This document shows positions 1 to 51,747 of a stretch of 51,747 nt of DNA, in pieces (the stretch's first letter is position 1; each line of letters opens with the position of its first letter). This DNA is from Bacillus cereus (GTDB lineage: Bacteria > Bacillota > Bacilli > Bacillales > Bacillaceae_G). Position numbers and translations under genes: made by a program. The notes below the pieces were generated by a model. The model saw nothing but the letters and a program-made list of their open reading frames with translations, was not told the DNA's origin and did not search any database. The stretch is from contig NZ_NUOT01000011.1 in the NCBI RefSeq assembly GCF_002584535.1, forward strand, positions 1-51,747. Direction: 5' to 3'.

Positions 1-41
1 TTTATCAAGCTGCCTAATGAAATATCCGTGTCTATCTTTTA

Positions 42-53
42 GGGGTCACTTCA
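42..53 (-). mobile_element. Possible terminal inverted repeat of an IS3-family element
   Basis: Read on the minus strand, this stretch begins TGAAGTGACCCC and continues leftwards as TAAAAGATAGACAC. That resembles the outer ends of IS3/IS150-type insertion sequences (TGACCCC-AAAAGTTAGACA-like). If so, the element lies mostly outside the window to the left and its right end sits about 18 bp after the stop codon of the feo operon. No transposase reading frame is inside the window, so this is weak evidence by resemblance only. Confidence 0.3.
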
Positions 54-71
54 ATTTCGCAAAGCTTTTTT

Positions 72-239
72 CTATTTATTAACTACTTGCTCCATATCAG
101 GACTACAACTATTCGACTGACATGACTTATTTAAGGAACATGCTGCGCACTTCCCTTTTTTACTTCTCTTCACAAAATTGAATAATGTATATCCTGCATA
201 ACCAAAAATAACAGCTCCAATGACAATATTGATTATCAT
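72..239 (-). CDS. FeoB-associated Cys-rich membrane protein
   Basis: A 55-residue protein with one N-terminal membrane segment (about residues 2-20), a basic patch (KRSKKGK) and a cysteine cluster CAACSLNKSC followed by another C. This is the layout of the small FeoB-associated Cys-rich membrane proteins that follow feoB in many Firmicutes; they are thought to help ferrous iron uptake, possibly by handling Fe(II) at the inner mouth of FeoB. The start at 239 is chosen because AAGGAG lies 9 bases upstream; a longer frame from 278 would overlap the end of feoB and has no such site. It is the third gene of feoA-feoB-feoC-like order, 16 bp after feoB. Confidence 0.8.
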   Translation of the reverse strand: MIINIVIGAVIFGYAGYTLFNFVKRSKKGKCAACSLNKSCQSNSCSPDMEQVVNK

Positions 240-255
240 TATGATACATCTCCTT

Positions 256-2244
256 CTAGAATCCGAGTAAAGATCCAACTTGGTATATAACGAGCGTTAA
301 TAGATAAGCAACAATAAGTGGATAAACAACAGAGAAAATTGTCCACTTTATAGATCCTGTTTCACGGCGAATAACAGCTACTGTTGCCAAGCACGGAACG
401 TATAACAAAATGAAGAACATGAATGCATATGCTGATAACGCAGTATAGTGCGCTCCCATTACATTTCCTAATACATCTTCTTTCACCGCATAAATAATGG
501 CCATTGTGGAAACAACAACTTCTTTTGCTAAAAATCCTGTTAATAAAGATGCCGCAGCTTGCCATGTTCCAAAACCGAGCGGTGCTAAAATCGGTGCCAC
601 AAAACCACCAATCATCGCTAAGAAACTATCTCCCATATCTACGCCAAATCCTGATGGACCTGCATAATTTAATAACCAAATCACAACGGAACCACCAAAG
701 ATAAATGTACCCGCTTTACGAACGAAACCTTTTCCTTTTTCCCACGTACTAAGCCATAATGTTTTTGCTTGGGGCACACGATAAGGTGGAAGTTCAATAA
801 CAAAAATTGATTTTTCTTCTTTTAAAACAGTAAGAGACATTACCTTTGTAACAAGCAAAGCAAGAACAATACCAACAATATATAAAGAAAATACAACAGT
901 CGCTTGGTTATGAGGGAAAAAGACTCCCGCAAATAATGCATATACCGGTAAACGTGCTGAACAAGACATAAACGGCGTTACTAAAATTGTAAGTAGCCTC
1001 TCTTTCTCTTGTTCAATCGTTCTTGCCGCCATAATCCCTGGAACGTTACAACCAAAACCGATAATCATTGGAATAAATGCTTTCCCGTTTAAACCAAAGA
1101 ATTCCATAATACGATCCATCACAACTGCAATACGAGCCATATATCCTGAGTCTTCTAATAACGAAATAAAGAAAAATAATGCAAAGATTTGTGGAACGAA
1201 TACTAATACAGCACCAACACCGGCAATAATTCCTTCTGTAACGAGCGCTTGAATAAAATCAGAGGCCCCAATAGTTGTTAAACCCGCTGTTACCCAATCG
1301 GTGAGTTGACCGCTGAAAAATTCATCCAGCATATCCGATAAAGGTGTTCCAATCCACGTAAACGTAACCTGAAAAATAAAAAACATAACAGCTAAAAAGA
1401 TTGGAAGTCCTAAAACTTTATGTGTGATTAACTGATCAATTTTTTCTGAAAAAGGAATTTTCCCTTCCTTCTCATGCTGAATCACATTTGTTTTTAACTT
1501 TTCAATATACGCTGCACGTGAACGATAAATATGTTGTTCCAGCGTTACATCAATTTCTTCCTCTAATTCTGATCGAATCGCTATAAGTTTTTCATACACC
1601 GGCAATTTCTTTACTTCTTGTTCTACTACTCCATTATTGCTTAAAAATTGAAGTGCAAGCCACCTTGGATTCTCATAATTTTCCTTAGTTAAAAACTCCA
1701 TGATATCTGCAATTCCTGCATCTATTTGTTTACCATATGAAATACTGAAGGGCTTTTGCTCTTTTTGCTCACTCTCATGTAGGGTTGCAAGTAACTCTTT
1801 GCAGCCTTTTCCACTTCTCGCAACAACAGGAACAACTGTTACTCCTAATATTTCTGATAACCTGTTCACATCGATAATAATTCCACGCTGCTTTGCTACA
1901 TCAATCATATTTAAACCGATGGAAACTGGTTTACCAAATTCTAATAGTTGCAATGTTAAATGCATATTGCGCTCAAATTGAGAAGAGTCAACAATATTTA
2001 ACATATGATGAAATTCTTCTGTTAGTAGAAAATTTGTAACAACACCTTCATCACGAGAAACCGGATTTAAATCATATATACCTGGTAAATCAATTAATGT
2101 CCCTTGCTTATCTTTTAACTTACCGACCTTCTTTTCTACTGTTACCCCGCTCCAGTTTCCTACATATTCATAAGAACCTGTTAGCGCATTAAATAATGAT
2201 GTTTTCCCCGTATTCGGATTCCCTAGCAATGCAACTTTATTCAC
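256..2244 (-). CDS. feoB: Ferrous iron transport protein B
   Basis: A 662-residue GTP-gated Fe(II) transporter of the cytoplasmic membrane. The N-terminal G domain shows G1 GNPNTGKT (residues 8-15), the G3 motif DLPG and the G4 motif NMID. A helical insert region follows to about residue 270, and the rest is polytopic membrane domain with the Gate/FeoB_C segments, including the Cys-containing motifs GFGCNVPG and [13 protein letters not shown] that are typical of the family. Length is normal for Bacillus FeoB. The start codon overlaps the last bases of feoA, consistent with translational coupling in one iron-repressed operon. Confidence 0.97.
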
Positions 2245-2468
2245 GCTAATTCCACCTTTATCATTTTCGCGTCACAATGACGAATACTAATTAATTGTCC
2301 ACGGCACTCTAGCGTACACGGTCCCTTAAACATTGCTTTTTGTTTCATACGAAGTTCACTTCCTTCTGAAAGACCAAACGCAGCTAATCTACGCTTTAAT
2401 AACTTATCTAACGATTGTATATTTTTTACAAGTACTGTTTCACCTATTTTAATATCAACTAAACTCAT
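2241..2468 (-). CDS. feoA: Ferrous iron transport protein A
   Basis: A 75-residue SH3-like FeoA protein with the usual pattern: an N-terminal strand [11 protein letters not shown], a central helix [17 protein letters not shown], and a C-terminal [18 protein letters not shown] segment. FeoA is a small cytosolic partner of FeoB. It is the first gene of the operon, preceded by a GAGGGGGA ribosome site and, just upstream, a Fur-box-like palindrome. Its stop overlaps the feoB start by 4 bp. Confidence 0.95.
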
Positions 2469-2489
2469 AATCTTCCCCCTCGAAGAGAA

Positions 2490-2504
2490 TGATAATTATT
2501 TTCA
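2490..2504 (-). promoter_or_regulatory. Fur box upstream of feoA
   Basis: The sequence TGATAATTATTTTCA matches the Bacillus Fur 7-1-7 consensus TGATAATNATTATCA with a single mismatch. It sits 22-36 bp before the feoA start, so Fe-loaded Fur bound here would block the feo operon. The match is seen in the sequence; the regulation is inferred. Confidence 0.8.
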
Positions 2505-2663
2505 TGAAAATTATATCATATTCTATGAATCAAGTACTATAGCTTTCCCTTCATAGTTATTAACATTTTTGCACAATTATATTTAAATAATTGTCATAAC
2601 AGATTCATTTGCCATTCTCATCCATTTCGATTACACTGAACCTAACAAATAAAGAATCTCGTT

Positions 2664-2749
2664 ATCACAGGGGGAGCCTCGTTGCTGAGAGGGAACAATT
2701 CGTTCCGACCCTTAGAACCTGTTAGTTAATGCTAACGTAGGAATTGTGC
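2664..2749 (+). ncRNA. TPP (THI-box) riboswitch
   Basis: All the invariant blocks of a thiamine pyrophosphate aptamer are present in order: GGGGGAGCC, GCTGAGAGGG, a short variable P3 arm, GACCCTTAGAACCTG, then TTAGTTAATGCTAACGTAGGA. The 5' TCACA and 3' TTGTG ends can close P1. It lies upstream of thiT, which fits thiamine-repressed expression. No strong intrinsic terminator is visible between aptamer and gene; a CCCTA block at 2802-2806 could instead pair with TAGGG of the thiT ribosome site at 2841-2845. Confidence 0.95.
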
Positions 2750-2856
2750 AAGCGTCGAAATACATATACCTCATCATTTTCTACTTACGTATTTCATATC
2801 TCCCTATGGTAAATTATTCTTTTTTTGTGCAACTAAGATTTAGGGGGAATAAGAAC

Positions 2857-3459
2857 ATGCGTAACACCAATTTACAAGCGATGATTGAATCTGCAATCCT
2901 TGCAGCCTTCGCCTTAATCATCGACATTTTACCAATCTCGATTAAACTTCCAACAGGCGGTTCCATTTCATTTGCTATGATTCCTATTTTTATTATCGCA
3001 TACCGCTGGGGATTTAAAACGGCTTTCTTCGGTGGCTTAATTTGGGGACTACTGCAAATTGTATTCGGAGATGCTTATATTTTAACGCCAGTTCAAGCGT
3101 TTATTGAGTACTTCGTTGCATTTGCTTTTATCGGTTTTGCTGGATTATTTTATCAACCTATTCAGCAATCAATGGCGAATAATCAAGGTAAGAAAGCAAT
3201 GGTCTATATTGTTATTGCTACACTCATTGGTAGCTTAGCACGTTATTTCTGTCATTTTATTGCCGGGGTTATCTTTTTTGGGAAATACGCACCGCCTGGA
3301 CAATCGGCTGTTCTTTATTCATTGATTGTGAACGGTAGTACAATGCTTGGTTCTTTCGCTTTATGTACAGCTTTACTAATGCTTCTATTTACAACAGCTC
3401 CACGCTTATTTAAAAGTATTGGTGCACATAATTTGAATTCAAAAAATACGGTTGCCTAA
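2857..3459 (+). CDS. thiT: Energy-coupled thiamine transporter ThiT
   Basis: A 200-residue S component of an ECF-type vitamin transporter, with about six membrane segments. Diagnostic features are ALIIDILPISIKLPTGG near the N terminus, IAYRWGFKTAFFGG, the acidic/aromatic stretch GDAYILTPVQAFIEY and the family-typical RYFCHFIAGVIFFGKYAP. ThiT binds thiamine and works with the shared EcfAA'T module encoded elsewhere. The ATG at 2857 is chosen because TAGGGGGAA precedes it; an upstream in-frame GTG at 2746 lies inside the riboswitch and would add 37 implausible residues. The TPP riboswitch just upstream supports the substrate. Confidence 0.93.
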   Translation: MRNTNLQAMIESAILAAFALIIDILPISIKLPTGGSISFAMIPIFIIAYRWGFKTAFFGGLIWGLLQIVFGDAYILTPVQAFIEYFVAFAFIGFAGLFYQPIQQSMANNQGKKAMVYIVIATLIGSLARYFCHFIAGVIFFGKYAPPGQSAVLYSLIVNGSTMLGSFALCTALLMLLFTTAPRLFKSIGAHNLNSKNTVA

Positions 3460-3480
3460 ATGGCAATCTTATTTTTTATT
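3447..3480 (+). terminator. Terminator of thiT
   Basis: The hairpin GGTTGCC-taaat-GGCAATC overlaps the thiT stop codon and is followed by TTATTTTTTATT. This is a compact Rho-independent terminator. Confidence 0.7.
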
Positions 3481-3560
3481 TAATGAGTTATGTCAATAAT
3501 AAAAACAATAAATACACATAAGAATATAAATACCATTACACTTAGTAAATTACTATTCAT
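3480..3560 (-). CDS. Candidate 26-residue single-pass membrane peptide
   Basis: The reading frame encodes MNSNLLSVMVFIFLCVFIVF followed by a short IIDITH tail: almost one continuous membrane helix. The ATG at 3560 is preceded by a good Bacillus ribosome site (ACAAGGAG, 10 bases away). It sits alone between thiT and the histidine kinase gene, with the kinase terminator about 100 bp upstream of its start. I do not recognise a family. The case rests on the ribosome site plus an uninterrupted hydrophobic composition, so it may be a real small protein or chance. Confidence 0.4.
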   Translation of the reverse strand: MNSNLLSVMVFIFLCVFIVFIIDITH

Positions 3561-3660
3561 GGCTAATCTACTCCTTGTAAACCTTATTTTTTATATAAAT
3601 TATACGTGTAGAATATAAAGATAAAGTAAAGATGCTATCAAAATAAAATTAAGAAATAAT

Positions 3661-3694
3661 AAAAAAGTGTAGAATTTCGTTTCTACACTTTTTT
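3661..3694. terminator. Bidirectional terminator after the histidine kinase gene
   Basis: A 14-bp perfect stem AAAAAAGTGTAGAA / TTCTACACTTTTTT with a short loop lies just after the stop codon of the minus-strand kinase gene. The A/T tracts on both sides allow termination in either direction. Confidence 0.9.
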
Positions 3695-5482
3695 ATGTAA
3701 ATAAAAGTAAAACAGTACACCATCTACTGTATTATCTACACCATATTCCACACCATGAAGTTCTAAAATATTTTTAGAAATGGCGAGCCCTAGTCCTGTT
3801 CCACCTTTTGAGCGCTGACGAGCTGTATCGATCCGATAAAACCGATCCCAAATCTTATCTAATTGTTCCGCTTCAATATGAGCGCCTTTATTTTCTATAC
3901 AAATCTTTATTCGATTCAGTTCATCTCTTATAGAAATAATAATATCCTTTTTTTCAGGTGTATAACGGATTGCATTCGTTACAAAATTTATAATTACTTG
4001 TTCGATACGATGTTGATTTGCAACAACTTCGATTGGCAAAAGGCATTTATGAACATTCAATTCTTTTTTCGCTATTTCTAATGATAGTTGTTCACATATA
4101 TGCTCAATAACTCCATCAATATAAAAAATATCCATTTTCATTTTATACGTACCAGACTCAAATTTAGCTAACTCCAGCATATCCAAAATTAACATATCCA
4201 TCTTATCGACTTCTTTTTCCATTGCCTGAAAATAATACTCTTTCTTATGCTCTGCCACCCCATCTTTTAAAATAGAAATGCAACTTTTCATAATGCTTAG
4301 CGGAGTTTTCAATTCATGCGAGACACCCGAAATAAATTCTTTTCGTGTGTTTTCTAACTTTCTTTCTTTTTCGATGTCTTGTTCCAATTGTTCAATATGT
4401 GAATGGAGCGTATTAGACAACATATTAATATTTTGTGATAAATCACCAATCTCATCTTTTGAAGTAATGGGGATTCTTTCAGTGAAATCTAAATTTGCGA
4501 TTTTTTTCGTTGTGTCGTTTATTCGTAATAATGGTTTGGCAATTTGTTTTGAATAATAGAAAGAAGCTAGAAAAATAAGTACTAATACAAATGCAATGAT
4601 ATATATATAATAATCCTTCACCATTTGCACCGCTTCATCTACTGGCTGCAAGGAAGCCATTGCGAATATATATGTTAACGAACCATCTTTTTCTTTTATT
4701 GGTTTAATTAATAATTTATATTTTATATCATTTTTTTCATAGTCATTTACTCTTAAGGTATCATTATTATCTTCATTTTCATTTAACAGTAATTCTGCTT
4801 GAAATTCTTTTATACTTTCCAAAAACAAAGTATTTTTATAAATTGGATTCACTACCCCTTTACTATCAGGCAGTTGCACTTTTGTAATGGTTCCCCCAAA
4901 AACAGTACTAGGAAATTGTGCAGCACTTTTTCTTTCCTCTTTCAGCTTAAGAGCCATTTCATTTACTTTCTTATCTAAAGGCTTGTTGGACCAATTTATA
5001 CTTCCCTTGCTTACATTTAATACAGCAGGGACAAATGTAGAATCTTTATCTATCCCATAAATTGAAATTTGCAACCCTGAAAAATACGGGAGTTTTTCAT
5101 TTTCAACCTCTTCTATCGCCATCAGATAATAGAGAGGGATTGTAATGTTTGTTTTTCCAAGTTCCTTCTGCGATAGCCGATCCAACTTTACCTCTAAATA
5201 AAAATCATCTGCATGTTTTAAATTGCCATCACTATCTAACGTCGTAATCCATGTATTATTTTCTCGATAAAAATCTTGTTCCAGTTTCTGAATAGCTTCA
5301 GTGTTACTATTATTCAAATAATCTCTCTCAAAAGAGCTTATATTCGTTTTAATATCGTTCACCTTTCGGTTTGCATAATATTGTTTGAAAAATATTGTTT
5401 GTCCAATAAATATTGTTGCTAGAATTAGCATACATAAAGCCGCTGTAAGAATAAATAATTTGAGTACAATCCCTTTTCTCAT
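3683..5482 (-). CDS. Sensor histidine kinase linked to basI-srtC
   Basis: A 599-residue membrane kinase. It has an N-terminal membrane helix (about 8-30), a roughly 260-residue extracytoplasmic sensor region without a recognisable domain, a second helix (YIYIIAFVLVLIFLASFYY, about 292-310), a HAMP linker, a HisKA dimerisation domain with SGVSHELKTPLS (phospho-acceptor His), and a HATPase domain with N box INFVTNAIRY and G box GGTGLGLAISK. The start overlaps the response regulator stop by 4 bp (ATGA), so the two genes are coupled. It is the last gene of the basI-srtC-regulator-kinase set. The signal is unknown; location suggests the pair controls cell-wall protein anchoring or shares its conditions. 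Confidence 0.93.
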   Translation of the reverse strand: MRKGIVLKLFILTAALCMLILATIFIGQTIFFKQYYANRKVNDIKTNISSFERDYLNNSNTEAIQKLEQDFYRENNTWITTLDSDGNLKHADDFYLEVKLDRLSQKELGKTNITIPLYYLMAIEEVENEKLPYFSGLQISIYGIDKDSTFVPAVLNVSKGSINWSNKPLDKKVNEMALKLKEERKSAAQFPSTVFGGTITKVQLPDSKGVVNPIYKNTLFLESIKEFQAELLLNENEDNNDTLRVNDYEKNDIKYKLLIKPIKEKDGSLTYIFAMASLQPVDEAVQMVKDYYIYIIAFVLVLIFLASFYYSKQIAKPLLRINDTTKKIANLDFTERIPITSKDEIGDLSQNINMLSNTLHSHIEQLEQDIEKERKLENTRKEFISGVSHELKTPLSIMKSCISILKDGVAEHKKEYYFQAMEKEVDKMDMLILDMLELAKFESGTYKMKMDIFYIDGVIEHICEQLSLEIAKKELNVHKCLLPIEVVANQHRIEQVIINFVTNAIRYTPEKKDIIISIRDELNRIKICIENKGAHIEAEQLDKIWDRFYRIDTARQRSKGGTGLGLAISKNILELHGVEYGVDNTVDGVLFYFYLHKKV

Positions 5483-6168
5483 ACATTCCCCTCAAATTTA
5501 TACCCCATCCGAACAACAGTTGTAATATGCTTTGCTTTATCACCTAATTTATTTCGTAAATTACGAATATGGCTATTCACAGTCCGATCATCACCAGCAA
5601 ATTCATATCCCCAAATTCTTGAAATCAACTGCTCTCTCGTAAGAACAATCCCCTGATTTTGCATAAAATACGTTAATATTTCAAACTCTGTATGTGTTAA
5701 ATTAATATCCATTCCATCTATCATAACAACGCGAGAAGGAAAATGAACATAAATTCCATGAATAGATAATGTATCATTTTCATTGTCCGAAGACTTACTT
5801 ATAGTTGCCCTACTTTCCAGCAATCGTTTCGCCCTTGCCAATAAAATAGGCGGACTATATGGCTTTGTTACATAATCATCTGCCCCTAGCTCAAATCCAA
5901 GTAATGTATCATCCTCATCTACACGTGCTGTCAGCATAATAATTGGCACTTGAGACGTCTTACGGATCCTTCGACAAACAGACCAACCATCTAATTCTGG
6001 TAACATAATATCAAGAATAACTAAATGAACTTCCTCTTCTTCAAACAAGAATAAAGCTTCTTTTCCATCTCTTGCCTCAAGTACTTGGTATTGCTCATTT
6101 AAAAAATAATCTTTCAAAATTTCACGTAAAATATCTTCATCCTCAACAATCAAAATTGTTTTTGACAT
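5479..6168 (-). CDS. OmpR/PhoB-family response regulator
   Basis: A 229-residue regulator. The receiver domain (about 1-120) has acidic pocket VEDED, phospho-acceptor in LVILDIMLPELDGW, the conserved Thr in MLTARVDEDD and Lys in VTKPYSP. The C-terminal winged helix (about 130-229) ends in the typical DDRTVNSHIRNLRNKLGD and TVVRMGYKF. It lies 52 bp after srtC and overlaps the kinase gene by 4 bp, so it forms a two-component system with it. Confidence 0.95.
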   Translation of the reverse strand: MSKTILIVEDEDILREILKDYFLNEQYQVLEARDGKEALFLFEEEEVHLVILDIMLPELDGWSVCRRIRKTSQVPIIMLTARVDEDDTLLGFELGADDYVTKPYSPPILLARAKRLLESRATISKSSDNENDTLSIHGIYVHFPSRVVMIDGMDINLTHTEFEILTYFMQNQGIVLTREQLISRIWGYEFAGDDRTVNSHIRNLRNKLGDKAKHITTVVRMGYKFEGNV

Positions 6169-6220
6169 ATTCTTCTCCCTCTCTCGTTACTAAATACCAA
6201 AAGATAAGAATACTGTAATC

Positions 6221-6841
6221 TCATCTTGAATCAGTAGCAATCAACTTTGCCTCAATAATATATCGATCCGGTGCATCTCCTATATAATTGAATGGATAGC
6301 AGGTCGTTAGCGTTAATGTTGGCTCTTCTTTCTTCACAATGACTGTGCGATCATCCGCATGTGTAATCCATGTTTTTTGAATCTCATAACTATAAATTTT
6401 ATTATCATATCCTATAATAAGTTTATCTTTTTCTTTCAGCTCTGCTAACTCTGTAAAAACAGTATCACGATGTCCGCTCAACACTGTATGGCCTCGTTCA
6501 GAAGGGACTGTTGTAATATCACTAACAAACATACCTACTCCTTTTTTCAAAATGGTATCATTAGATCCCCAATATACAGAGAACTTCTTCTTTATTTTCG
6601 GGATATTTAATAGAGCTACTTTCTCACCTTCTTTATATGACATCTGAGAAGAAGACACTTGAGAATTTACAGGTACTTCAGTAGAATGCTCTTTTGATTG
6701 TATTTTTTCAAAATCCTTTATCTCTTCTGTCGTTAAATCTTGCGCAGAACTTTTCCCCTTATACCATTCAAAAGAATAATAACCTCCAATAAGAATACCA
6801 ATTATTATAAGGGCGAATCCAATACGATTAAGAAGTGTCAC
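6221..6841 (-). CDS. srtC: Class D sortase (SrtC-type)
   Basis: A 206-residue membrane-anchored transpeptidase that attaches LPXTA-type proteins to the cell wall. One N-terminal membrane anchor (about 5-25) precedes the sortase barrel; the catalytic triad is visible as LSGHRDT (His124), TLTTCYPF (Cys181) and DRYIIEA (Arg193). The start is taken as GTG at 6841: the bases of an upstream in-frame ATG at 6856 form the GGAGGG ribosome site, spaced 7 bases from the GTG. The preceding gene encodes a BasI-like protein ending in LPNTA, the signal that the Bacillus anthracis sortase C is known to recognise, which gives enzyme and substrate side by side. Confidence 0.9.
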   Translation of the reverse strand: MTLLNRIGFALIIIGILIGGYYSFEWYKGKSSAQDLTTEEIKDFEKIQSKEHSTEVPVNSQVSSSQMSYKEGEKVALLNIPKIKKKFSVYWGSNDTILKKGVGMFVSDITTVPSERGHTVLSGHRDTVFTELAELKEKDKLIIGYDNKIYSYEIQKTWITHADDRTVIVKKEEPTLTLTTCYPFNYIGDAPDRYIIEAKLIATDSR

Positions 6842-6859
6842 TTTTAATCCCTCCATGCA

Positions 6860-6887
6860 AAAAATGGTAGGGATATCCTACCATTTT
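6860..6887 (-). terminator. Hairpin between basI and srtC
   Basis: A 12-bp inverted repeat AAAAATGGTAGG / CCTACCATTTTT with a 4-5 base loop, followed on the minus strand by a T run. It lies after basI and directly abuts the srtC ribosome binding site. It probably acts as a partial terminator that lowers srtC relative to its substrate, or it stabilises the basI 3' end. Confidence 0.75.
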
Positions 6888-6935
6888 TAATATATGAAAT
6901 TACCCCATGTTTTATAGACCAATGAACATTTCGTT

Positions 6936-7385
6936 TTACGATTTAACCTTACGACGATTCAATCCAAACAATGTCCCTAACGCCATAAGGCATGCACTTA
7001 ATGCTATCATTGCTACACTATTTGATGCTGTATTTGGTAATTTTTCACCTTTTACTGCCTGCTTTTCTATTTCTTTTTTCCCAATTCCATCCTTTTGCTG
7101 TGCTTGAATTGCTGCTTCTTTTCTTGCCATATCTTGCTTTTCTTGTGTCTGTACTGCTTCTTCCTTCTTGGCTATCTCATTTTTTTGCTGTACTTGCGCT
7201 ACTGCCTCTTTCTTTGCTACCTCATTTTTATGTTGTTCCTGAATCGCTGCTTCTTTTTTCGCCATATCTTGCTGTACTTGCGTTACTTCTTCTTTTGTCA
7301 TTGTGCCAGTAGACGCACTAGCCACTGACGAATACCCTACTGATAAAAGTGCCATCGCACAGATTGGTAAAAATTTCTTTTTCAT
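6936..7385 (-). CDS. basI: BasI-like cell-wall anchored protein with LPNTA sorting signal
   Basis: A 149-residue exported protein. It has a signal peptide (residues 1-25, likely cleavage after ASA), a Lys/Glu/Gln-rich middle, and a C-terminal sorting signal LPNTA (116-120) followed by a hydrophobic helix and the basic tail NRRKVKS. Residues 34-108 consist of five back-to-back 15-residue repeats with the pattern Q-Q-K---AKKEA--, predicted to form an elongated helix or coiled coil. The start at 7385 follows ACAAGGAGAG. The neighbour is a class D sortase, and BasI in B. anthracis is a known SrtC substrate, so the assignment rests on context, motif and size. Confidence 0.85.
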   Translation of the reverse strand: MKKKFLPICAMALLSVGYSSVASASTGTMTKEEVTQVQQDMAKKEAAIQEQHKNEVAKKEAVAQVQQKNEIAKKEEAVQTQEKQDMARKEAAIQAQQKDGIGKKEIEKQAVKGEKLPNTASNSVAMIALSACLMALGTLFGLNRRKVKS

Positions 7386-7556
7386 TTTATTTCTCTCCTT
7401 GTATGCTTTTTCACATCGCATCAGATGTATTTATAGGATATATCCGTTATGTAAATATGAGATGCAGATAAAATGGATTTCTGTTAAAGATTGAATCAAT
7501 ATCAGAAATACAATCCCCCGCATATCTGAACGTTTAAAGTGCATCCAAAAAGAACA

Positions 7557-7593
7557 AAAAAAGCATTGTAGATTCCCTCTACAATGCTTTTTT
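7557..7593 (-). terminator. Terminator after the 110-residue protein gene
   Basis: The stem AAAAAAGCATTGTAGA / TCTACAATGCTTTTTT with a 5-base loop lies 23 bp after the stop codon. T tracts on both strands make it usable in either direction. Confidence 0.9.
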
Positions 7594-7615
7594 ATGTGTC
7601 TCATTATTTCAGTGC

Positions 7616-7948
7616 CTAATTGTTACTTTCACGTGAATGTAAAGTAAAAGGGTCTGAAGTGATAACTAATTGTCTCGGCTCAGTTTTCTTTAAGTGATTA
7701 GTGACGTTACACTTACGACGTTGAACACCCCATGCCTTTATAGGGTTTGTGAAAATGACTCTTCGCTCTTCATTAGGGGTCTCTTCTTCAAACTTACAAC
7801 TTTCGCTCCGTTTACACCATTCCATTGTAAATATGGAAGAAGAATGATCTTTTTCTCGATCAAACAAATACGAAAAACTCATATCTCCAGCTAATACAAC
7901 TGTGTTACTAGCTGATAACAAAGCAAAGGTTGTCCAACGTTTCTTCAT
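7616..7948 (-). CDS. Uncharacterised exported 110-residue protein
   Basis: I do not recognise this family. The N terminus (MKKRWTTFALLSASNTVVLAGD) looks like a signal peptide or membrane anchor; the rest is polar with three cysteines (CKRSESC and RRKC). Support for a real gene: a strong ribosome site (AAGAAGGAG) before the ATG, its own perfect terminator downstream, and a long upstream region that carries an extended BceR-type operator (8054-8094) oriented like the one before the ABC transporter at 12962. If that operator works here, the protein belongs to the cell-envelope antibiotic response. The function is unknown. Confidence 0.6.
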   Translation of the reverse strand: MKKRWTTFALLSASNTVVLAGDMSFSYLFDREKDHSSSIFTMEWCKRSESCKFEEETPNEERRVIFTNPIKAWGVQRRKCNVTNHLKKTEPRQLVITSDPFTLHSRESNN

Positions 7949-8053
7949 TCCCTTCTACTCCTTCTTCACATAGAGTGCCTATAGCTTACTTTACCTAAAA
8001 TGTGCTTGCCTTTTACCTTACATTCATAAGTTTATCCAAAAGACAACTATGTA

Positions 8054-8094
8054 ACTATCGATTTTCCTTACAAATCACCTTACATTTTTGTAAG
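8054..8094 (-). promoter_or_regulatory. BceR-type operator upstream of the 110-residue protein gene
   Basis: The core TTACA-TTTT-TGTAA at 8080-8093 fits the TNACA-N4-TGTAA consensus reported for BceR-like regulators. A further CTTACA half-site and the block ACTATCGAT (8054-8062) lie in the same order and near-identical spacing as in the element at 13024-13063. That shared order, reading toward 7948, suggests it drives the minus-strand gene and not hpt, which has its own sigma-A promoter closer by. Confidence 0.65.
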
Positions 8095-8128
8095 AAATAA
8101 ACCTTTATCAAATATGTACTTCTCATTT

Positions 8129-8157
8129 TTGACTTTTTCCTCTCAATCCTTTACAGT
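8129..8157 (+). promoter_or_regulatory. Sigma-A promoter of hpt
   Basis: TTGACT (8129-8134), a 17-bp spacer and TACAGT (8152-8157) lie 39 bp before the hpt start. It is a good vegetative promoter by sequence alone. Confidence 0.7.
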
Positions 8158-8195
8158 CGAAATGTTCACCAGTTTTACAATCTAGGAGGATTATT

Positions 8196-8726
8196 ATGAA
8201 CATTGAAATAAAAGACACTTTAATTTCTACAGAATCGTTACAAGCAAAAGTAAAAGAACTAGCACTACAAATTGAACGCGACTTTGAAGGCGAAGAAATC
8301 GTTGTAATCGCTGTATTAAAAGGTTCTTTCGTATTTGCTGCTGATTTAATTCGTCACATTAAAAATGAAGTAACTATCGATTTTATTTCTGCATCTAGTT
8401 ACGGAAACCAAACGGAAACAACAGGAAAAGTTAAGTTATTAAAAGATATCGATGTCAACATTACAGGCAAAAATGTAATTGTTGTAGAAGACATCATTGA
8501 TTCAGGCTTAACACTTCACTTCTTAAAAGATCACTTCCTTATGCATAAGCCAAAAGCATTGAAATTCTGTACATTACTTGATAAACCAGAACGTCGTAAA
8601 GTTGACTTAAAAGCAGAATACGTTGGCTTCCAAATCCCAGACGAGTTTATCGTCGGCTATGGTATTGACTGTGCTGAAAAATATCGTAATTTACCATATA
8701 TCGCATCGGTTGTTACAGAAAAATAA
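8196..8726 (+). CDS. hpt: Hypoxanthine phosphoribosyltransferase
   Basis: A 176-residue purine salvage enzyme that converts hypoxanthine or guanine plus PRPP to IMP or GMP. It shows the PRPP-binding motif VIVVEDIIDSGLT (94-106), the upstream LKGSFVFAADLIRHI segment and the C-terminal PDEFIVGYGIDCAEKYRNLPYI signature. It is preceded by a TAGGAGG ribosome site and followed by a terminator. Bacilli usually carry another hpt next to tilS-ftsH; this one stands alone, so it is probably a second copy. Confidence 0.95.
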   Translation: MNIEIKDTLISTESLQAKVKELALQIERDFEGEEIVVIAVLKGSFVFAADLIRHIKNEVTIDFISASSYGNQTETTGKVKLLKDIDVNITGKNVIVVEDIIDSGLTLHFLKDHFLMHKPKALKFCTLLDKPERRKVDLKAEYVGFQIPDEFIVGYGIDCAEKYRNLPYIASVVTEK

Positions 8727-8736
8727 AACCAAATAT

Positions 8737-8763
8737 AACTTCCATCGATTTCTGATGGAAGTT
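8737..8763 (+). terminator. Terminator of hpt
   Basis: The stem AACTTCCATC / GATGGAAGTT is followed by TATTTAT, 10 bp after the hpt stop. A second hairpin, AAAGGTTGTTA / TAACAACCTTT with a longer T tract, follows at 8781-8821 and would catch read-through. Confidence 0.8.
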
Positions 8764-8780
8764 TATTTATATCGGTTACT

Positions 8781-8821
8781 AAAGGTTGTTACCTAAAACA
8801 TTAACAACCTTTTATTTTTTT
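8781..8821 (+). terminator. Second terminator downstream of hpt
   Basis: An 11-bp stem AAAGGTTGTTA / TAACAACCTTT is followed by TATTTTTTT. It backs up the first hpt terminator. Confidence 0.7.
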
Positions 8822-8856
8822 ATAAAACATTTCTAAGAAATATTTACACTGTACGT

Positions 8857-8879
8857 AAAAAGCCCCATGCATCTAGGGG
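8857..8879 (-). terminator. Terminator of the DedA gene
   Basis: On the minus strand CCCC-tagatgcat-GGGG is followed by CTTTTT. It lies about 50 bp after the DedA stop codon. Confidence 0.6.
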
Positions 8880-8928
8880 AAACTTTAAAGCCATTGCCAT
8901 GTACGAAGACAACTTCATTTTAGATTAT

Positions 8929-9528
8929 TTATGTATTTACTATTCGCTTCTTCTTTTGTAGGTACAAATAAAAAATACTACCTATGACGACAACTACTCC
9001 CCCTAAATAAATACCATACTTCGTTGCCAGTTCTACAATCATTTTGATATGTTTTCCAAACAAAGATCCAAGTACGAAATAAAGCAATGTCCAAACAAAT
9101 CCTGTCGTATAGGAATACAAAGCATACGTTTGAAATCTCATGTTACTCATCCCAACTAAATAGGGTACGATATGTCTAACGACAGGTATAAAGTAGCTTG
9201 TTACTAATGCATACTGTCCGTATTTACCAATCATTTCTTGTGATTTCAGCAAGTACTTCGCTTTTTTCTTTTCCAACAATTTATCAAGTACTTTAGCACC
9301 AAATATCCTTCCAAGTATATACCCTAAAGAGAGGCCTGACACAACGCCCAAATAGGTTAACAAAAAGGCCGGAATTATATTTAGTATGTCCAGCGACGAT
9401 ACAAAGCCACCACTCATCACAATCATTTCATCTGGAACTGGCATACCTACAATCCCAAGCCATAAACAAAAAAATAAAGCCCCGTAACCATACGTCTCAA
9501 TATAAGATAACAATTCATGTAATTCCAT
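8929..9528 (-). CDS. DedA-family membrane protein
   Basis: A 199-residue polytopic protein with the DedA/SNARE-associated domain signature: a GMPVPDE motif with acidic residue near the first half-helix, GYILGRIFG, and the re-entrant ALVTSYFIPVVRHIVPYLVGMSNM segment with conserved Arg. DedA proteins act in lipid carrier recycling and membrane homeostasis. The start at 9528 (ATG) overlaps the upstream methyltransferase stop (TAATG) and has AAAGG 10 bases upstream; ATG at 9537 would sit too close to that site. The pairing with a lipid-like methyltransferase suggests a shared envelope role. Confidence 0.9.
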   Translation of the reverse strand: MELHELLSYIETYGYGALFFCLWLGIVGMPVPDEMIVMSGGFVSSLDILNIIPAFLLTYLGVVSGLSLGYILGRIFGAKVLDKLLEKKKAKYLLKSQEMIGKYGQYALVTSYFIPVVRHIVPYLVGMSNMRFQTYALYSYTTGFVWTLLYFVLGSLFGKHIKMIVELATKYGIYLGGVVVVIGSIFYLYLQKKKRIVNT

Positions 9529-10094
9529 TACGTGCATGCCTTTCTACAACTAAAAACATGCGCTGGAGGAAGGTTCAACCAAACTTTTTTTAGTGAAATT
9601 TCCTGAAAAAAGTTTTGGATAAATGCTTTCTTTGCAAGCGAATATTGAAATGTAATGAACTCGCCGTCCTCACTTAATGATTCTATTACGCTGGATAAAA
9701 TACGAGAAGATACTTCCGTTGGTAAAGATGTAAAGGGTAATCCTGATAATACGTAATCAACCTTCTCTATTTGAAACTCCTTTATATACTTCTTTAGATT
9801 CTCCGCTGATCCATGTATGACTAAAACGTTTGGATCATCCTTAAACTGCTCCTGTAACTTTTTGAAAAAAACTTCATTAATTTCAATTAAGATAAATATC
9901 GTGTGTTCTTTTTTTCTTTTTATAATCTCTCGTGTAAATGCTCCTGTTCCAGGCCCCAATTCTAGAATATACTTTGCTTCTTCAAAATTAATTGCGCCTA
10001 CCATCTTTTTGGTTAATCTATTCGAACTAGGTGCAATTGCCCCAGTATTCTTTGGATGCTTCACAAATTCGGTTAAGAATGTAATAAATTGCAT
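9528..10094 (-). CDS. SAM-dependent methyltransferase, rRNA-dimethylase/phospholipid type
   Basis: A 188-residue class I methyltransferase. Motif I is ILELGPGTGAFT (about residues 43-54), motif II IEINE, and motif IV is a degenerate SGLPF in place of NPPF; the N terminus has KNTGAIAPSS. This arrangement is seen in proteins annotated as rRNA adenine N6-dimethylase-like or phospholipid N-methyltransferase; the altered motif IV and small size favour a lipid or small substrate over rRNA. The start at 10094 follows AGGGAGAGG; ATG at 10124, with GGAGC upstream, is an alternative. It is coupled by a 1-bp overlap to the DedA gene. Confidence 0.8.
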   Translation of the reverse strand: MQFITFLTEFVKHPKNTGAIAPSSNRLTKKMVGAINFEEAKYILELGPGTGAFTREIIKRKKEHTIFILIEINEVFFKKLQEQFKDDPNVLVIHGSAENLKKYIKEFQIEKVDYVLSGLPFTSLPTEVSSRILSSVIESLSEDGEFITFQYSLAKKAFIQNFFQEISLKKVWLNLPPAHVFSCRKACT

Positions 10095-10218
10095 TTCTAA
10101 CCTCTCCCTTTCATTCGGTATCATCTAATATAGCTCCAAGTATAACTATCATTTTTTAAAAAATAGCATGGAAATTTCTTAAGATTTTATGAAGAAATGA
10201 ACAGGATAGAAAATATAA

Positions 10219-10251
10219 AAGCAGCTACCGCCTATAGCGATAGCTGCTTTC
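10219..10251 (-). terminator. Terminator of the first Bce-type ABC operon
   Basis: The stem AAAGCAGCTA / TAGCTGCTTT with an inner GC pairing lies directly downstream of the permease stop. On the minus strand it is followed by TATATTTTC. Confidence 0.75.
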
Positions 10252-10255
10252 TTCA

Positions 10256-12205
10256 TTACTTCGCACTCACAATCTTGTAATAAGAACGAACTGTTAAGAA
10301 GTAATATCCAATATAAATAACACTATATACACCGATACTCATTAATAATGGGATCAATATTTCAAATGGTAACAAGTTTGATAAGCCTTTTAGCGCAAAT
10401 AAGCTGTGTAAAATCCCAATTATTAATGGAATTGCAAATATAAAACCTACTTGTTTTGCAATCGCCTTTTTCATTTCTCGCTTTGTAACTCCAACTTTAC
10501 GAAGTACAACATAACGATCGCGATCTGCACTTGCTTCTGTTAACTGCTTGAAATAAATAATAGAACCTGTTGCAAGCAAGAACACTAAACCTAAGAATAG
10601 TCCAATAAACATCATTAACCCTGTCGCTTCAAGTCCTGCTTGGAAACCAGTATAGAAGTCTCTGAATGGTGTTTCAATTTCAGATTTTCCAGCCGGCATG
10701 ACTTTCGCTAATTTTTCTGTTAGAACTTTACTGTTTCTTTCATCTTTAACATCAATATTTTTCACAACGCGTGTTCCAACTACTTTTTTAGCTTGTTCAT
10801 ATACTTGATCTGGAACAATTACAAATAATTCACCTAAGTTTGTGACATTATTACTTCCTGTACCTTTAATTGCTAGAGTCTTTGTTTCTTTTCCAATTGG
10901 AAATACGGCTTTATGTCCTTTATAGTCAGCGTTAAACTCATATTCCTCAATATATGAACCATCATATACAAAGGCCTCATCAGCCCCTATATCCACTGTA
11001 TCTATATTCATCTTTTTCGCAAGGGTATTAAAAGATGATTTCGAGATAAGTTGGTATTGCTCAGTAATTCGATAATGAGTATTTCCAAGCATATCTGCTT
11101 GTTTTCCTTCAAACTTTCCTTTCACAGGAACCATCTCAACTTCAAATTGATTTGTAACTGGATGGTTTTTCTTTTCCTCATTAAAAATAGATTCTATTTT
11201 ATTATCTAATGCTGCATCTTTTTTCTCATACGAATAACTATACGGTGCAAATTCCTTCGCCTGCTTAAATGTGTTGTAATACATCGTAACCGACGTACCG
11301 ACCGCTGTTAATGTTACCGCACTTAATATCGCAATTGTTGCGAGGGATTTTGCATTTCCTTTAATACGGTACAGTAGTTGGGACGTCGTTACCATGTTCA
11401 TACCGTTATAGAAAGATGATTTCTTGTTTCTTGCTCGTTTTAATACAAATACTGTAAAGAACATAAATAGTAAGTACGTACCAAGTACTGTTGCAAGTAA
11501 AATATAAAGCGCGACTGTCATAAAGTCTGCATATTTAATTGCTTTAATATACATCAGTGATAAGAAATAACCTGAACCGATTAAACAAACTGAAAGTAAT
11601 GCCATAATCACGGATCCTTTTGGCATCTCTTCCCCTTCACGCTCCGCACGGAAAAGTTCAATTAATTTAAAGCGATAGATTAAACGATACCCTTGCAGTG
11701 ATGTATAAAGAATGATCACAAAAAAGATAATTGCCGTATCAATAATTGCAGCCATTGGTAATTCAAAATGTACATTTAAATTTAATCCCATCATGCTTAC
11801 TAATAATTCAAGGAATAACTTTGAAAGTACACTACCAATCGCGATTCCGACTACTAATGACATCAAGCCCATCAGCATATTTTCATAAAATAACATTTTA
11901 CCAATTTGTCTTTTTCGAATTCCTAGTAGAGAATATAAACCAACTTCTTTTTTACGCTTACGTGTAAAGAATCCATTAGAGTATATAATAAATACCGCTA
12001 CGAAAATAATCAGCATCACACTTGATACTTGGAATGCTCCACTAATTTTCTTAGAACCTTCCGCTGCTTTTTCCATTTGTGAGTTATACTCAAGCGCCTT
12101 AAATGTAAAATAAATGACGATGCTAAAGATCATAGATGCAAAATATAAAAAGTAATCCTTAAAATTCCGCTGTATGTTGCGGAGGGCAATACTAGATAAT
12201 GTCAT
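10256..12205 (-). CDS. Bce-type ABC transporter permease (FtsX/MacB fold)
   Basis: A 649-residue permease with about ten membrane helices: four near the N terminus including GLYSLLGIRKRQIGKMLFYENMLMG (FtsX motif), a second set around 200-310, a large extracellular domain (about 310-520), and three C-terminal helices. That layout is characteristic of BceB-like permeases, which with their ATPase sense and detoxify peptide antibiotics acting on lipid II cycle intermediates. It overlaps the ATPase gene by 14 bp. A BceR-type operator lies upstream of the ATPase gene. The substrate cannot be told from sequence. Confidence 0.92.
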   Translation of the reverse strand: MTLSSIALRNIQRNFKDYFLYFASMIFSIVIYFTFKALEYNSQMEKAAEGSKKISGAFQVSSVMLIIFVAVFIIYSNGFFTRKRKKEVGLYSLLGIRKRQIGKMLFYENMLMGLMSLVVGIAIGSVLSKLFLELLVSMMGLNLNVHFELPMAAIIDTAIIFFVIILYTSLQGYRLIYRFKLIELFRAEREGEEMPKGSVIMALLSVCLIGSGYFLSLMYIKAIKYADFMTVALYILLATVLGTYLLFMFFTVFVLKRARNKKSSFYNGMNMVTTSQLLYRIKGNAKSLATIAILSAVTLTAVGTSVTMYYNTFKQAKEFAPYSYSYEKKDAALDNKIESIFNEEKKNHPVTNQFEVEMVPVKGKFEGKQADMLGNTHYRITEQYQLISKSSFNTLAKKMNIDTVDIGADEAFVYDGSYIEEYEFNADYKGHKAVFPIGKETKTLAIKGTGSNNVTNLGELFVIVPDQVYEQAKKVVGTRVVKNIDVKDERNSKVLTEKLAKVMPAGKSEIETPFRDFYTGFQAGLEATGLMMFIGLFLGLVFLLATGSIIYFKQLTEASADRDRYVVLRKVGVTKREMKKAIAKQVGFIFAIPLIIGILHSLFALKGLSNLLPFEILIPLLMSIGVYSVIYIGYYFLTVRSYYKIVSAK

Positions 12206-12962
12206 CTGTCATCCCCCCAGAAATTGCGGACATTACGTCGACTACTTGTTGGAAAAATTGTTTACGTGTTAAGTCCCCGCGATGCAATTCTTTATATAGC
12301 TCACCATCTTTAATGAAGATAACACGTTTACAATAACTCGCGGCAAATGCATCATGCGTTACCATTAAAATTGTTGAATTATCATATTCATTTAATGCCT
12401 TCATACTTTCTAATAAATCTGTTGCTGATTTGGAATCAAGTGCCCCTGTTGGCTCATCCCCAAAAATCATACTTGGATTTGTAACGATTGCTCGTGATGC
12501 CGCGCAGCGCTGCTTTTGTCCACCAGATACTTGGTACGGGAATTGACTTAAAATATGATCAATACCAAATTTCTTCGCAATCTCCAGAACGCGACGATCA
12601 ATTTCGCTTGCTTTCACTTTTGATAACGCAAGTGGCAATGCAATGTTTTCTTTCACCGTTAACGTATCTAACAAGTTATAATCTTGGAAAATGAAACCTA
12701 AATGATCGCGGCGGAACAATGCTAATTTATCATCATTCATTTTCACAATGTCTTTCCCATCAATTAAGATTTCACCGCTCGTTGCATTATCGATTGTAGA
12801 AAGAACATTCAAAAGAGTCGTTTTACCAGATCCAGAAGGTCCCATAATTCCAACGAATTCCCCTTCTTGTACTTGTAAGTTAATACCTTTTAGCGCTTCG
12901 AATGTATTTCCGCCTGTATCGTATACTTTTTTAATATTTTTCGCTTCTAATACCGTCTTCAT
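12192..12962 (-). CDS. Bce-type ABC transporter ATPase
   Basis: A 256-residue nucleotide-binding subunit with Walker A GPSGSGKTT, Q loop LGFIFQDYNLL, signature VSGGQKQR, Walker B MIFGDEPTGALD and switch His in MVTHD. The sequence closely follows MacB/LolD/BceA-type ATPases. The ATG at 12962 is preferred because the GTGAGGG that contains the longer GTG start at 12977 is itself the ribosome site, 8 bases upstream. It pairs with the overlapping permease downstream. The region before it holds two copies of a BceR-type operator. Confidence 0.93.
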   Translation of the reverse strand: MKTVLEAKNIKKVYDTGGNTFEALKGINLQVQEGEFVGIMGPSGSGKTTLLNVLSTIDNATSGEILIDGKDIVKMNDDKLALFRRDHLGFIFQDYNLLDTLTVKENIALPLALSKVKASEIDRRVLEIAKKFGIDHILSQFPYQVSGGQKQRCAASRAIVTNPSMIFGDEPTGALDSKSATDLLESMKALNEYDNSTILMVTHDAFAASYCKRVIFIKDGELYKELHRGDLTRKQFFQQVVDVMSAISGGMTDDII

Positions 12963-13023
12963 CTCTATATCCCTCACTTCTTCTATTCTCTATTTTCACT
13001 ATATCTTAACTTCCACTCTTGCC

Positions 13024-13063
13024 ACTATCGATGTTTCTTACACAAACATGACAGTTATGTAAG
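13024..13063 (-). promoter_or_regulatory. BceR-type operator before the ABC operon (proximal)
   Basis: The core TGACA-GTTA-TGTAA (13049-13062) fits TNACA-N4-TGTAA, with a CTTACA half-site 6 bp to its left and ACTATCGAT at 13024-13032. The element ends about 60 bp before the ATPase start, and a weak -10 (TATAGT on the minus strand) lies between, as expected for an activator-dependent promoter. Confidence 0.75.
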
Positions 13064-13153
13064 GGCACTTAGCAGAAGAAAACAAAATTTAACCTTGTGA
13101 AATAACTACTTTGCTACTATAACACTGGGACAAAGAGCTATCTATTCATTCTC

Positions 13154-13180
13154 CTTACAGAAACATTACAATTCTGTAAG
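13154..13180 (-). promoter_or_regulatory. BceR-type operator (distal copy)
   Basis: CTTACA, a 6-bp gap, then TTACA-ATTC-TGTAAG: the same half-site plus palindrome as the proximal element, 117 bp away (about 11 helical turns). No gene starts between the two copies, so it may be an auxiliary site or a relic of a second promoter. Confidence 0.6.
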
Positions 13181-13184
13181 GTGG

Positions 13185-13219
13185 AAAAAAGCGCTCATCT
13201 TATCGATGGCGCTTTTTAG
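13185..13219 (-). terminator. Terminator of the ABC exporter operon
   Basis: The stem AAAAAAGCGC-CAT / ATG-GCGCTTTTT lies within 45 bp of the permease stop codon, with a T tract on each strand. Confidence 0.8.
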
Positions 13220-13228
13220 ACTAACGTT

Positions 13229-14803
13229 TCACTTTATACTTCTTTTAGATTCATTGTTATACAATGTTGCAGTGATAATCGAGATCATTACAACAACTAC
13301 AAAAGTAAACAACCTATAGTTTGATATCACAGCTGTACCTACTAGCAAAGCAGGTACGACAGCCATAATCATACCTCCAAACATACCAAGAACAGATCCC
13401 ATACTCTGTTTCACCACTTGTGTTTCTGACACCCAGTCATAATTGACAAATCGATTATTAATAAAAACACCCCATACTGCTGAAAAAAATGAATATGCAA
13501 TAGGAGTTATTATGATTAACATAGAAGTCCAAATATCCGCCTTTAAACCTATCATCATAAGGATGCCACTAATAATCGAGGTAGGGATGCTGAGTGAAAG
13601 ATTCATGAGAATCTTACTGTCATAAATCATTTTAGGTGTTAGGGGCAATGATTTGATAATCCATACGTTTTTTCCCTCTAACGACAATGATACGCATGTT
13701 GTACATGTCATAGCAATCATTGCTGAGACAGCAAATGGCGCTACTTTTTGTAAAATCGTTTCGATGCCTGGATATCCGGTGAATTGATTTGGTCCTACTA
13801 TAACCACCGCAAGTGAGAAAATAGCTGCCATGACAACTCCCATACCAATATTAATCACATATACGGTAGAAGAAAAGAAACGCTTCCGTTCTTTTTTGTA
13901 TAATGCAATCAATACTGTTTCTTTCTTCATACGATCAATCTTGTAATTTGAAAGCATATGGTACGTAGAGATACCTGTGTTGATTTGTTTATATTTAAAG
14001 GCTAGTATTTTTACAAAAAGATAATACCAAATAACTGATATACCAACAAAAAGGATAAAAGCTACAATATTAGCATCGACAATTGCTTTTTGAAAAATGT
14101 TAGCTAATGGATACACCTTCACTAACCCCTCTGGAACAATTGCTCCAATCCCCTCTAAATCTGCAAAACTATATTTCGTATTTCCTTGTTTGAACATAAA
14201 GTAACCAAAAATAATGATTGCCACCAAGCTTAAAATGGTAGTGACTCTATTTGCATATCTAAATTTGGAGGCAATTGCCGTAATACCTGCCCCAAAAACT
14301 GCCGCAATTGTTGTCGGAATTAAAGATACTGTAAACAGGGTTATGAACCACATCAAGTAAAAAGAAGCTAATGGCCTCTCGTATATACAATAAACAATGC
14401 CCATCGGCAGCATGATTATCATTGAAAACAACGTATTTAATACATACAAATACAAAAATCTACTAGCGATAATCGTATCTACACGAATCGGTAAAGACAT
14501 GACAAAATCATAATCCTTAAAAGCAAAAATCTCACCATTCGCTTTAAACATCGTGAAAAACAAAACTAATACACTACTAATAACAAATGCGTAAACTGGA
14601 ATTACTTCACCTATCCCCAGTTTTACCAATCCATATGCCGCGCTTCCACAATATAACATCAACATAACAGCCACGAAAGCAATTGATACCGAAATTAAAA
14701 TTTTATTTTGCTTCTTTTTCCTATCTTTTTCATACTTAAAAGTATTTAGTCCAAGCTGCGTTATCAGACGGATTTTTAAAAGAGCTAGCGAATTATTCTT
14801 CAT
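13229..14803 (-). CDS. ABC exporter permease (putative ABC exporter family)
   Basis: A 524-residue protein with about 11-12 hydrophobic segments and a soluble loop near residue 285 (KIDRMKKETVLIALYKKERKRFFSS). The layout matches the putative ABC exporter/EcsB-like permeases of Bacillus; it lacks the FtsX domain of the neighbouring Bce-type permeases. The start at 14803 lies inside the end of the ATPase gene (11-bp overlap) with AAGGTG upstream. The substrate is unknown; the neighbouring envelope-stress genes suggest an envelope role. Confidence 0.8.
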   Translation of the reverse strand: MKNNSLALLKIRLITQLGLNTFKYEKDRKKKQNKILISVSIAFVAVMLMLYCGSAAYGLVKLGIGEVIPVYAFVISSVLVLFFTMFKANGEIFAFKDYDFVMSLPIRVDTIIASRFLYLYVLNTLFSMIIMLPMGIVYCIYERPLASFYLMWFITLFTVSLIPTTIAAVFGAGITAIASKFRYANRVTTILSLVAIIIFGYFMFKQGNTKYSFADLEGIGAIVPEGLVKVYPLANIFQKAIVDANIVAFILFVGISVIWYYLFVKILAFKYKQINTGISTYHMLSNYKIDRMKKETVLIALYKKERKRFFSSTVYVINIGMGVVMAAIFSLAVVIVGPNQFTGYPGIETILQKVAPFAVSAMIAMTCTTCVSLSLEGKNVWIIKSLPLTPKMIYDSKILMNLSLSIPTSIISGILMMIGLKADIWTSMLIIITPIAYSFFSAVWGVFINNRFVNYDWVSETQVVKQSMGSVLGMFGGMIMAVVPALLVGTAVISNYRLFTFVVVVMISIITATLYNNESKRSIK

Positions 14804-15509
14804 CGGCAAGCACCTTCATAAAGAGCTCTTCTAATGAATGTTCCCTTGTCAAAGACTTTACTTCCCCCGAGATTGCTAGTTTTCCTTTATTAATCATCGC
14901 TATCTTGTTACATAATTTTTCTGCTACATCTAATACATGAGTAGAAAAGAAAATGGCACTGCCTGATTCACAAAGTTCCTTCATAACCCCCTTAAGTACA
15001 AGAGCCGCCTTTGGATCAAGACCGACAAAAGGTTCATCTAAAACCAATAATTTCGGATGATGCACAACTGCTGATATAATCGCTACTTTTTGTTTCATGC
15101 CGTGTGAATAAGAGGATATTAAATCTCCCAAATATGGCGTAATCTCAAAAGCATCCCCATATTCTTGTATCCGTTCCTCTCTGTCTTTTGCCGATACCCC
15201 AAAAACATCAGCGACAAAGTTCAAATATTGAATTCCTGTTAATTGCTCATATAAATCTGGATTATCAGGAATATATGCCATTACTTTTTTACACGCAATA
15301 GGATCTTTTTTTACTGATTTTCCATCAACAAAAATCTCTCCCTCTTCGAAGTCTATAACACCTACAAGCGACTTAATCGTTGTACTTTTCCCTGCACCGT
15401 TGTGACCGATAAATCCAAAGATATCTCCCGCTTGAACAGTTAAACTCAAATCATCTACTGCTCTTTTACCACCTTTGTATGTTTTGCTAAAATTTATGAT
15501 TTCTAACAT
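14793..15509 (-). CDS. ABC transporter ATP-binding protein
   Basis: A 238-residue ATPase of the ABC-2/EcsA type with Walker A GHNGAGKST, signature YSHGMKQK, Walker B LLVLDEPFVGLD and switch FFSTHVLD. ATG at 15509 follows GGAGGAGAG. It is coupled to the permease gene and forms a two-gene exporter. It is clearly a different subfamily from the Bce ATPases on both sides. Confidence 0.93.
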   Translation of the reverse strand: MLEIINFSKTYKGGKRAVDDLSLTVQAGDIFGFIGHNGAGKSTTIKSLVGVIDFEEGEIFVDGKSVKKDPIACKKVMAYIPDNPDLYEQLTGIQYLNFVADVFGVSAKDREERIQEYGDAFEITPYLGDLISSYSHGMKQKVAIISAVVHHPKLLVLDEPFVGLDPKAALVLKGVMKELCESGSAIFFSTHVLDVAEKLCNKIAMINKGKLAISGEVKSLTREHSLEELFMKVLADEE

Positions 15510-15631
15510 AGGCTCTCCTCCAATCGATTTAAACTGGCGCGCAATAAGACCGAATATTCAGACTTCAAAAACTAAAATGACACGCAATAAGCCTTCATCC
15601 TTACCACATATCATTAAGTCGTATCTACTAT

Positions 15632-16264
15632 TTATGGTTGTTCCTTTTTATATAAAATATAAGAATATCCATTCGTTAGCACCACAGCAATTAATATCAT
15701 TGCAAGCATGATATATGATCTCCACTCAGCTGGTACAACAATACTTACAATCATAAGGAGTCCCAAAGCTACAAATACCTTTCCACTAAAACGATGTGTT
15801 TTACGCCATACTTCCTCATTACTGAGTGTCCATGGATTACGCATACCCACAAAGAAGTTAGGTTTACACTGTGGTAAATAATTCCCTATCACTAAAAATA
15901 AAATACCAACTAATAATTCTGGGATTCGATTTATAAATAAGTTATATCCTAATCCACTGGTGATAATATCTATATTCCCTACAAAAAGCAAAACAAGTAT
16001 CCCATTATTCATCACCATAAAGCCTTTAGAGAATTTCTCGTAATTTGTTCTCTTTGGATCAATTTTGGGTAAAACATTTAGAAATATATATAAGCCAATC
16101 ATAATCCCGACCATAGAAATCATTCCGTATAGTTTAGAAGAATAACCATCTACCTTACCACCATTCCAATGCGTTGCAATTGTATCCGGCAGATATGGCC
16201 AAGCAATCGTCCATGCTACACAAGTTATAAGAATTAATATGATTGCAAAAAGATGTTTTCTCAT
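15632..16264 (-). CDS. sdpI: SdpI-family immunity/signalling membrane protein
   Basis: A 210-residue protein with about six membrane helices and the DUF1648 motif LPDTIATHWNGGKVDGYSSK near the N terminus, followed by the SdpI domain (FFVGMRNPWTLSNEEVWRKTHRFSGK). In B. subtilis SdpI protects against the SDP toxin and sequesters SdpR at the membrane. The start overlaps the stop of the ArsR-type gene (ATGA). No sdpABC-like toxin genes are seen here, so it may give immunity to foreign toxins or sense another signal. Confidence 0.88.
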   Translation of the reverse strand: MRKHLFAIILILITCVAWTIAWPYLPDTIATHWNGGKVDGYSSKLYGMISMVGIMIGLYIFLNVLPKIDPKRTNYEKFSKGFMVMNNGILVLLFVGNIDIITSGLGYNLFINRIPELLVGILFLVIGNYLPQCKPNFFVGMRNPWTLSNEEVWRKTHRFSGKVFVALGLLMIVSIVVPAEWRSYIMLAMILIAVVLTNGYSYILYKKEQP

Positions 16265-16533
16265 TTCCCTTCTCCCCCTTTATTCGTAAACGTAAATACC
16301 CATGTTAATAAATCTTGAAATACCGTTGTATTTAAAGAATACACAACAAATTGCCCTCTTTTTTCATCTTGAATGAGTTCAGCGTTTTTAAGTGCACTTA
16401 AATGATGCGAAATGCTTGGCTTTGTCATATTGAAGTGTTCGGCAATTTCACCAGCCGTTAAATCACCTTCTTTTAATAAATCTAAAATCTTTCGCCTTGT
16501 TGGGTCTGCTAATGCTTTAAATGCTTGGTTCAA
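16261..16533 (-). CDS. sdpR: SdpR-like autorepressor (ArsR family)
   Basis: A 90-residue winged-helix repressor: MNQAFKALADPTRRKILDLL, then the recognition region NMTKPSISHHLSALK and a wing RGQFVVYSLNTTV. It lacks metal-binding Cys motifs, as SdpR does. A TTG start at 16533 is chosen because it gives the family-typical N terminus and has AAGGAAG upstream; GTG at 16551 would add six residues. It is the first gene of an sdpR-sdpI operon, and a perfect palindrome overlaps its own promoter, which fits autorepression. Confidence 0.88.
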   Translation of the reverse strand: MNQAFKALADPTRRKILDLLKEGDLTAGEIAEHFNMTKPSISHHLSALKNAELIQDEKRGQFVVYSLNTTVFQDLLTWVFTFTNKGGEGK

Positions 16534-16558
16534 TGTCTTTCTTCCTTTCACTAATTAG

Positions 16559-16607
16559 ACATTTAGATATTTATCTAAATGTTAAAATAAAAACTATAAA
16601 TTGTCAA
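16559..16607 (-). promoter_or_regulatory. sdpRI promoter with overlapping repressor operator
   Basis: On the minus strand TTGACA (16602-16607), a 17-bp spacer and TAACAT (16579-16584) form a sigma-A promoter. A 24-bp perfect palindrome with arms ACATTTAGATA / TATCTAAATGT (16559-16582) covers the -10 and start site. This is where an autorepressor such as SdpR would bind. Confidence 0.8.
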
Positions 16608-16739
16608 TTATATCCACATCCCTTTTTACTTTTTCCACTTTTGCCCTATACTGTTTACTAACGCTTGTTGCAAGATAATGAAAAGACTAGAAACACATGT
16701 TACACTATAGCTACAATTGTTTTTTGAGGAGGAATATAT

Positions 16740-17435
16740 ATGTATAAAGTTTTAATCGTTGAAGACGATCCAAATATCTCATCTTTACTTCAGTCTCACA
16801 TTCAAAAATATGGTTATGAAGCGGTTGTTGCTGATAACTTTGATGATATTATGGATTCTTTTAATAGAGTGAAACCACACCTAGTGCTTCTAGATGTAAA
16901 CTTACCGAAGTTCGATGGCTTCTACTGGTGCCGTCAAATTCGTCATGAATCAACTTGCCCAATTATTTTCATTTCTGCACGTGCTGGTGAGATGGAACAA
17001 ATTATGGCAATTGAAAATGGTGCGGATGATTATATTACAAAACCATTCCACTACGATGTTGTCATGGCAAAAATTAAAGGACAATTACGCCGCATTTACG
17101 GTGACTATGCACCAAACATTTCAGAACGTATTGTGGAAGTGGAAGGTTTAAAACTATATCCAGAACGTCCAGAGATTCACTTTAAAACGGAACAAGTTTT
17201 ACTAACAAAAAAAGAAGCAATATTAGCGGAAATGCTACTATCAAAACACCCACGTACAGCAAGCCGCGAAGATTTATTAGCTGCACTTTGGGATGATGAA
17301 AGCTTCGTTGAAGAGAATACATTAAACGTAAACATTACACGCCTTCGTAAGAAATTCAATGAACTTGGTATTGAGAATGCAATTGAAACAGTACGCGGAT
17401 TAGGGTATCGTTTTAACGCAACTTGGAGTGAATAA
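16740..17435 (+). CDS. BceR-like response regulator
   Basis: A 231-residue OmpR-family regulator. The receiver domain has VEDDPN, phospho-acceptor in LLDVNLPKFDGF, FISARAGEMEQIMA and TKPFHYDV; the winged helix ends in ENTLNVNITRLRKKFNELG and TVRGLGYRF. The GEMEQIMA and ENTLNVNITRLRKKF segments are typical of regulators paired with intramembrane-sensing kinases. The kinase gene starts 3 bp after its stop. Its likely DNA target is TNACA-N4-TGTAA, present three times in this window but not in its own upstream region. Confidence 0.92.
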   Translation: MYKVLIVEDDPNISSLLQSHIQKYGYEAVVADNFDDIMDSFNRVKPHLVLLDVNLPKFDGFYWCRQIRHESTCPIIFISARAGEMEQIMAIENGADDYITKPFHYDVVMAKIKGQLRRIYGDYAPNISERIVEVEGLKLYPERPEIHFKTEQVLLTKKEAILAEMLLSKHPRTASREDLLAALWDDESFVEENTLNVNITRLRKKFNELGIENAIETVRGLGYRFNATWSE

Positions 17436-17437
17436 GA

Positions 17438-18460
17438 ATGAAGTTATTTTTGCGTGATCATTTTGCATTTTTTCTTCTTTATGCATTAAACTTCGGTATC
17501 ATTTTCATTCTCTATGATGCAATAGATGGATTCCAAAGCAACAAGTTCTACTTTATTGTATTAAGTTTATATTTATTTATTTGCTTCCTTGCTTATCGCT
17601 ATGTTCGCAACCGCAGAATGTATCATAGGTTAAGTGAGCCACCAGAAAAAATGGAAGATGCGTTTATTGAAAGAGCGACTGCACCGATGCCGCACGGCGT
17701 AAATGAACTTGTTCGTACGCAGTATCGCCTCTTCCAAAAAGAGCTACAAACATATGAAGTAAAACAACAAGAACATCAATTGTTTATTAACCACTGGGTG
17801 CATCAAATGAAAACACCCGTTTCTGTTATGCAACTTATGGTACTCGAAATGGAAGATGAACACCTCATTCCTAAATTTAAAAAAGAATTAGAAAGATTAA
17901 ATCAAGGACTTGATATGGCTTTATATATGGCAAGACTTAATAACTTCCACGAAGACTTCCATGTAGAAACGATTTCACTCAAGGATGCCGTAACAAAAAA
18001 TATTAATGGCTTAAAAGAACTCTTTATTCGCAATGGGGTTTTCCCCGTTTTAGAAGTCCACTCTGACCTTACGGTTGCTTCTGATGCAAAGTGGCTTAAA
18101 TTCATTATCTATCAGTTAATGACCAATGCAGTTCGCTATTCTGGCGAGCGTGGCAAGAAAGTCTTCTTGTCCGCTTATCGAAACGGAAAAGACATTATTC
18201 TAGAAATTCGTGATGAAGGTGTTGGTATCCCACAAGAAGATATTCGAAGAGTATTCGAACCATTCTATACTGGAAAAAATGGTCGTGCATTTGGAGAGTC
18301 AACTGGTATGGGACTTTATATTGTAAGTAAAATTTGCTCTTATTTAGGACATTCTGTGAAATTAGATTCTGAGGTTGGTAAAGGAACAAGCATCAAAATC
18401 ATCTTCCATAACGCTGCGAATACACAAGCCGATGAACCTAGGAAGGTGACAGAGCAATGA
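17438..18460 (+). CDS. BceS-like intramembrane-sensing histidine kinase
   Basis: A 340-residue kinase with two closely spaced N-terminal membrane helices (about 9-27 and 36-54) and almost no extracellular loop, so it cannot bind a ligand outside the cell itself; such kinases take their signal from a Bce-type transporter. Then follow a phospho-acceptor region NHWVHQMKTPVSVMQ, N box LMTNAVRYS, and G boxes DEGVGIP and GESTGMGLYIVSKI. It is followed by a strong terminator and then three transporter genes. Confidence 0.93.
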   Translation: MKLFLRDHFAFFLLYALNFGIIFILYDAIDGFQSNKFYFIVLSLYLFICFLAYRYVRNRRMYHRLSEPPEKMEDAFIERATAPMPHGVNELVRTQYRLFQKELQTYEVKQQEHQLFINHWVHQMKTPVSVMQLMVLEMEDEHLIPKFKKELERLNQGLDMALYMARLNNFHEDFHVETISLKDAVTKNINGLKELFIRNGVFPVLEVHSDLTVASDAKWLKFIIYQLMTNAVRYSGERGKKVFLSAYRNGKDIILEIRDEGVGIPQEDIRRVFEPFYTGKNGRAFGESTGMGLYIVSKICSYLGHSVKLDSEVGKGTSIKIIFHNAANTQADEPRKVTEQ

Positions 18461-18477
18461 ACATAACACATTTCAGC

Positions 18478-18511
18478 AAAATGTATGAGAATTCACTCTC
18501 ATACATTTTTT
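18478..18511 (+). terminator. Terminator between the two-component genes and the transporter genes
   Basis: The stem AAATGTATGAGA / TCTCATACATTT with a 6-base loop, followed by TTT, lies 18 bp after the kinase stop. It separates regulator expression from the downstream permease-ATPase-permease genes, although read-through is possible. Confidence 0.85.
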
Positions 18512-18554
18512 GCAACACGACTCAAACTATATCTTCTATTCGGAGGTATACAGC

Positions 18555-20525
18555 ATGACATTTTGGCAGTTTGCATTTAAAAACGTAACCCGAAATTCAA
18601 GGGCTTATTTCGCCTATTTCATAAGTAGTGCATTTTCCATTGCCGTTTTCTTTTCATTTGCGGTGTATTTATTTCATCCTCGATTACAAGGGTCTAACTT
18701 GGTTGATGGAATTTCAGGATTAATGATATTTTCGGAAGTAGTTATCGTGTTCTTCTCGTTCTTTTTCTTACTTTACTCCATCGGTACATTCTTAAAGGTT
18801 CGAAAAAAACAATTTGGTATTTTAACTGTTTTAGGAATATCCAGAAAGCAATTAAAACGACTTATTTTCTTAGAAAATATGTTAATTGGAGTATTATCTA
18901 TCTTTTTTGGCATTCAATTCGGACTTGTATTTTCTCAGTTTTTCTTATTAGTAACAGCGAAAATTACATATGCCCCAGGACTATATTTATATTGGCCAAC
19001 AGAAGCCATCATTTTAACAGCTGTAATCTTTCTTGGACTCTTTATCGTCGTATCAGCATTCACTCCTATACTCATTCGAACAAGAAAAGCGGTGCGACTT
19101 CTAAAGGAAGGGAAAGTGAAACAAAAAGAACGAAAGCCATCTATACTTATTTCTCTATTCGGTGCTATATGTTTATTCTCCGGTTATGTGCTAGCTGGAA
19201 ATCCAAAATACTTTGTATCACTTGGTACTGAAATAGGGTCTATATACATTGTTTCTAGTATTTTCGTTATTCCATCATTAGTTGCAATGGGAACCTATTT
19301 TTTCTTTTCACAAATTAGCTTCCTGCTCATTCGTATTTTAAAAGCAAGACGGAAGTTTTATATGAAACGAATTAATATGCTTTGGATTTCAGATTTAGCA
19401 AACCGCATTCGGACAAATATTAATATGCTGTTTATTGTAGCAATGCTATCTACCCTTGCATTTACAATGATTACATTTATATATGGATTTGGGAAGTTTA
19501 TAAAACTCGATGTTACCAACAATAGTCCATTTCCATTTACCTATCTTTCATACGACAACAATCCACTTGTCACGCAGCATATGGACTGGTTAGAAAAGCG
19601 ACTTAGCGAAGAGCAATTTTCATATAAAAAGTTCGAAACGGACTTATATGCAATTTCATTACAAAAGGATGAAACGACTACTTATGAACAAGAGGCATAT
19701 GTATTAAAGAAAAGTGACTATAATAAGCTTGCAACTGCTTTACATCGTAAGCAACTTTCTGTAAAGACGGATGAAACATATATATTACCTGGGTACGGGT
19801 ATCAAAACGTATTGGTACCCATGCAAGAAGAGTACATGCAAAAAAGCATCAAACTTTCTCAAAGTGGACATACATTACATGTAAAAGGTTACGAACTTAT
19901 TAGCGTGATACCAACTGGATGGACATCACAAATATTGATTTTATCTGATGATACAGTAAATGCTTTATCAAATAACATGAGACATATGACGCTTTATAAT
20001 TTTCAAGTAAAAGACTGGGAAAAGACACATGAAATCGCTGCAGAGTATTTTGAAAAATTAACAAAAGAGCGACACAACATCTCATCTACAGAGCCTTTAT
20101 ATATGATGGAGGAAGCAAGTAATACACTATACGAAATTAAATTAAGTACCGCTTCATTCTTTTTAATTGGCACATTCCTTGGTGTTATTTTCTTCATTGG
20201 AGCTGGAAGTGTACTTTACTTCCGAATGTATACGGATTTAACAAACGAGCAAGAAAAATATATTACCGTTACGAAGATTGGTTTAACGGAGTCTGAGATG
20301 AAGCGCTCAGCAACCATTCAGCTTGCAATTTTATTCTTTGTTCCATATATTATAGCTTCCATTCATACAATCTTTGCTACAAAAATGTTGCAAGAAATCA
20401 TAAATCTGTCGTTATTTGCTGAGATTACAGTGGTTCTTACAATCTTTGGAACGATTGAAATTATCTTTTTCTTGTTAATCCGTTCCTTATATATGCAAAA
20501 ATTATCGCATCATATTAAGCTTTAA
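18555..20525 (+). CDS. Bce-type ABC permease, first copy
   Basis: A 656-residue FtsX-type permease with about ten membrane helices and a large extracellular domain (about residues 310-535). The N terminus MTFWQFAFKNVTRNSRAYFAYF and motif RKKQFGILTVLGISRKQLKRL are nearly the same as in the second permease at 21295, so they are paralogues. The start follows CGGAGG by 9 bases; a longer frame from 18510 overlaps the terminator and is not used. It is 20 bp upstream of the ATPase. BceB-like permeases sense peptide antibiotics and signal to the kinase. Confidence 0.92.
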   Translation: MTFWQFAFKNVTRNSRAYFAYFISSAFSIAVFFSFAVYLFHPRLQGSNLVDGISGLMIFSEVVIVFFSFFFLLYSIGTFLKVRKKQFGILTVLGISRKQLKRLIFLENMLIGVLSIFFGIQFGLVFSQFFLLVTAKITYAPGLYLYWPTEAIILTAVIFLGLFIVVSAFTPILIRTRKAVRLLKEGKVKQKERKPSILISLFGAICLFSGYVLAGNPKYFVSLGTEIGSIYIVSSIFVIPSLVAMGTYFFFSQISFLLIRILKARRKFYMKRINMLWISDLANRIRTNINMLFIVAMLSTLAFTMITFIYGFGKFIKLDVTNNSPFPFTYLSYDNNPLVTQHMDWLEKRLSEEQFSYKKFETDLYAISLQKDETTTYEQEAYVLKKSDYNKLATALHRKQLSVKTDETYILPGYGYQNVLVPMQEEYMQKSIKLSQSGHTLHVKGYELISVIPTGWTSQILILSDDTVNALSNNMRHMTLYNFQVKDWEKTHEIAAEYFEKLTKERHNISSTEPLYMMEEASNTLYEIKLSTASFFLIGTFLGVIFFIGAGSVLYFRMYTDLTNEQEKYITVTKIGLTESEMKRSATIQLAILFFVPYIIASIHTIFATKMLQEIINLSLFAEITVVLTIFGTIEIIFFLLIRSLYMQKLSHHIKL

Positions 20526-20545
20526 AAAATAGAAAGGTGAGTTTT

Positions 20546-21298
20546 ATGGAAGAAGTATTACACATTAAAAATGTCTCAAAAGTGTATGAGGGGAAAGTTC
20601 CTCATACTGCTTTAAAAAATATTAATTTGCATGTGGATAAAGGTGAGTTTGTCGCAATTATGGGACCTTCAGGGAGCGGTAAATCTACTTTCTTAAATGT
20701 AATTTCAACAATTGATTCTCCTACTGCTGGAGAGGTTTTTATTAATGGAAAACAGCCTCACACATTCCGCAGAGAAAAACTAGCCGTTTTCCGCCGTCAG
20801 GAATTAGGCTTTGTTTTTCAAAACTTTAACTTATTAGATACGTTAACAATCGGTGAGAATATTGTATTACCATTAACCTTAGATAACGTTCCTCTTAAAG
20901 AAATGGATGAAAAACTTGATAACATCTCAAAAAAACTTGGAATTGATCATATTTTAAATAAGCGGATTTTTGAAGTTTCTGGTGGACAAGCGCAGCGCAC
21001 CGCAGTAGCTCGTGCTGTTATTCATCATCCATCGCTCTTGCTTGCTGATGAGCCAACAGGAAATCTAGACTCTAAAGCAGCAATTGATGTAATGGAGTTA
21101 TTTACAAAATTGAATAAAGAAGAGCAAGCTACCATTTTAATGGTGACACATGATCCATTTGCAGCTAGTTACTGCAATCGCGTGATTTTTATTAAAGATG
21201 GGGAACTTTACAATGAGTTACACCGCGGTCTATATCGTGAAAAGTTTTATCAAGAAATCTTAGATGTACTGGCATTACTCGGAGGAAGACGCGGATGA
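20546..21298 (+). CDS. Bce-type ABC ATPase shared by two permeases
   Basis: A 250-residue ATPase with Walker A GPSGSGKST, Q loop LGFVFQNFNLL, signature VSGGQAQR, Walker B LLLADEPTGNLD and MVTHD. ATG at 20546 follows AAAGGTGAG; GTG at 20537 is part of that ribosome site. It lies between two paralogous permease genes and its stop overlaps the second permease start (ATGA), so it probably serves both. Confidence 0.93.
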   Translation: MEEVLHIKNVSKVYEGKVPHTALKNINLHVDKGEFVAIMGPSGSGKSTFLNVISTIDSPTAGEVFINGKQPHTFRREKLAVFRRQELGFVFQNFNLLDTLTIGENIVLPLTLDNVPLKEMDEKLDNISKKLGIDHILNKRIFEVSGGQAQRTAVARAVIHHPSLLLADEPTGNLDSKAAIDVMELFTKLNKEEQATILMVTHDPFAASYCNRVIFIKDGELYNELHRGLYREKFYQEILDVLALLGGRRG

Positions 21299-23268
21299 CA
21301 TTTTGGCAGTTTGCATTTAAAAATGTCTCTCGTAATTCAAAAGCATACTTTGCCTATTTTGTAAGCAGTGTATTTTCAATTACGGTTTTCTTTTCATTTA
21401 CTGTGTATTCGTATCACCCGCATTTACAAGGCTTACAAGAGCGAGGACCACTGATGAATTTAATTGGGATGGCCCAATTTGTCATCATTATGTTTTCGTT
21501 CTTTTTTCTCCTTTATTCTGTCGGATCATTTTTAAAAGTACGTAAAAAACAATTCGGTATTTTGACCATTCTTGGCATTTCAAAGAAACAATTAAAACGA
21601 CTTGTGTTTATGGAAAATATGATGATTGGAATATTAGCAATTTTTGTTGGCATTCAAATTGGCCTTGTGTTTTCTAACTTTTTTCTACTAGTGACTTCTA
21701 AATTAACGGGTGTAAAAGGACTTTATTTATATTGGCCAACAAAAGCGATTATCATAACAACCATAACATTTATCATTTTATTTTTGATTGTTTCTACTTT
21801 CACACCTATATTAATTCGCACGCGCAAAACAATGCGTTTAATAAAAGATGAAGGTCTACAAAAAAAAGAGAGACGCCCATCTATTCTCATTTCACTTTTT
21901 GGAGTGGCTTGTTTAGTAGGATGCTATTATATTGCTGGTGTTCCGGAAAGTTATGTATCAGAGAAAACGATTCGAAGCGGCTTTGCTATTGTTCCACCAT
22001 TATCAATCATTCCACTTGTAACAATTGGAACCTATTTACTGTTTTCACAAACACTGTTTCTTTTCATTTGGTTATTAAAAAAGAGACGTCGTTTTTATAT
22101 GAAAAAAATTAACATGCTTTGGATCTCGGATTTAGCAACACGTACACGTGGTAATATTACTATGCTGTTTATCGTTACTATGCTATCTGCGCTTACATTC
22201 ACGATTATCACGTCACTTTTTGCAATGAATAATTACACAAAAGCGGCAATTTTAGCAGATTATCCGTTTCCTTTCACCTATATATCTGATGAGAAAAATC
22301 CTTTTGAAAAAAAGCATACGGATATAATCGAAAGAGAGTTAACAAATTACGAATTTCAGTATAAAAAAAACAAATTCACCGTGTTAAAAGATCAAGCTTT
22401 TAATATCGATATTGCCATTATGAAAGAAAGTGATTATAACCAGCTTTCAACACTATTAAACAGACCGACGATTCAGCTGGATAAATCCGAAACCTATATT
22501 GTTTCGGATTACTCAAAAGCTGTCAGAAGCTTAACCATGCATCCTTTTGAAAAGCGAGAAAATATTACGATCGCATCTAACAAAAAAACATTTCATATAA
22601 ATGGCTTTTCTGAACAAGCAATTGGGCCAAAGTTTGCTCTTCCTTATATTCTGGTTATGCAAGATTATGTAGTGGAAATGATGATTCCTCATATCGAAAC
22701 GATGACAATTTATAATTATATAGTGGAAAACTGGGAACAGGCCATTTTACCAACAACAAATATTTTAAAAGTAACGAACGAGGATAGAGACAATATTTCT
22801 AAATCTAAAGAACAAAATAATAACACACAAACGCCCATCCCATTCTCTATTTTTACGGCTAGTGACGAACTGTCTTATAGTAAACAAAATAATGTTTCCG
22901 GTTTCTTTATCGGTGCATTTCTCGGCGTCATCTTCTTTATGGGTGCAGCTAGCGTTTTATACTTCCGAATGTATAACGATTTAACAAGGGAAGAACAGAA
23001 ATATATTACCATTACAAAAATTGGGTTAACAGAAACGGAAATGTTCCATTCTGCAACCATTCAATTGGCAATCCTATTTTTTGTACCTTATATCGTTGCT
23101 ACTGTGCATACGATATTCGCTATTCAATTTTTACAATTTATACACTCATTTTCATTATTAAAAGAATTACTATTCGTATTAACTCTATTTGGCACCATCG
23201 AGATTATTTTCTTTTTCCTAATCCGTTCCTTTTACATTAATAAATTATCACAACGTCTTAAAATTTGA
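21295..23268 (+). CDS. Bce-type ABC permease, second copy
   Basis: A 657-residue paralogue of the permease at 18555 with the same N terminus (MTFWQFAFKNVSRNS), conserved FtsX segments and C-terminal helices (GTIEIIFFFLIRSFYINKLS). The extracellular domain (about 310-535) is much more diverged than the membrane parts, which suggests two different antibiotic specificities served by one ATPase. Its start overlaps the ATPase stop by 4 bp and a perfect terminator follows its stop. Confidence 0.92.
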   Translation: MTFWQFAFKNVSRNSKAYFAYFVSSVFSITVFFSFTVYSYHPHLQGLQERGPLMNLIGMAQFVIIMFSFFFLLYSVGSFLKVRKKQFGILTILGISKKQLKRLVFMENMMIGILAIFVGIQIGLVFSNFFLLVTSKLTGVKGLYLYWPTKAIIITTITFIILFLIVSTFTPILIRTRKTMRLIKDEGLQKKERRPSILISLFGVACLVGCYYIAGVPESYVSEKTIRSGFAIVPPLSIIPLVTIGTYLLFSQTLFLFIWLLKKRRRFYMKKINMLWISDLATRTRGNITMLFIVTMLSALTFTIITSLFAMNNYTKAAILADYPFPFTYISDEKNPFEKKHTDIIERELTNYEFQYKKNKFTVLKDQAFNIDIAIMKESDYNQLSTLLNRPTIQLDKSETYIVSDYSKAVRSLTMHPFEKRENITIASNKKTFHINGFSEQAIGPKFALPYILVMQDYVVEMMIPHIETMTIYNYIVENWEQAILPTTNILKVTNEDRDNISKSKEQNNNTQTPIPFSIFTASDELSYSKQNNVSGFFIGAFLGVIFFMGAASVLYFRMYNDLTREEQKYITITKIGLTETEMFHSATIQLAILFFVPYIVATVHTIFAIQFLQFIHSFSLLKELLFVLTLFGTIEIIFFFLIRSFYINKLSQRLKI

Positions 23269-23270
23269 AT

Positions 23271-23304
23271 AAAATAGCCTTGTGCGCATGCACAAGGCTA
23301 TTTT
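23271..23304 (+). terminator. Terminator of the permease-ATPase-permease operon
   Basis: A 15-bp perfect stem AAAATAGCCTTGTGC / GCACAAGGCTATTTT with loop GCAT begins 2 bp after the stop codon of the second permease. Confidence 0.9.
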
Positions 23305-23316
23305 CAATAGTTTTTG

Positions 23317-23517
23317 TTAGCAGTAACCGCCGCCGTAACCACCAAAGCCACCATAACCGCCATAGCCACCGTAACCGCATCCACCACCGAAGCAGCTAGC
23401 ACCGATGATGATCAATAAAATAAACAGTACAATTAGAAGCGCAAAGCCGCCTCCGCAGCCGTGTCTTATATGCTGATGGTGGTGATGGTCATGATTGTGA
23501 TCGCACTTTTCACTCAT
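23317..23517 (-). CDS. His-rich, YjcZ-like, Gly-Tyr-rich small membrane protein
   Basis: A 66-residue protein in three parts: a metal-ligand-like N terminus (MSEKCDHNHDHHHHQHIRHG), a membrane helix GGGFALLIVLFILLIIIGAS that matches YjcZ-family sporulation proteins, and a tail of GYGGYGGYGGFGGYGGG repeats between cysteines. A perfect AAAGGAGG ribosome site lies upstream. YjcZ-type proteins are small spore-associated membrane proteins; the His-rich head is an unusual addition that could bind metal. I infer a spore or envelope role. Confidence 0.8.
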   Translation of the reverse strand: MSEKCDHNHDHHHHQHIRHGCGGGFALLIVLFILLIIIGASCFGGGCGYGGYGGYGGFGGYGGGYC

Positions 23518-23723
23518 TACTCTATTCCTCCTTTAGTATCATTCGTAACAACAAGGGGATCCTATCATGTTCTAAATGAGCGGATTCCATTTATATTATG
23601 TTTACATGGGAAATCAGGAGCTTGTTTTTCCCAAAAACAGGCTTGTTTTACGAAAAGATGCAATTGAACCATGAATTTATAGATAACCGTGAATGAGTAC
23701 GAACTGCTCATTTATCACAAAAA

Positions 23724-23758
23724 GGCCTACGATAATCGAATCATCGTAGGCCCTTATA
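23724..23758 (-). terminator. Terminator of the men operon
   Basis: The stem GGCCTACGAT / ATCGTAGGCC is followed on the minus strand by TTTTTGTG. It lies about 50 bp after the last gene of the men cluster. Confidence 0.85.
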
Positions 23759-23800
23759 TACGCTGTACAAATAGCTTTCCTTCTTGAAGGATACGCTTTT

Positions 23801-24046
23801 TTAATTGTGGATTGGGGAGCGTACCACATCAAATTTCTCGCTTCCCTCTAGCTCTTCTGTCAACTCAAAGCATAGCCACTGAAATTGTTTATACGAGGCA
23901 TTCTTCGTTTCAATTGCAATATGATAACTATACTGATTGAACACTTCTTTCCTTACTTGAGACCCAAAAATATATGCAACTTTTACAATTGGCACCTCTA
24001 ATAAATATACCTGTATGGCTTGCAATATATCTTCTTGCTGCCTCAT
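23801..24046 (-). CDS. Degenerate nucleotidyltransferase-like protein at the end of the men operon
   Basis: An 81-residue protein resembling a minimal nucleotidyltransferase (MNT-type) fold: IVKVAYIFGSQVRKE carries the G-S of the active-site loop, but the following D-x-D that binds metal is replaced (QYSYHIAIE), so catalysis as a normal nucleotidyltransferase is unlikely. ATG at 24046 has GAGGTGA just upstream, overlapping the menC stop region; the gap to menC is 4 bp, so it is co-transcribed. The function is unknown; a link to menaquinone synthesis is only by position. Confidence 0.6.
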   Translation of the reverse strand: MRQQEDILQAIQVYLLEVPIVKVAYIFGSQVRKEVFNQYSYHIAIETKNASYKQFQWLCFELTEELEGSEKFDVVRSPIHN

Positions 24047-24050
24047 GCAT

Positions 24051-25157
24051 TCACCTCTCACATACAATCCGTTTTTTCGTAATCTCTTCTAATCTTTCCC
24101 GGTTTACTTCATATCCAAACCCAGGTTCATTCGGAACAAATACTTTTCCGTCTTGCAATATTACTTCTGGTAAAATAATATCTCGCTTCCAATGTCTACT
24201 CGAAGCTGAAATATCACCTGGAATTGTAAAGTTCGGAAGTGATGCTAACGCAATATTTTGCGCACGCGAAATCCCCATTTCAACCATACCACCGCACCAA
24301 ACAGGAATGCCGCGCTCCTGACAATAATCATGAATTTGAATCGACTCAGTTAATCCACCAACTCGTCCCGGTTTAATATTTACGATGCGGCAGCTTCCAA
24401 GTGTAATCGCTACTCTTGTATCTTCTAAGCTATGAATACTCTCGTCCAAACAAATAGGTGTCTCAATCTGTTGTTGGAGCTTAGCGTGATCAAGAAAATC
24501 ATTATCTGCTAAAGGCTGCTCAATCATCATTAACTGGAATTCATCTAATCTTTTTAACTGCTCAGCATCAGCTAACGTATACGCTGAGTTTGCATCGGCC
24601 ATTAATGGAATCTTGGGGAAGGCTCTTCGTATTTCTTTCAGCAGCTCATAATCAAGTTTTGGTTTAATTTTCACTTTAAAGCGCTCATAACCTTCTTCTG
24701 CATACATCTCAATTCTCTTTAACATATTAGGAATCGTATCTATCCCAACTACAACACCGACTCCAATTTTTGGCTGCGTTCCTCCAAGTAAAGTCGCTAA
24801 TGGCTTGTTTTGACGTCTCGCATATAAATCCCATACAGCGCCTTCTATCCCTGCTTTTGCCATGTGATTTCGTTTTATATGCTGAAAGAGGCCCGGAATT
24901 TCATTCGGATGCGTAATTTCCACTTTCAGTAAATCTGGTAATAAAAAATCTTGAAGCATATGAAGCGCCGTTATTACAGTTTCTTCTGTGTACCATGGCT
25001 CAGAAAAAGCGACGACTTCTCCAAAACCGATATATCCGTCAGCATCCTCAAGTTCAATGACGATACTTTCGCGCTTTTTATACGTTCCGTAACTTGCAGC
25101 AAAAGGCACGACAAGAGGCATTTCTGTTATATAAAGCGTCACCTTTTTAAACTTCAT
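24051..25157 (-). CDS. menC: o-Succinylbenzoate synthase
   Basis: A 368-residue member of the enolase superfamily that dehydrates SHCHC to o-succinylbenzoate in menaquinone synthesis. Visible catalytic set: KxK with Lys163 and Lys165 (KVKIKPK), metal ligands Asp188 (ADAN), Glu213 (MIEQP) and Asp238 (CLDES), and Lys262 (NIKPG). The length and motifs fit the Bacillus MenC/N-acylamino acid racemase branch. It directly follows menE with adjoining stop and start. Confidence 0.95.
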   Translation of the reverse strand: MKFKKVTLYITEMPLVVPFAASYGTYKKRESIVIELEDADGYIGFGEVVAFSEPWYTEETVITALHMLQDFLLPDLLKVEITHPNEIPGLFQHIKRNHMAKAGIEGAVWDLYARRQNKPLATLLGGTQPKIGVGVVVGIDTIPNMLKRIEMYAEEGYERFKVKIKPKLDYELLKEIRRAFPKIPLMADANSAYTLADAEQLKRLDEFQLMMIEQPLADNDFLDHAKLQQQIETPICLDESIHSLEDTRVAITLGSCRIVNIKPGRVGGLTESIQIHDYCQERGIPVWCGGMVEMGISRAQNIALASLPNFTIPGDISASSRHWKRDIILPEVILQDGKVFVPNEPGFGYEVNRERLEEITKKRIVCER

Positions 25158-26603
25158 CTATATTTCCTCCAACAAATGCCTTAATTCACGTCTTAACAAT
25201 TTTTTCGAAGCATTACGTGGTAATTCTGATAAGAAATACACTTCTTTTGGTACTTTATACTTCGCTAATTTTTCTTCACAAAAACGAATGATTTCTTCTT
25301 CAGTTACATGATCTGTTTTTACGATAAATGCAGCTGGTACTTGTCCCCACTTAGCATCCATTTTTCCAACAACGCCAGCTTCTACAACTTTCGGATGCGC
25401 AAGCAACACCTCTTCAATTTGCGCTGGATAAATATTTTCACCTCCTGAAATAATTAAATCACTACGGCGATCTAGTACATATAAAAATCCTTCTTCGTCC
25501 AAATACCCAAGGTCACCAGTACGAAGCCAACCATCCTTTATTGCTTCACGTGTTGCATCTTCCCGTTTAAAATAGCCATGTGTCACATTCGGCCCTTTTA
25601 CAACAATCTCACCTTCAACATTTGGTGGCATAACCCTACCATCCTTCTCAATTCGAAGCTGACATGGGAAAAGAGGTTTTCCTGCTGAACCGACTTTCGT
25701 TAACATATAATCCGCTGATAGTGTACAAATTTGTGAAGAAGTTTCCGTCATTCCATATGTTTGATACACAGGAATCCCTTTTGTTACACATGTTTCTAAT
25801 AGAGGCTTTGGCGCAGGCCCTCCGCCTAATAGCATACAGCGTAAAGCGTTTGGGTATGTTTCTCCTTCAAGTCTTTCTAATAAGTCCGTCAGCATTTTAG
25901 AGACGACCGATATGATTGTTACTCCTCTTGTTTTAATCGCTTCATGAATAAAACCAGGATCATATTTTGGAACGAGCAAAACTCGCATACCGTACATAAT
26001 ATTTTTCATTAGAAGGGATAAACCGCCTACGTGGAACATCGGCATACACGCTAACCAACAATCATCATCACGGAGTCCTAAGTTCAGCGATGATCCAACG
26101 GCACTCGCCCAGTGATTACCATATGTTAAGATAACTCCTTTCGGCTTTCCAGTTGTTCCTGACGTATAAATAATTGTCATCGCTTCTTCTAAAGAAAACT
26201 CTTCTTGAATCATTGCGGGTTGCTTCGGTCCATTCACCACTTCTTCAAATTTGTAAACCGGTACCTGCTCCGTTTCAAATTCTTGGTCTGTTAGTAAGCA
26301 AACAACTTCAGCATCTTCCATTTGCCAAAGTAGCTCTTCTCTTGAAAGACGTGTATTTAGAAGTACGGCTACTGCCCCTATATAAGACAAGGCATGAATT
26401 ACCGTAATCATCTCCGTACCATTTTTCATCAGAACAGCCACTTTTTGACCTTTTTCTATCTGTAAGTAGGAAAGGTGCTTACAAACAGATAATACTTTTT
26501 CATGTAATTCTGCAAAGCTTATTTTCTCTTCCTTTGTCTCAATCGCAGTACGATTTGGCGTTAAAAAAGCACGCTGCATTAACCAATTGGGCATCGTCTT
26601 CAT
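25158..26603 (-). CDS. menE: o-Succinylbenzoate-CoA ligase
   Basis: A 481-residue adenylate-forming enzyme that activates o-succinylbenzoate with ATP and CoA. Motifs include the P-loop [13 protein letters not shown], the [12 protein letters not shown] block, [13 protein letters not shown], and the C-terminal lysine in [14 protein letters not shown]. Start ATG at 26603 is chosen for AAGGAG 8 bases upstream; the frame can be extended to 26621. Upstream of it lies a non-coding palindromic element and hairpin that separate it from menB. Confidence 0.95.
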
Positions 26604-26628
26604 TACACATTCTCCTTCCATGAAAGAA

Positions 26629-26661
26629 AGAGACTTGATGTAGAATCAAGTCTCTTTTTTG
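26629..26661. terminator. Hairpin between menB and menE
   Basis: The stem AAAGAGACTTGAT / ATCAAGTCTCTTT with a short loop precedes TTTTT on the plus strand and TCTTTC on the minus strand. As the men operon runs on the minus strand, it may attenuate menE-menC, or terminate stray antisense transcripts. Confidence 0.65.
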
Positions 26662-26790
26662 CTGCCGCTTTTAATCTATCCGGCTACAGCGGCTAGAATA
26701 TTCGGTGGCTTCGCTTCTGCGCCCATGAGGCAAACTGTGCCTCTACGTCAGAAGCTCCATCTCCCTCATACTCTAAACGAGCCGCTTCCG
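26662..26790. repeat. Palindromic intergenic element, candidate bcr-type repeat
   Basis: This non-coding stretch folds as a nested cruciform: outer arms AGCGGCT (26688-26694) and AGCCGCT (26780-26786), middle arms GCTTCTG (26713-26719) and CAGAAGC (26749-26755), inner arms GAGGCA (26727-26732) and TGCCTC (26738-26743), plus GCCGCT/AGCGGC at the left. It abuts the menB stop. Such short structured intergenic repeats are known in the B. cereus group as bcr elements; identity to a particular class is not established here. Confidence 0.6.
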
Positions 26791-26797
26791 CTTTTGA

Positions 26798-27616
26798 TCA
26801 AGGAAAACGAGGGAATTGTCCGAAGTCTGGACGACGTTTTTCTTTGAACGCGTCACGGCCCTCTTTTGCTTCGTCAGTTGTGTAGTACAATAACGTTGCG
26901 TCTCCCGCTAGTTGCTGGATACCAGCTAATCCGTCTGTATCTGCATTGAATGCAGCTTTTAAGAAGCGAAGTGCCATTGGGCTGTTTGCTAAGATTTCTT
27001 GTGCCCATTGTACTGTTTCTGCTTCTAACTCTTCTAATGGTACAACTGTATTTACTAAGCCCATATCAAGTGCTTCTTGTGCACTATATTGACGGCACAG
27101 GTACCAAATTTCACGAGCTTTCTTATGACCTACCATACGAGCTAAATAACCAGCACCGTATCCGCCATCAAAGCTACCTACTTTAGGACCAGTTTGTCCA
27201 AATACAGCGTTGTCTGCTGCAATTGTTAAGTCACATACGATATGAAGTACGTGCCCACCACCGATTGCATAACCTGCTACCATTGCGATAACTGGTTTCG
27301 GGATTGCGCGAATTAAACGTTGTAAGTCTAATACGTTTAAGCGTGGGATTTGGTCCTCACCTACATATCCGCCATGACCGCGAACTTTTTGGTCGCCGCC
27401 AGAACAGAATGCACGTCCACCTTCACCAGTTAAAATGATAACGCCAACATTCGCATCATCACGTGCATATGCAAAAGCATCGATTAACTCCATTACCGTT
27501 TTAGGGCGGAATGCGTTATGTACTTCAGGGCGGTTAATCGAAATTTTTGCGATACCATTGTATGTGGAATAAATAATATCTTCGTAATTGCCTTCTTTTA
27601 CCCATTCAATAGCCAT
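26798..27616 (-). CDS. menB: 1,4-Dihydroxy-2-naphthoyl-CoA synthase
   Basis: A 272-residue crotonase-fold enzyme that closes the naphthoquinone ring from OSB-CoA. Features: [14 protein letters not shown], the oxyanion-hole [17 protein letters not shown], the [45 protein letters not shown] region and the C-terminal [15 protein letters not shown] end typical of MenB. ATG at 27616 follows GGAGG; the frame is open upstream to 27712 but that part is not family-like. It lies 92 bp after menH. Confidence 0.96.
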
Positions 27617-27708
27617 TACTATTACCTCCTTTTTTATCGTGCTAATAGTCAATTTAACTTGTCCATTAGCTAATCTATAAGTTCTACTCTCTTCAAAAGA
27701 AAAAAGTG

Positions 27709-28521
27709 TCACTGCATAGTTTTTAGAAATCCCTTTACTATTGTATCAAACTTTTGCGGTTGTTCCACATGAATTGCATGGCCAGCTCCATCAATTTTGA
27801 CAAATTCCGCGTGCGGAATGCATTTTTTTATGTTTTTTAAGATCTGAAAGAATTTTGGATCGCTCTCTCCGTTCATTAACAAGACAGGCATTGCGAGCTC
27901 TTCAAGCTGATTCCACCATGAAGGCTGAGCACCTGTTCCCATACCCCTAAGACTATTTGCAAGTCCTCTTGGGTGATTAGCAAGTCTCTCGGTTCTTACC
28001 GCCTCTTGTACATCTCGTGACAACCTTTTTTGCGTTGCAAACAGCGGTATATTTTCCCACCTGCTTACGAAGGCGTCTATTCCTTCCAATTCAATTCGAT
28101 CTGCAAGCTGTTCATCTTTCGCGCGGCGTTCTTGTCGGTCCGATTCCATTTCAAGTCCAGCTGTGCAATTTTCTAATAAAAGAGACTTCACACGGTTTGG
28201 ATATAAGCATGCTATCGTAATCGCCAGTCTTCCACCCATTGAATAACCAAGTATATGTGCTTTTTCAATATGCAAATGATCGAGTAGTGCCGTCATTTGT
28301 CGTGATACATTTTGAATATCATAATGCGTAATTTCCTCGGGACTCTCTGTTTTTCCATGTCCAACAAGATCCACTAAGATAACTTGAAATTGCTTACTCC
28401 ATGAAGAAATAAAAGAACGCCATGTCTCCATGCTACCCGTAAAACCATGAAGAAGTAGGAGCGGTTCTCCACTTCCGACCACTTCATATTCATACGTTAC
28501 ACCTTCTAGCATGACTTTCAT
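27709..28521 (-). CDS. menH: 2-Succinyl-6-hydroxy-2,4-cyclohexadiene-1-carboxylate synthase
   Basis: A 270-residue alpha/beta hydrolase that eliminates pyruvate from SEPHCHC. Motifs: [14 protein letters not shown] (oxyanion loop), [10 protein letters not shown] nucleophile elbow, NGESDPKF for the acid residue and [11 protein letters not shown] for the catalytic histidine. It overlaps menD by 4 bp and is therefore translationally coupled to it. Confidence 0.93.
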
Positions 28522-30272
28522 TTCACTTCACCTTGCAAAATTTCGGTAACTATTTTCGATGTACTTGCCCATAGATCACGGTGCATCTTTAAGTTCTCAT
28601 CACGATTCGTACAAATTTCTACAACGTGTAATCCTCGTTCAGTTGTTCCTTTTTGTACTTCTTCACGAAATGCTTCCCAACCATTTACACGCGCAAATGA
28701 ACCACCATACATCTTTACAATATGTTCATAATCAAGTCCAAGCGGCGTTCCGAATAATGATTCAAAATGCTCTTTTGATTCATATTGCGGTAAGAATGAG
28801 AAGATGCCACCACCATCATTATTTACAATAACAATTGTTATGTTTAAATCATATAATTTTGCTGCTAATAGTCCGTTTAAATCATGATAAAATGATAAAT
28901 CACCGATTACTAATACAAGGGGCTCACAAACAGTACTCGCACCTAGAGCTGTTGAAATAATTCCATCAATCCCATTCACACCACGGTTTGCCACTACATT
29001 GATTCTTTTATCTGTTGTAAAGAAGAACGTATCTGTATCACGAATTGGCATACTGTTGCTGGCAAATAAAGTTGCTTCCTCTGGTAACACATGAACAATA
29101 TCAGTAATCACTTTTCCTTCAAATGCTGTTTCATATGTTTCGATTTCACGAAGCTTTTCCTTCGTCGCATCGTTTATATGTTTCCACATCCCGTACCAAT
29201 CATTCTGTTCTCTCTTTTGCATATTATCTGTAAGTTCTTTACAAAATGAGATATCACTTGCACATACAACTTCCGTCGCTGCAAGAGCCGGGTCTCTCCA
29301 TTTTCCTGACTCATCTACAACGATATGAACAGCTGTCTTTTGTTTCTTTATATATTGCGTTAAAGCTTTCGATACAGGCATACCACCGAAACGAATGATA
29401 ACTTCCGGCTTCCAAGTATCCTTTAACAATTCATTTCGTAAAAATGTATCATAACAATCCATTACCATTGATTTATCATGTTCACCGCTTCTGAGACCTG
29501 AAAGGGGATCTGCTAAAATTGGATATCCGGTTTTAGCAGCAAACTGTATGATAGGTTCAGCAATCCCTGGATGACTATCGTCTCCACAAACAATAAGCCC
29601 CTTTTCCATACTTGAAAGGCGCTCTGTAAGAGAACTTACATATTCACTGGCCATCGTCATGTTTCCTTGGTGAACTGCCCCTGTATATTCACCACGACCT
29701 TTTTCCCATAAATCTGCTAAAGAGAAATTAGGAATGAGTGGTTCCCGAAGTGGGAAGTTAATATGGACAGGTCCCTTTGGCTCAAGGGACGCACTTGCAA
29801 TAGCACGTCCAACTGTCATACGAGCATAATGATACATAGGCTCTCTAGCTTCTGGCAGTGCCATCTCCATAAATTGTTTCACAAAAGAACCATATAAATT
29901 TAATTGATTCATTGCCTGCGGTGCCCCAACATCTCGTAGTTCATGTGGTCTGTCTGCTGTTAAAACAAGCAATGGTACACGTGAATGAAAGGCTTCACAA
30001 ATTGCCGGATAATAGTTTGCTGCCGCTGTTCCTGATGTGCACAAAATCGCTACAGGACGCTTCTTCATTTTCGCAATACCGAGCGCAAAAAAGGCAGCTG
30101 ATCGTTCATCTACATGCAAATACGTTTTTATCTGTTCATGTTGCTCCATTAGTAAGGCTAACGGCGTTGATCGTGAACCTGGACTAATGACAACATCATA
30201 TACATTTAGACGCGCCATTTCGTCCACAAACGCGCCTAAATAATATGATAATGCTTCTATATGATTATTCAT
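28518..30272 (-). CDS. menD: SEPHCHC synthase (menaquinone biosynthesis MenD)
   Basis: A 584-residue thiamine-diphosphate enzyme that joins 2-oxoglutarate to isochorismate. N-terminal YGP-type domain: [13 protein letters not shown] and [16 protein letters not shown] (catalytic Glu). C-terminal ThDP-binding motif: [17 protein letters not shown] with [13 protein letters not shown]. The length is normal. Overlaps by 4 bp with menF upstream and menH downstream show tight coupling. Confidence 0.96.
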
Positions 30273-31663
30273 TTCATTAATTCCTCCAAAGCACCAAGCA
30301 TCGGTCTAAACTTCAAACTTGTTTCTTCATATTCAAGTTGCGGCACAGAATCAATCACAATACCGCAACCAGCAAATAAGGATGCCTTATCACCATTTAA
30401 TAATCCGCAGCGTAAGGCTACCGCAAATTCACCGTTCCCTTTGTCATCTATCCAGCCGATTGGTGCTCCGTACAATCCGCGGTCTAATAATTCTACATCA
30501 CGAATCAGTTTCATCGCTACGTGGCGAGGCGTGCCGCCAAGTGCTGGCGTTGGATGTAATTCTTCCACCATCGAAAGAAGTGATGCATCACCTTTCGCTT
30601 CAACTGGTGTATATAAATGTAGTAAATTTTTTGTTGTTAATAATCCTGGTTGCTGCGGAATATTAACAGACTCGCAATGCTCATTTAATACGCCTCGAAT
30701 CATATTTACTACATAACCATGCTCTGCCAAATTCTTTTCATCATGAAGAAGCATCGCACCATTTTGTTTACTTTCTTCTATAGAATTACCATGACCAATC
30801 GAACCAGCAAGACACATGGATGTAAATTTCTTTCCTTCTTTTCGAATTAATCTCTCAGGCGTTGCTCCTAAGAAGCATGCCCCTTTATAATCAAAGGAAA
30901 ATACGTAACAATCTGGCTGACCAATGCGGAGTGCTTCTAAAACACGAGCAGAATCAATATTTTGGTTCATCGTTAGTTTTAATTCCCGTGCTAATACAAC
31001 CTTTTGTACGCTTCCTTTTTTCATTTCATCCTGTACTTTTACAATTGCATTCATCCAGCCCTTTGGGTCAACTTCTACTTTAGAAGTTACTGTTAACTTC
31101 TCCTCTGTAAGCTGGCCTTTGCATTCTTGTAAAATTCTTTCTTCCAAAGAAACAATTTCTTCATAAATTATCTGTGCCGAATCTTCAGCTGAAATAAATG
31201 TATTTATCGTTAACCATGCTTTTTCATTTTTGACTGTTAAAAGAAAAGCTGGTAACGACAATGTTGTATCTTTAAATTCTTTCCAAAGATCCGTTTGTTC
31301 TTTTTCTGGATCAAATGAAAAGCCACCAAATAAAAGTGGTCCTGTCCCAAATTCATACTCTTCTCTTTGAACAATTGCATTCTTCTGCACTTTACTCCAC
31401 TCTTCGCGAGCATCTTGAAAGCGTTTGTCAGAAGAATTTGCTATAGTGAAAACAGAGCCAATTCCAGCAAATATCACATGCTGAGCCGGATCTGCAAAAT
31501 AACATCTATTTTCGGATGCAATCCTTTTTCCTGCTGCATAAAAAAGAAGTGGATCCATCCAATCTATTTGCTTTACAAAACTGACCAATGTTTTTTCATT
31601 CGTCGCACGTGTAATAGCTGTAATTAGTACTTCTTGTAAATCTTTTTGTTTCGTCTGAATCAC
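30269..31663 (-). CDS. menF: Isochorismate synthase
   Basis: A 464-residue chorismate-utilising enzyme, first committed step of menaquinone synthesis. The C-terminal half carries the chorismate-binding signature: [41 protein letters not shown] and [12 protein letters not shown]. It heads the men operon and is divergent from menA, with which it shares an intergenic region holding two facing promoters. Confidence 0.95.
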
Positions 31664-31712
31664 AGAATCTCCCCCCTATGGGCGAAAAATAGTCATAAAT
31701 ACGCTTGATTTT

Positions 31713-31742
31713 AAGATACACCTCAAACGAAAGCCCTGTCAA
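31713..31742 (-). promoter_or_regulatory. menF promoter
   Basis: On the minus strand TTGACA (31737-31742), an 18-bp spacer and TATCTT (31713-31718). Its -35 lies in one arm of a 10-bp inverted repeat (GTCAACGTTT at 31738-31747) whose other arm holds the menA -35. Confidence 0.65.
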
Positions 31743-31790
31743 CGTTTAGCATTTCTGAGAAATTCCCCTTCTCTTCCTAGAAAATAAACG

Positions 31791-31819
31791 TTGACACTAA
31801 ATGCTGCTTTTCCTACACT
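31791..31819 (+). promoter_or_regulatory. menA promoter
   Basis: TTGACA (31791-31796), a 17-bp spacer and TACACT (31814-31819). The -35 is within AAACGTTGAC (31786-31795), the mirror image of the arm at the menF promoter. Confidence 0.7.
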
Positions 31820-31854
31820 TAATTGTGTATATTATGTGACAAGGAGGATTCAAC

Positions 31855-32808
31855 ATGGAAATGAAAGTCGAAACGAATTCCCCTTCTATGTCGCCAAAAC
31901 CAAGTAAACAAACGGGTTGGCGCATTTGGTGGAGTTTATTACGTCCTCATACATTAACAGCAGCTTTTGTTCCTGTTTTTATCGGAACAGCTTATGCAAT
32001 GCAAGTAGGGGGTATTAATCAAATACATCTCCCTCTTTTCTTTATCATGCTTCTTGCCTGTCTTCTCATTCAAGCAGCAACAAACATGTTCAATGAATAC
32101 TTTGATTATAAAAGAGGATTAGATCATGAAGGTTCAGTTGGTATCGGCGGTGCAATTGTTCGCGACGGGATTCCGCCAAAAACAGTATTGAACTTAGCAT
32201 TTGGATTTTTCGGTATCGCAATGCTATTGGGCGTTTATATTTGTATGAATTCTAGCTGGTGGCTTGCTGCAATCGGTCTTGTTTGTATGGCCGTTGCCTA
32301 CCTTTATACAGGCGGCCCCCTTCCAATTGCCTATACACCATTTGGAGAATTAACAGCAGGATTATTTATGGGTGTTATTATTATTGGTATTTCTTTCTTC
32401 ATTCAGACTGGCACTGTAACATCAGAAATTATTTTAGTATCTATTCCAAATTCGATTTTAATTGGTGCAATTTTACTTTCTAACAACATTCGTGATTTAG
32501 ATGGTGATAAAGAAAACGGTCGTAACACCTTAGCAATTATCGTTGGACGTGAAAACGCAATTGGTGTCCTTGCATCTATGTTTATCGTTTCATACATTTG
32601 GACGATTGCCCTAATGATTGTCGGAATCGTCTCTCCATGGATGCTAATCGTATTCCTAAGTGCACCGAAAGCATTTAAAGCAACAAAAGGATTTATCGGA
32701 AAAAGTATTCCAATGGAAATGGCACCTGCAATGATTGCAACTGCAAAAACAAATACAATCTTTGGATTTTTAATGGGAATGGGCCTATTGCTTGGATATT
32801 TTCTATAG
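31855..32808 (+). CDS. menA: 1,4-Dihydroxy-2-naphthoate prenyltransferase
   Basis: A 317-residue UbiA-family membrane enzyme that attaches the polyprenyl chain to DHNA, giving demethylmenaquinone. It has about eight or nine membrane helices and the two Asp-rich motifs NMFNEYFDYKRGLDHEG and NNIRDLDGDKENGRNTLA. A strong AAGGAGG ribosome site precedes the ATG. It is transcribed away from the men operon, completing the pathway set here apart from the final methylation and thioesterase steps. Confidence 0.95.
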   Translation: MEMKVETNSPSMSPKPSKQTGWRIWWSLLRPHTLTAAFVPVFIGTAYAMQVGGINQIHLPLFFIMLLACLLIQAATNMFNEYFDYKRGLDHEGSVGIGGAIVRDGIPPKTVLNLAFGFFGIAMLLGVYICMNSSWWLAAIGLVCMAVAYLYTGGPLPIAYTPFGELTAGLFMGVIIIGISFFIQTGTVTSEIILVSIPNSILIGAILLSNNIRDLDGDKENGRNTLAIIVGRENAIGVLASMFIVSYIWTIALMIVGIVSPWMLIVFLSAPKAFKATKGFIGKSIPMEMAPAMIATAKTNTIFGFLMGMGLLLGYFL

Positions 32809-32966
32809 AAGAGGAGCTGCTAGTTAGCTCCTTTTTTCAATTTCAAAATATATCGGTGCTTTTTCAATATATGGGCGATGTCATTACCTTCCTAAATTCC
32901 TCCTCATATTTCCTGTAATCCAGCTCATACTACATAAAGAAACCGAATTGTAGGAAGGTGGATACT

Positions 32967-33698
32967 ATGTTAACTCCACAACAAATCAATCATTTTAAGT
33001 CTATTTTAGAAAAGCAACAACAAGAGTTAGAACAAACGCTGCAAAATCATGAAGGGACAGACCGTGCTTCTGAACGGGAATCTGTTGGAGAATTATCGGC
33101 TTATGATAATCACCCTGGCGATATGGCTACCGAATTATATGAACGCGAAAAAGACTTTGGACTTATTGAATTTTGGCATAAGCAACTGCAAGATACAAAG
33201 GATGCCCTGCAAAAAATTGAAGCTGGCACATACGGGGTTTGCGAAGTTTCTGGTGAAGAAATCCCGCTGGAAAGATTAGAAGCCATGCCGACTGCTACAA
33301 CTTGTATTGAACATACGACAAATAAATTAAACCTAGGTGCACGTCCCATTGAAGAAGAATTGGTAGAGCCACCGTTTGGCAAATACGATATGGACAGTGC
33401 CGTTGGATATGATGCAGAGGATGCTTGGCAAGATGTTGCTTTATATGGAACATCAGAAACGCCATCTGATTTAGAACGCCGCGACTCGAAGAATTTTGAT
33501 GAGATGTATATGGATGCCGAAGAGCCACGCGGTTACGTAGAAGACTTTGAAAACTTCATCGGAACAGATATGTATGGGAAGAACCCACAGGTGTATGCGA
33601 CAGAAGAACATGAAGAATATGAGCAGATGCTTGATGATTTTGAAGAGCGCACCTTTAAAGGGGAATTATCTCCGAATGAATCTAGTTCAAAAGAATAA
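32967..33698 (+). CDS. YteA-family sporulation protein (DksA/TraR-like)
   Basis: A 243-residue protein. An N-terminal coiled coil (QQINHFKSILEKQQQELEQTL) and ASERESVGELSAYDNHPGDMATELYEREKDFGL are typical of YteA proteins, followed by a DksA-like zinc-finger region GTYGVCEVSGEEIPLERLEAMPTATTCIEHT in which the second and fourth ligands are Ser and His in place of Cys. The acidic C-terminal half is also family-typical. ATG at 32967 follows AAGGTGG. Family members are associated with sporulation; the exact role is not known. Confidence 0.85.
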   Translation: MLTPQQINHFKSILEKQQQELEQTLQNHEGTDRASERESVGELSAYDNHPGDMATELYEREKDFGLIEFWHKQLQDTKDALQKIEAGTYGVCEVSGEEIPLERLEAMPTATTCIEHTTNKLNLGARPIEEELVEPPFGKYDMDSAVGYDAEDAWQDVALYGTSETPSDLERRDSKNFDEMYMDAEEPRGYVEDFENFIGTDMYGKNPQVYATEEHEEYEQMLDDFEERTFKGELSPNESSSKE

Positions 33699-33699
33699 A

Positions 33700-33728
33700 A
33701 AAAGCATTCCGAAATTCGGAATGCTTTT
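33700..33728. terminator. Bidirectional terminator between yteA-like gene and cspD
   Basis: A 13-14 bp stem AAAGCATTCCGAA / TTCGGAATGCTTT flanked by A and T tracts lies between two convergent genes and serves both. Confidence 0.9.
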
Positions 33729-33741
33729 TCTCGCTAGCTAA

Positions 33742-33954
<213 letters not shown>

Positions 33955-34085
33955 CTAAATAAAAATGAAACTATGAATCCACATGAAAAGGTGGATATAA
34001 AGGACATGAATGTATCTCAGACCTAACGCCTTGAATTAAACACGCTTTATTTCCGTACCACATTATGTAGCTCAATAGTGATTTC

Positions 34086-34114
34086 ACTATATCACGCTCT
34101 ATCAAAAACGTCAA
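34086..34114 (-). promoter_or_regulatory. cspD promoter
   Basis: On the minus strand TTGACG (34109-34114), a 17-bp spacer and TATAGT (34086-34091). It implies a leader of about 135 nt before the cspD start, containing the hairpin ATCCAC / GTGGAT near 33975-33996. Confidence 0.7.
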
Positions 34115-34187
34115 ATGAGAACACTTTCATTTCAGTATTTTTTTAAAACTTCACAAAATATGTAAACTATATAAACTAGTAGAAAAC

Positions 34188-34299
34188 CTTTTTTGAGGCG
34201 GGAGAGAGCATCCAGCCTTGCATAGAAACGTTCAGACTCTTTTTAGCCCCTGCCCTGTAAAAAACAAAAGGAGAATGCAAGTAAATGTCACCTTTTGTT
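34188..34299 (+). ncRNA. Candidate structured RNA or cis-acting leader, copy 1
   Basis: This non-coding stretch shares a conserved core (CTTTTTT-AGG-G, GAGAG, TCC, GCCTTGCATAGAA, CAG, CTTTTT, GCCCC) with 42641-42760 on the other strand. After the core comes a hairpin AACAAAAGG / CCTTTTGTT (34263-34271 and 34291-34299). It lies in the roughly 485-bp gap between cspD and the AIM24-type gene, in the same direction as the latter and about 130 bp before its start. I do not recognise a named RNA family. Confidence 0.5.
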
Positions 34300-34427
34300 C
34301 TTCGTAGCAGCAACTTACATGTCGAAAAATTAAAATGACTTTTTGTTAAAAATTAGCAAAATGATTGTTTTCTAATCTCTTTAAATTCTGTACAATATGA
34401 GTATCCACTACATATGAGGTGAAAATA

Positions 34428-35210
34428 ATGAAAGCACATGAAATTGAGTATAAATTATACGGCGATGATATGCAGTTCGTTGAAATTGAATTAGATCCAG
34501 AAGAAAGCGTAATTGCAGAAGCTGGCGCAATGATGATGATGGAAGACTATATTGAAATGGAAACCATCTTCGGCGACGGTGGCGGAAAGTCTAGTGGCCT
34601 ATTCGGTAAACTAATGGGAGCTGGAAAACGTCTTGTTACGGGTGAAAGTATGTTTATGACTGTATTTACAAATACAGGTCATGGCAAACGTCATGTATCA
34701 TTTGCTGCACCGTATCCTGGGAAAATCGTTCCAGTTGATTTAAGAGAGTATCAAGGCAAAGTAGTTTGCCAAAAAGATGCATTCCTTTGCGCTGCAAAAG
34801 GTGTTTCTATCGGAATTGAATTCACGAAAAAAATTGGTAGCGGCTTCTTCGGCGGAGAAGGCTTCATCATGCAGAAACTTGAAGGTGATGGACTCGCTTT
34901 CATGCATGCAGGTGGCACTGTGTACAAACGTGAACTAAAGCCTGGCGAAAAACTGCGCATCGATACAGGTTGTCTTGTTGCAATGACAAGAGATGTTGAC
35001 TATGATATTCAATTTGTAGGCAATGTAAAAACTGCTTTATTTGGCGGAGAAGGGTTATTCTTCGCAACGTTAGAAGGACCAGGAACAGTTTGGCTTCAAT
35101 CCTTAACACTTAGCCGTTTAGCAGCGCGTCTTACAAATCCTGCAGCTCAAAGCAGCGGGGAAGGTAGCGTTTTAGGTGGACTTGGTCGACTTCTAGATGG
35201 GAAAGAATAA
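34428..35210 (+). CDS. AIM24/TIGR00266-family protein
   Basis: A 260-residue beta-rich protein of the AIM24/TIGR00266 type: [35 protein letters not shown] at the N terminus, repeated Gly-rich segments ([53 protein letters not shown]) and a Ser/Gly-rich end. The biochemical function is unknown. ATG at 34428 follows GAGGTGA. It is monocistronic, with a terminator after it. Confidence 0.85.
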
Positions 35211-35252
35211 AAAACAAATCGCTACGTCATAAGGCGTAGCGATTGTTTTTTC
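35210..35252. terminator. Bidirectional terminator between AIM24-type gene and merR-type gene
   Basis: The stem AAACAAATCGCTACG / CGTAGCGATTGTTT with flanking A/T tracts lies between two convergent genes. Confidence 0.9.
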
Positions 35253-36033
35253 ACTTATCTTCTTCTCTTGCGGGACTGTACATCCCATTTTGAATCATAT
35301 AATACTCCATCGCTTCATTTAACCACGCCTCTTCTTCCTTTGTATACGGGGACGGAATCATATCCTCATACTGATCTTCTATATTTTCTAAGTTACCCAA
35401 AGTGTGTAAAGCATCCTTTCCTACATATTGAAGCGTTGCCTTCATATGTTCATTAACAAGCTTTTGCACCTCTGGGTTATGGACTGGCTTCCCAAATAAT
35501 CTTTTCACTTCTTTCGACAACTGAATAAATTCTTTATCCAATGCGACCATCTCTTCTTCAGATTTATCGTATAATCGATCAACGGCTTTCTTATCCATGT
35601 ATTCCTCAAGCCATAGGCGTTGTTCACTTTCTTTTTGTATATTACGAATTAAACTCATTAAAATATTACTATCTACTTGCCCTTCATCTTCTAATAACGT
35701 AATTGTCCGATTAATGGCTTTCAAAGAAGTTTCAATATGTTCCTTTTTTTCTTCAAAGGCTGTTTTTTGGCGTTGTAATGTTTCTTTTAAGCTTTCATTA
35801 AAGCTAGACATATTGATCATTACACATATTTCCTCTAGACTATATCCTAAAAATTTAAGACTCACTATCTTTTGCAACGTTAAGATATCTTTATTTACAT
35901 ATATTCGATGCCCAGACCTAGGATGTTTTTCCGGTTTAAGTAATCCGATGTCATCATAATAATGTAGCGTTCGTATTGATGTGCCTGTTCTTTTAGAAAA
36001 CTCTCCAATTGAATAATTTTCATTGTTACTCAT
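35251..36033 (-). CDS. MerR-family regulator with TipAS-like effector domain
   Basis: A 260-residue regulator. The N-terminal MerR winged helix has YSIGEFSKRTGTSIRTLHYYDDIGLLKP, then a coiled-coil dimerisation helix (about 80-120), and a C-terminal helical domain (about 140-255) resembling the TipAS antibiotic-recognition domain. Members of this type sense drugs or small molecules. Its own promoter has a 19-bp spacer with an operator inside, the MerR hallmark, so it is probably autoregulated. No divergent target pump is next to it; the neighbouring gene on the other side is a lipase. Confidence 0.88.
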   Translation of the reverse strand: MSNNENYSIGEFSKRTGTSIRTLHYYDDIGLLKPEKHPRSGHRIYVNKDILTLQKIVSLKFLGYSLEEICVMINMSSFNESLKETLQRQKTAFEEKKEHIETSLKAINRTITLLEDEGQVDSNILMSLIRNIQKESEQRLWLEEYMDKKAVDRLYDKSEEEMVALDKEFIQLSKEVKRLFGKPVHNPEVQKLVNEHMKATLQYVGKDALHTLGNLENIEDQYEDMIPSPYTKEEEAWLNEAMEYYMIQNGMYSPAREEDK

Positions 36034-36076
36034 CCGTTATTCCCCCCTACATTGTTTTACCGATATGGTTACTCAA

Positions 36077-36107
36077 ATCATACTACCTCACGTAACTGTA
36101 GGTTCAA
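36077..36107 (-). promoter_or_regulatory. MerR-type promoter with 19-bp spacer
   Basis: On the minus strand TTGAAC (36102-36107), a 19-bp spacer and TATGAT (36077-36082). The spacer holds the imperfect palindrome ACCTAC-agtta-CGTGAGGT. The overlong spacer is what MerR proteins correct by untwisting DNA, so this is a self-regulated promoter for the gene at 36033. Confidence 0.8.
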
Positions 36108-36196
36108 GTATTAAATTGCTTCAAATTTCCTCAAAGAATGATTATTCCCTTTCACTCATATATTGAACTATTACTATTTCTTAAGGAGGGGCTTCC

Positions 36197-36922
36197 TTGA
36201 TACGTGCTCCTTTATCTTTTGATAAAGATACTGCCATATTATTAGCTTCATGCTGTGAATTAACATATGATCAATATAAACAAAATGGCGTTTTTCAAAT
36301 ACCGGATGGATTTCAATATGTACAAGGCTTTCAAGCAAAGGTCATTCAAACAACAGAATGGTTTGGCTTCATATTAGAATCTGAGGATACCATCGTCGTT
36401 GCCTTTCGGGGAACACAAACTGATTTAGAGTGGATTATTGATTCACTTGTGAACCAAAAACCTTATCCATACGCCTTAAATAGCGGAAATGTTCATAACG
36501 GATTTCTCTCTATTTATGAATCTTGCCGTGATCCAATTATGGATATGCTTGTCTCCTTACCATCACATAAAAAACTGCTTGCCACAGGACATAGTCTCGG
36601 CGGAGCACTTGCCACACTACACATATTAGACGCGCGAGTGAACACTGCGTTTGCACAATACGGTCTCTATACCTTCGCTTCTCCAAAAGTCGGTGATATT
36701 ACTTTTCGAAACTATTACAACATGCAAGTCGCAAGCAGCTTTCGCTTCGTTAATTTATTCGATGTCGTCCCGCTTCTTCCCCCGCGCAAAGTGCATTTTA
36801 ATGACCGTGACTGGGAGTATACACATGTTCATCACAACATGACATTTACGAAAAATACAAAATCTATCGCCAACAATCACGCCATGACAACATACAAAAC
36901 ATGTCTGACTTCTCATTTTTGA
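36197..36922 (+). CDS. Class 3 lipase-family protein
   Basis: A 241-residue alpha/beta hydrolase of the lipase_3 family with VVAFRGTQTDLEWIID upstream, the nucleophile elbow TGHSLGGALATLH (Ser133), FDVVP for the acid and HNH near the end for histidine. There is no signal peptide, so it is probably cytosolic. TTG at 36197 is the start: AAGGAGG lies 7 bases upstream and no ATG or GTG fits. The substrate is unknown; family members hydrolyse lipids or esters. Confidence 0.88.
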   Translation: MIRAPLSFDKDTAILLASCCELTYDQYKQNGVFQIPDGFQYVQGFQAKVIQTTEWFGFILESEDTIVVAFRGTQTDLEWIIDSLVNQKPYPYALNSGNVHNGFLSIYESCRDPIMDMLVSLPSHKKLLATGHSLGGALATLHILDARVNTAFAQYGLYTFASPKVGDITFRNYYNMQVASSFRFVNLFDVVPLLPPRKVHFNDRDWEYTHVHHNMTFTKNTKSIANNHAMTTYKTCLTSHF

Positions 36923-36998
36923 TACGGAAACATTTGGAAACAACATACCGGTATACTATAATAATCTATGTAACTACTTCTGGATGAGGGGACCAAAC

Positions 36999-37142
36999 AT
37001 GCTAAAATATTTCTTTGCACTTTTTCTAGTATTATTGTTTGCAGTTACAGGTTTCTTTACATTCTCATACTTTGCTACAGGCGAATATGGTGGGACTGGT
37101 ATGTTATACTCGGTGACACCTTATATCTCTATAGTGAAATAA
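36999..37142 (+). CDS. Small membrane protein, 47 residues
   Basis: The frame encodes an N-terminal membrane helix (YFFALFLVLLFAVTGFFTF) followed by SYFATGEYGGTGMLYSVTPY and a short tail. ATG is preceded by GATGAGGGGA and the stop overlaps a perfect terminator (37142-37180). A diverged relative with its own similar terminator lies at 38238-38380, which supports it as a real gene. No family recognised. Confidence 0.7.
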   Translation: MLKYFFALFLVLLFAVTGFFTFSYFATGEYGGTGMLYSVTPYISIVK

Positions 37143-37180
37143 TCAAAAACGGCTTGGAAGTTTCCAAGCCGTTTTTGATT
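37142..37180 (+). terminator. Terminator of the 47-residue membrane protein gene
   Basis: The stem AATCAAAAACGGCTTGGAA / TTCCAAGCCGTTTTTGATT directly follows the stop codon. Confidence 0.9.
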
Positions 37181-37192
37181 TACCTACCTTTA

Positions 37193-37295
37193 CTTTATGA
37201 ATTCAACTCATTCTCCTTCATAAAGTGACACTTTAATCAGCGTTTTTTTCTTCATCCCCACTGATTATTGGCCCTCATCAATCAGGTTTTTACAA
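37193..37295. repeat. Palindrome-rich intergenic element
   Basis: In the roughly 320-bp gap after the small gene there are nested inverted repeats: CTTTATGAA (37193-37201) with TTCATAAAG (37217-37225), the palindrome TAAAGTG-A-CACTTTA (37221-37235), then AATCAG and CTGATT blocks to about 37290. It has the look of a bcr-type short repeat of the B. cereus group. I see no gene in it, nor in the rest of the gap to 37460. Confidence 0.45.
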
Positions 37296-37460
37296 GCAGT
37301 TTAACTATCTAGTTTAATAATGATACATCACTAAATCTGCAAAAGAAAAGAAGTACTTTATACGAACGGATCTGTTACCCTATAATTCTATAAATCGTAT
37401 GAATTTTATTTATGCTAGCAGTTAGTAAAACGGTAATATCAATCACCGTTCATTATTATT

Positions 37461-37760
37461 CTAAATATGAATCCATCCAAATAGCGTATTCAATAATGTG
37501 ATACATATCAGCCAAACAAAAAGCCCCACATTAATTAGTAAATTTAAAATACCGATAAAAGCTGTTTTACCACTCCGTACTCCTTGTAAACCTATCATAC
37601 TTATGATAAAAGATCCAAACAGCACACCAATCGCAAAATACTCTGGAGGTATCCCTGTAAACTTCCCGAAATAATAACTAAAAGGAGTCAAAGAAAATAT
37701 AAAAATAAATACTATACAAGTCCAGCAACTAATTAAAGACCAGAATAAAGTTTTTTGCAT
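37461..37760 (-). CDS. Hypothetical three-helix membrane protein
   Basis: A 99-residue protein with three hydrophobic segments (about 8-26, 40-58, 68-92) joined by short loops; no family recognised. The ribosome site is weak (TAGCGATAG before ATG). It sits between two copies of a small-ORF cassette and has no partner gene in the same direction, so it is probably an accessory gene of this variable patch. Confidence 0.55.
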   Translation of the reverse strand: MQKTLFWSLISCWTCIVFIFIFSLTPFSYYFGKFTGIPPEYFAIGVLFGSFIISMIGLQGVRSGKTAFIGILNLLINVGLFVWLICITLLNTLFGWIHI

Positions 37761-37854
37761 TCTATCGCTACTTATATGATATATACAGCTAAAATTTCTA
37801 TGTAAAATATTATATCCTTATTGCAGACTATTTTTTCAGAAAGAAGGTAATATA

Positions 37855-38205
37855 TTGAAAAAAAAGAACATTTCCCTTTCTGTTTTCATCACACTACTTA
37901 TTATTATAGGAGGAGTATATATCATGAAAGAAAAGCAAAAAAACGAAGCTAAAGAACAAGAACAAAAAAAAGAAGCAATGATACAAAAATCAAAGGAAGT
38001 AGCTATTGCTACAATAAAAAAAGACTTAGGTGTTGAAATGGTTGTAACTAGTTATCAATTAGAACCTACTATACAAATTATTTTTATTAATGGTCATCCA
38101 AACGACGATAAAAATAATAAACTAAGTGTATCCATTTCATATGAAGAAAATTACTTAGTTACTTCAATTGGATATGATTACTTACCACAAAAGACTAATA
38201 TCTAG
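37855..38205 (+). CDS. Hypothetical membrane-anchored protein, 116 residues
   Basis: An N-terminal membrane anchor (ISLSVFITLLIIIGGVYIM) is followed by a Lys/Glu/Gln-rich linker (residues 25-50) and a small globular domain with alternating strands. TTG at 37855 follows AGAAGGTAA; the next in-frame ATG at 37924 has GGAGGAG upstream and would give a 93-residue protein without the anchor, so both starts are possible. I do not recognise the domain. Confidence 0.6.
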   Translation: MKKKNISLSVFITLLIIIGGVYIMKEKQKNEAKEQEQKKEAMIQKSKEVAIATIKKDLGVEMVVTSYQLEPTIQIIFINGHPNDDKNNKLSVSISYEENYLVTSIGYDYLPQKTNI

Positions 38206-38237
38206 TTGTTTCATTACGAGATAATTATAAGAAAGAA

Positions 38238-38339
38238 TTGACTGAAAACTTACTTTTTCTCGTTCTATTATTTGTAGTCTCATACTTTGCTACAGAGGAA
38301 TACAGTGAAATTGATATGTTATATTTAGTAGCAAGCTAA
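38238..38339 (+). pseudogene. Decayed duplicate of the 47-residue membrane protein gene
   Basis: The frame reads LLFLVLLFVVSYFATEEYSEI then DMLYLVAS, matching the protein at 36999 (FLVLLFAV...SYFATGEYGGTGMLY) with about six residues of the helix deleted and no good start: only a TTG with a weak ribosome site. The terminator after it is also a copy of the one at 37142. Confidence 0.6.
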
Positions 38340-38342
38340 AAA

Positions 38343-38380
38343 AAATCAAAAAGCTTGGAGGTTTCCAAGCTTTTTGATTC
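38343..38380 (+). terminator. Terminator after the decayed duplicate
   Basis: The stem AATCAAAAAGCTTGGA / TCCAAGCTTTTTGATT has the same arm sequence as the terminator at 37142-37180, with the CGG of that stem missing. The remaining gap to 38567 shows only an AAGG-CCCCT/AGGGACCTT hairpin near 38508-38540 and no gene. Confidence 0.85.
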
Positions 38381-38567
38381 TCCTGAAATATAACGGACCA
38401 AACAAAAGACTTACCTTCCTTTGTTGTTTCCATCGTCTTTGCTAATAAGCTACCAGTTTCTTCTTTATTTTTTCGAACATTTCGAGAGACCTATGTAATC
38501 GTTTAATAAAGGCCCCTCCGCATCTTCGCAAGGGACCTTATCTTATTTCTATCAGATTTTACCGAAA

Positions 38568-38612
38568 GAGTACCCCTACTTCAAACAAAGTTGAGTGGGG
38601 GAGTATTCATAT
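38568..38612 (-). terminator. Terminator of the glg operon
   Basis: An imperfect but GC-rich hairpin, AATACTCCCCCACT...AGTAGGGGTACTC on the minus strand, is followed by TTTCGGT. It lies immediately after the glgP stop. Confidence 0.65.
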
Positions 38613-38617
38613 TCAGT

Positions 38618-41026
38618 TCACGAAAGCTTAACCATATCACCAATACCCCAAATCTCATTACTATATTGTAAAATCGTACGGTCACTCGCAAAGTGCCCAG
38701 ATTGTGCAATATTGATGATCGACATCTCTAACCACTTTCTTCTGTTTTCGTATGCTCTCCCTACATCTTCTTGGCGCTCTGCATATGGACTAAAATCACG
38801 AAGAACAAAATACTCATCATTTTGGATAACAAGAGAATCATAAATTGCTTCAAATTCAGCGCCAGCATTTGTGAAGAAACCATTTGTTAATTGGTCAACT
38901 ACTTTTTTAATATGCATATTGTGATGATAGTAGTCGTTCGCACGATATCCACCATTTTGATAATAATGCAGTACTTCTTCCGCCGTTAATCCGAAGATAA
39001 AACAGGCTTCGTCCCCAACTCTTTCTCTTATTTCAATATTAGCACCATCCAGCGTTCCGAGTGTAATGGCACCGTTCATCATAAACTTCATATTTCCTGT
39101 TCCTGATGCTTCTTTACTTGCTGTTGAGATTTGCTCACTTACATCTGCTGCTGGGAATATATCTTCCGCAAGTGAAACACGATAGTTTTCTAGAAAGATA
39201 ACTTTCATATATTGACTCACATACGGATCTTCATTTACTTTTCTGGCAAGTTCATTTATTAATTTAATAATTTTTTTCGCATAATAATAGCCTGGTGATG
39301 CTTTCGCGCCGAAAATAAATGTGCGCGGATAAAATGAAAAGCTTGTGTCGTCTTTTAAACGATTGTACAAATATAAAATATGTAATACGTTTAATAATTG
39401 TCTTTTATAAGCGTGCAATCGTTTTACCTGTACATCAAAAATAGAATTTGGATCCACAACAATTCCCATCTTATTTGCAATTCTCTCAGCCAAAATACTT
39501 TTACGGTGCTGCTTTACAGAGTGTAACTTGTCTTGAAAAACAGTATCATACCGATAATCTTGCAACAATTGTAACTTTTCAGGTTGCTTCTTCCACTCCG
39601 TTCCAATCGCTTCTGAAATGAGATTCGTAAGCTGTGGGTTTGCTTTCATGAGCCATCGTCTATGAGCAATTCCATTTGTTTTATTATTAAATTTGTCTGG
39701 GAAAAACTCGTAAAACAACCGCATTTCACGTTGTTTTAGGATTTCCGTATGAATTTTTGCAACACCATTTACACTATAGCTTCCGACAATTGCTAAATGT
39801 GCCATTTTGACAAGATTATGCGCGATAATCGCCATATCTTCAATCCGCTTCCAATCATACGGATAACGCTCCCACAATTCATGACAAAAGCGTTCATTAA
39901 TCTCTTCAATAATCATATAAATCCGTGGTAATAACGGTTTAAAAATATGAATCGGCCACTTCTCAAGCGCTTCTGATAAAGTCGTATGATTCGTATAAGA
40001 AATCGTATGAGTTGTAATATACCAAGCCTCTTCCCAAGCAAGCTTTTCTTCATCTAATAAAATGCGCATCAGTTCAGGAATCGCAAGAACTGGATGTGTA
40101 TCATTGATATGAATCGCAATTTTCTCATGTAAATTGCGAAGCGTTCCGTTGCGTTCACGATGCAAACGAACGATATTTTGCAAGCTCGCTGATACGAGAA
40201 AATATTGTTGTTTTAACCGAAGTATTTTCCCTTCATCATGCGTATCATCAGGATATAAAAGTTCTGATACCACTTCTGTTTCACGTTTATATTTCAAAAT
40301 ATCCTTGCAGTTTTGCGGGAAGGAAACTGGCTCTGCGTTCCAAAGCCGAAGTGTATTCACAGTATCTGTTTCATATCCAACAACCGGAACATCATAAGGA
40401 ACAGCCATAATAACTTCTGCGTCAGTATGTCGAAACTCTAAGCGCCCATTAATTTGTACGGCTTCCACTTGTCCAAAATAACTCACTTCCACTGCTTGAT
40501 CATGCCTTCTTACTTCCCAAACATTTTCATGAAGAAGCCACTGTTCAGGCAATTCTACTTGATATCCATCGACAATTTTTTGATCAAACAAGCCATGCTT
40601 ATACCGAATACCACATCCGTGTCCTGGAAGATTTAACGATGCAAGTGAATCAAGAAAACAGGCTGCTAAGCGGCCTAGTCCTCCGTTTCCAAGCCCTGCG
40701 TCCGCTTCGCTTTCCTCCAATTCCTTCAATGAAACCCCAAGTTCTGAAATACCTTTTTCACATACATCACGTATTCCTAGATTCAGCAAGTTACTACCAA
40801 GCAAACGACCGAGTAAGAATTCAATAGATAAGTAATACATTTGCTTTTGATTCCCGGTCCGGTACCTTTCATTTGTTGCAATCCAGTGCTGATTCATATA
40901 CTCACGTACCATATGACCAAGCGTATTATACTGATCACGACTTGTAGAATCTTTGAAACTTTTTCCATACATCGTTTCTAGTTTTTCTAAAAAAGCTGCT
41001 TTAAAGCTTTCAACATGAGTAAACAT
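38618..41026 (-). CDS. glgP: Glycogen phosphorylase
   Basis: An 802-residue GT35 enzyme that releases glucose-1-phosphate from glycogen. Visible: EADAGLGNGGLGRLAACFLDS near the N terminus, the HINDTHP block, VKRLHAYKRQLLN, and the pyridoxal-phosphate site EASGTGNMKFMMNGAITLGTLDGANIEI. ATG follows AGGTGGTGA. It lies 11 bp after glgA and ends the operon. Confidence 0.96.
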   Translation of the reverse strand: MFTHVESFKAAFLEKLETMYGKSFKDSTSRDQYNTLGHMVREYMNQHWIATNERYRTGNQKQMYYLSIEFLLGRLLGSNLLNLGIRDVCEKGISELGVSLKELEESEADAGLGNGGLGRLAACFLDSLASLNLPGHGCGIRYKHGLFDQKIVDGYQVELPEQWLLHENVWEVRRHDQAVEVSYFGQVEAVQINGRLEFRHTDAEVIMAVPYDVPVVGYETDTVNTLRLWNAEPVSFPQNCKDILKYKRETEVVSELLYPDDTHDEGKILRLKQQYFLVSASLQNIVRLHRERNGTLRNLHEKIAIHINDTHPVLAIPELMRILLDEEKLAWEEAWYITTHTISYTNHTTLSEALEKWPIHIFKPLLPRIYMIIEEINERFCHELWERYPYDWKRIEDMAIIAHNLVKMAHLAIVGSYSVNGVAKIHTEILKQREMRLFYEFFPDKFNNKTNGIAHRRWLMKANPQLTNLISEAIGTEWKKQPEKLQLLQDYRYDTVFQDKLHSVKQHRKSILAERIANKMGIVVDPNSIFDVQVKRLHAYKRQLLNVLHILYLYNRLKDDTSFSFYPRTFIFGAKASPGYYYAKKIIKLINELARKVNEDPYVSQYMKVIFLENYRVSLAEDIFPAADVSEQISTASKEASGTGNMKFMMNGAITLGTLDGANIEIRERVGDEACFIFGLTAEEVLHYYQNGGYRANDYYHHNMHIKKVVDQLTNGFFTNAGAEFEAIYDSLVIQNDEYFVLRDFSPYAERQEDVGRAYENRRKWLEMSIINIAQSGHFASDRTILQYSNEIWGIGDMVKLS

Positions 41027-41037
41027 CTTTTCACCAC

Positions 41038-42474
41038 CTAAGAGTGTTTCAGCAAACTTTTATATAGTTCCTTGTATGCGAGAGCCGAATTTTTCCAGCT
41101 ATAATCTTCTGTCATCGCCTGTTTGACAAGCTGATCCCATACCGGTTTATTATGATAGTACGTAAGCGCACGACGAACCGTATATAACATGTCATGAGCA
41201 TTAAAATTTCTAAAGCTGAAACCATTTCCGGTCTCCGTTTTCTCATTATAAGACTGAACTGTATCATTCAATCCCCCTGTTTCCCTTACAATTGGGATTA
41301 CACCGTATGCCAGTGCAATAAGCTGCCCAAGACCACACGGTTCAAATAATGACGGCATTAAAAATAAATCGCTGCCTGCATATACTTGATGTGCTAACTC
41401 CTCATTAAATCCGATATACACTTTCACTTTTTCTGGATACTCATATGCCATCCATTCGAAAAACTGCTCATATTCAGAATCTCCTGATCCTAAAATGATG
41501 CATTGTACATCATCTTCCATCATTTCATGAAATACCGTACGTACTAAGTCAAGGCCTTTTTGCTTTGTTAACCTTGTTACCATCGAAATAATTGGCGTAT
41601 CTTCTTTTTCTGGCAAACCAAAGTAGCGCTGCAGTGCACGTTTATTTTCTTGCTTATCACATAGCGACTCTGCATCATACTGCGCAGTTATAAATGCATC
41701 TGTTTTCGGATTATATACGCTCGTATCAATACCATTTACAATCCCACTCAGCTTATCATTATATTTACGCAGTAAACCATCTAGCTTTTCGCCAAAAAAT
41801 TCATATTGAATCTCTTCTTTATACGTAGGGCTAACCGCTGTAATACGATCGGAAGCGATGATGCCCCCTTTCATAAAGTTAACGTTCCCATAAAATTCAA
41901 GCTGTTCACTATGAAAATATTCGTCACCAAGCTCCAATAAATCATGCATAACCTCACGAGAAAATACACCTTGAAACTGCAAATTATGAATCGTATAAAC
42001 GGTTTTAATATGTTGATATAACGGGTTGTCCCCATACTTTTCACGCAGTAAAAAATTCGCCATCGCGGTATGCCAATCATGACTATGAAGGATATCCACT
42101 TCAAAATCCAGGTGCGGCATACACTCTAATACTGCTTTAGAAAAGAACGAAAAACGTTCTCCATCATCATAATGACCATAAAGAGAATCCCTTTTAAAAT
42201 AATATTCATTGTCGATTAAATAATACGTAATCCCGTCTTGCTCTCCTTTTAAAATCCCGCAATATTGATTTCGCCAACCGAGCTGAACATGGATTACTTT
42301 GTGAAGCGTACATGCTTCTCGCAAGTGCGCAGGAATAAGACTATAGTTCGGAAGTATAATGCGAACGTTCACTCCTAATTTTTTGAGTTCCTTTGGAAGT
42401 GCACCCGCTACATCTGCTAGGCCTCCTGATTTAATAAACGGTACGCATTCTGATACTGCAAATAAAATATTCAC
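41038..42474 (-). CDS. glgA: Glycogen synthase
   Basis: A 478-residue GT5 enzyme that extends alpha-1,4-glucan from ADP-glucose. It has the ADP-glucose binding motif [16 protein letters not shown], the HSHDWHTA block and the C-terminal [35 protein letters not shown] at 42474 is chosen because it gives the family N terminus [16 protein letters not shown] at 42486 is also possible. Neither has a good ribosome site. The upstream 300 bp hold a candidate structured RNA and a hairpin, so glgA-glgP may be set separately from glgB-C-D. Confidence 0.95.
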
Positions 42475-42565
42475 GTGTTGTTCCACTGCCTGAAAAGCGT
42501 GTACACTCTGTGCCGCCCTTCTTACAGCTTCCTCCCTTCGAATTTTAAATTCATATCATGATGAG

Positions 42566-42602
42566 CCAGTGAATCCCTATTAGATAGGATTTCACCGGCT
42601 AT
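42566..42602 (-). other. Leader hairpin upstream of glgA
   Basis: The minus strand carries AGCCGGTGAAATCC / GGGATTCACTGGCT with a roughly 9-base loop, a 14-bp near-perfect stem, between the candidate RNA and glgA. No T run follows, so it looks like a leader or RNA-stability structure and not a terminator. Confidence 0.55.
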
Positions 42603-42640
42603 ATAAATTCATTTTCATTTTTCAACATATAATCCACGCC

Positions 42641-42760
42641 ATAAAAAAACAAAAGATACCCTCTATTTGCTTGCTTCTTTCGTTTTAACTTAGCATGGGG
42701 CCAAAAAAGGTACTGCCCACTTCTATGCAAGGCAGGACACTCTCTTCACCTAAAAAAAGA
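42641..42760 (-). ncRNA. Candidate structured RNA or cis-acting leader, copy 2
   Basis: On the minus strand: CTTTTTTTAGGTG, GAGAG, TCC, GCCTTGCATAGAA, CAG, CTTTTTT, GGCCCC, then a hairpin AACGAAAG / CTTTTGTT followed by seven T residues. It is the relative of 34188-34299, and the terminator stem is kept by a G-T wobble. It lies between glgD and glgA in the operon direction, so termination here would uncouple glgA-glgP from the upstream genes. Confidence 0.55.
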
Positions 42761-42783
42761 ATGTTTTCATTTATATTGAGATT

Positions 42784-43818
42784 TCAAGAATAACTCGTAA
42801 TATTTTGACTTCGGACACTACCTTTTTCCAAAACATGTGGTTGTTCAGGCGTTCCTGTTAAAACTACACCATCCTCAATCTTAACATCTTTATCAATAAT
42901 AACACCATCTAATATACAATTATCTCCAATTTGGCTCTTTTGCATAATAATGCTATTGCGAATCACTGAACCTTCTCCAACCTTTACAGAACGGAAGACA
43001 ACGCTATTCTCAACCTTCCCTGCAATGACGCTGCCATTTGCGATCATTGTATTTTGTACATTTGCTCCCTTTATATAACGCGTTGGTGGCTCATCTTTTA
43101 CTTTTGTAAAAATTGGTGCTTCTTTCGTAAATAACTGCTTCCAAATAGAAGGCTGCAAAATTTCTAAACTATGCTTATAATAGCTTTCAATCGAATCAAT
43201 GACAGCTACGTATCCTGTATGTTCATATGTTCCAATGTACAATGATTTCCCCTGTTTTTCTCTAACAACATCAAATAAACTATAATGCTCCATATCTTTA
43301 TATGTTTCAAATAAATCTAATAATAGCTGTTTCTTAAGCACATAGGTTTGCAGGGGAACTCCTTCATGGCACACTTCCGTAACATCTGCTTCCGTATGTA
43401 TATGTCTCTCTAATACTGCTTGAAAATTTATCGCTGTAACAAGATGACTATTTGTAATGACAACATACTCTTGTTTGCTGCGCAGAAAATAGTCAATATG
43501 TCTTCTAAAATGAGCAAAAGAACCAAACTCATCTTGATCGCATTGGCAATTCGGAGGAAATAAAAATAAGCCATCGCGTTTTCTATCTAAATCCCATTGC
43601 TTTCCTGATCCGAGGTGATCCATCAAGGAACGATTTTTATGACTTGTAAAAATCGCTACACTATGAATATGAGAATTAACCATATTCGAAAGCATAAAAT
43701 CAATGAGACGATAACGTCCTCCAAATGGTAGTGCTGCCAGTGAACGATGCCCTGTTACTTTCTTTAAGGAAGGAAAACTCCCTGTTGCATTAATAATTCC
43801 TAACATTGATTCTCCCAT
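42784..43818 (-). CDS. glgD: GlgD, ADP-glucose pyrophosphorylase regulatory-type subunit
   Basis: A 344-residue protein of the nucleotidyltransferase fold plus left-handed beta helix. Compared with GlgC it lacks the catalytic GGKGSRL loop (here INATGSFPSLKKVTGHRSLAALPFGGRYRLIDF), as expected for GlgD, which forms mixed complexes with GlgC. The C-terminal hexapeptide repeats are visible (VKVGEGSVIRNSIIMQKSQIGDN). ATG at 43818 follows AAGGGGG; ATG at 43806 with GGGAGA upstream is an alternative. It is 18 bp after glgC. Confidence 0.93.
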   Translation of the reverse strand: MGESMLGIINATGSFPSLKKVTGHRSLAALPFGGRYRLIDFMLSNMVNSHIHSVAIFTSHKNRSLMDHLGSGKQWDLDRKRDGLFLFPPNCQCDQDEFGSFAHFRRHIDYFLRSKQEYVVITNSHLVTAINFQAVLERHIHTEADVTEVCHEGVPLQTYVLKKQLLLDLFETYKDMEHYSLFDVVREKQGKSLYIGTYEHTGYVAVIDSIESYYKHSLEILQPSIWKQLFTKEAPIFTKVKDEPPTRYIKGANVQNTMIANGSVIAGKVENSVVFRSVKVGEGSVIRNSIIMQKSQIGDNCILDGVIIDKDVKIEDGVVLTGTPEQPHVLEKGSVRSQNITSYS

Positions 43819-43836
43819 TCATCTCATCCCCCTTTT

Positions 43837-44967
43837 CTATTTCCCCTCAGCTATTAGTACGACATCATCGATATTTTTTTCTGGACGAATAATTGTCCCA
43901 TCTTCAATGACCATACCTGATCCAACAATTGCTCTTTCCACGATAACATTTTTACCAATGCATGCATCCGGCATAATGACCGAATCGATCACCATACTTC
44001 CCTCTCCAACCGTCACGCCTTGGAATAAAACTGAGTGTTTTACATCCCCTTCAATAACGCATCCTTCATTAATTAATGATTCTTCCACCTTCGCCCCTTC
44101 AGCAATATACTGTGGTGGTTCATTCGGATTAACTGAATAAATACGCCAACTATGATCATTTAAATGTAAAGACGATTCTTCACGAAGCAAGTCCATATTT
44201 GCTTCCCACAAGCTTTTTACAGTTCCAACATCTTTCCAATACCCTTCAAATGGGTAAGCCACGAGCTTTTTCTCTTCATCTAATAAAAGCGGGATGACAT
44301 CTTTTCCAAAATCATTACTAGATTCTGGATTTCTTGCATCCATCTCTAAATATTCTTTTAACACGGCCCAATTAAAAATATAAATACCCATCGAGGCAAG
44401 ATTACTTTTTGGAAACTGTGGTTTTTCCTCAAACTCAACAATTTCCATGTCTTCGTTCGTATTCATAATTCCAAATCGACTTGCTTCATCCCAAGGTACT
44501 TCAATAACAGAAATCGAAACGTCTGCTTCTTTTTCAATGTGGTAATCTAGCATTTTACTGTAATCCATTTTATAAATATGATCCCCTGATAAAATCAGAA
44601 CATATTCTGGATCATACTGATGTAAGTAATTTAAATTTTGATAAATTGCACTTGCTGTTCCTGTATACCATTTCACGCCTGAAGATTCCGAGTACGGGGG
44701 CAATACAGTCACGCCGCCATTCACACGATCTAAATCCCAAGCATTACCGATTCCAATATAGCTATGAAGCTCAAGTGGCTGATACTGGGTTAAAATCCCA
44801 ACGGTTTCAATACCAGAATTTGCACAATTACTTAATGTGAAATCGATAATTCGGTACTTACCACCAAACGGAACAGCTGGCTTGGCTAAATTCTTTGTTA
44901 AAGCACTTAAACGACTACCCTTTCCTCCTGCTAGTAACATTGCTACGCACGTCTGCTTTTGTACCAT
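43837..44967 (-). CDS. glgC: Glucose-1-phosphate adenylyltransferase
   Basis: A 376-residue enzyme that makes ADP-glucose. Catalytic loop [49 protein letters not shown] and [11 protein letters not shown] are present, followed by the C-terminal beta-helix repeats. The start lies within glgB (53-bp overlap in another frame), with AAAGGGGAG about 11 bases upstream, so both proteins are read from the same stretch of mRNA. Confidence 0.96.
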
Positions 44968-46852
44968 TTTGTTTTTTGCTCCCCTTTCTCGTTTTCACTG
45001 GTCTTAAAATAGATACACCAAATGGTGGAATTGTTATTTCTACATGAACAGACTGGTTATGATACGGCTCGCCTATTGCCTTCAGCCGTTTTTTATTCAC
45101 CTGCCCTGAGCCGCCGTATATTTCATCATCACTATTTAAAATTTCGTTATAATATTGGAATTCTGGTACGCCCACTTTATAATTTTCGTACACAATGTTT
45201 GTAAAATTGCATACAACAACAAGAACGTCTTCCTCTTTATCTCCTTTACGAATAAACGAAAATATACTTTGCTCATTATTGTCAGCATCGATCCATTGAA
45301 AGCCTTCCTGTGAGTGATCAAGCTGCCAAAGTGGTTTTGATCGCTTATACAATGCTATGAGCTCTTTAAAGTAATCATGCATATAACAATGCATTTCAAA
45401 ATCATGTAAATTCCAATCTAGATCCTCGAGATCTTTCCATTCATCAAATTGACCAAATTCTCCGCCCATAAAGAGCAATTTCTTCCCTGGATGTGCAAAG
45501 AAATACCCGTATAATAAGCGAAGCTGCGCAAACTTTTCCCAGTAGTCTCCCGGCATTTTATTTAACAATGATTTTTTCCCGTGAACGACTTCATCATGAG
45601 AAAGCGGTAATATAAAGTTTTCGGAGTAAGCATAGAGCAAAGAAAATGTCATTTTCTCATGAATATATTTCCGATATTCCGGTGCACACTCCATATATTT
45701 CAACACATCATTCATCCAGCCCATATTCCACTTATAATTAAATCCTAATCCCCCTTCATAAGTTGGAGCGGTCACAAGTGGCCAAGCTGTCGAATCTTCT
45801 GCAGTCATCAGAAATTCTTCGTCCTCTGCAAATACTGCCTCGTTTAACTCTCGTAAAAAGGAAACCGCATACTCATTACTTTGCTGCCTTCCTTCTTTTT
45901 CCCAATACAGCATATTTGCAACTGCATCGACGCGAAAGCCGTCAATATGGTAATATTTCATCCAAAACAATGCATTTGAAATTAAAAAATTTCGCACTTC
46001 CTGTTTTCCTAAATCAAAATTCACTGTTCCCCAAATACGATTTTCCCTTACATCCAAATCTTTATATTCATAAGTTGGTGCCCCATCAAATAAATACAAA
46101 CCGTGAGCATCCTTACAAAAATGACCTGGTACCCAATCTAAAATGACACCGATTCCATATTTATGACATTCATCGACAAAATACATGAAATCATGAGGCG
46201 TACCAAATCGACTTGTCACTGCATAATATCCGGTTCCCTGATATCCCCATGAACGGTCATATGGATGTTCGACAAGCGGCATAATTTCAATGTGTGTAAA
46301 TTGATGTTCTGCTACATAAGGAATGAGCTCATCTGCCATTTCTCTATATGAATACAAAGAGCCATCTTCTTTCTTTTTCCATGAACCAAAATGCAACTCA
46401 TAAATTGCCATTGCTTCCTTATAACTTACTTTTCGTTTCTTCTTTCGGAACCAATTTCTATCATTCCATTTATATCCCCTTATATCAAAAATAACAGATG
46501 CCGTGTTTGGTCTTACTTCTGCATATGTTGCATAAGGATCTGCTTTTAAAATTGTTTCGCCACCTTTGGTTTCAATCGCATACTTGTATATCTCTTTTTC
46601 CTCCAAATGTGGTATAAACAATGACCAAATACCCTCTTCTGTCATTTTTCGCATCTTATGCTCGTCAATATTCCAATCATTAAAATCGCCAACTACACTC
46701 AAAGCTTTCGCATGAGGAGCCCATACTGTAAATCGTACGCCTTGTATTTCATCCTCTACTACAGGATGCGCGCCAAATATGTTATAGCTCTCATAACACT
46801 GTTTTGTGTGAAATTCATACACACTTTCTTCCATACAATTTGTTACACTCAA
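44915..46852 (-). CDS. glgB: 1,4-alpha-glucan branching enzyme
   Basis: A 645-residue GH13 enzyme. N-terminal CBM48-like domain with [22 protein letters not shown], then the TIM barrel with [32 protein letters not shown] (nucleophile Asp), TAEDST (acid Glu) and [19 protein letters not shown] at 46852 is chosen: AGGTGA is 5-6 bases upstream and the result (MSVTNC...) looks like known Bacillus GlgB starts; GTG at 46861 overlaps that site. The C terminus is a basic, low-complexity tail ([26 protein letters not shown]), part of which overlaps glgC. It is the first gene of the operon. Confidence 0.95.
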
Positions 46853-47041
46853 TATGTTCACCTCACTAAGATGACAGAATTTTTATTACTTTGTAAACAT
46901 TCGTTAAAATACTGAAATATCCTTGTGCATTTTTAAATAAATATACGTTTTTTCGCGGAAATTAAAGGGAACATTTTAATTTTCCGTTAAATATATCGAA
47001 TTTTGACGAATATTCATTGAAAGCGGTTTATTTTAAAAAAT

Positions 47042-47080
47042 AACAAAAAGCACTCTATGGGCAATAGAATGCTTTTTGTT
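47042..47080. terminator. Hairpin in the glgB-ldh gap
   Basis: The stem AACAAAAAGCA / TGCTTTTTGTT encloses a small CTAT/ATAG pairing. It sits in the 365-bp gap between the ldh end and the glgB start. T-rich arms could terminate either strand, but no obvious gene ends here. Just right of it, AAAGGAGG at 47102-47108 precedes a 12-codon TTG frame (47116-47154) of doubtful meaning. Confidence 0.5.
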
Positions 47081-47171
47081 ATAAACGCCCCTTATCCAGT
47101 AAAGGAGGTATACTTTTGGGATATACAAGGGAACTGGAAAAGGAATTTGTATGAGGTTATATATAAAATTC

Positions 47172-47198
47172 AGAAGCAGGAAGCAGTTTCCCGCTTCT
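47172..47198 (-). terminator. Hairpin downstream of ldh
   Basis: The arms AGAAGC (47172-47177) and GCTTCT (47193-47198) with additional internal pairs lie 20 bp after the ldh stop; on the minus strand AATTTTATAT follows. It is probably the ldh terminator. Confidence 0.6.
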
Positions 47199-47217
47199 AA
47201 ATCATTTATCAATTATC

Positions 47218-48177
<960 letters not shown>

Positions 48178-48273
48178 CTATTGTTCACATTTATCATGAT
48201 TGTTTAAGTAATTAATTAAAATACTAATTTAATGTTGTTTAACTTCCTTACATTCATATTGTAGCATAAGTTA

Positions 48274-48321
48274 TTGTGAATTCATTCACAAATTATGACC
48301 TATTTGTGAACTTTTTCACAC
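48274..48321 (-). promoter_or_regulatory. Tandem Rex operators in the ldh promoter
   Basis: TTGTGAA-TTCA-TTCACAA (48274-48291) is a perfect Rex site; TTGTGAA-CTTT-TTCACAC (48304-48321) is a second with one mismatch. On the minus strand TTGTGA-N17-TATGCT can serve as the ldh promoter with the first operator over its -35. Redox control by Rex is inferred from the family's known binding site. Confidence 0.85.
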
Positions 48322-48362
48322 ACAGTAGAAAGTTATTATATCAGGCTTGGAATCCATCAAAA

Positions 48363-48398
48363 TGAAAGCCTTTTCTTTAGATTGTGAAAAGGCTGCTT
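48363..48398. other. Hairpin upstream of the ldh operators
   Basis: The arms AAAGCCTTTTC and GAAAAGGCTGCTTT form a stable stem of 10 or more base pairs in the gap between the Rex sites and the decarboxylase-family gene. No gene ends here except the one at 48508, which has its own terminator closer by. Its role is unknown. Confidence 0.4.
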
Positions 48399-48447
48399 TA
48401 CTGTGTTGCTATCGTTTTGTCTATTAAAAATTAAAATAACACCTAAT

Positions 48448-48491
48448 AAAAAAGCTATCCTTTCAACAACATTTCCAGAAAGAATAGCTTT
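48448..48491 (-). terminator. Terminator of the carboxymuconolactone decarboxylase-family gene
   Basis: On the minus strand AAAGCTATTCTTTC pairs with GAAAGGATAGCTTT (one mismatch) and is followed by TTTATT. It lies 17 bp after the stop. Confidence 0.8.
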
Positions 48492-48507
48492 CTCTTGGAT
48501 CAAAGTT

Positions 48508-48951
48508 TTAACTTTTTTCTGGCATTAAGCGAGTGGCAACTCCAATCCTGTTCCATGCATTAATAGCAACAATCTGCATAATAAATTCAGCAATTTGTTC
48601 TTCTTCAAAGAATTTCCTTACTTCTTCATATACCTCATCAGGAATATGCGTTTCCGCTACTAGTGTAATCGCCTCTGTCAAAGCAAGCACAGCACGTTCT
48701 GCCTCTGTAAAGAACGGTGTCTCACGCCAAGCATTAAGAGCATAAATACGCTGCTCTGTTTCCCCTAGTTTTCGTGCATCTTTCGTATGGAGATCAATGC
48801 AATACGCACATCCATTGATTTGAGAAGCCCGGATTTTAATTAGCTCTTTCAATGTCTCATCAATGCTTGTAGTCATCAAATATTTTTCTAATCCCGCCAT
48901 TGCCTTATAACCTTCTGGATTTACCTTTCCCATTAAAAACCTTGTTTCCAT
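48508..48951 (-). CDS. Carboxymuconolactone decarboxylase / AhpD-like protein
   Basis: A 147-residue all-helical protein with the AhpD-type redox motif NGCAYCIDLHTKDAR (Cys48, Cys51, His55). AhpD-type proteins act as thiol peroxidase partners. The start follows GGAGGGA. The upstream gene encodes an ECF41 sigma factor, and genes of this family are the standard partner of ECF41 sigmas; a matching ECF41 promoter (TGTCACA-N16-TGTC) lies 158-184 bp before the start, so the gene is the likely target. Confidence 0.92.
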   Translation of the reverse strand: METRFLMGKVNPEGYKAMAGLEKYLMTTSIDETLKELIKIRASQINGCAYCIDLHTKDARKLGETEQRIYALNAWRETPFFTEAERAVLALTEAITLVAETHIPDEVYEEVRKFFEEEQIAEFIMQIVAINAWNRIGVATRLMPEKS

Positions 48952-49108
48952 TGTATAGTCCCTCCATAAAATAAAATTAATTTATACTTTGGCGTCAGGA
49001 TATTGAATAATGTCTTTCATAAATCTTTTCATATCATGATTGTAGTTCATGACAGACCTTCTAAAAGAAAACATATATAGCATCCCTTTCATACCCTGTC
49101 ACTTATAA

Positions 49109-49135
49109 GACAAATTAGCTTTTCAATTTGTGACA
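49109..49135 (-). promoter_or_regulatory. ECF41-type promoter
   Basis: On the minus strand TGTCACA (49129-49135), a 16-bp spacer and TGTC (49109-49112). The reported ECF41 promoter is TGTCACA-N16-CGTC; the -35 and spacing match exactly and the -10 differs by one base. It reads toward the decarboxylase-family gene and lies just after the sigma-gene terminator. Confidence 0.8.
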
Positions 49136-49140
49136 AAATA

Positions 49141-49175
49141 AAAAGAAATCTTAAAAAAATAAAGATTTCTTTTCA
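49141..49175 (-). terminator. Terminator of the sigma factor gene
   Basis: The stem AAAAGAAATCTT / AAGATTTCTTTT is followed on the minus strand by TATTTTG. It lies 10 bp after the sigma-factor stop and directly before the ECF41-type promoter. Confidence 0.8.
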
Positions 49176-49183
49176 TTTTTATA

Positions 49184-50056
49184 CTATAGAACTGAAATAT
49201 GCTTTAATTTATCGGGATTGACTACAATGTAGATTCTTCTAATTAATTCTCGGCTTTCATCCCACTCAAAACATATAGCTTTCTCTGCACATCCCTTATT
49301 CCTTGCTAAGATACCAATTTGACCATTTATGATAGTTGGAAGAAGTTCGACTTGAAAGAATCCCTTTGAAACAATTGCCTCCAAAAATGTCTGGATACGC
49401 TGTTTGCCCAAAATCGGAAATATGGCTGCACGCACTTTACCTCCTCCATCAGTGACAAGAGCTACGTCCTCTCTCAACAGATTAATAAACGCCTCAAAAT
49501 TCCCTGTTTCTGAACCTTGGATAAAGGTATGTACCATTTTTTCTGTATGAATCGATTGCTGCGGATGTACTGACACTTCATACTGTATCTTCTCTTTGCA
49601 ACGGCTGTAAATCTTTCGGCAATTTACTTCTGATTTATTTAAAAGCTCAGCTATTTCACGATAATTGTACCCAAGTGCTTTCCTTAAAACGAATATGGCT
49701 CTTTCAACAGGAGTTAAATTCTCTAACAATACAAGGAATGCATAGGATACTCTTTCGCTTTGAATTATAGTTTCCATAGGATTTAATTTCGCTGTATCTA
49801 TTTCCGGCTCAGGAAGCCATTCTCCTGTATATATTTCTCTTTTTTTCCGTGCTGATTGTAGTATATTCAAACAATGGTTCGTCGTCATCTTAATTAAATA
49901 CGCTTTCATATTTCTAACTGGCTCTTGGTTCACATGTTGACTTTTCATAAGTATATCCTGTGCAACATCCTCCGCATCACTAACAGAGCCAAGCATTCGA
50001 TATGCGACAGAGTATACTAAAGGTTGATAGGTTCGATACAAAGTTTCAAAATCCAT
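49184..50056 (-). CDS. ECF41-family RNA polymerase sigma factor
   Basis: A 290-residue sigma factor. Region 2 (YRTYQPLVYSVAYRMLGSVSDAEDVAQDI), region 4 (LTPVERAIFVLRKALGYNYREIAELLNKSEVNCRKIYSR) and a C-terminal SnoaL-like domain of about 110 residues are present. It carries the three ECF41 marks: WLPEP in the linker, DGGGK and NPDKL in the C-terminal domain. In this group the fused domain, and no separate anti-sigma factor, controls activity. ATG at 50056 follows GGAGTGAT; the frame is open to 50086. Confidence 0.92.
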   Translation of the reverse strand: MDFETLYRTYQPLVYSVAYRMLGSVSDAEDVAQDILMKSQHVNQEPVRNMKAYLIKMTTNHCLNILQSARKKREIYTGEWLPEPEIDTAKLNPMETIIQSERVSYAFLVLLENLTPVERAIFVLRKALGYNYREIAELLNKSEVNCRKIYSRCKEKIQYEVSVHPQQSIHTEKMVHTFIQGSETGNFEAFINLLREDVALVTDGGGKVRAAIFPILGKQRIQTFLEAIVSKGFFQVELLPTIINGQIGILARNKGCAEKAICFEWDESRELIRRIYIVVNPDKLKHISVL

Positions 50057-50227
50057 ATTATCACTCCATTCTATAGCGTGTCTCAATATAAAAATATATG
50101 ATTTGTTATAATGAAAAGATTATTTTTCTGCTACGGAAGGCTTGTATAATTATCTCTTCCATTTTTTCATATTCCATCGCTCTCTCCTTTCTATTAGTCA
50201 GACGCTCAAAGCATAAAAAAGTATACT

Positions 50228-50260
50228 AAAAAACAGACGTATCAAAGTCTGTTTTTTCCC
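50228..50260. terminator. Terminator-like hairpin in the gap after the sigma factor
   Basis: The arms AAAAAACAGAC and GTCTGTTTTTT flank the loop GTATCAAA. No complete gene ends here; on the minus strand it would terminate the remnant at 50328. Confidence 0.75.
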
Positions 50261-50327
50261 TGAATAACTATCCACTTAAATAAGAATGAAACAAAATATT
50301 TGAATTTCATGCAGGCTTGCTTTCTCT

Positions 50328-50536
50328 TTACGAGTTTTTGATACTCCCGTTATTTTGTTCCGAATGAAATATGTTATTTTCACTTGTAGCAACAATCTTT
50401 ACCTTGTATGGCAGTTTGTTAATCCCAATATACATAACCGGATTCTTATCTTTTCCCTTACCCTTTTCAGGATTTAAATCAATAACGGACGTATCTTTTT
50501 CATCTTTCACTTCTTTTACCGTAATTTTATCATTTT
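50328..50536 (-). pseudogene. C-terminal remnant of an unidentified protein gene
   Basis: From a stop codon upstream (about 50537) to 50328 the frame reads NDKITVKEVKDEKDTSVIDL and continues through DLNPEKGKGKDKNPVMYIGI to a normal stop. The composition looks like genuine protein, but there is no start codon with a ribosome site; a GTG at 50510 has only weak AAAAGAA before it. The rest of the 50057-50765 gap shows no other gene. Most likely a decayed gene end followed by its old terminator; a real 60-residue protein from GTG cannot be excluded. Confidence 0.35.
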
Positions 50537-50765
50537 AGTGCCTTTCACTACCACTGGTCATCTATTTCTAGAAGGATTGAACATTCTCTTTTTTAATGCT
50601 ATTTTGTTTAAAAACAAGTGAAAAAGCATTACAACTTGTTTTTTAGCGTTCATATTTGTCTTATTTATTATGGCAAAACAAATTCACTTGCTTCGCTCTT
50701 CTTAATTCAGCGTGTAATGAAACAGAAATATTATATAATTTAGGAAAGTGGAAAGAGGTGATATT

Positions 50766-51068
50766 ATGGAGGATAACATGCGGGAAAGCAGAAAAATAGC
50801 TACGCCCATTCTTTGGACTATTTCTTTACTTGTCGCTACACTATTAGTTTTTGTAATCACACGATTATATCCAAATACCAATTTACAGATTAGCATTGTT
50901 TTATTCTCTATCATAGACATTGGATTTATAGTCGCTTTGATATTGGGAATTAAGACAAAAAACGCTAGTATAATGATCTTCAGTGTTATATCTAACGGCA
51001 TATTTTTTATACTACTATCCATTTTTATTTTTTTACTATTAGTTGCTAATGGTATTTCAGAACCGTAA
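50766..51068 (+). CDS. Hypothetical membrane protein, 100 residues
   Basis: Three membrane segments (about 15-33, 44-62, 70-94) and short polar ends; no family recognised. ATG at 50766 follows AGAGGTGA; ATG at 50778 with GGAGGATAAC before it is an alternative. It is a single gene convergent with the tRNA array, with a shared terminator downstream. Confidence 0.6.
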   Translation: MEDNMRESRKIATPILWTISLLVATLLVFVITRLYPNTNLQISIVLFSIIDIGFIVALILGIKTKNASIMIFSVISNGIFFILLSIFIFLLLVANGISEP

Positions 51069-51084
51069 CAAAATCATTGATAAA

Positions 51085-51120
51085 TAAAAAAAGAGATAGC
51101 AGATTATGCTATCTCTTTAA
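51085..51120. terminator. Bidirectional terminator between membrane protein gene and tRNA array
   Basis: The stem AAAGAGATAGCA / TGCTATCTCTTT is flanked by A and T tracts; it ends the tRNA transcript on the minus strand and the protein gene on the plus strand. Confidence 0.85.
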
Positions 51121-51123
51121 GTA

Positions 51124-51195
51124 TGACCCGTACGGGATTCGAACCCGTGTTACCGCCGTGAAAGGGCGGTGTCTTAACCACTTGACCAACGGGCC
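51124..51195 (-). tRNA. tRNA-Glu (TTC)
   Basis: A 72-nt cloverleaf with anticodon TTC in CCCTTTCAC, T loop GGTTCGAATCC and acceptor GGCCCGT/ACGGGTC. The terminal CCA is not encoded. It is the last gene of the array in transcription order. Confidence 0.95.
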
Positions 51196-51204
51196 AATTT
51201 CTGG

Positions 51205-51292
51205 CAGAGAAGAAGGGATTCGAACCCTCGCACCGCGTTAGCGATCTACTCCCTTAGCAGGGGAGCCCCTTGAGCCACTTGGGTACTTCTCT
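51205..51292 (-). tRNA. tRNA-Ser (GCT)
   Basis: An 88-nt tRNA with the long class II variable arm (TAGATCGCTAACGCGGT), anticodon GCT in CCTGCTAAG and T loop GGTTCGAATCC. CCA is not encoded. Confidence 0.93.
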
Positions 51293-51300
51293 ATATTATA

Positions 51301-51375
51301 TGGCTCCGCAGGTAGGACTCGAACCTACGACCGATCGGTTAACAGCCGATAGCTCTACCACTGAGCTACTGCGGA
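51301..51375 (-). tRNA. tRNA-Asn (GTT)
   Basis: A 75-nt gene including encoded CCA; anticodon GTT in CTGTTAACC, acceptor TCCGCAG/CTGCGGA. Confidence 0.95.
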
Positions 51376-51379
51376 ATAA

Positions 51380-51456
<77 letters not shown>

Positions 51457-51466
51457 CCAATAGAAA

Positions 51467-51537
51467 AGCGGGTGAAGAGAATCGAACTCTCGACCAGAGC
51501 TTGGAAGGCTCTTGTTTTACCACTAAACTACACCCGC
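51467..51537 (-). tRNA. tRNA-Gly (TCC)
   Basis: A 71-nt gene; anticodon TCC in CTTCCAAG, acceptor GCGGGTG/CACCCGC, discriminator T. CCA is not encoded. Confidence 0.95.
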
Positions 51538-51555
51538 ATAAAATTATAAAATAAA

Positions 51556-51631
51556 TGGTGAGCCATGAAGGACTCGAACCTTCGACCCTCTGATTAAAAG
51601 TCAGATGCTCTACCAACTGAGCTAATGGCTC
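51556..51631 (-). tRNA. tRNA-Lys (TTT)
   Basis: A 76-nt gene including encoded CCA; anticodon TTT in CTTTTAATC, acceptor GAGCCAT/ATGGCTC. Confidence 0.95.
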
Positions 51632-51641
51632 ATTTTGAAAG

Positions 51642-51717
<76 letters not shown>

Positions 51718-51731
51718 TTGTGATTTCAAAA

Positions 51732-51747
51732 TGGTGGCTCGGGACGG
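51732..51747 (-). tRNA. 3' end of a tRNA, probably tRNA-Phe
   Basis: The last 16 bases give CCGTCCCGAGCCACCA on the minus strand, the 3' end of a tRNA whose acceptor begins GGCTCGG. This fits Bacillus tRNA-Phe (GAA), but the anticodon is outside the window. Confidence 0.65.

Follow-up and report, generated by a model that had tools for sequence, protein, structure and literature searches.

Two diverged intergenic elements in a Bacillus cereus contig are very probably old copies of a MITE of the IS630 type

The window, by which we mean the whole 51,747-nucleotide stretch of Bacillus cereus DNA analysed here, holds two related elements in gaps between genes. Copy 1 lies on the plus strand in the divergent gap between cspA (minus strand) and AIM24 (plus strand), and copy 2 lies on the minus strand in the glgD-glgA gap, starting ~7 nt past the glgD stop. 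A cspA thermoregulator is found divergent from AIM24 both in the window (33697-34056, minus strand) and in a relative, G785 (L185:12300-12685, plus strand), a conserved pair. A TPP riboswitch lies at positions 2660-2761 (plus strand) of the window.

An initial annotation had taken the two stretches to be homologous, and a local alignment bears this out: 34182-34302 (plus strand) aligns with 42768-42645 (minus strand) over ~120 bases with a score of 69, compared to scores of 25-33 when copy 1 was aligned to both strands of 30 dinucleotide-shuffled windows. The core, GCCTTGCATAGAA, which had been reported to agree at 13 of 13 bases, is indeed exact at 34215 (plus) and 42721 (minus) and has no other exact site in the window. 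When up to three mismatches are allowed, it gives 14 matches in the window, with no excess over shuffles (mean 15.25). The homology is longer than first described. The elements are ~180 bp long and span 34168-34347 (plus) and 42600-42777 (minus), and a whole-element profile matches copy 1 at 34165-34345 (plus; nhmmer E 2.8e-33) and copy 2 at 42780-42601 (minus; nhmmer E 1.7e-27). These E-values are low partly by construction because both copies are in the profile, which was built from 27 copies (25 from G785 plus 2 from the window). Even at E 10, the profile picked up no third copy in the window. The outer ends of the window copies are worn, such that copy 1 is without its 3' TATATA and copy 2 is without its first 5' TA. 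The features are as follows; L214 carries the end of an IS630 transposase that is described below.

34168..34347, plus strand: MITE copy 1, whole, as assigned from nhmmer, the 5' TATATA, and the BLAST match to G785 copies
34168-34173, plus strand: 5' TATATA of copy 1, from the sequence
34319..34347, minus strand: 3' terminal inverted repeat of copy 1; the minus strand reads AACAAAAAGTCATTTTAATTTTTCGACAT, and the outermost TATATA is lost
34263..34299, plus strand: 3' hairpin of copy 1, AACAAAAGG / CCTTTTGTT, from the sequence, with arms at 34263-34271 and 34291-34299
42600..42777, minus strand: MITE copy 2, whole, as assigned from nhmmer and from the short gap of six relatives, which holds no element
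42600..42628, plus strand: 3' terminal inverted repeat of copy 2, TATATAAATTCATTTTCATTTTTCAACAT, the best plus-strand window match to the IS630 end in L214
42600-42605, element on the minus strand: TATATA end of copy 2, from the sequence
42765..42777, minus strand: worn 5' end of copy 2, AATATAAATGAAA, from the sequence and alignment with other copies

The same repeat is abundant in G785, a 5.4-Mb relative in a family of 19 genomes. AIM24 of G785 is 79% identical over 166 bases, and this genome seems to lie outside the B. cereus group. We searched 398, 41, 397, and 19 genomes with the AIM24 region (two of these sets are samples of larger groups); no B. cereus group genome was found among them, and the best AIM24 match was 78% over ~700 bases. 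The intergenic part of this query matched G785 dozens of times, and copy 1 alone gave 42 BLAST matches there (best E 1.2e-10). With the profile, at E<1e-3, we counted 62 copies in 799,764 bp of G785 plus the 2 in the window. Simple scaling would give some 400 copies per G785 genome, an estimate that is biased upward because the stretches are the longer contigs and several were picked for holding matches. There are 57 full-length copies (both window copies included), which measure 160-197 bp, share 42-93% pairwise identity, and fall into several subfamilies.

Searches beyond G785 returned little. At E 0.1, nothing in the plasmid collection matched either window copy or a G785 copy used as a third query, and nothing in the phage collection matched copy 1 or the G785 copy searched there. 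Relaxing the plasmid search to E 10 brought in a single record with copy 1 and 21 records with copy 2; none is from Bacillus, and the matches are short, spanning no more than 23% of the query. In a 397-genome sample of the order, queried with a G785 copy at E 1e-5, G785 was the sole match, in a BLAST search that may miss divergence at the level seen in the window. The other 18 genomes of the family gave short, weak matches only to the G785 copy (best E 0.002). These involved four genomes and 25-33 bases (E 0.002-0.009) and were set aside as chance, as were matches to copy 1 in three genomes (E 0.01-0.07). A 17-base pattern picked out 56 stretches in genome contigs, none titled Bacillus, and 5 in viral contigs, and a second pattern picked out 5 viral stretches. 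We rejected these 66 loci as homologues; the profile gave only five matches among them, each from the second viral set with E 0.27, and we regard these as chance. Five viral contigs (L139-L143) hold one 24-base pattern match with an equal weak profile score (E 0.27); they are perhaps one viral lineage, and the pattern match was taken as chance.

In G785, the outer ends of the copies are sharp and read (C)TATATA. The ends are TA repeats, so the exact element boundary is uncertain by two-base steps. The terminal inverted repeat is imperfect, for example CTATATACAAGTGAATAAAAAAACCG... and ...CGAAATTATCATTCACTCATATATAG in one G785 copy. For tests of structure, we aligned 56 of the 57 full-length copies, leaving out one that crosses a stretch boundary. 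The terminal inverted repeats, (C)TATATACAAGTGAAT / TATATATGAGTGAAT, pair in 74.7% of cells versus 68.2% in shuffles, and they change together: 43 cells are changed on both sides, and the covariation score is 0.151 versus 0.088, each value being reached in 0 of 500 shuffles. The number of pairs with a two-sided change (6) shows no excess and was reached in 428 of 500 shuffles. Such covariation of the end repeats is expected for two sites that are bound by one transposase, and it carries no information on RNA. We also observed tandem pairs of the element in G785 (L212:8721-9079, L205:9395-9742, and L204:3162-3512) that overlap by a few bases in a common TA-rich end, as if one copy had inserted into the end of another.

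The insertion site can be read where the element interrupts another repeat. At C9:13116 in G785, a copy lies inside a second, unrelated repeat and reads GATGTC-TATATACAAG...CTCATATA-TAGCTCC, compared to GATGTC-TA-GCTCC in the uninterrupted repeat. Nine uninterrupted copies of the second repeat were printed, with TCTAG at the site in six and TCCAG in three. The occupied copy at C4:26800 matches this pattern at both junctions, and the one at C9:76337 does so at the right junction only. The empty-site evidence comes from a single host repeat of G785, in which both junctions could be read for two occupied copies and one junction for the third. Comparison of the occupied and empty sites indicates that the G785 copies went into a TA, which was duplicated in the process. 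The flanks were tallied for 47 copies, in which the 5' TATATA could be placed in 45 and the 3' TATATA in 44. A C directly precedes the 5' TATATA in 25 of the 45 (background C 0.23 in contig C3), and a G directly follows the 3' TATATA in 27 of the 44 (background G 0.18 in contig C3). Hence, the flanks show a preference for CTAG-like sites. IS630 elements favor CTAG-like sites. The second repeat of G785, GTCTAGCTCCACCGGCTAGG... (L185:13290-13320 and other places, e.g., C9:10206 and C7:63316), is itself present in high copy: allowing 4 mismatches in 20, it matches 42 times in 800 kb of G785, and the window has no match. Three copies of the element adjoin this repeat, and for two of these the junction is its TCTAG site.

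We then compared the ends with those of IS630 transposase genes. The DDE_3 domain (PF13358) matched G785 three times, each time as a fragment, and a complete IS630 was not found in this draft assembly, only three remnants. The NCBIfam model for IS630 matched three open reading frame pieces of L214 and L215, of which one scored above the cut-off, and L216 is a shortened IS630 copy with TATATATAACTGACT at both ends. The transposase end in L214 reads TATATATAAGTGATTTAGTTTTTCGACAT, and the 3' end of the element reads TATATATAAATGATTTATAATTTCGACAT in one subfamily. When the L214 29-mer was searched in 800 kb of G785, 33 of 35 matches at up to 7 mismatches were at or in copies of the element. At up to 9 mismatches, there were 57 matches in G785, 41 of them at such copies, compared to 4-16 matches for 20 letter-shuffled 29-mers. 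The window also matches the L214 29-mer best at the 3' ends of the two copies: on the plus strand at 42600 (copy 2; 9 mismatches in 29), and on the minus strand at 34319 (copy 1; 10 mismatches in 29), where a match at 4577 ties for best. IS630 relatives were also present on plasmids of other Bacillales, for which we fetched six of 291 matching records. TATATA lies just past the transposase gene in all six and at both ends in the four for which both ends were examined; the CGACAT part is present in one of the six, and the other five share the TATATA start only. The common ends and the TA site point to an IS630 (IS630-Tc1-mariner) transposase as the probable mover of the element. Two side observations concern the remnants. 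At L215:1244-1440, a copy of the element lies just past the end of a truncated IS630 transposase remnant, and at L214:762-1037, a second transposase-like fragment on the opposite strand adjoins the IS630 remnant; on inspection by eye, it resembles the IS6/IS240 kind.

At both loci, the relatives examined are without the element. A profile scan of the AIM24 locus in 44 relatives' loci, several of which are one place repeated, found the element in one, L092 of G785, where two copies lie beyond cspA on the far side and the AIM24-cspA gap itself is empty. A weak match (E 0.039) in G482, two loci that are one place, was not counted. At the glgD-glgA gap, six of seven relatives, with both sides aligning, have 24-74 bases between the aligned parts versus 343-393 in the window, and the profile did not find the element in those relatives' glgD-glgA loci (best E 0.69). 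Since both gaps are without the element there, we consider the two window copies to be insertions that are absent from these relatives.

The two copies had been read as a structured RNA, a leader or a small RNA under selection at two loci and acting on AIM24 and glgA-glgP. The core and the 3' hairpin are common to both copies, and each copy precedes a gene on its own strand, in keeping with such a role. The same is true of RNA sequencing of two B. cereus strains, in which 84 of 165 and 62 of 155 copies of the bcr repeats were found in mRNA according to the accessible part of PMC3446304. The 3' hairpin, AACAAAAGG/CCTTTTGTT, is present in the copy 1 sequence (34263-34271 with 34291-34299), but across the 56 copies 74.4% of its cells are paired, and no covariation is seen above shuffles. 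The stem that was said to close with different bases in each copy fares no better. In the 56-copy alignment (A1), the two stem drawings are shifted by ~1 column relative to each other, a shift that depends on the alignment, and they have zero column pairs in common; the copy 1 drawing pairs in 55.6% of cells and the copy 2 drawing in 46.7%, neither above shuffled partners. Neither the named stems nor the hairpin thus gives a sign of selection on RNA structure. Rfam 15 at the gathering threshold gave no family at either window copy, nor any match for G785 copies in L185, L197, and L212, and the nearest Rfam match to the copies is the cspA thermoregulator at 33697-34056. A simple scan for the terminator-like ends that had been proposed found 0 sites in either copy's region, and promoter-like sites in the two regions were at chance (2 versus a mean of 1.3 and 0 versus 0.7).

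Orientation was counted for 63 of the 64 copies, with both window copies in and one without a gene on one side dropped, using gene calls from a simple codon-score script and disregarding overlaps of up to 30 nt. Only one of the 63 extends more than 30 nt into a predicted gene, and the rest are intergenic. With all gaps pooled, the gene downstream lies on the same strand as the element for 39 of 62 copies, as it would for a leader, but this figure arises because divergent gaps (20 copies) outnumber convergent gaps (6 copies); among all G785 gaps of at least 100 bases, the ratio of divergent to convergent is 77 to 59. In tandem gaps, the sole informative type, 19 copies run with the genes (window copy 2 among them) and 17 against, i.e., the orientation of this mobile repeat is random, an outcome that the initial annotation itself had named as counting against its reading. 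Together with the empty loci in the relatives examined and the absence of an Rfam family, these counts make a leader or small RNA serving AIM24 and glgA highly improbable, and we infer that neither window copy has a regulatory task.

A related possibility is that the element is a MITE by origin whose interior has been kept, in at least some copies, as a working RNA that affects the stability or attenuation of mRNAs. We consider this unlikely, although a central hairpin outside those first listed gives it some substance: 85.7% of its cells are paired versus 84.4% in shuffles (0 of 500 reach this value), 3 pairs are changed on both sides (6 of 500 shuffles), and there are 11 further pair types (3 of 500). 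Other bacterial MITEs have effects on mRNA as described in the part of PMC3049150 at hand, and bcr3 is associated with longer half-lives in B. cereus in that of PMC3446304. On the other hand, the differences from shuffles are small, and the kinship of the copies inflates such counts. Part of the hairpin is gapped in 11 of 56 copies, and by eye it is not kept in window copy 1. RNAalifold predicted no common pair on the 56 copies, and subfamilies folded apart each have some structure, with none in common. Some constraint inside the element is possible, since its interior is common to the window and G785 and the central hairpin covaries weakly.

The reading that both stretches are old, diverged copies of a ~180-bp non-autonomous MITE, of a type that an IS630-family transposase mobilizes in trans, has a probability of about 0.9 in our estimate. 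On this reading, the element is a non-autonomous MITE of the IS630 type, like RUP of pneumococcus. As RUP is described in the available text of PMC2229807 and PMC3049150, both are short, gene-less, intergenic, and high copy, with inverted repeats like those of IS630 transposons, insertion at TA sites, and copies within other repeats. The present element differs from RUP in sequence, host, and length (160-197 bp versus 107 bp), and its candidate IS630 partner was found in G785 as remnants only. IS630-Spn1 has been proposed as the motor of RUP (PMC2229807 and PMC3049150, in the parts available); PMC3049150, in the same part, also states that no support was found for an association of RUP with an insertion sequence. 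Nezha, a cyanobacterial MITE with an ISNpu3-like partner, is likewise proposed to be moved by an insertion sequence of the same host, as far as the text of PMC3049150 extends, but its hosts are different.

Whether the element is already published as a B. cereus repeat, namely bcr2 or bcr3 of group A or Bant-1, is a question on which we see the evidence as evenly balanced, and either answer is compatible with the MITE explanation. A remark in the initial annotation that this might be one of the bcr repeats was right in kind, in that the element is a MITE-like interspersed repeat. In the accessible parts of PMC3446304 and PMC6542083, bcr1-bcr3 are MITE-like and high copy in the B. cereus group and, like our element, interspersed, mostly chromosomal, and often in untranslated regions or operon gaps. 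Lengths of bcr repeats are given as 100-400 or 200-400 bp (the available part of PMC6542083 among the sources). Compared by description, however, they differ in two respects: the mobility of BCR is tied to a TTTAT motif (PMC6542083, same part), whereas G785 copies lie at TA and the ends of the window copies are worn, and bcr repeats are said to be confined to the B. cereus group, whereas our element is also in G785, which seems to lie outside it. No IS630 link or transposase family is named for bcr1-bcr3 in the portions of PMC3446304 and PMC6542083 at hand. Bant-1, in the part of PMC2267715 available, is likewise a stem-loop family present in high copy number in a genome of the B. cereus group, with 104 (29) copies, but it is listed at 72 bp versus ~180 bp here, again compared by description. 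Among openly licensed articles, judged largely by title and abstract, we found no report of an IS630-type MITE in Bacillus.

For the MITE explanation, we propose the following course of events. The imperfect terminal inverted repeats, (C)TATATA...TTTCGACAT, would serve as recognition sites for an IS630-family transposase, which would place the element into the TA of CTAG-like sites and duplicate this TA, after which the inserted copies would drift. In the lineage of the window, copy 1 would have landed in the divergent gap between cspA and AIM24 and copy 2 in the glgD-glgA gap. A more far-reaching version, which we regard as a long shot, holds that the window lineage shares an undescribed IS630-driven MITE family with a relative from outside the B. 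cereus group, that the interior hairpin of this family has been kept for altering host mRNAs, and that successive bursts of insertion rewired glgD-glgA and similar gaps.

An apparent regulatory RNA is thus better seen as a mobile repeat with a likely motor, and two diverged copies of a repeat can mimic compensatory change. The ends, the TA site, and the CTAG-like preference provide marks by which the family may be annotated in Bacillus. If the element is one of bcr1-bcr3, the IS630 link would supply a candidate transposase family for that repeat.
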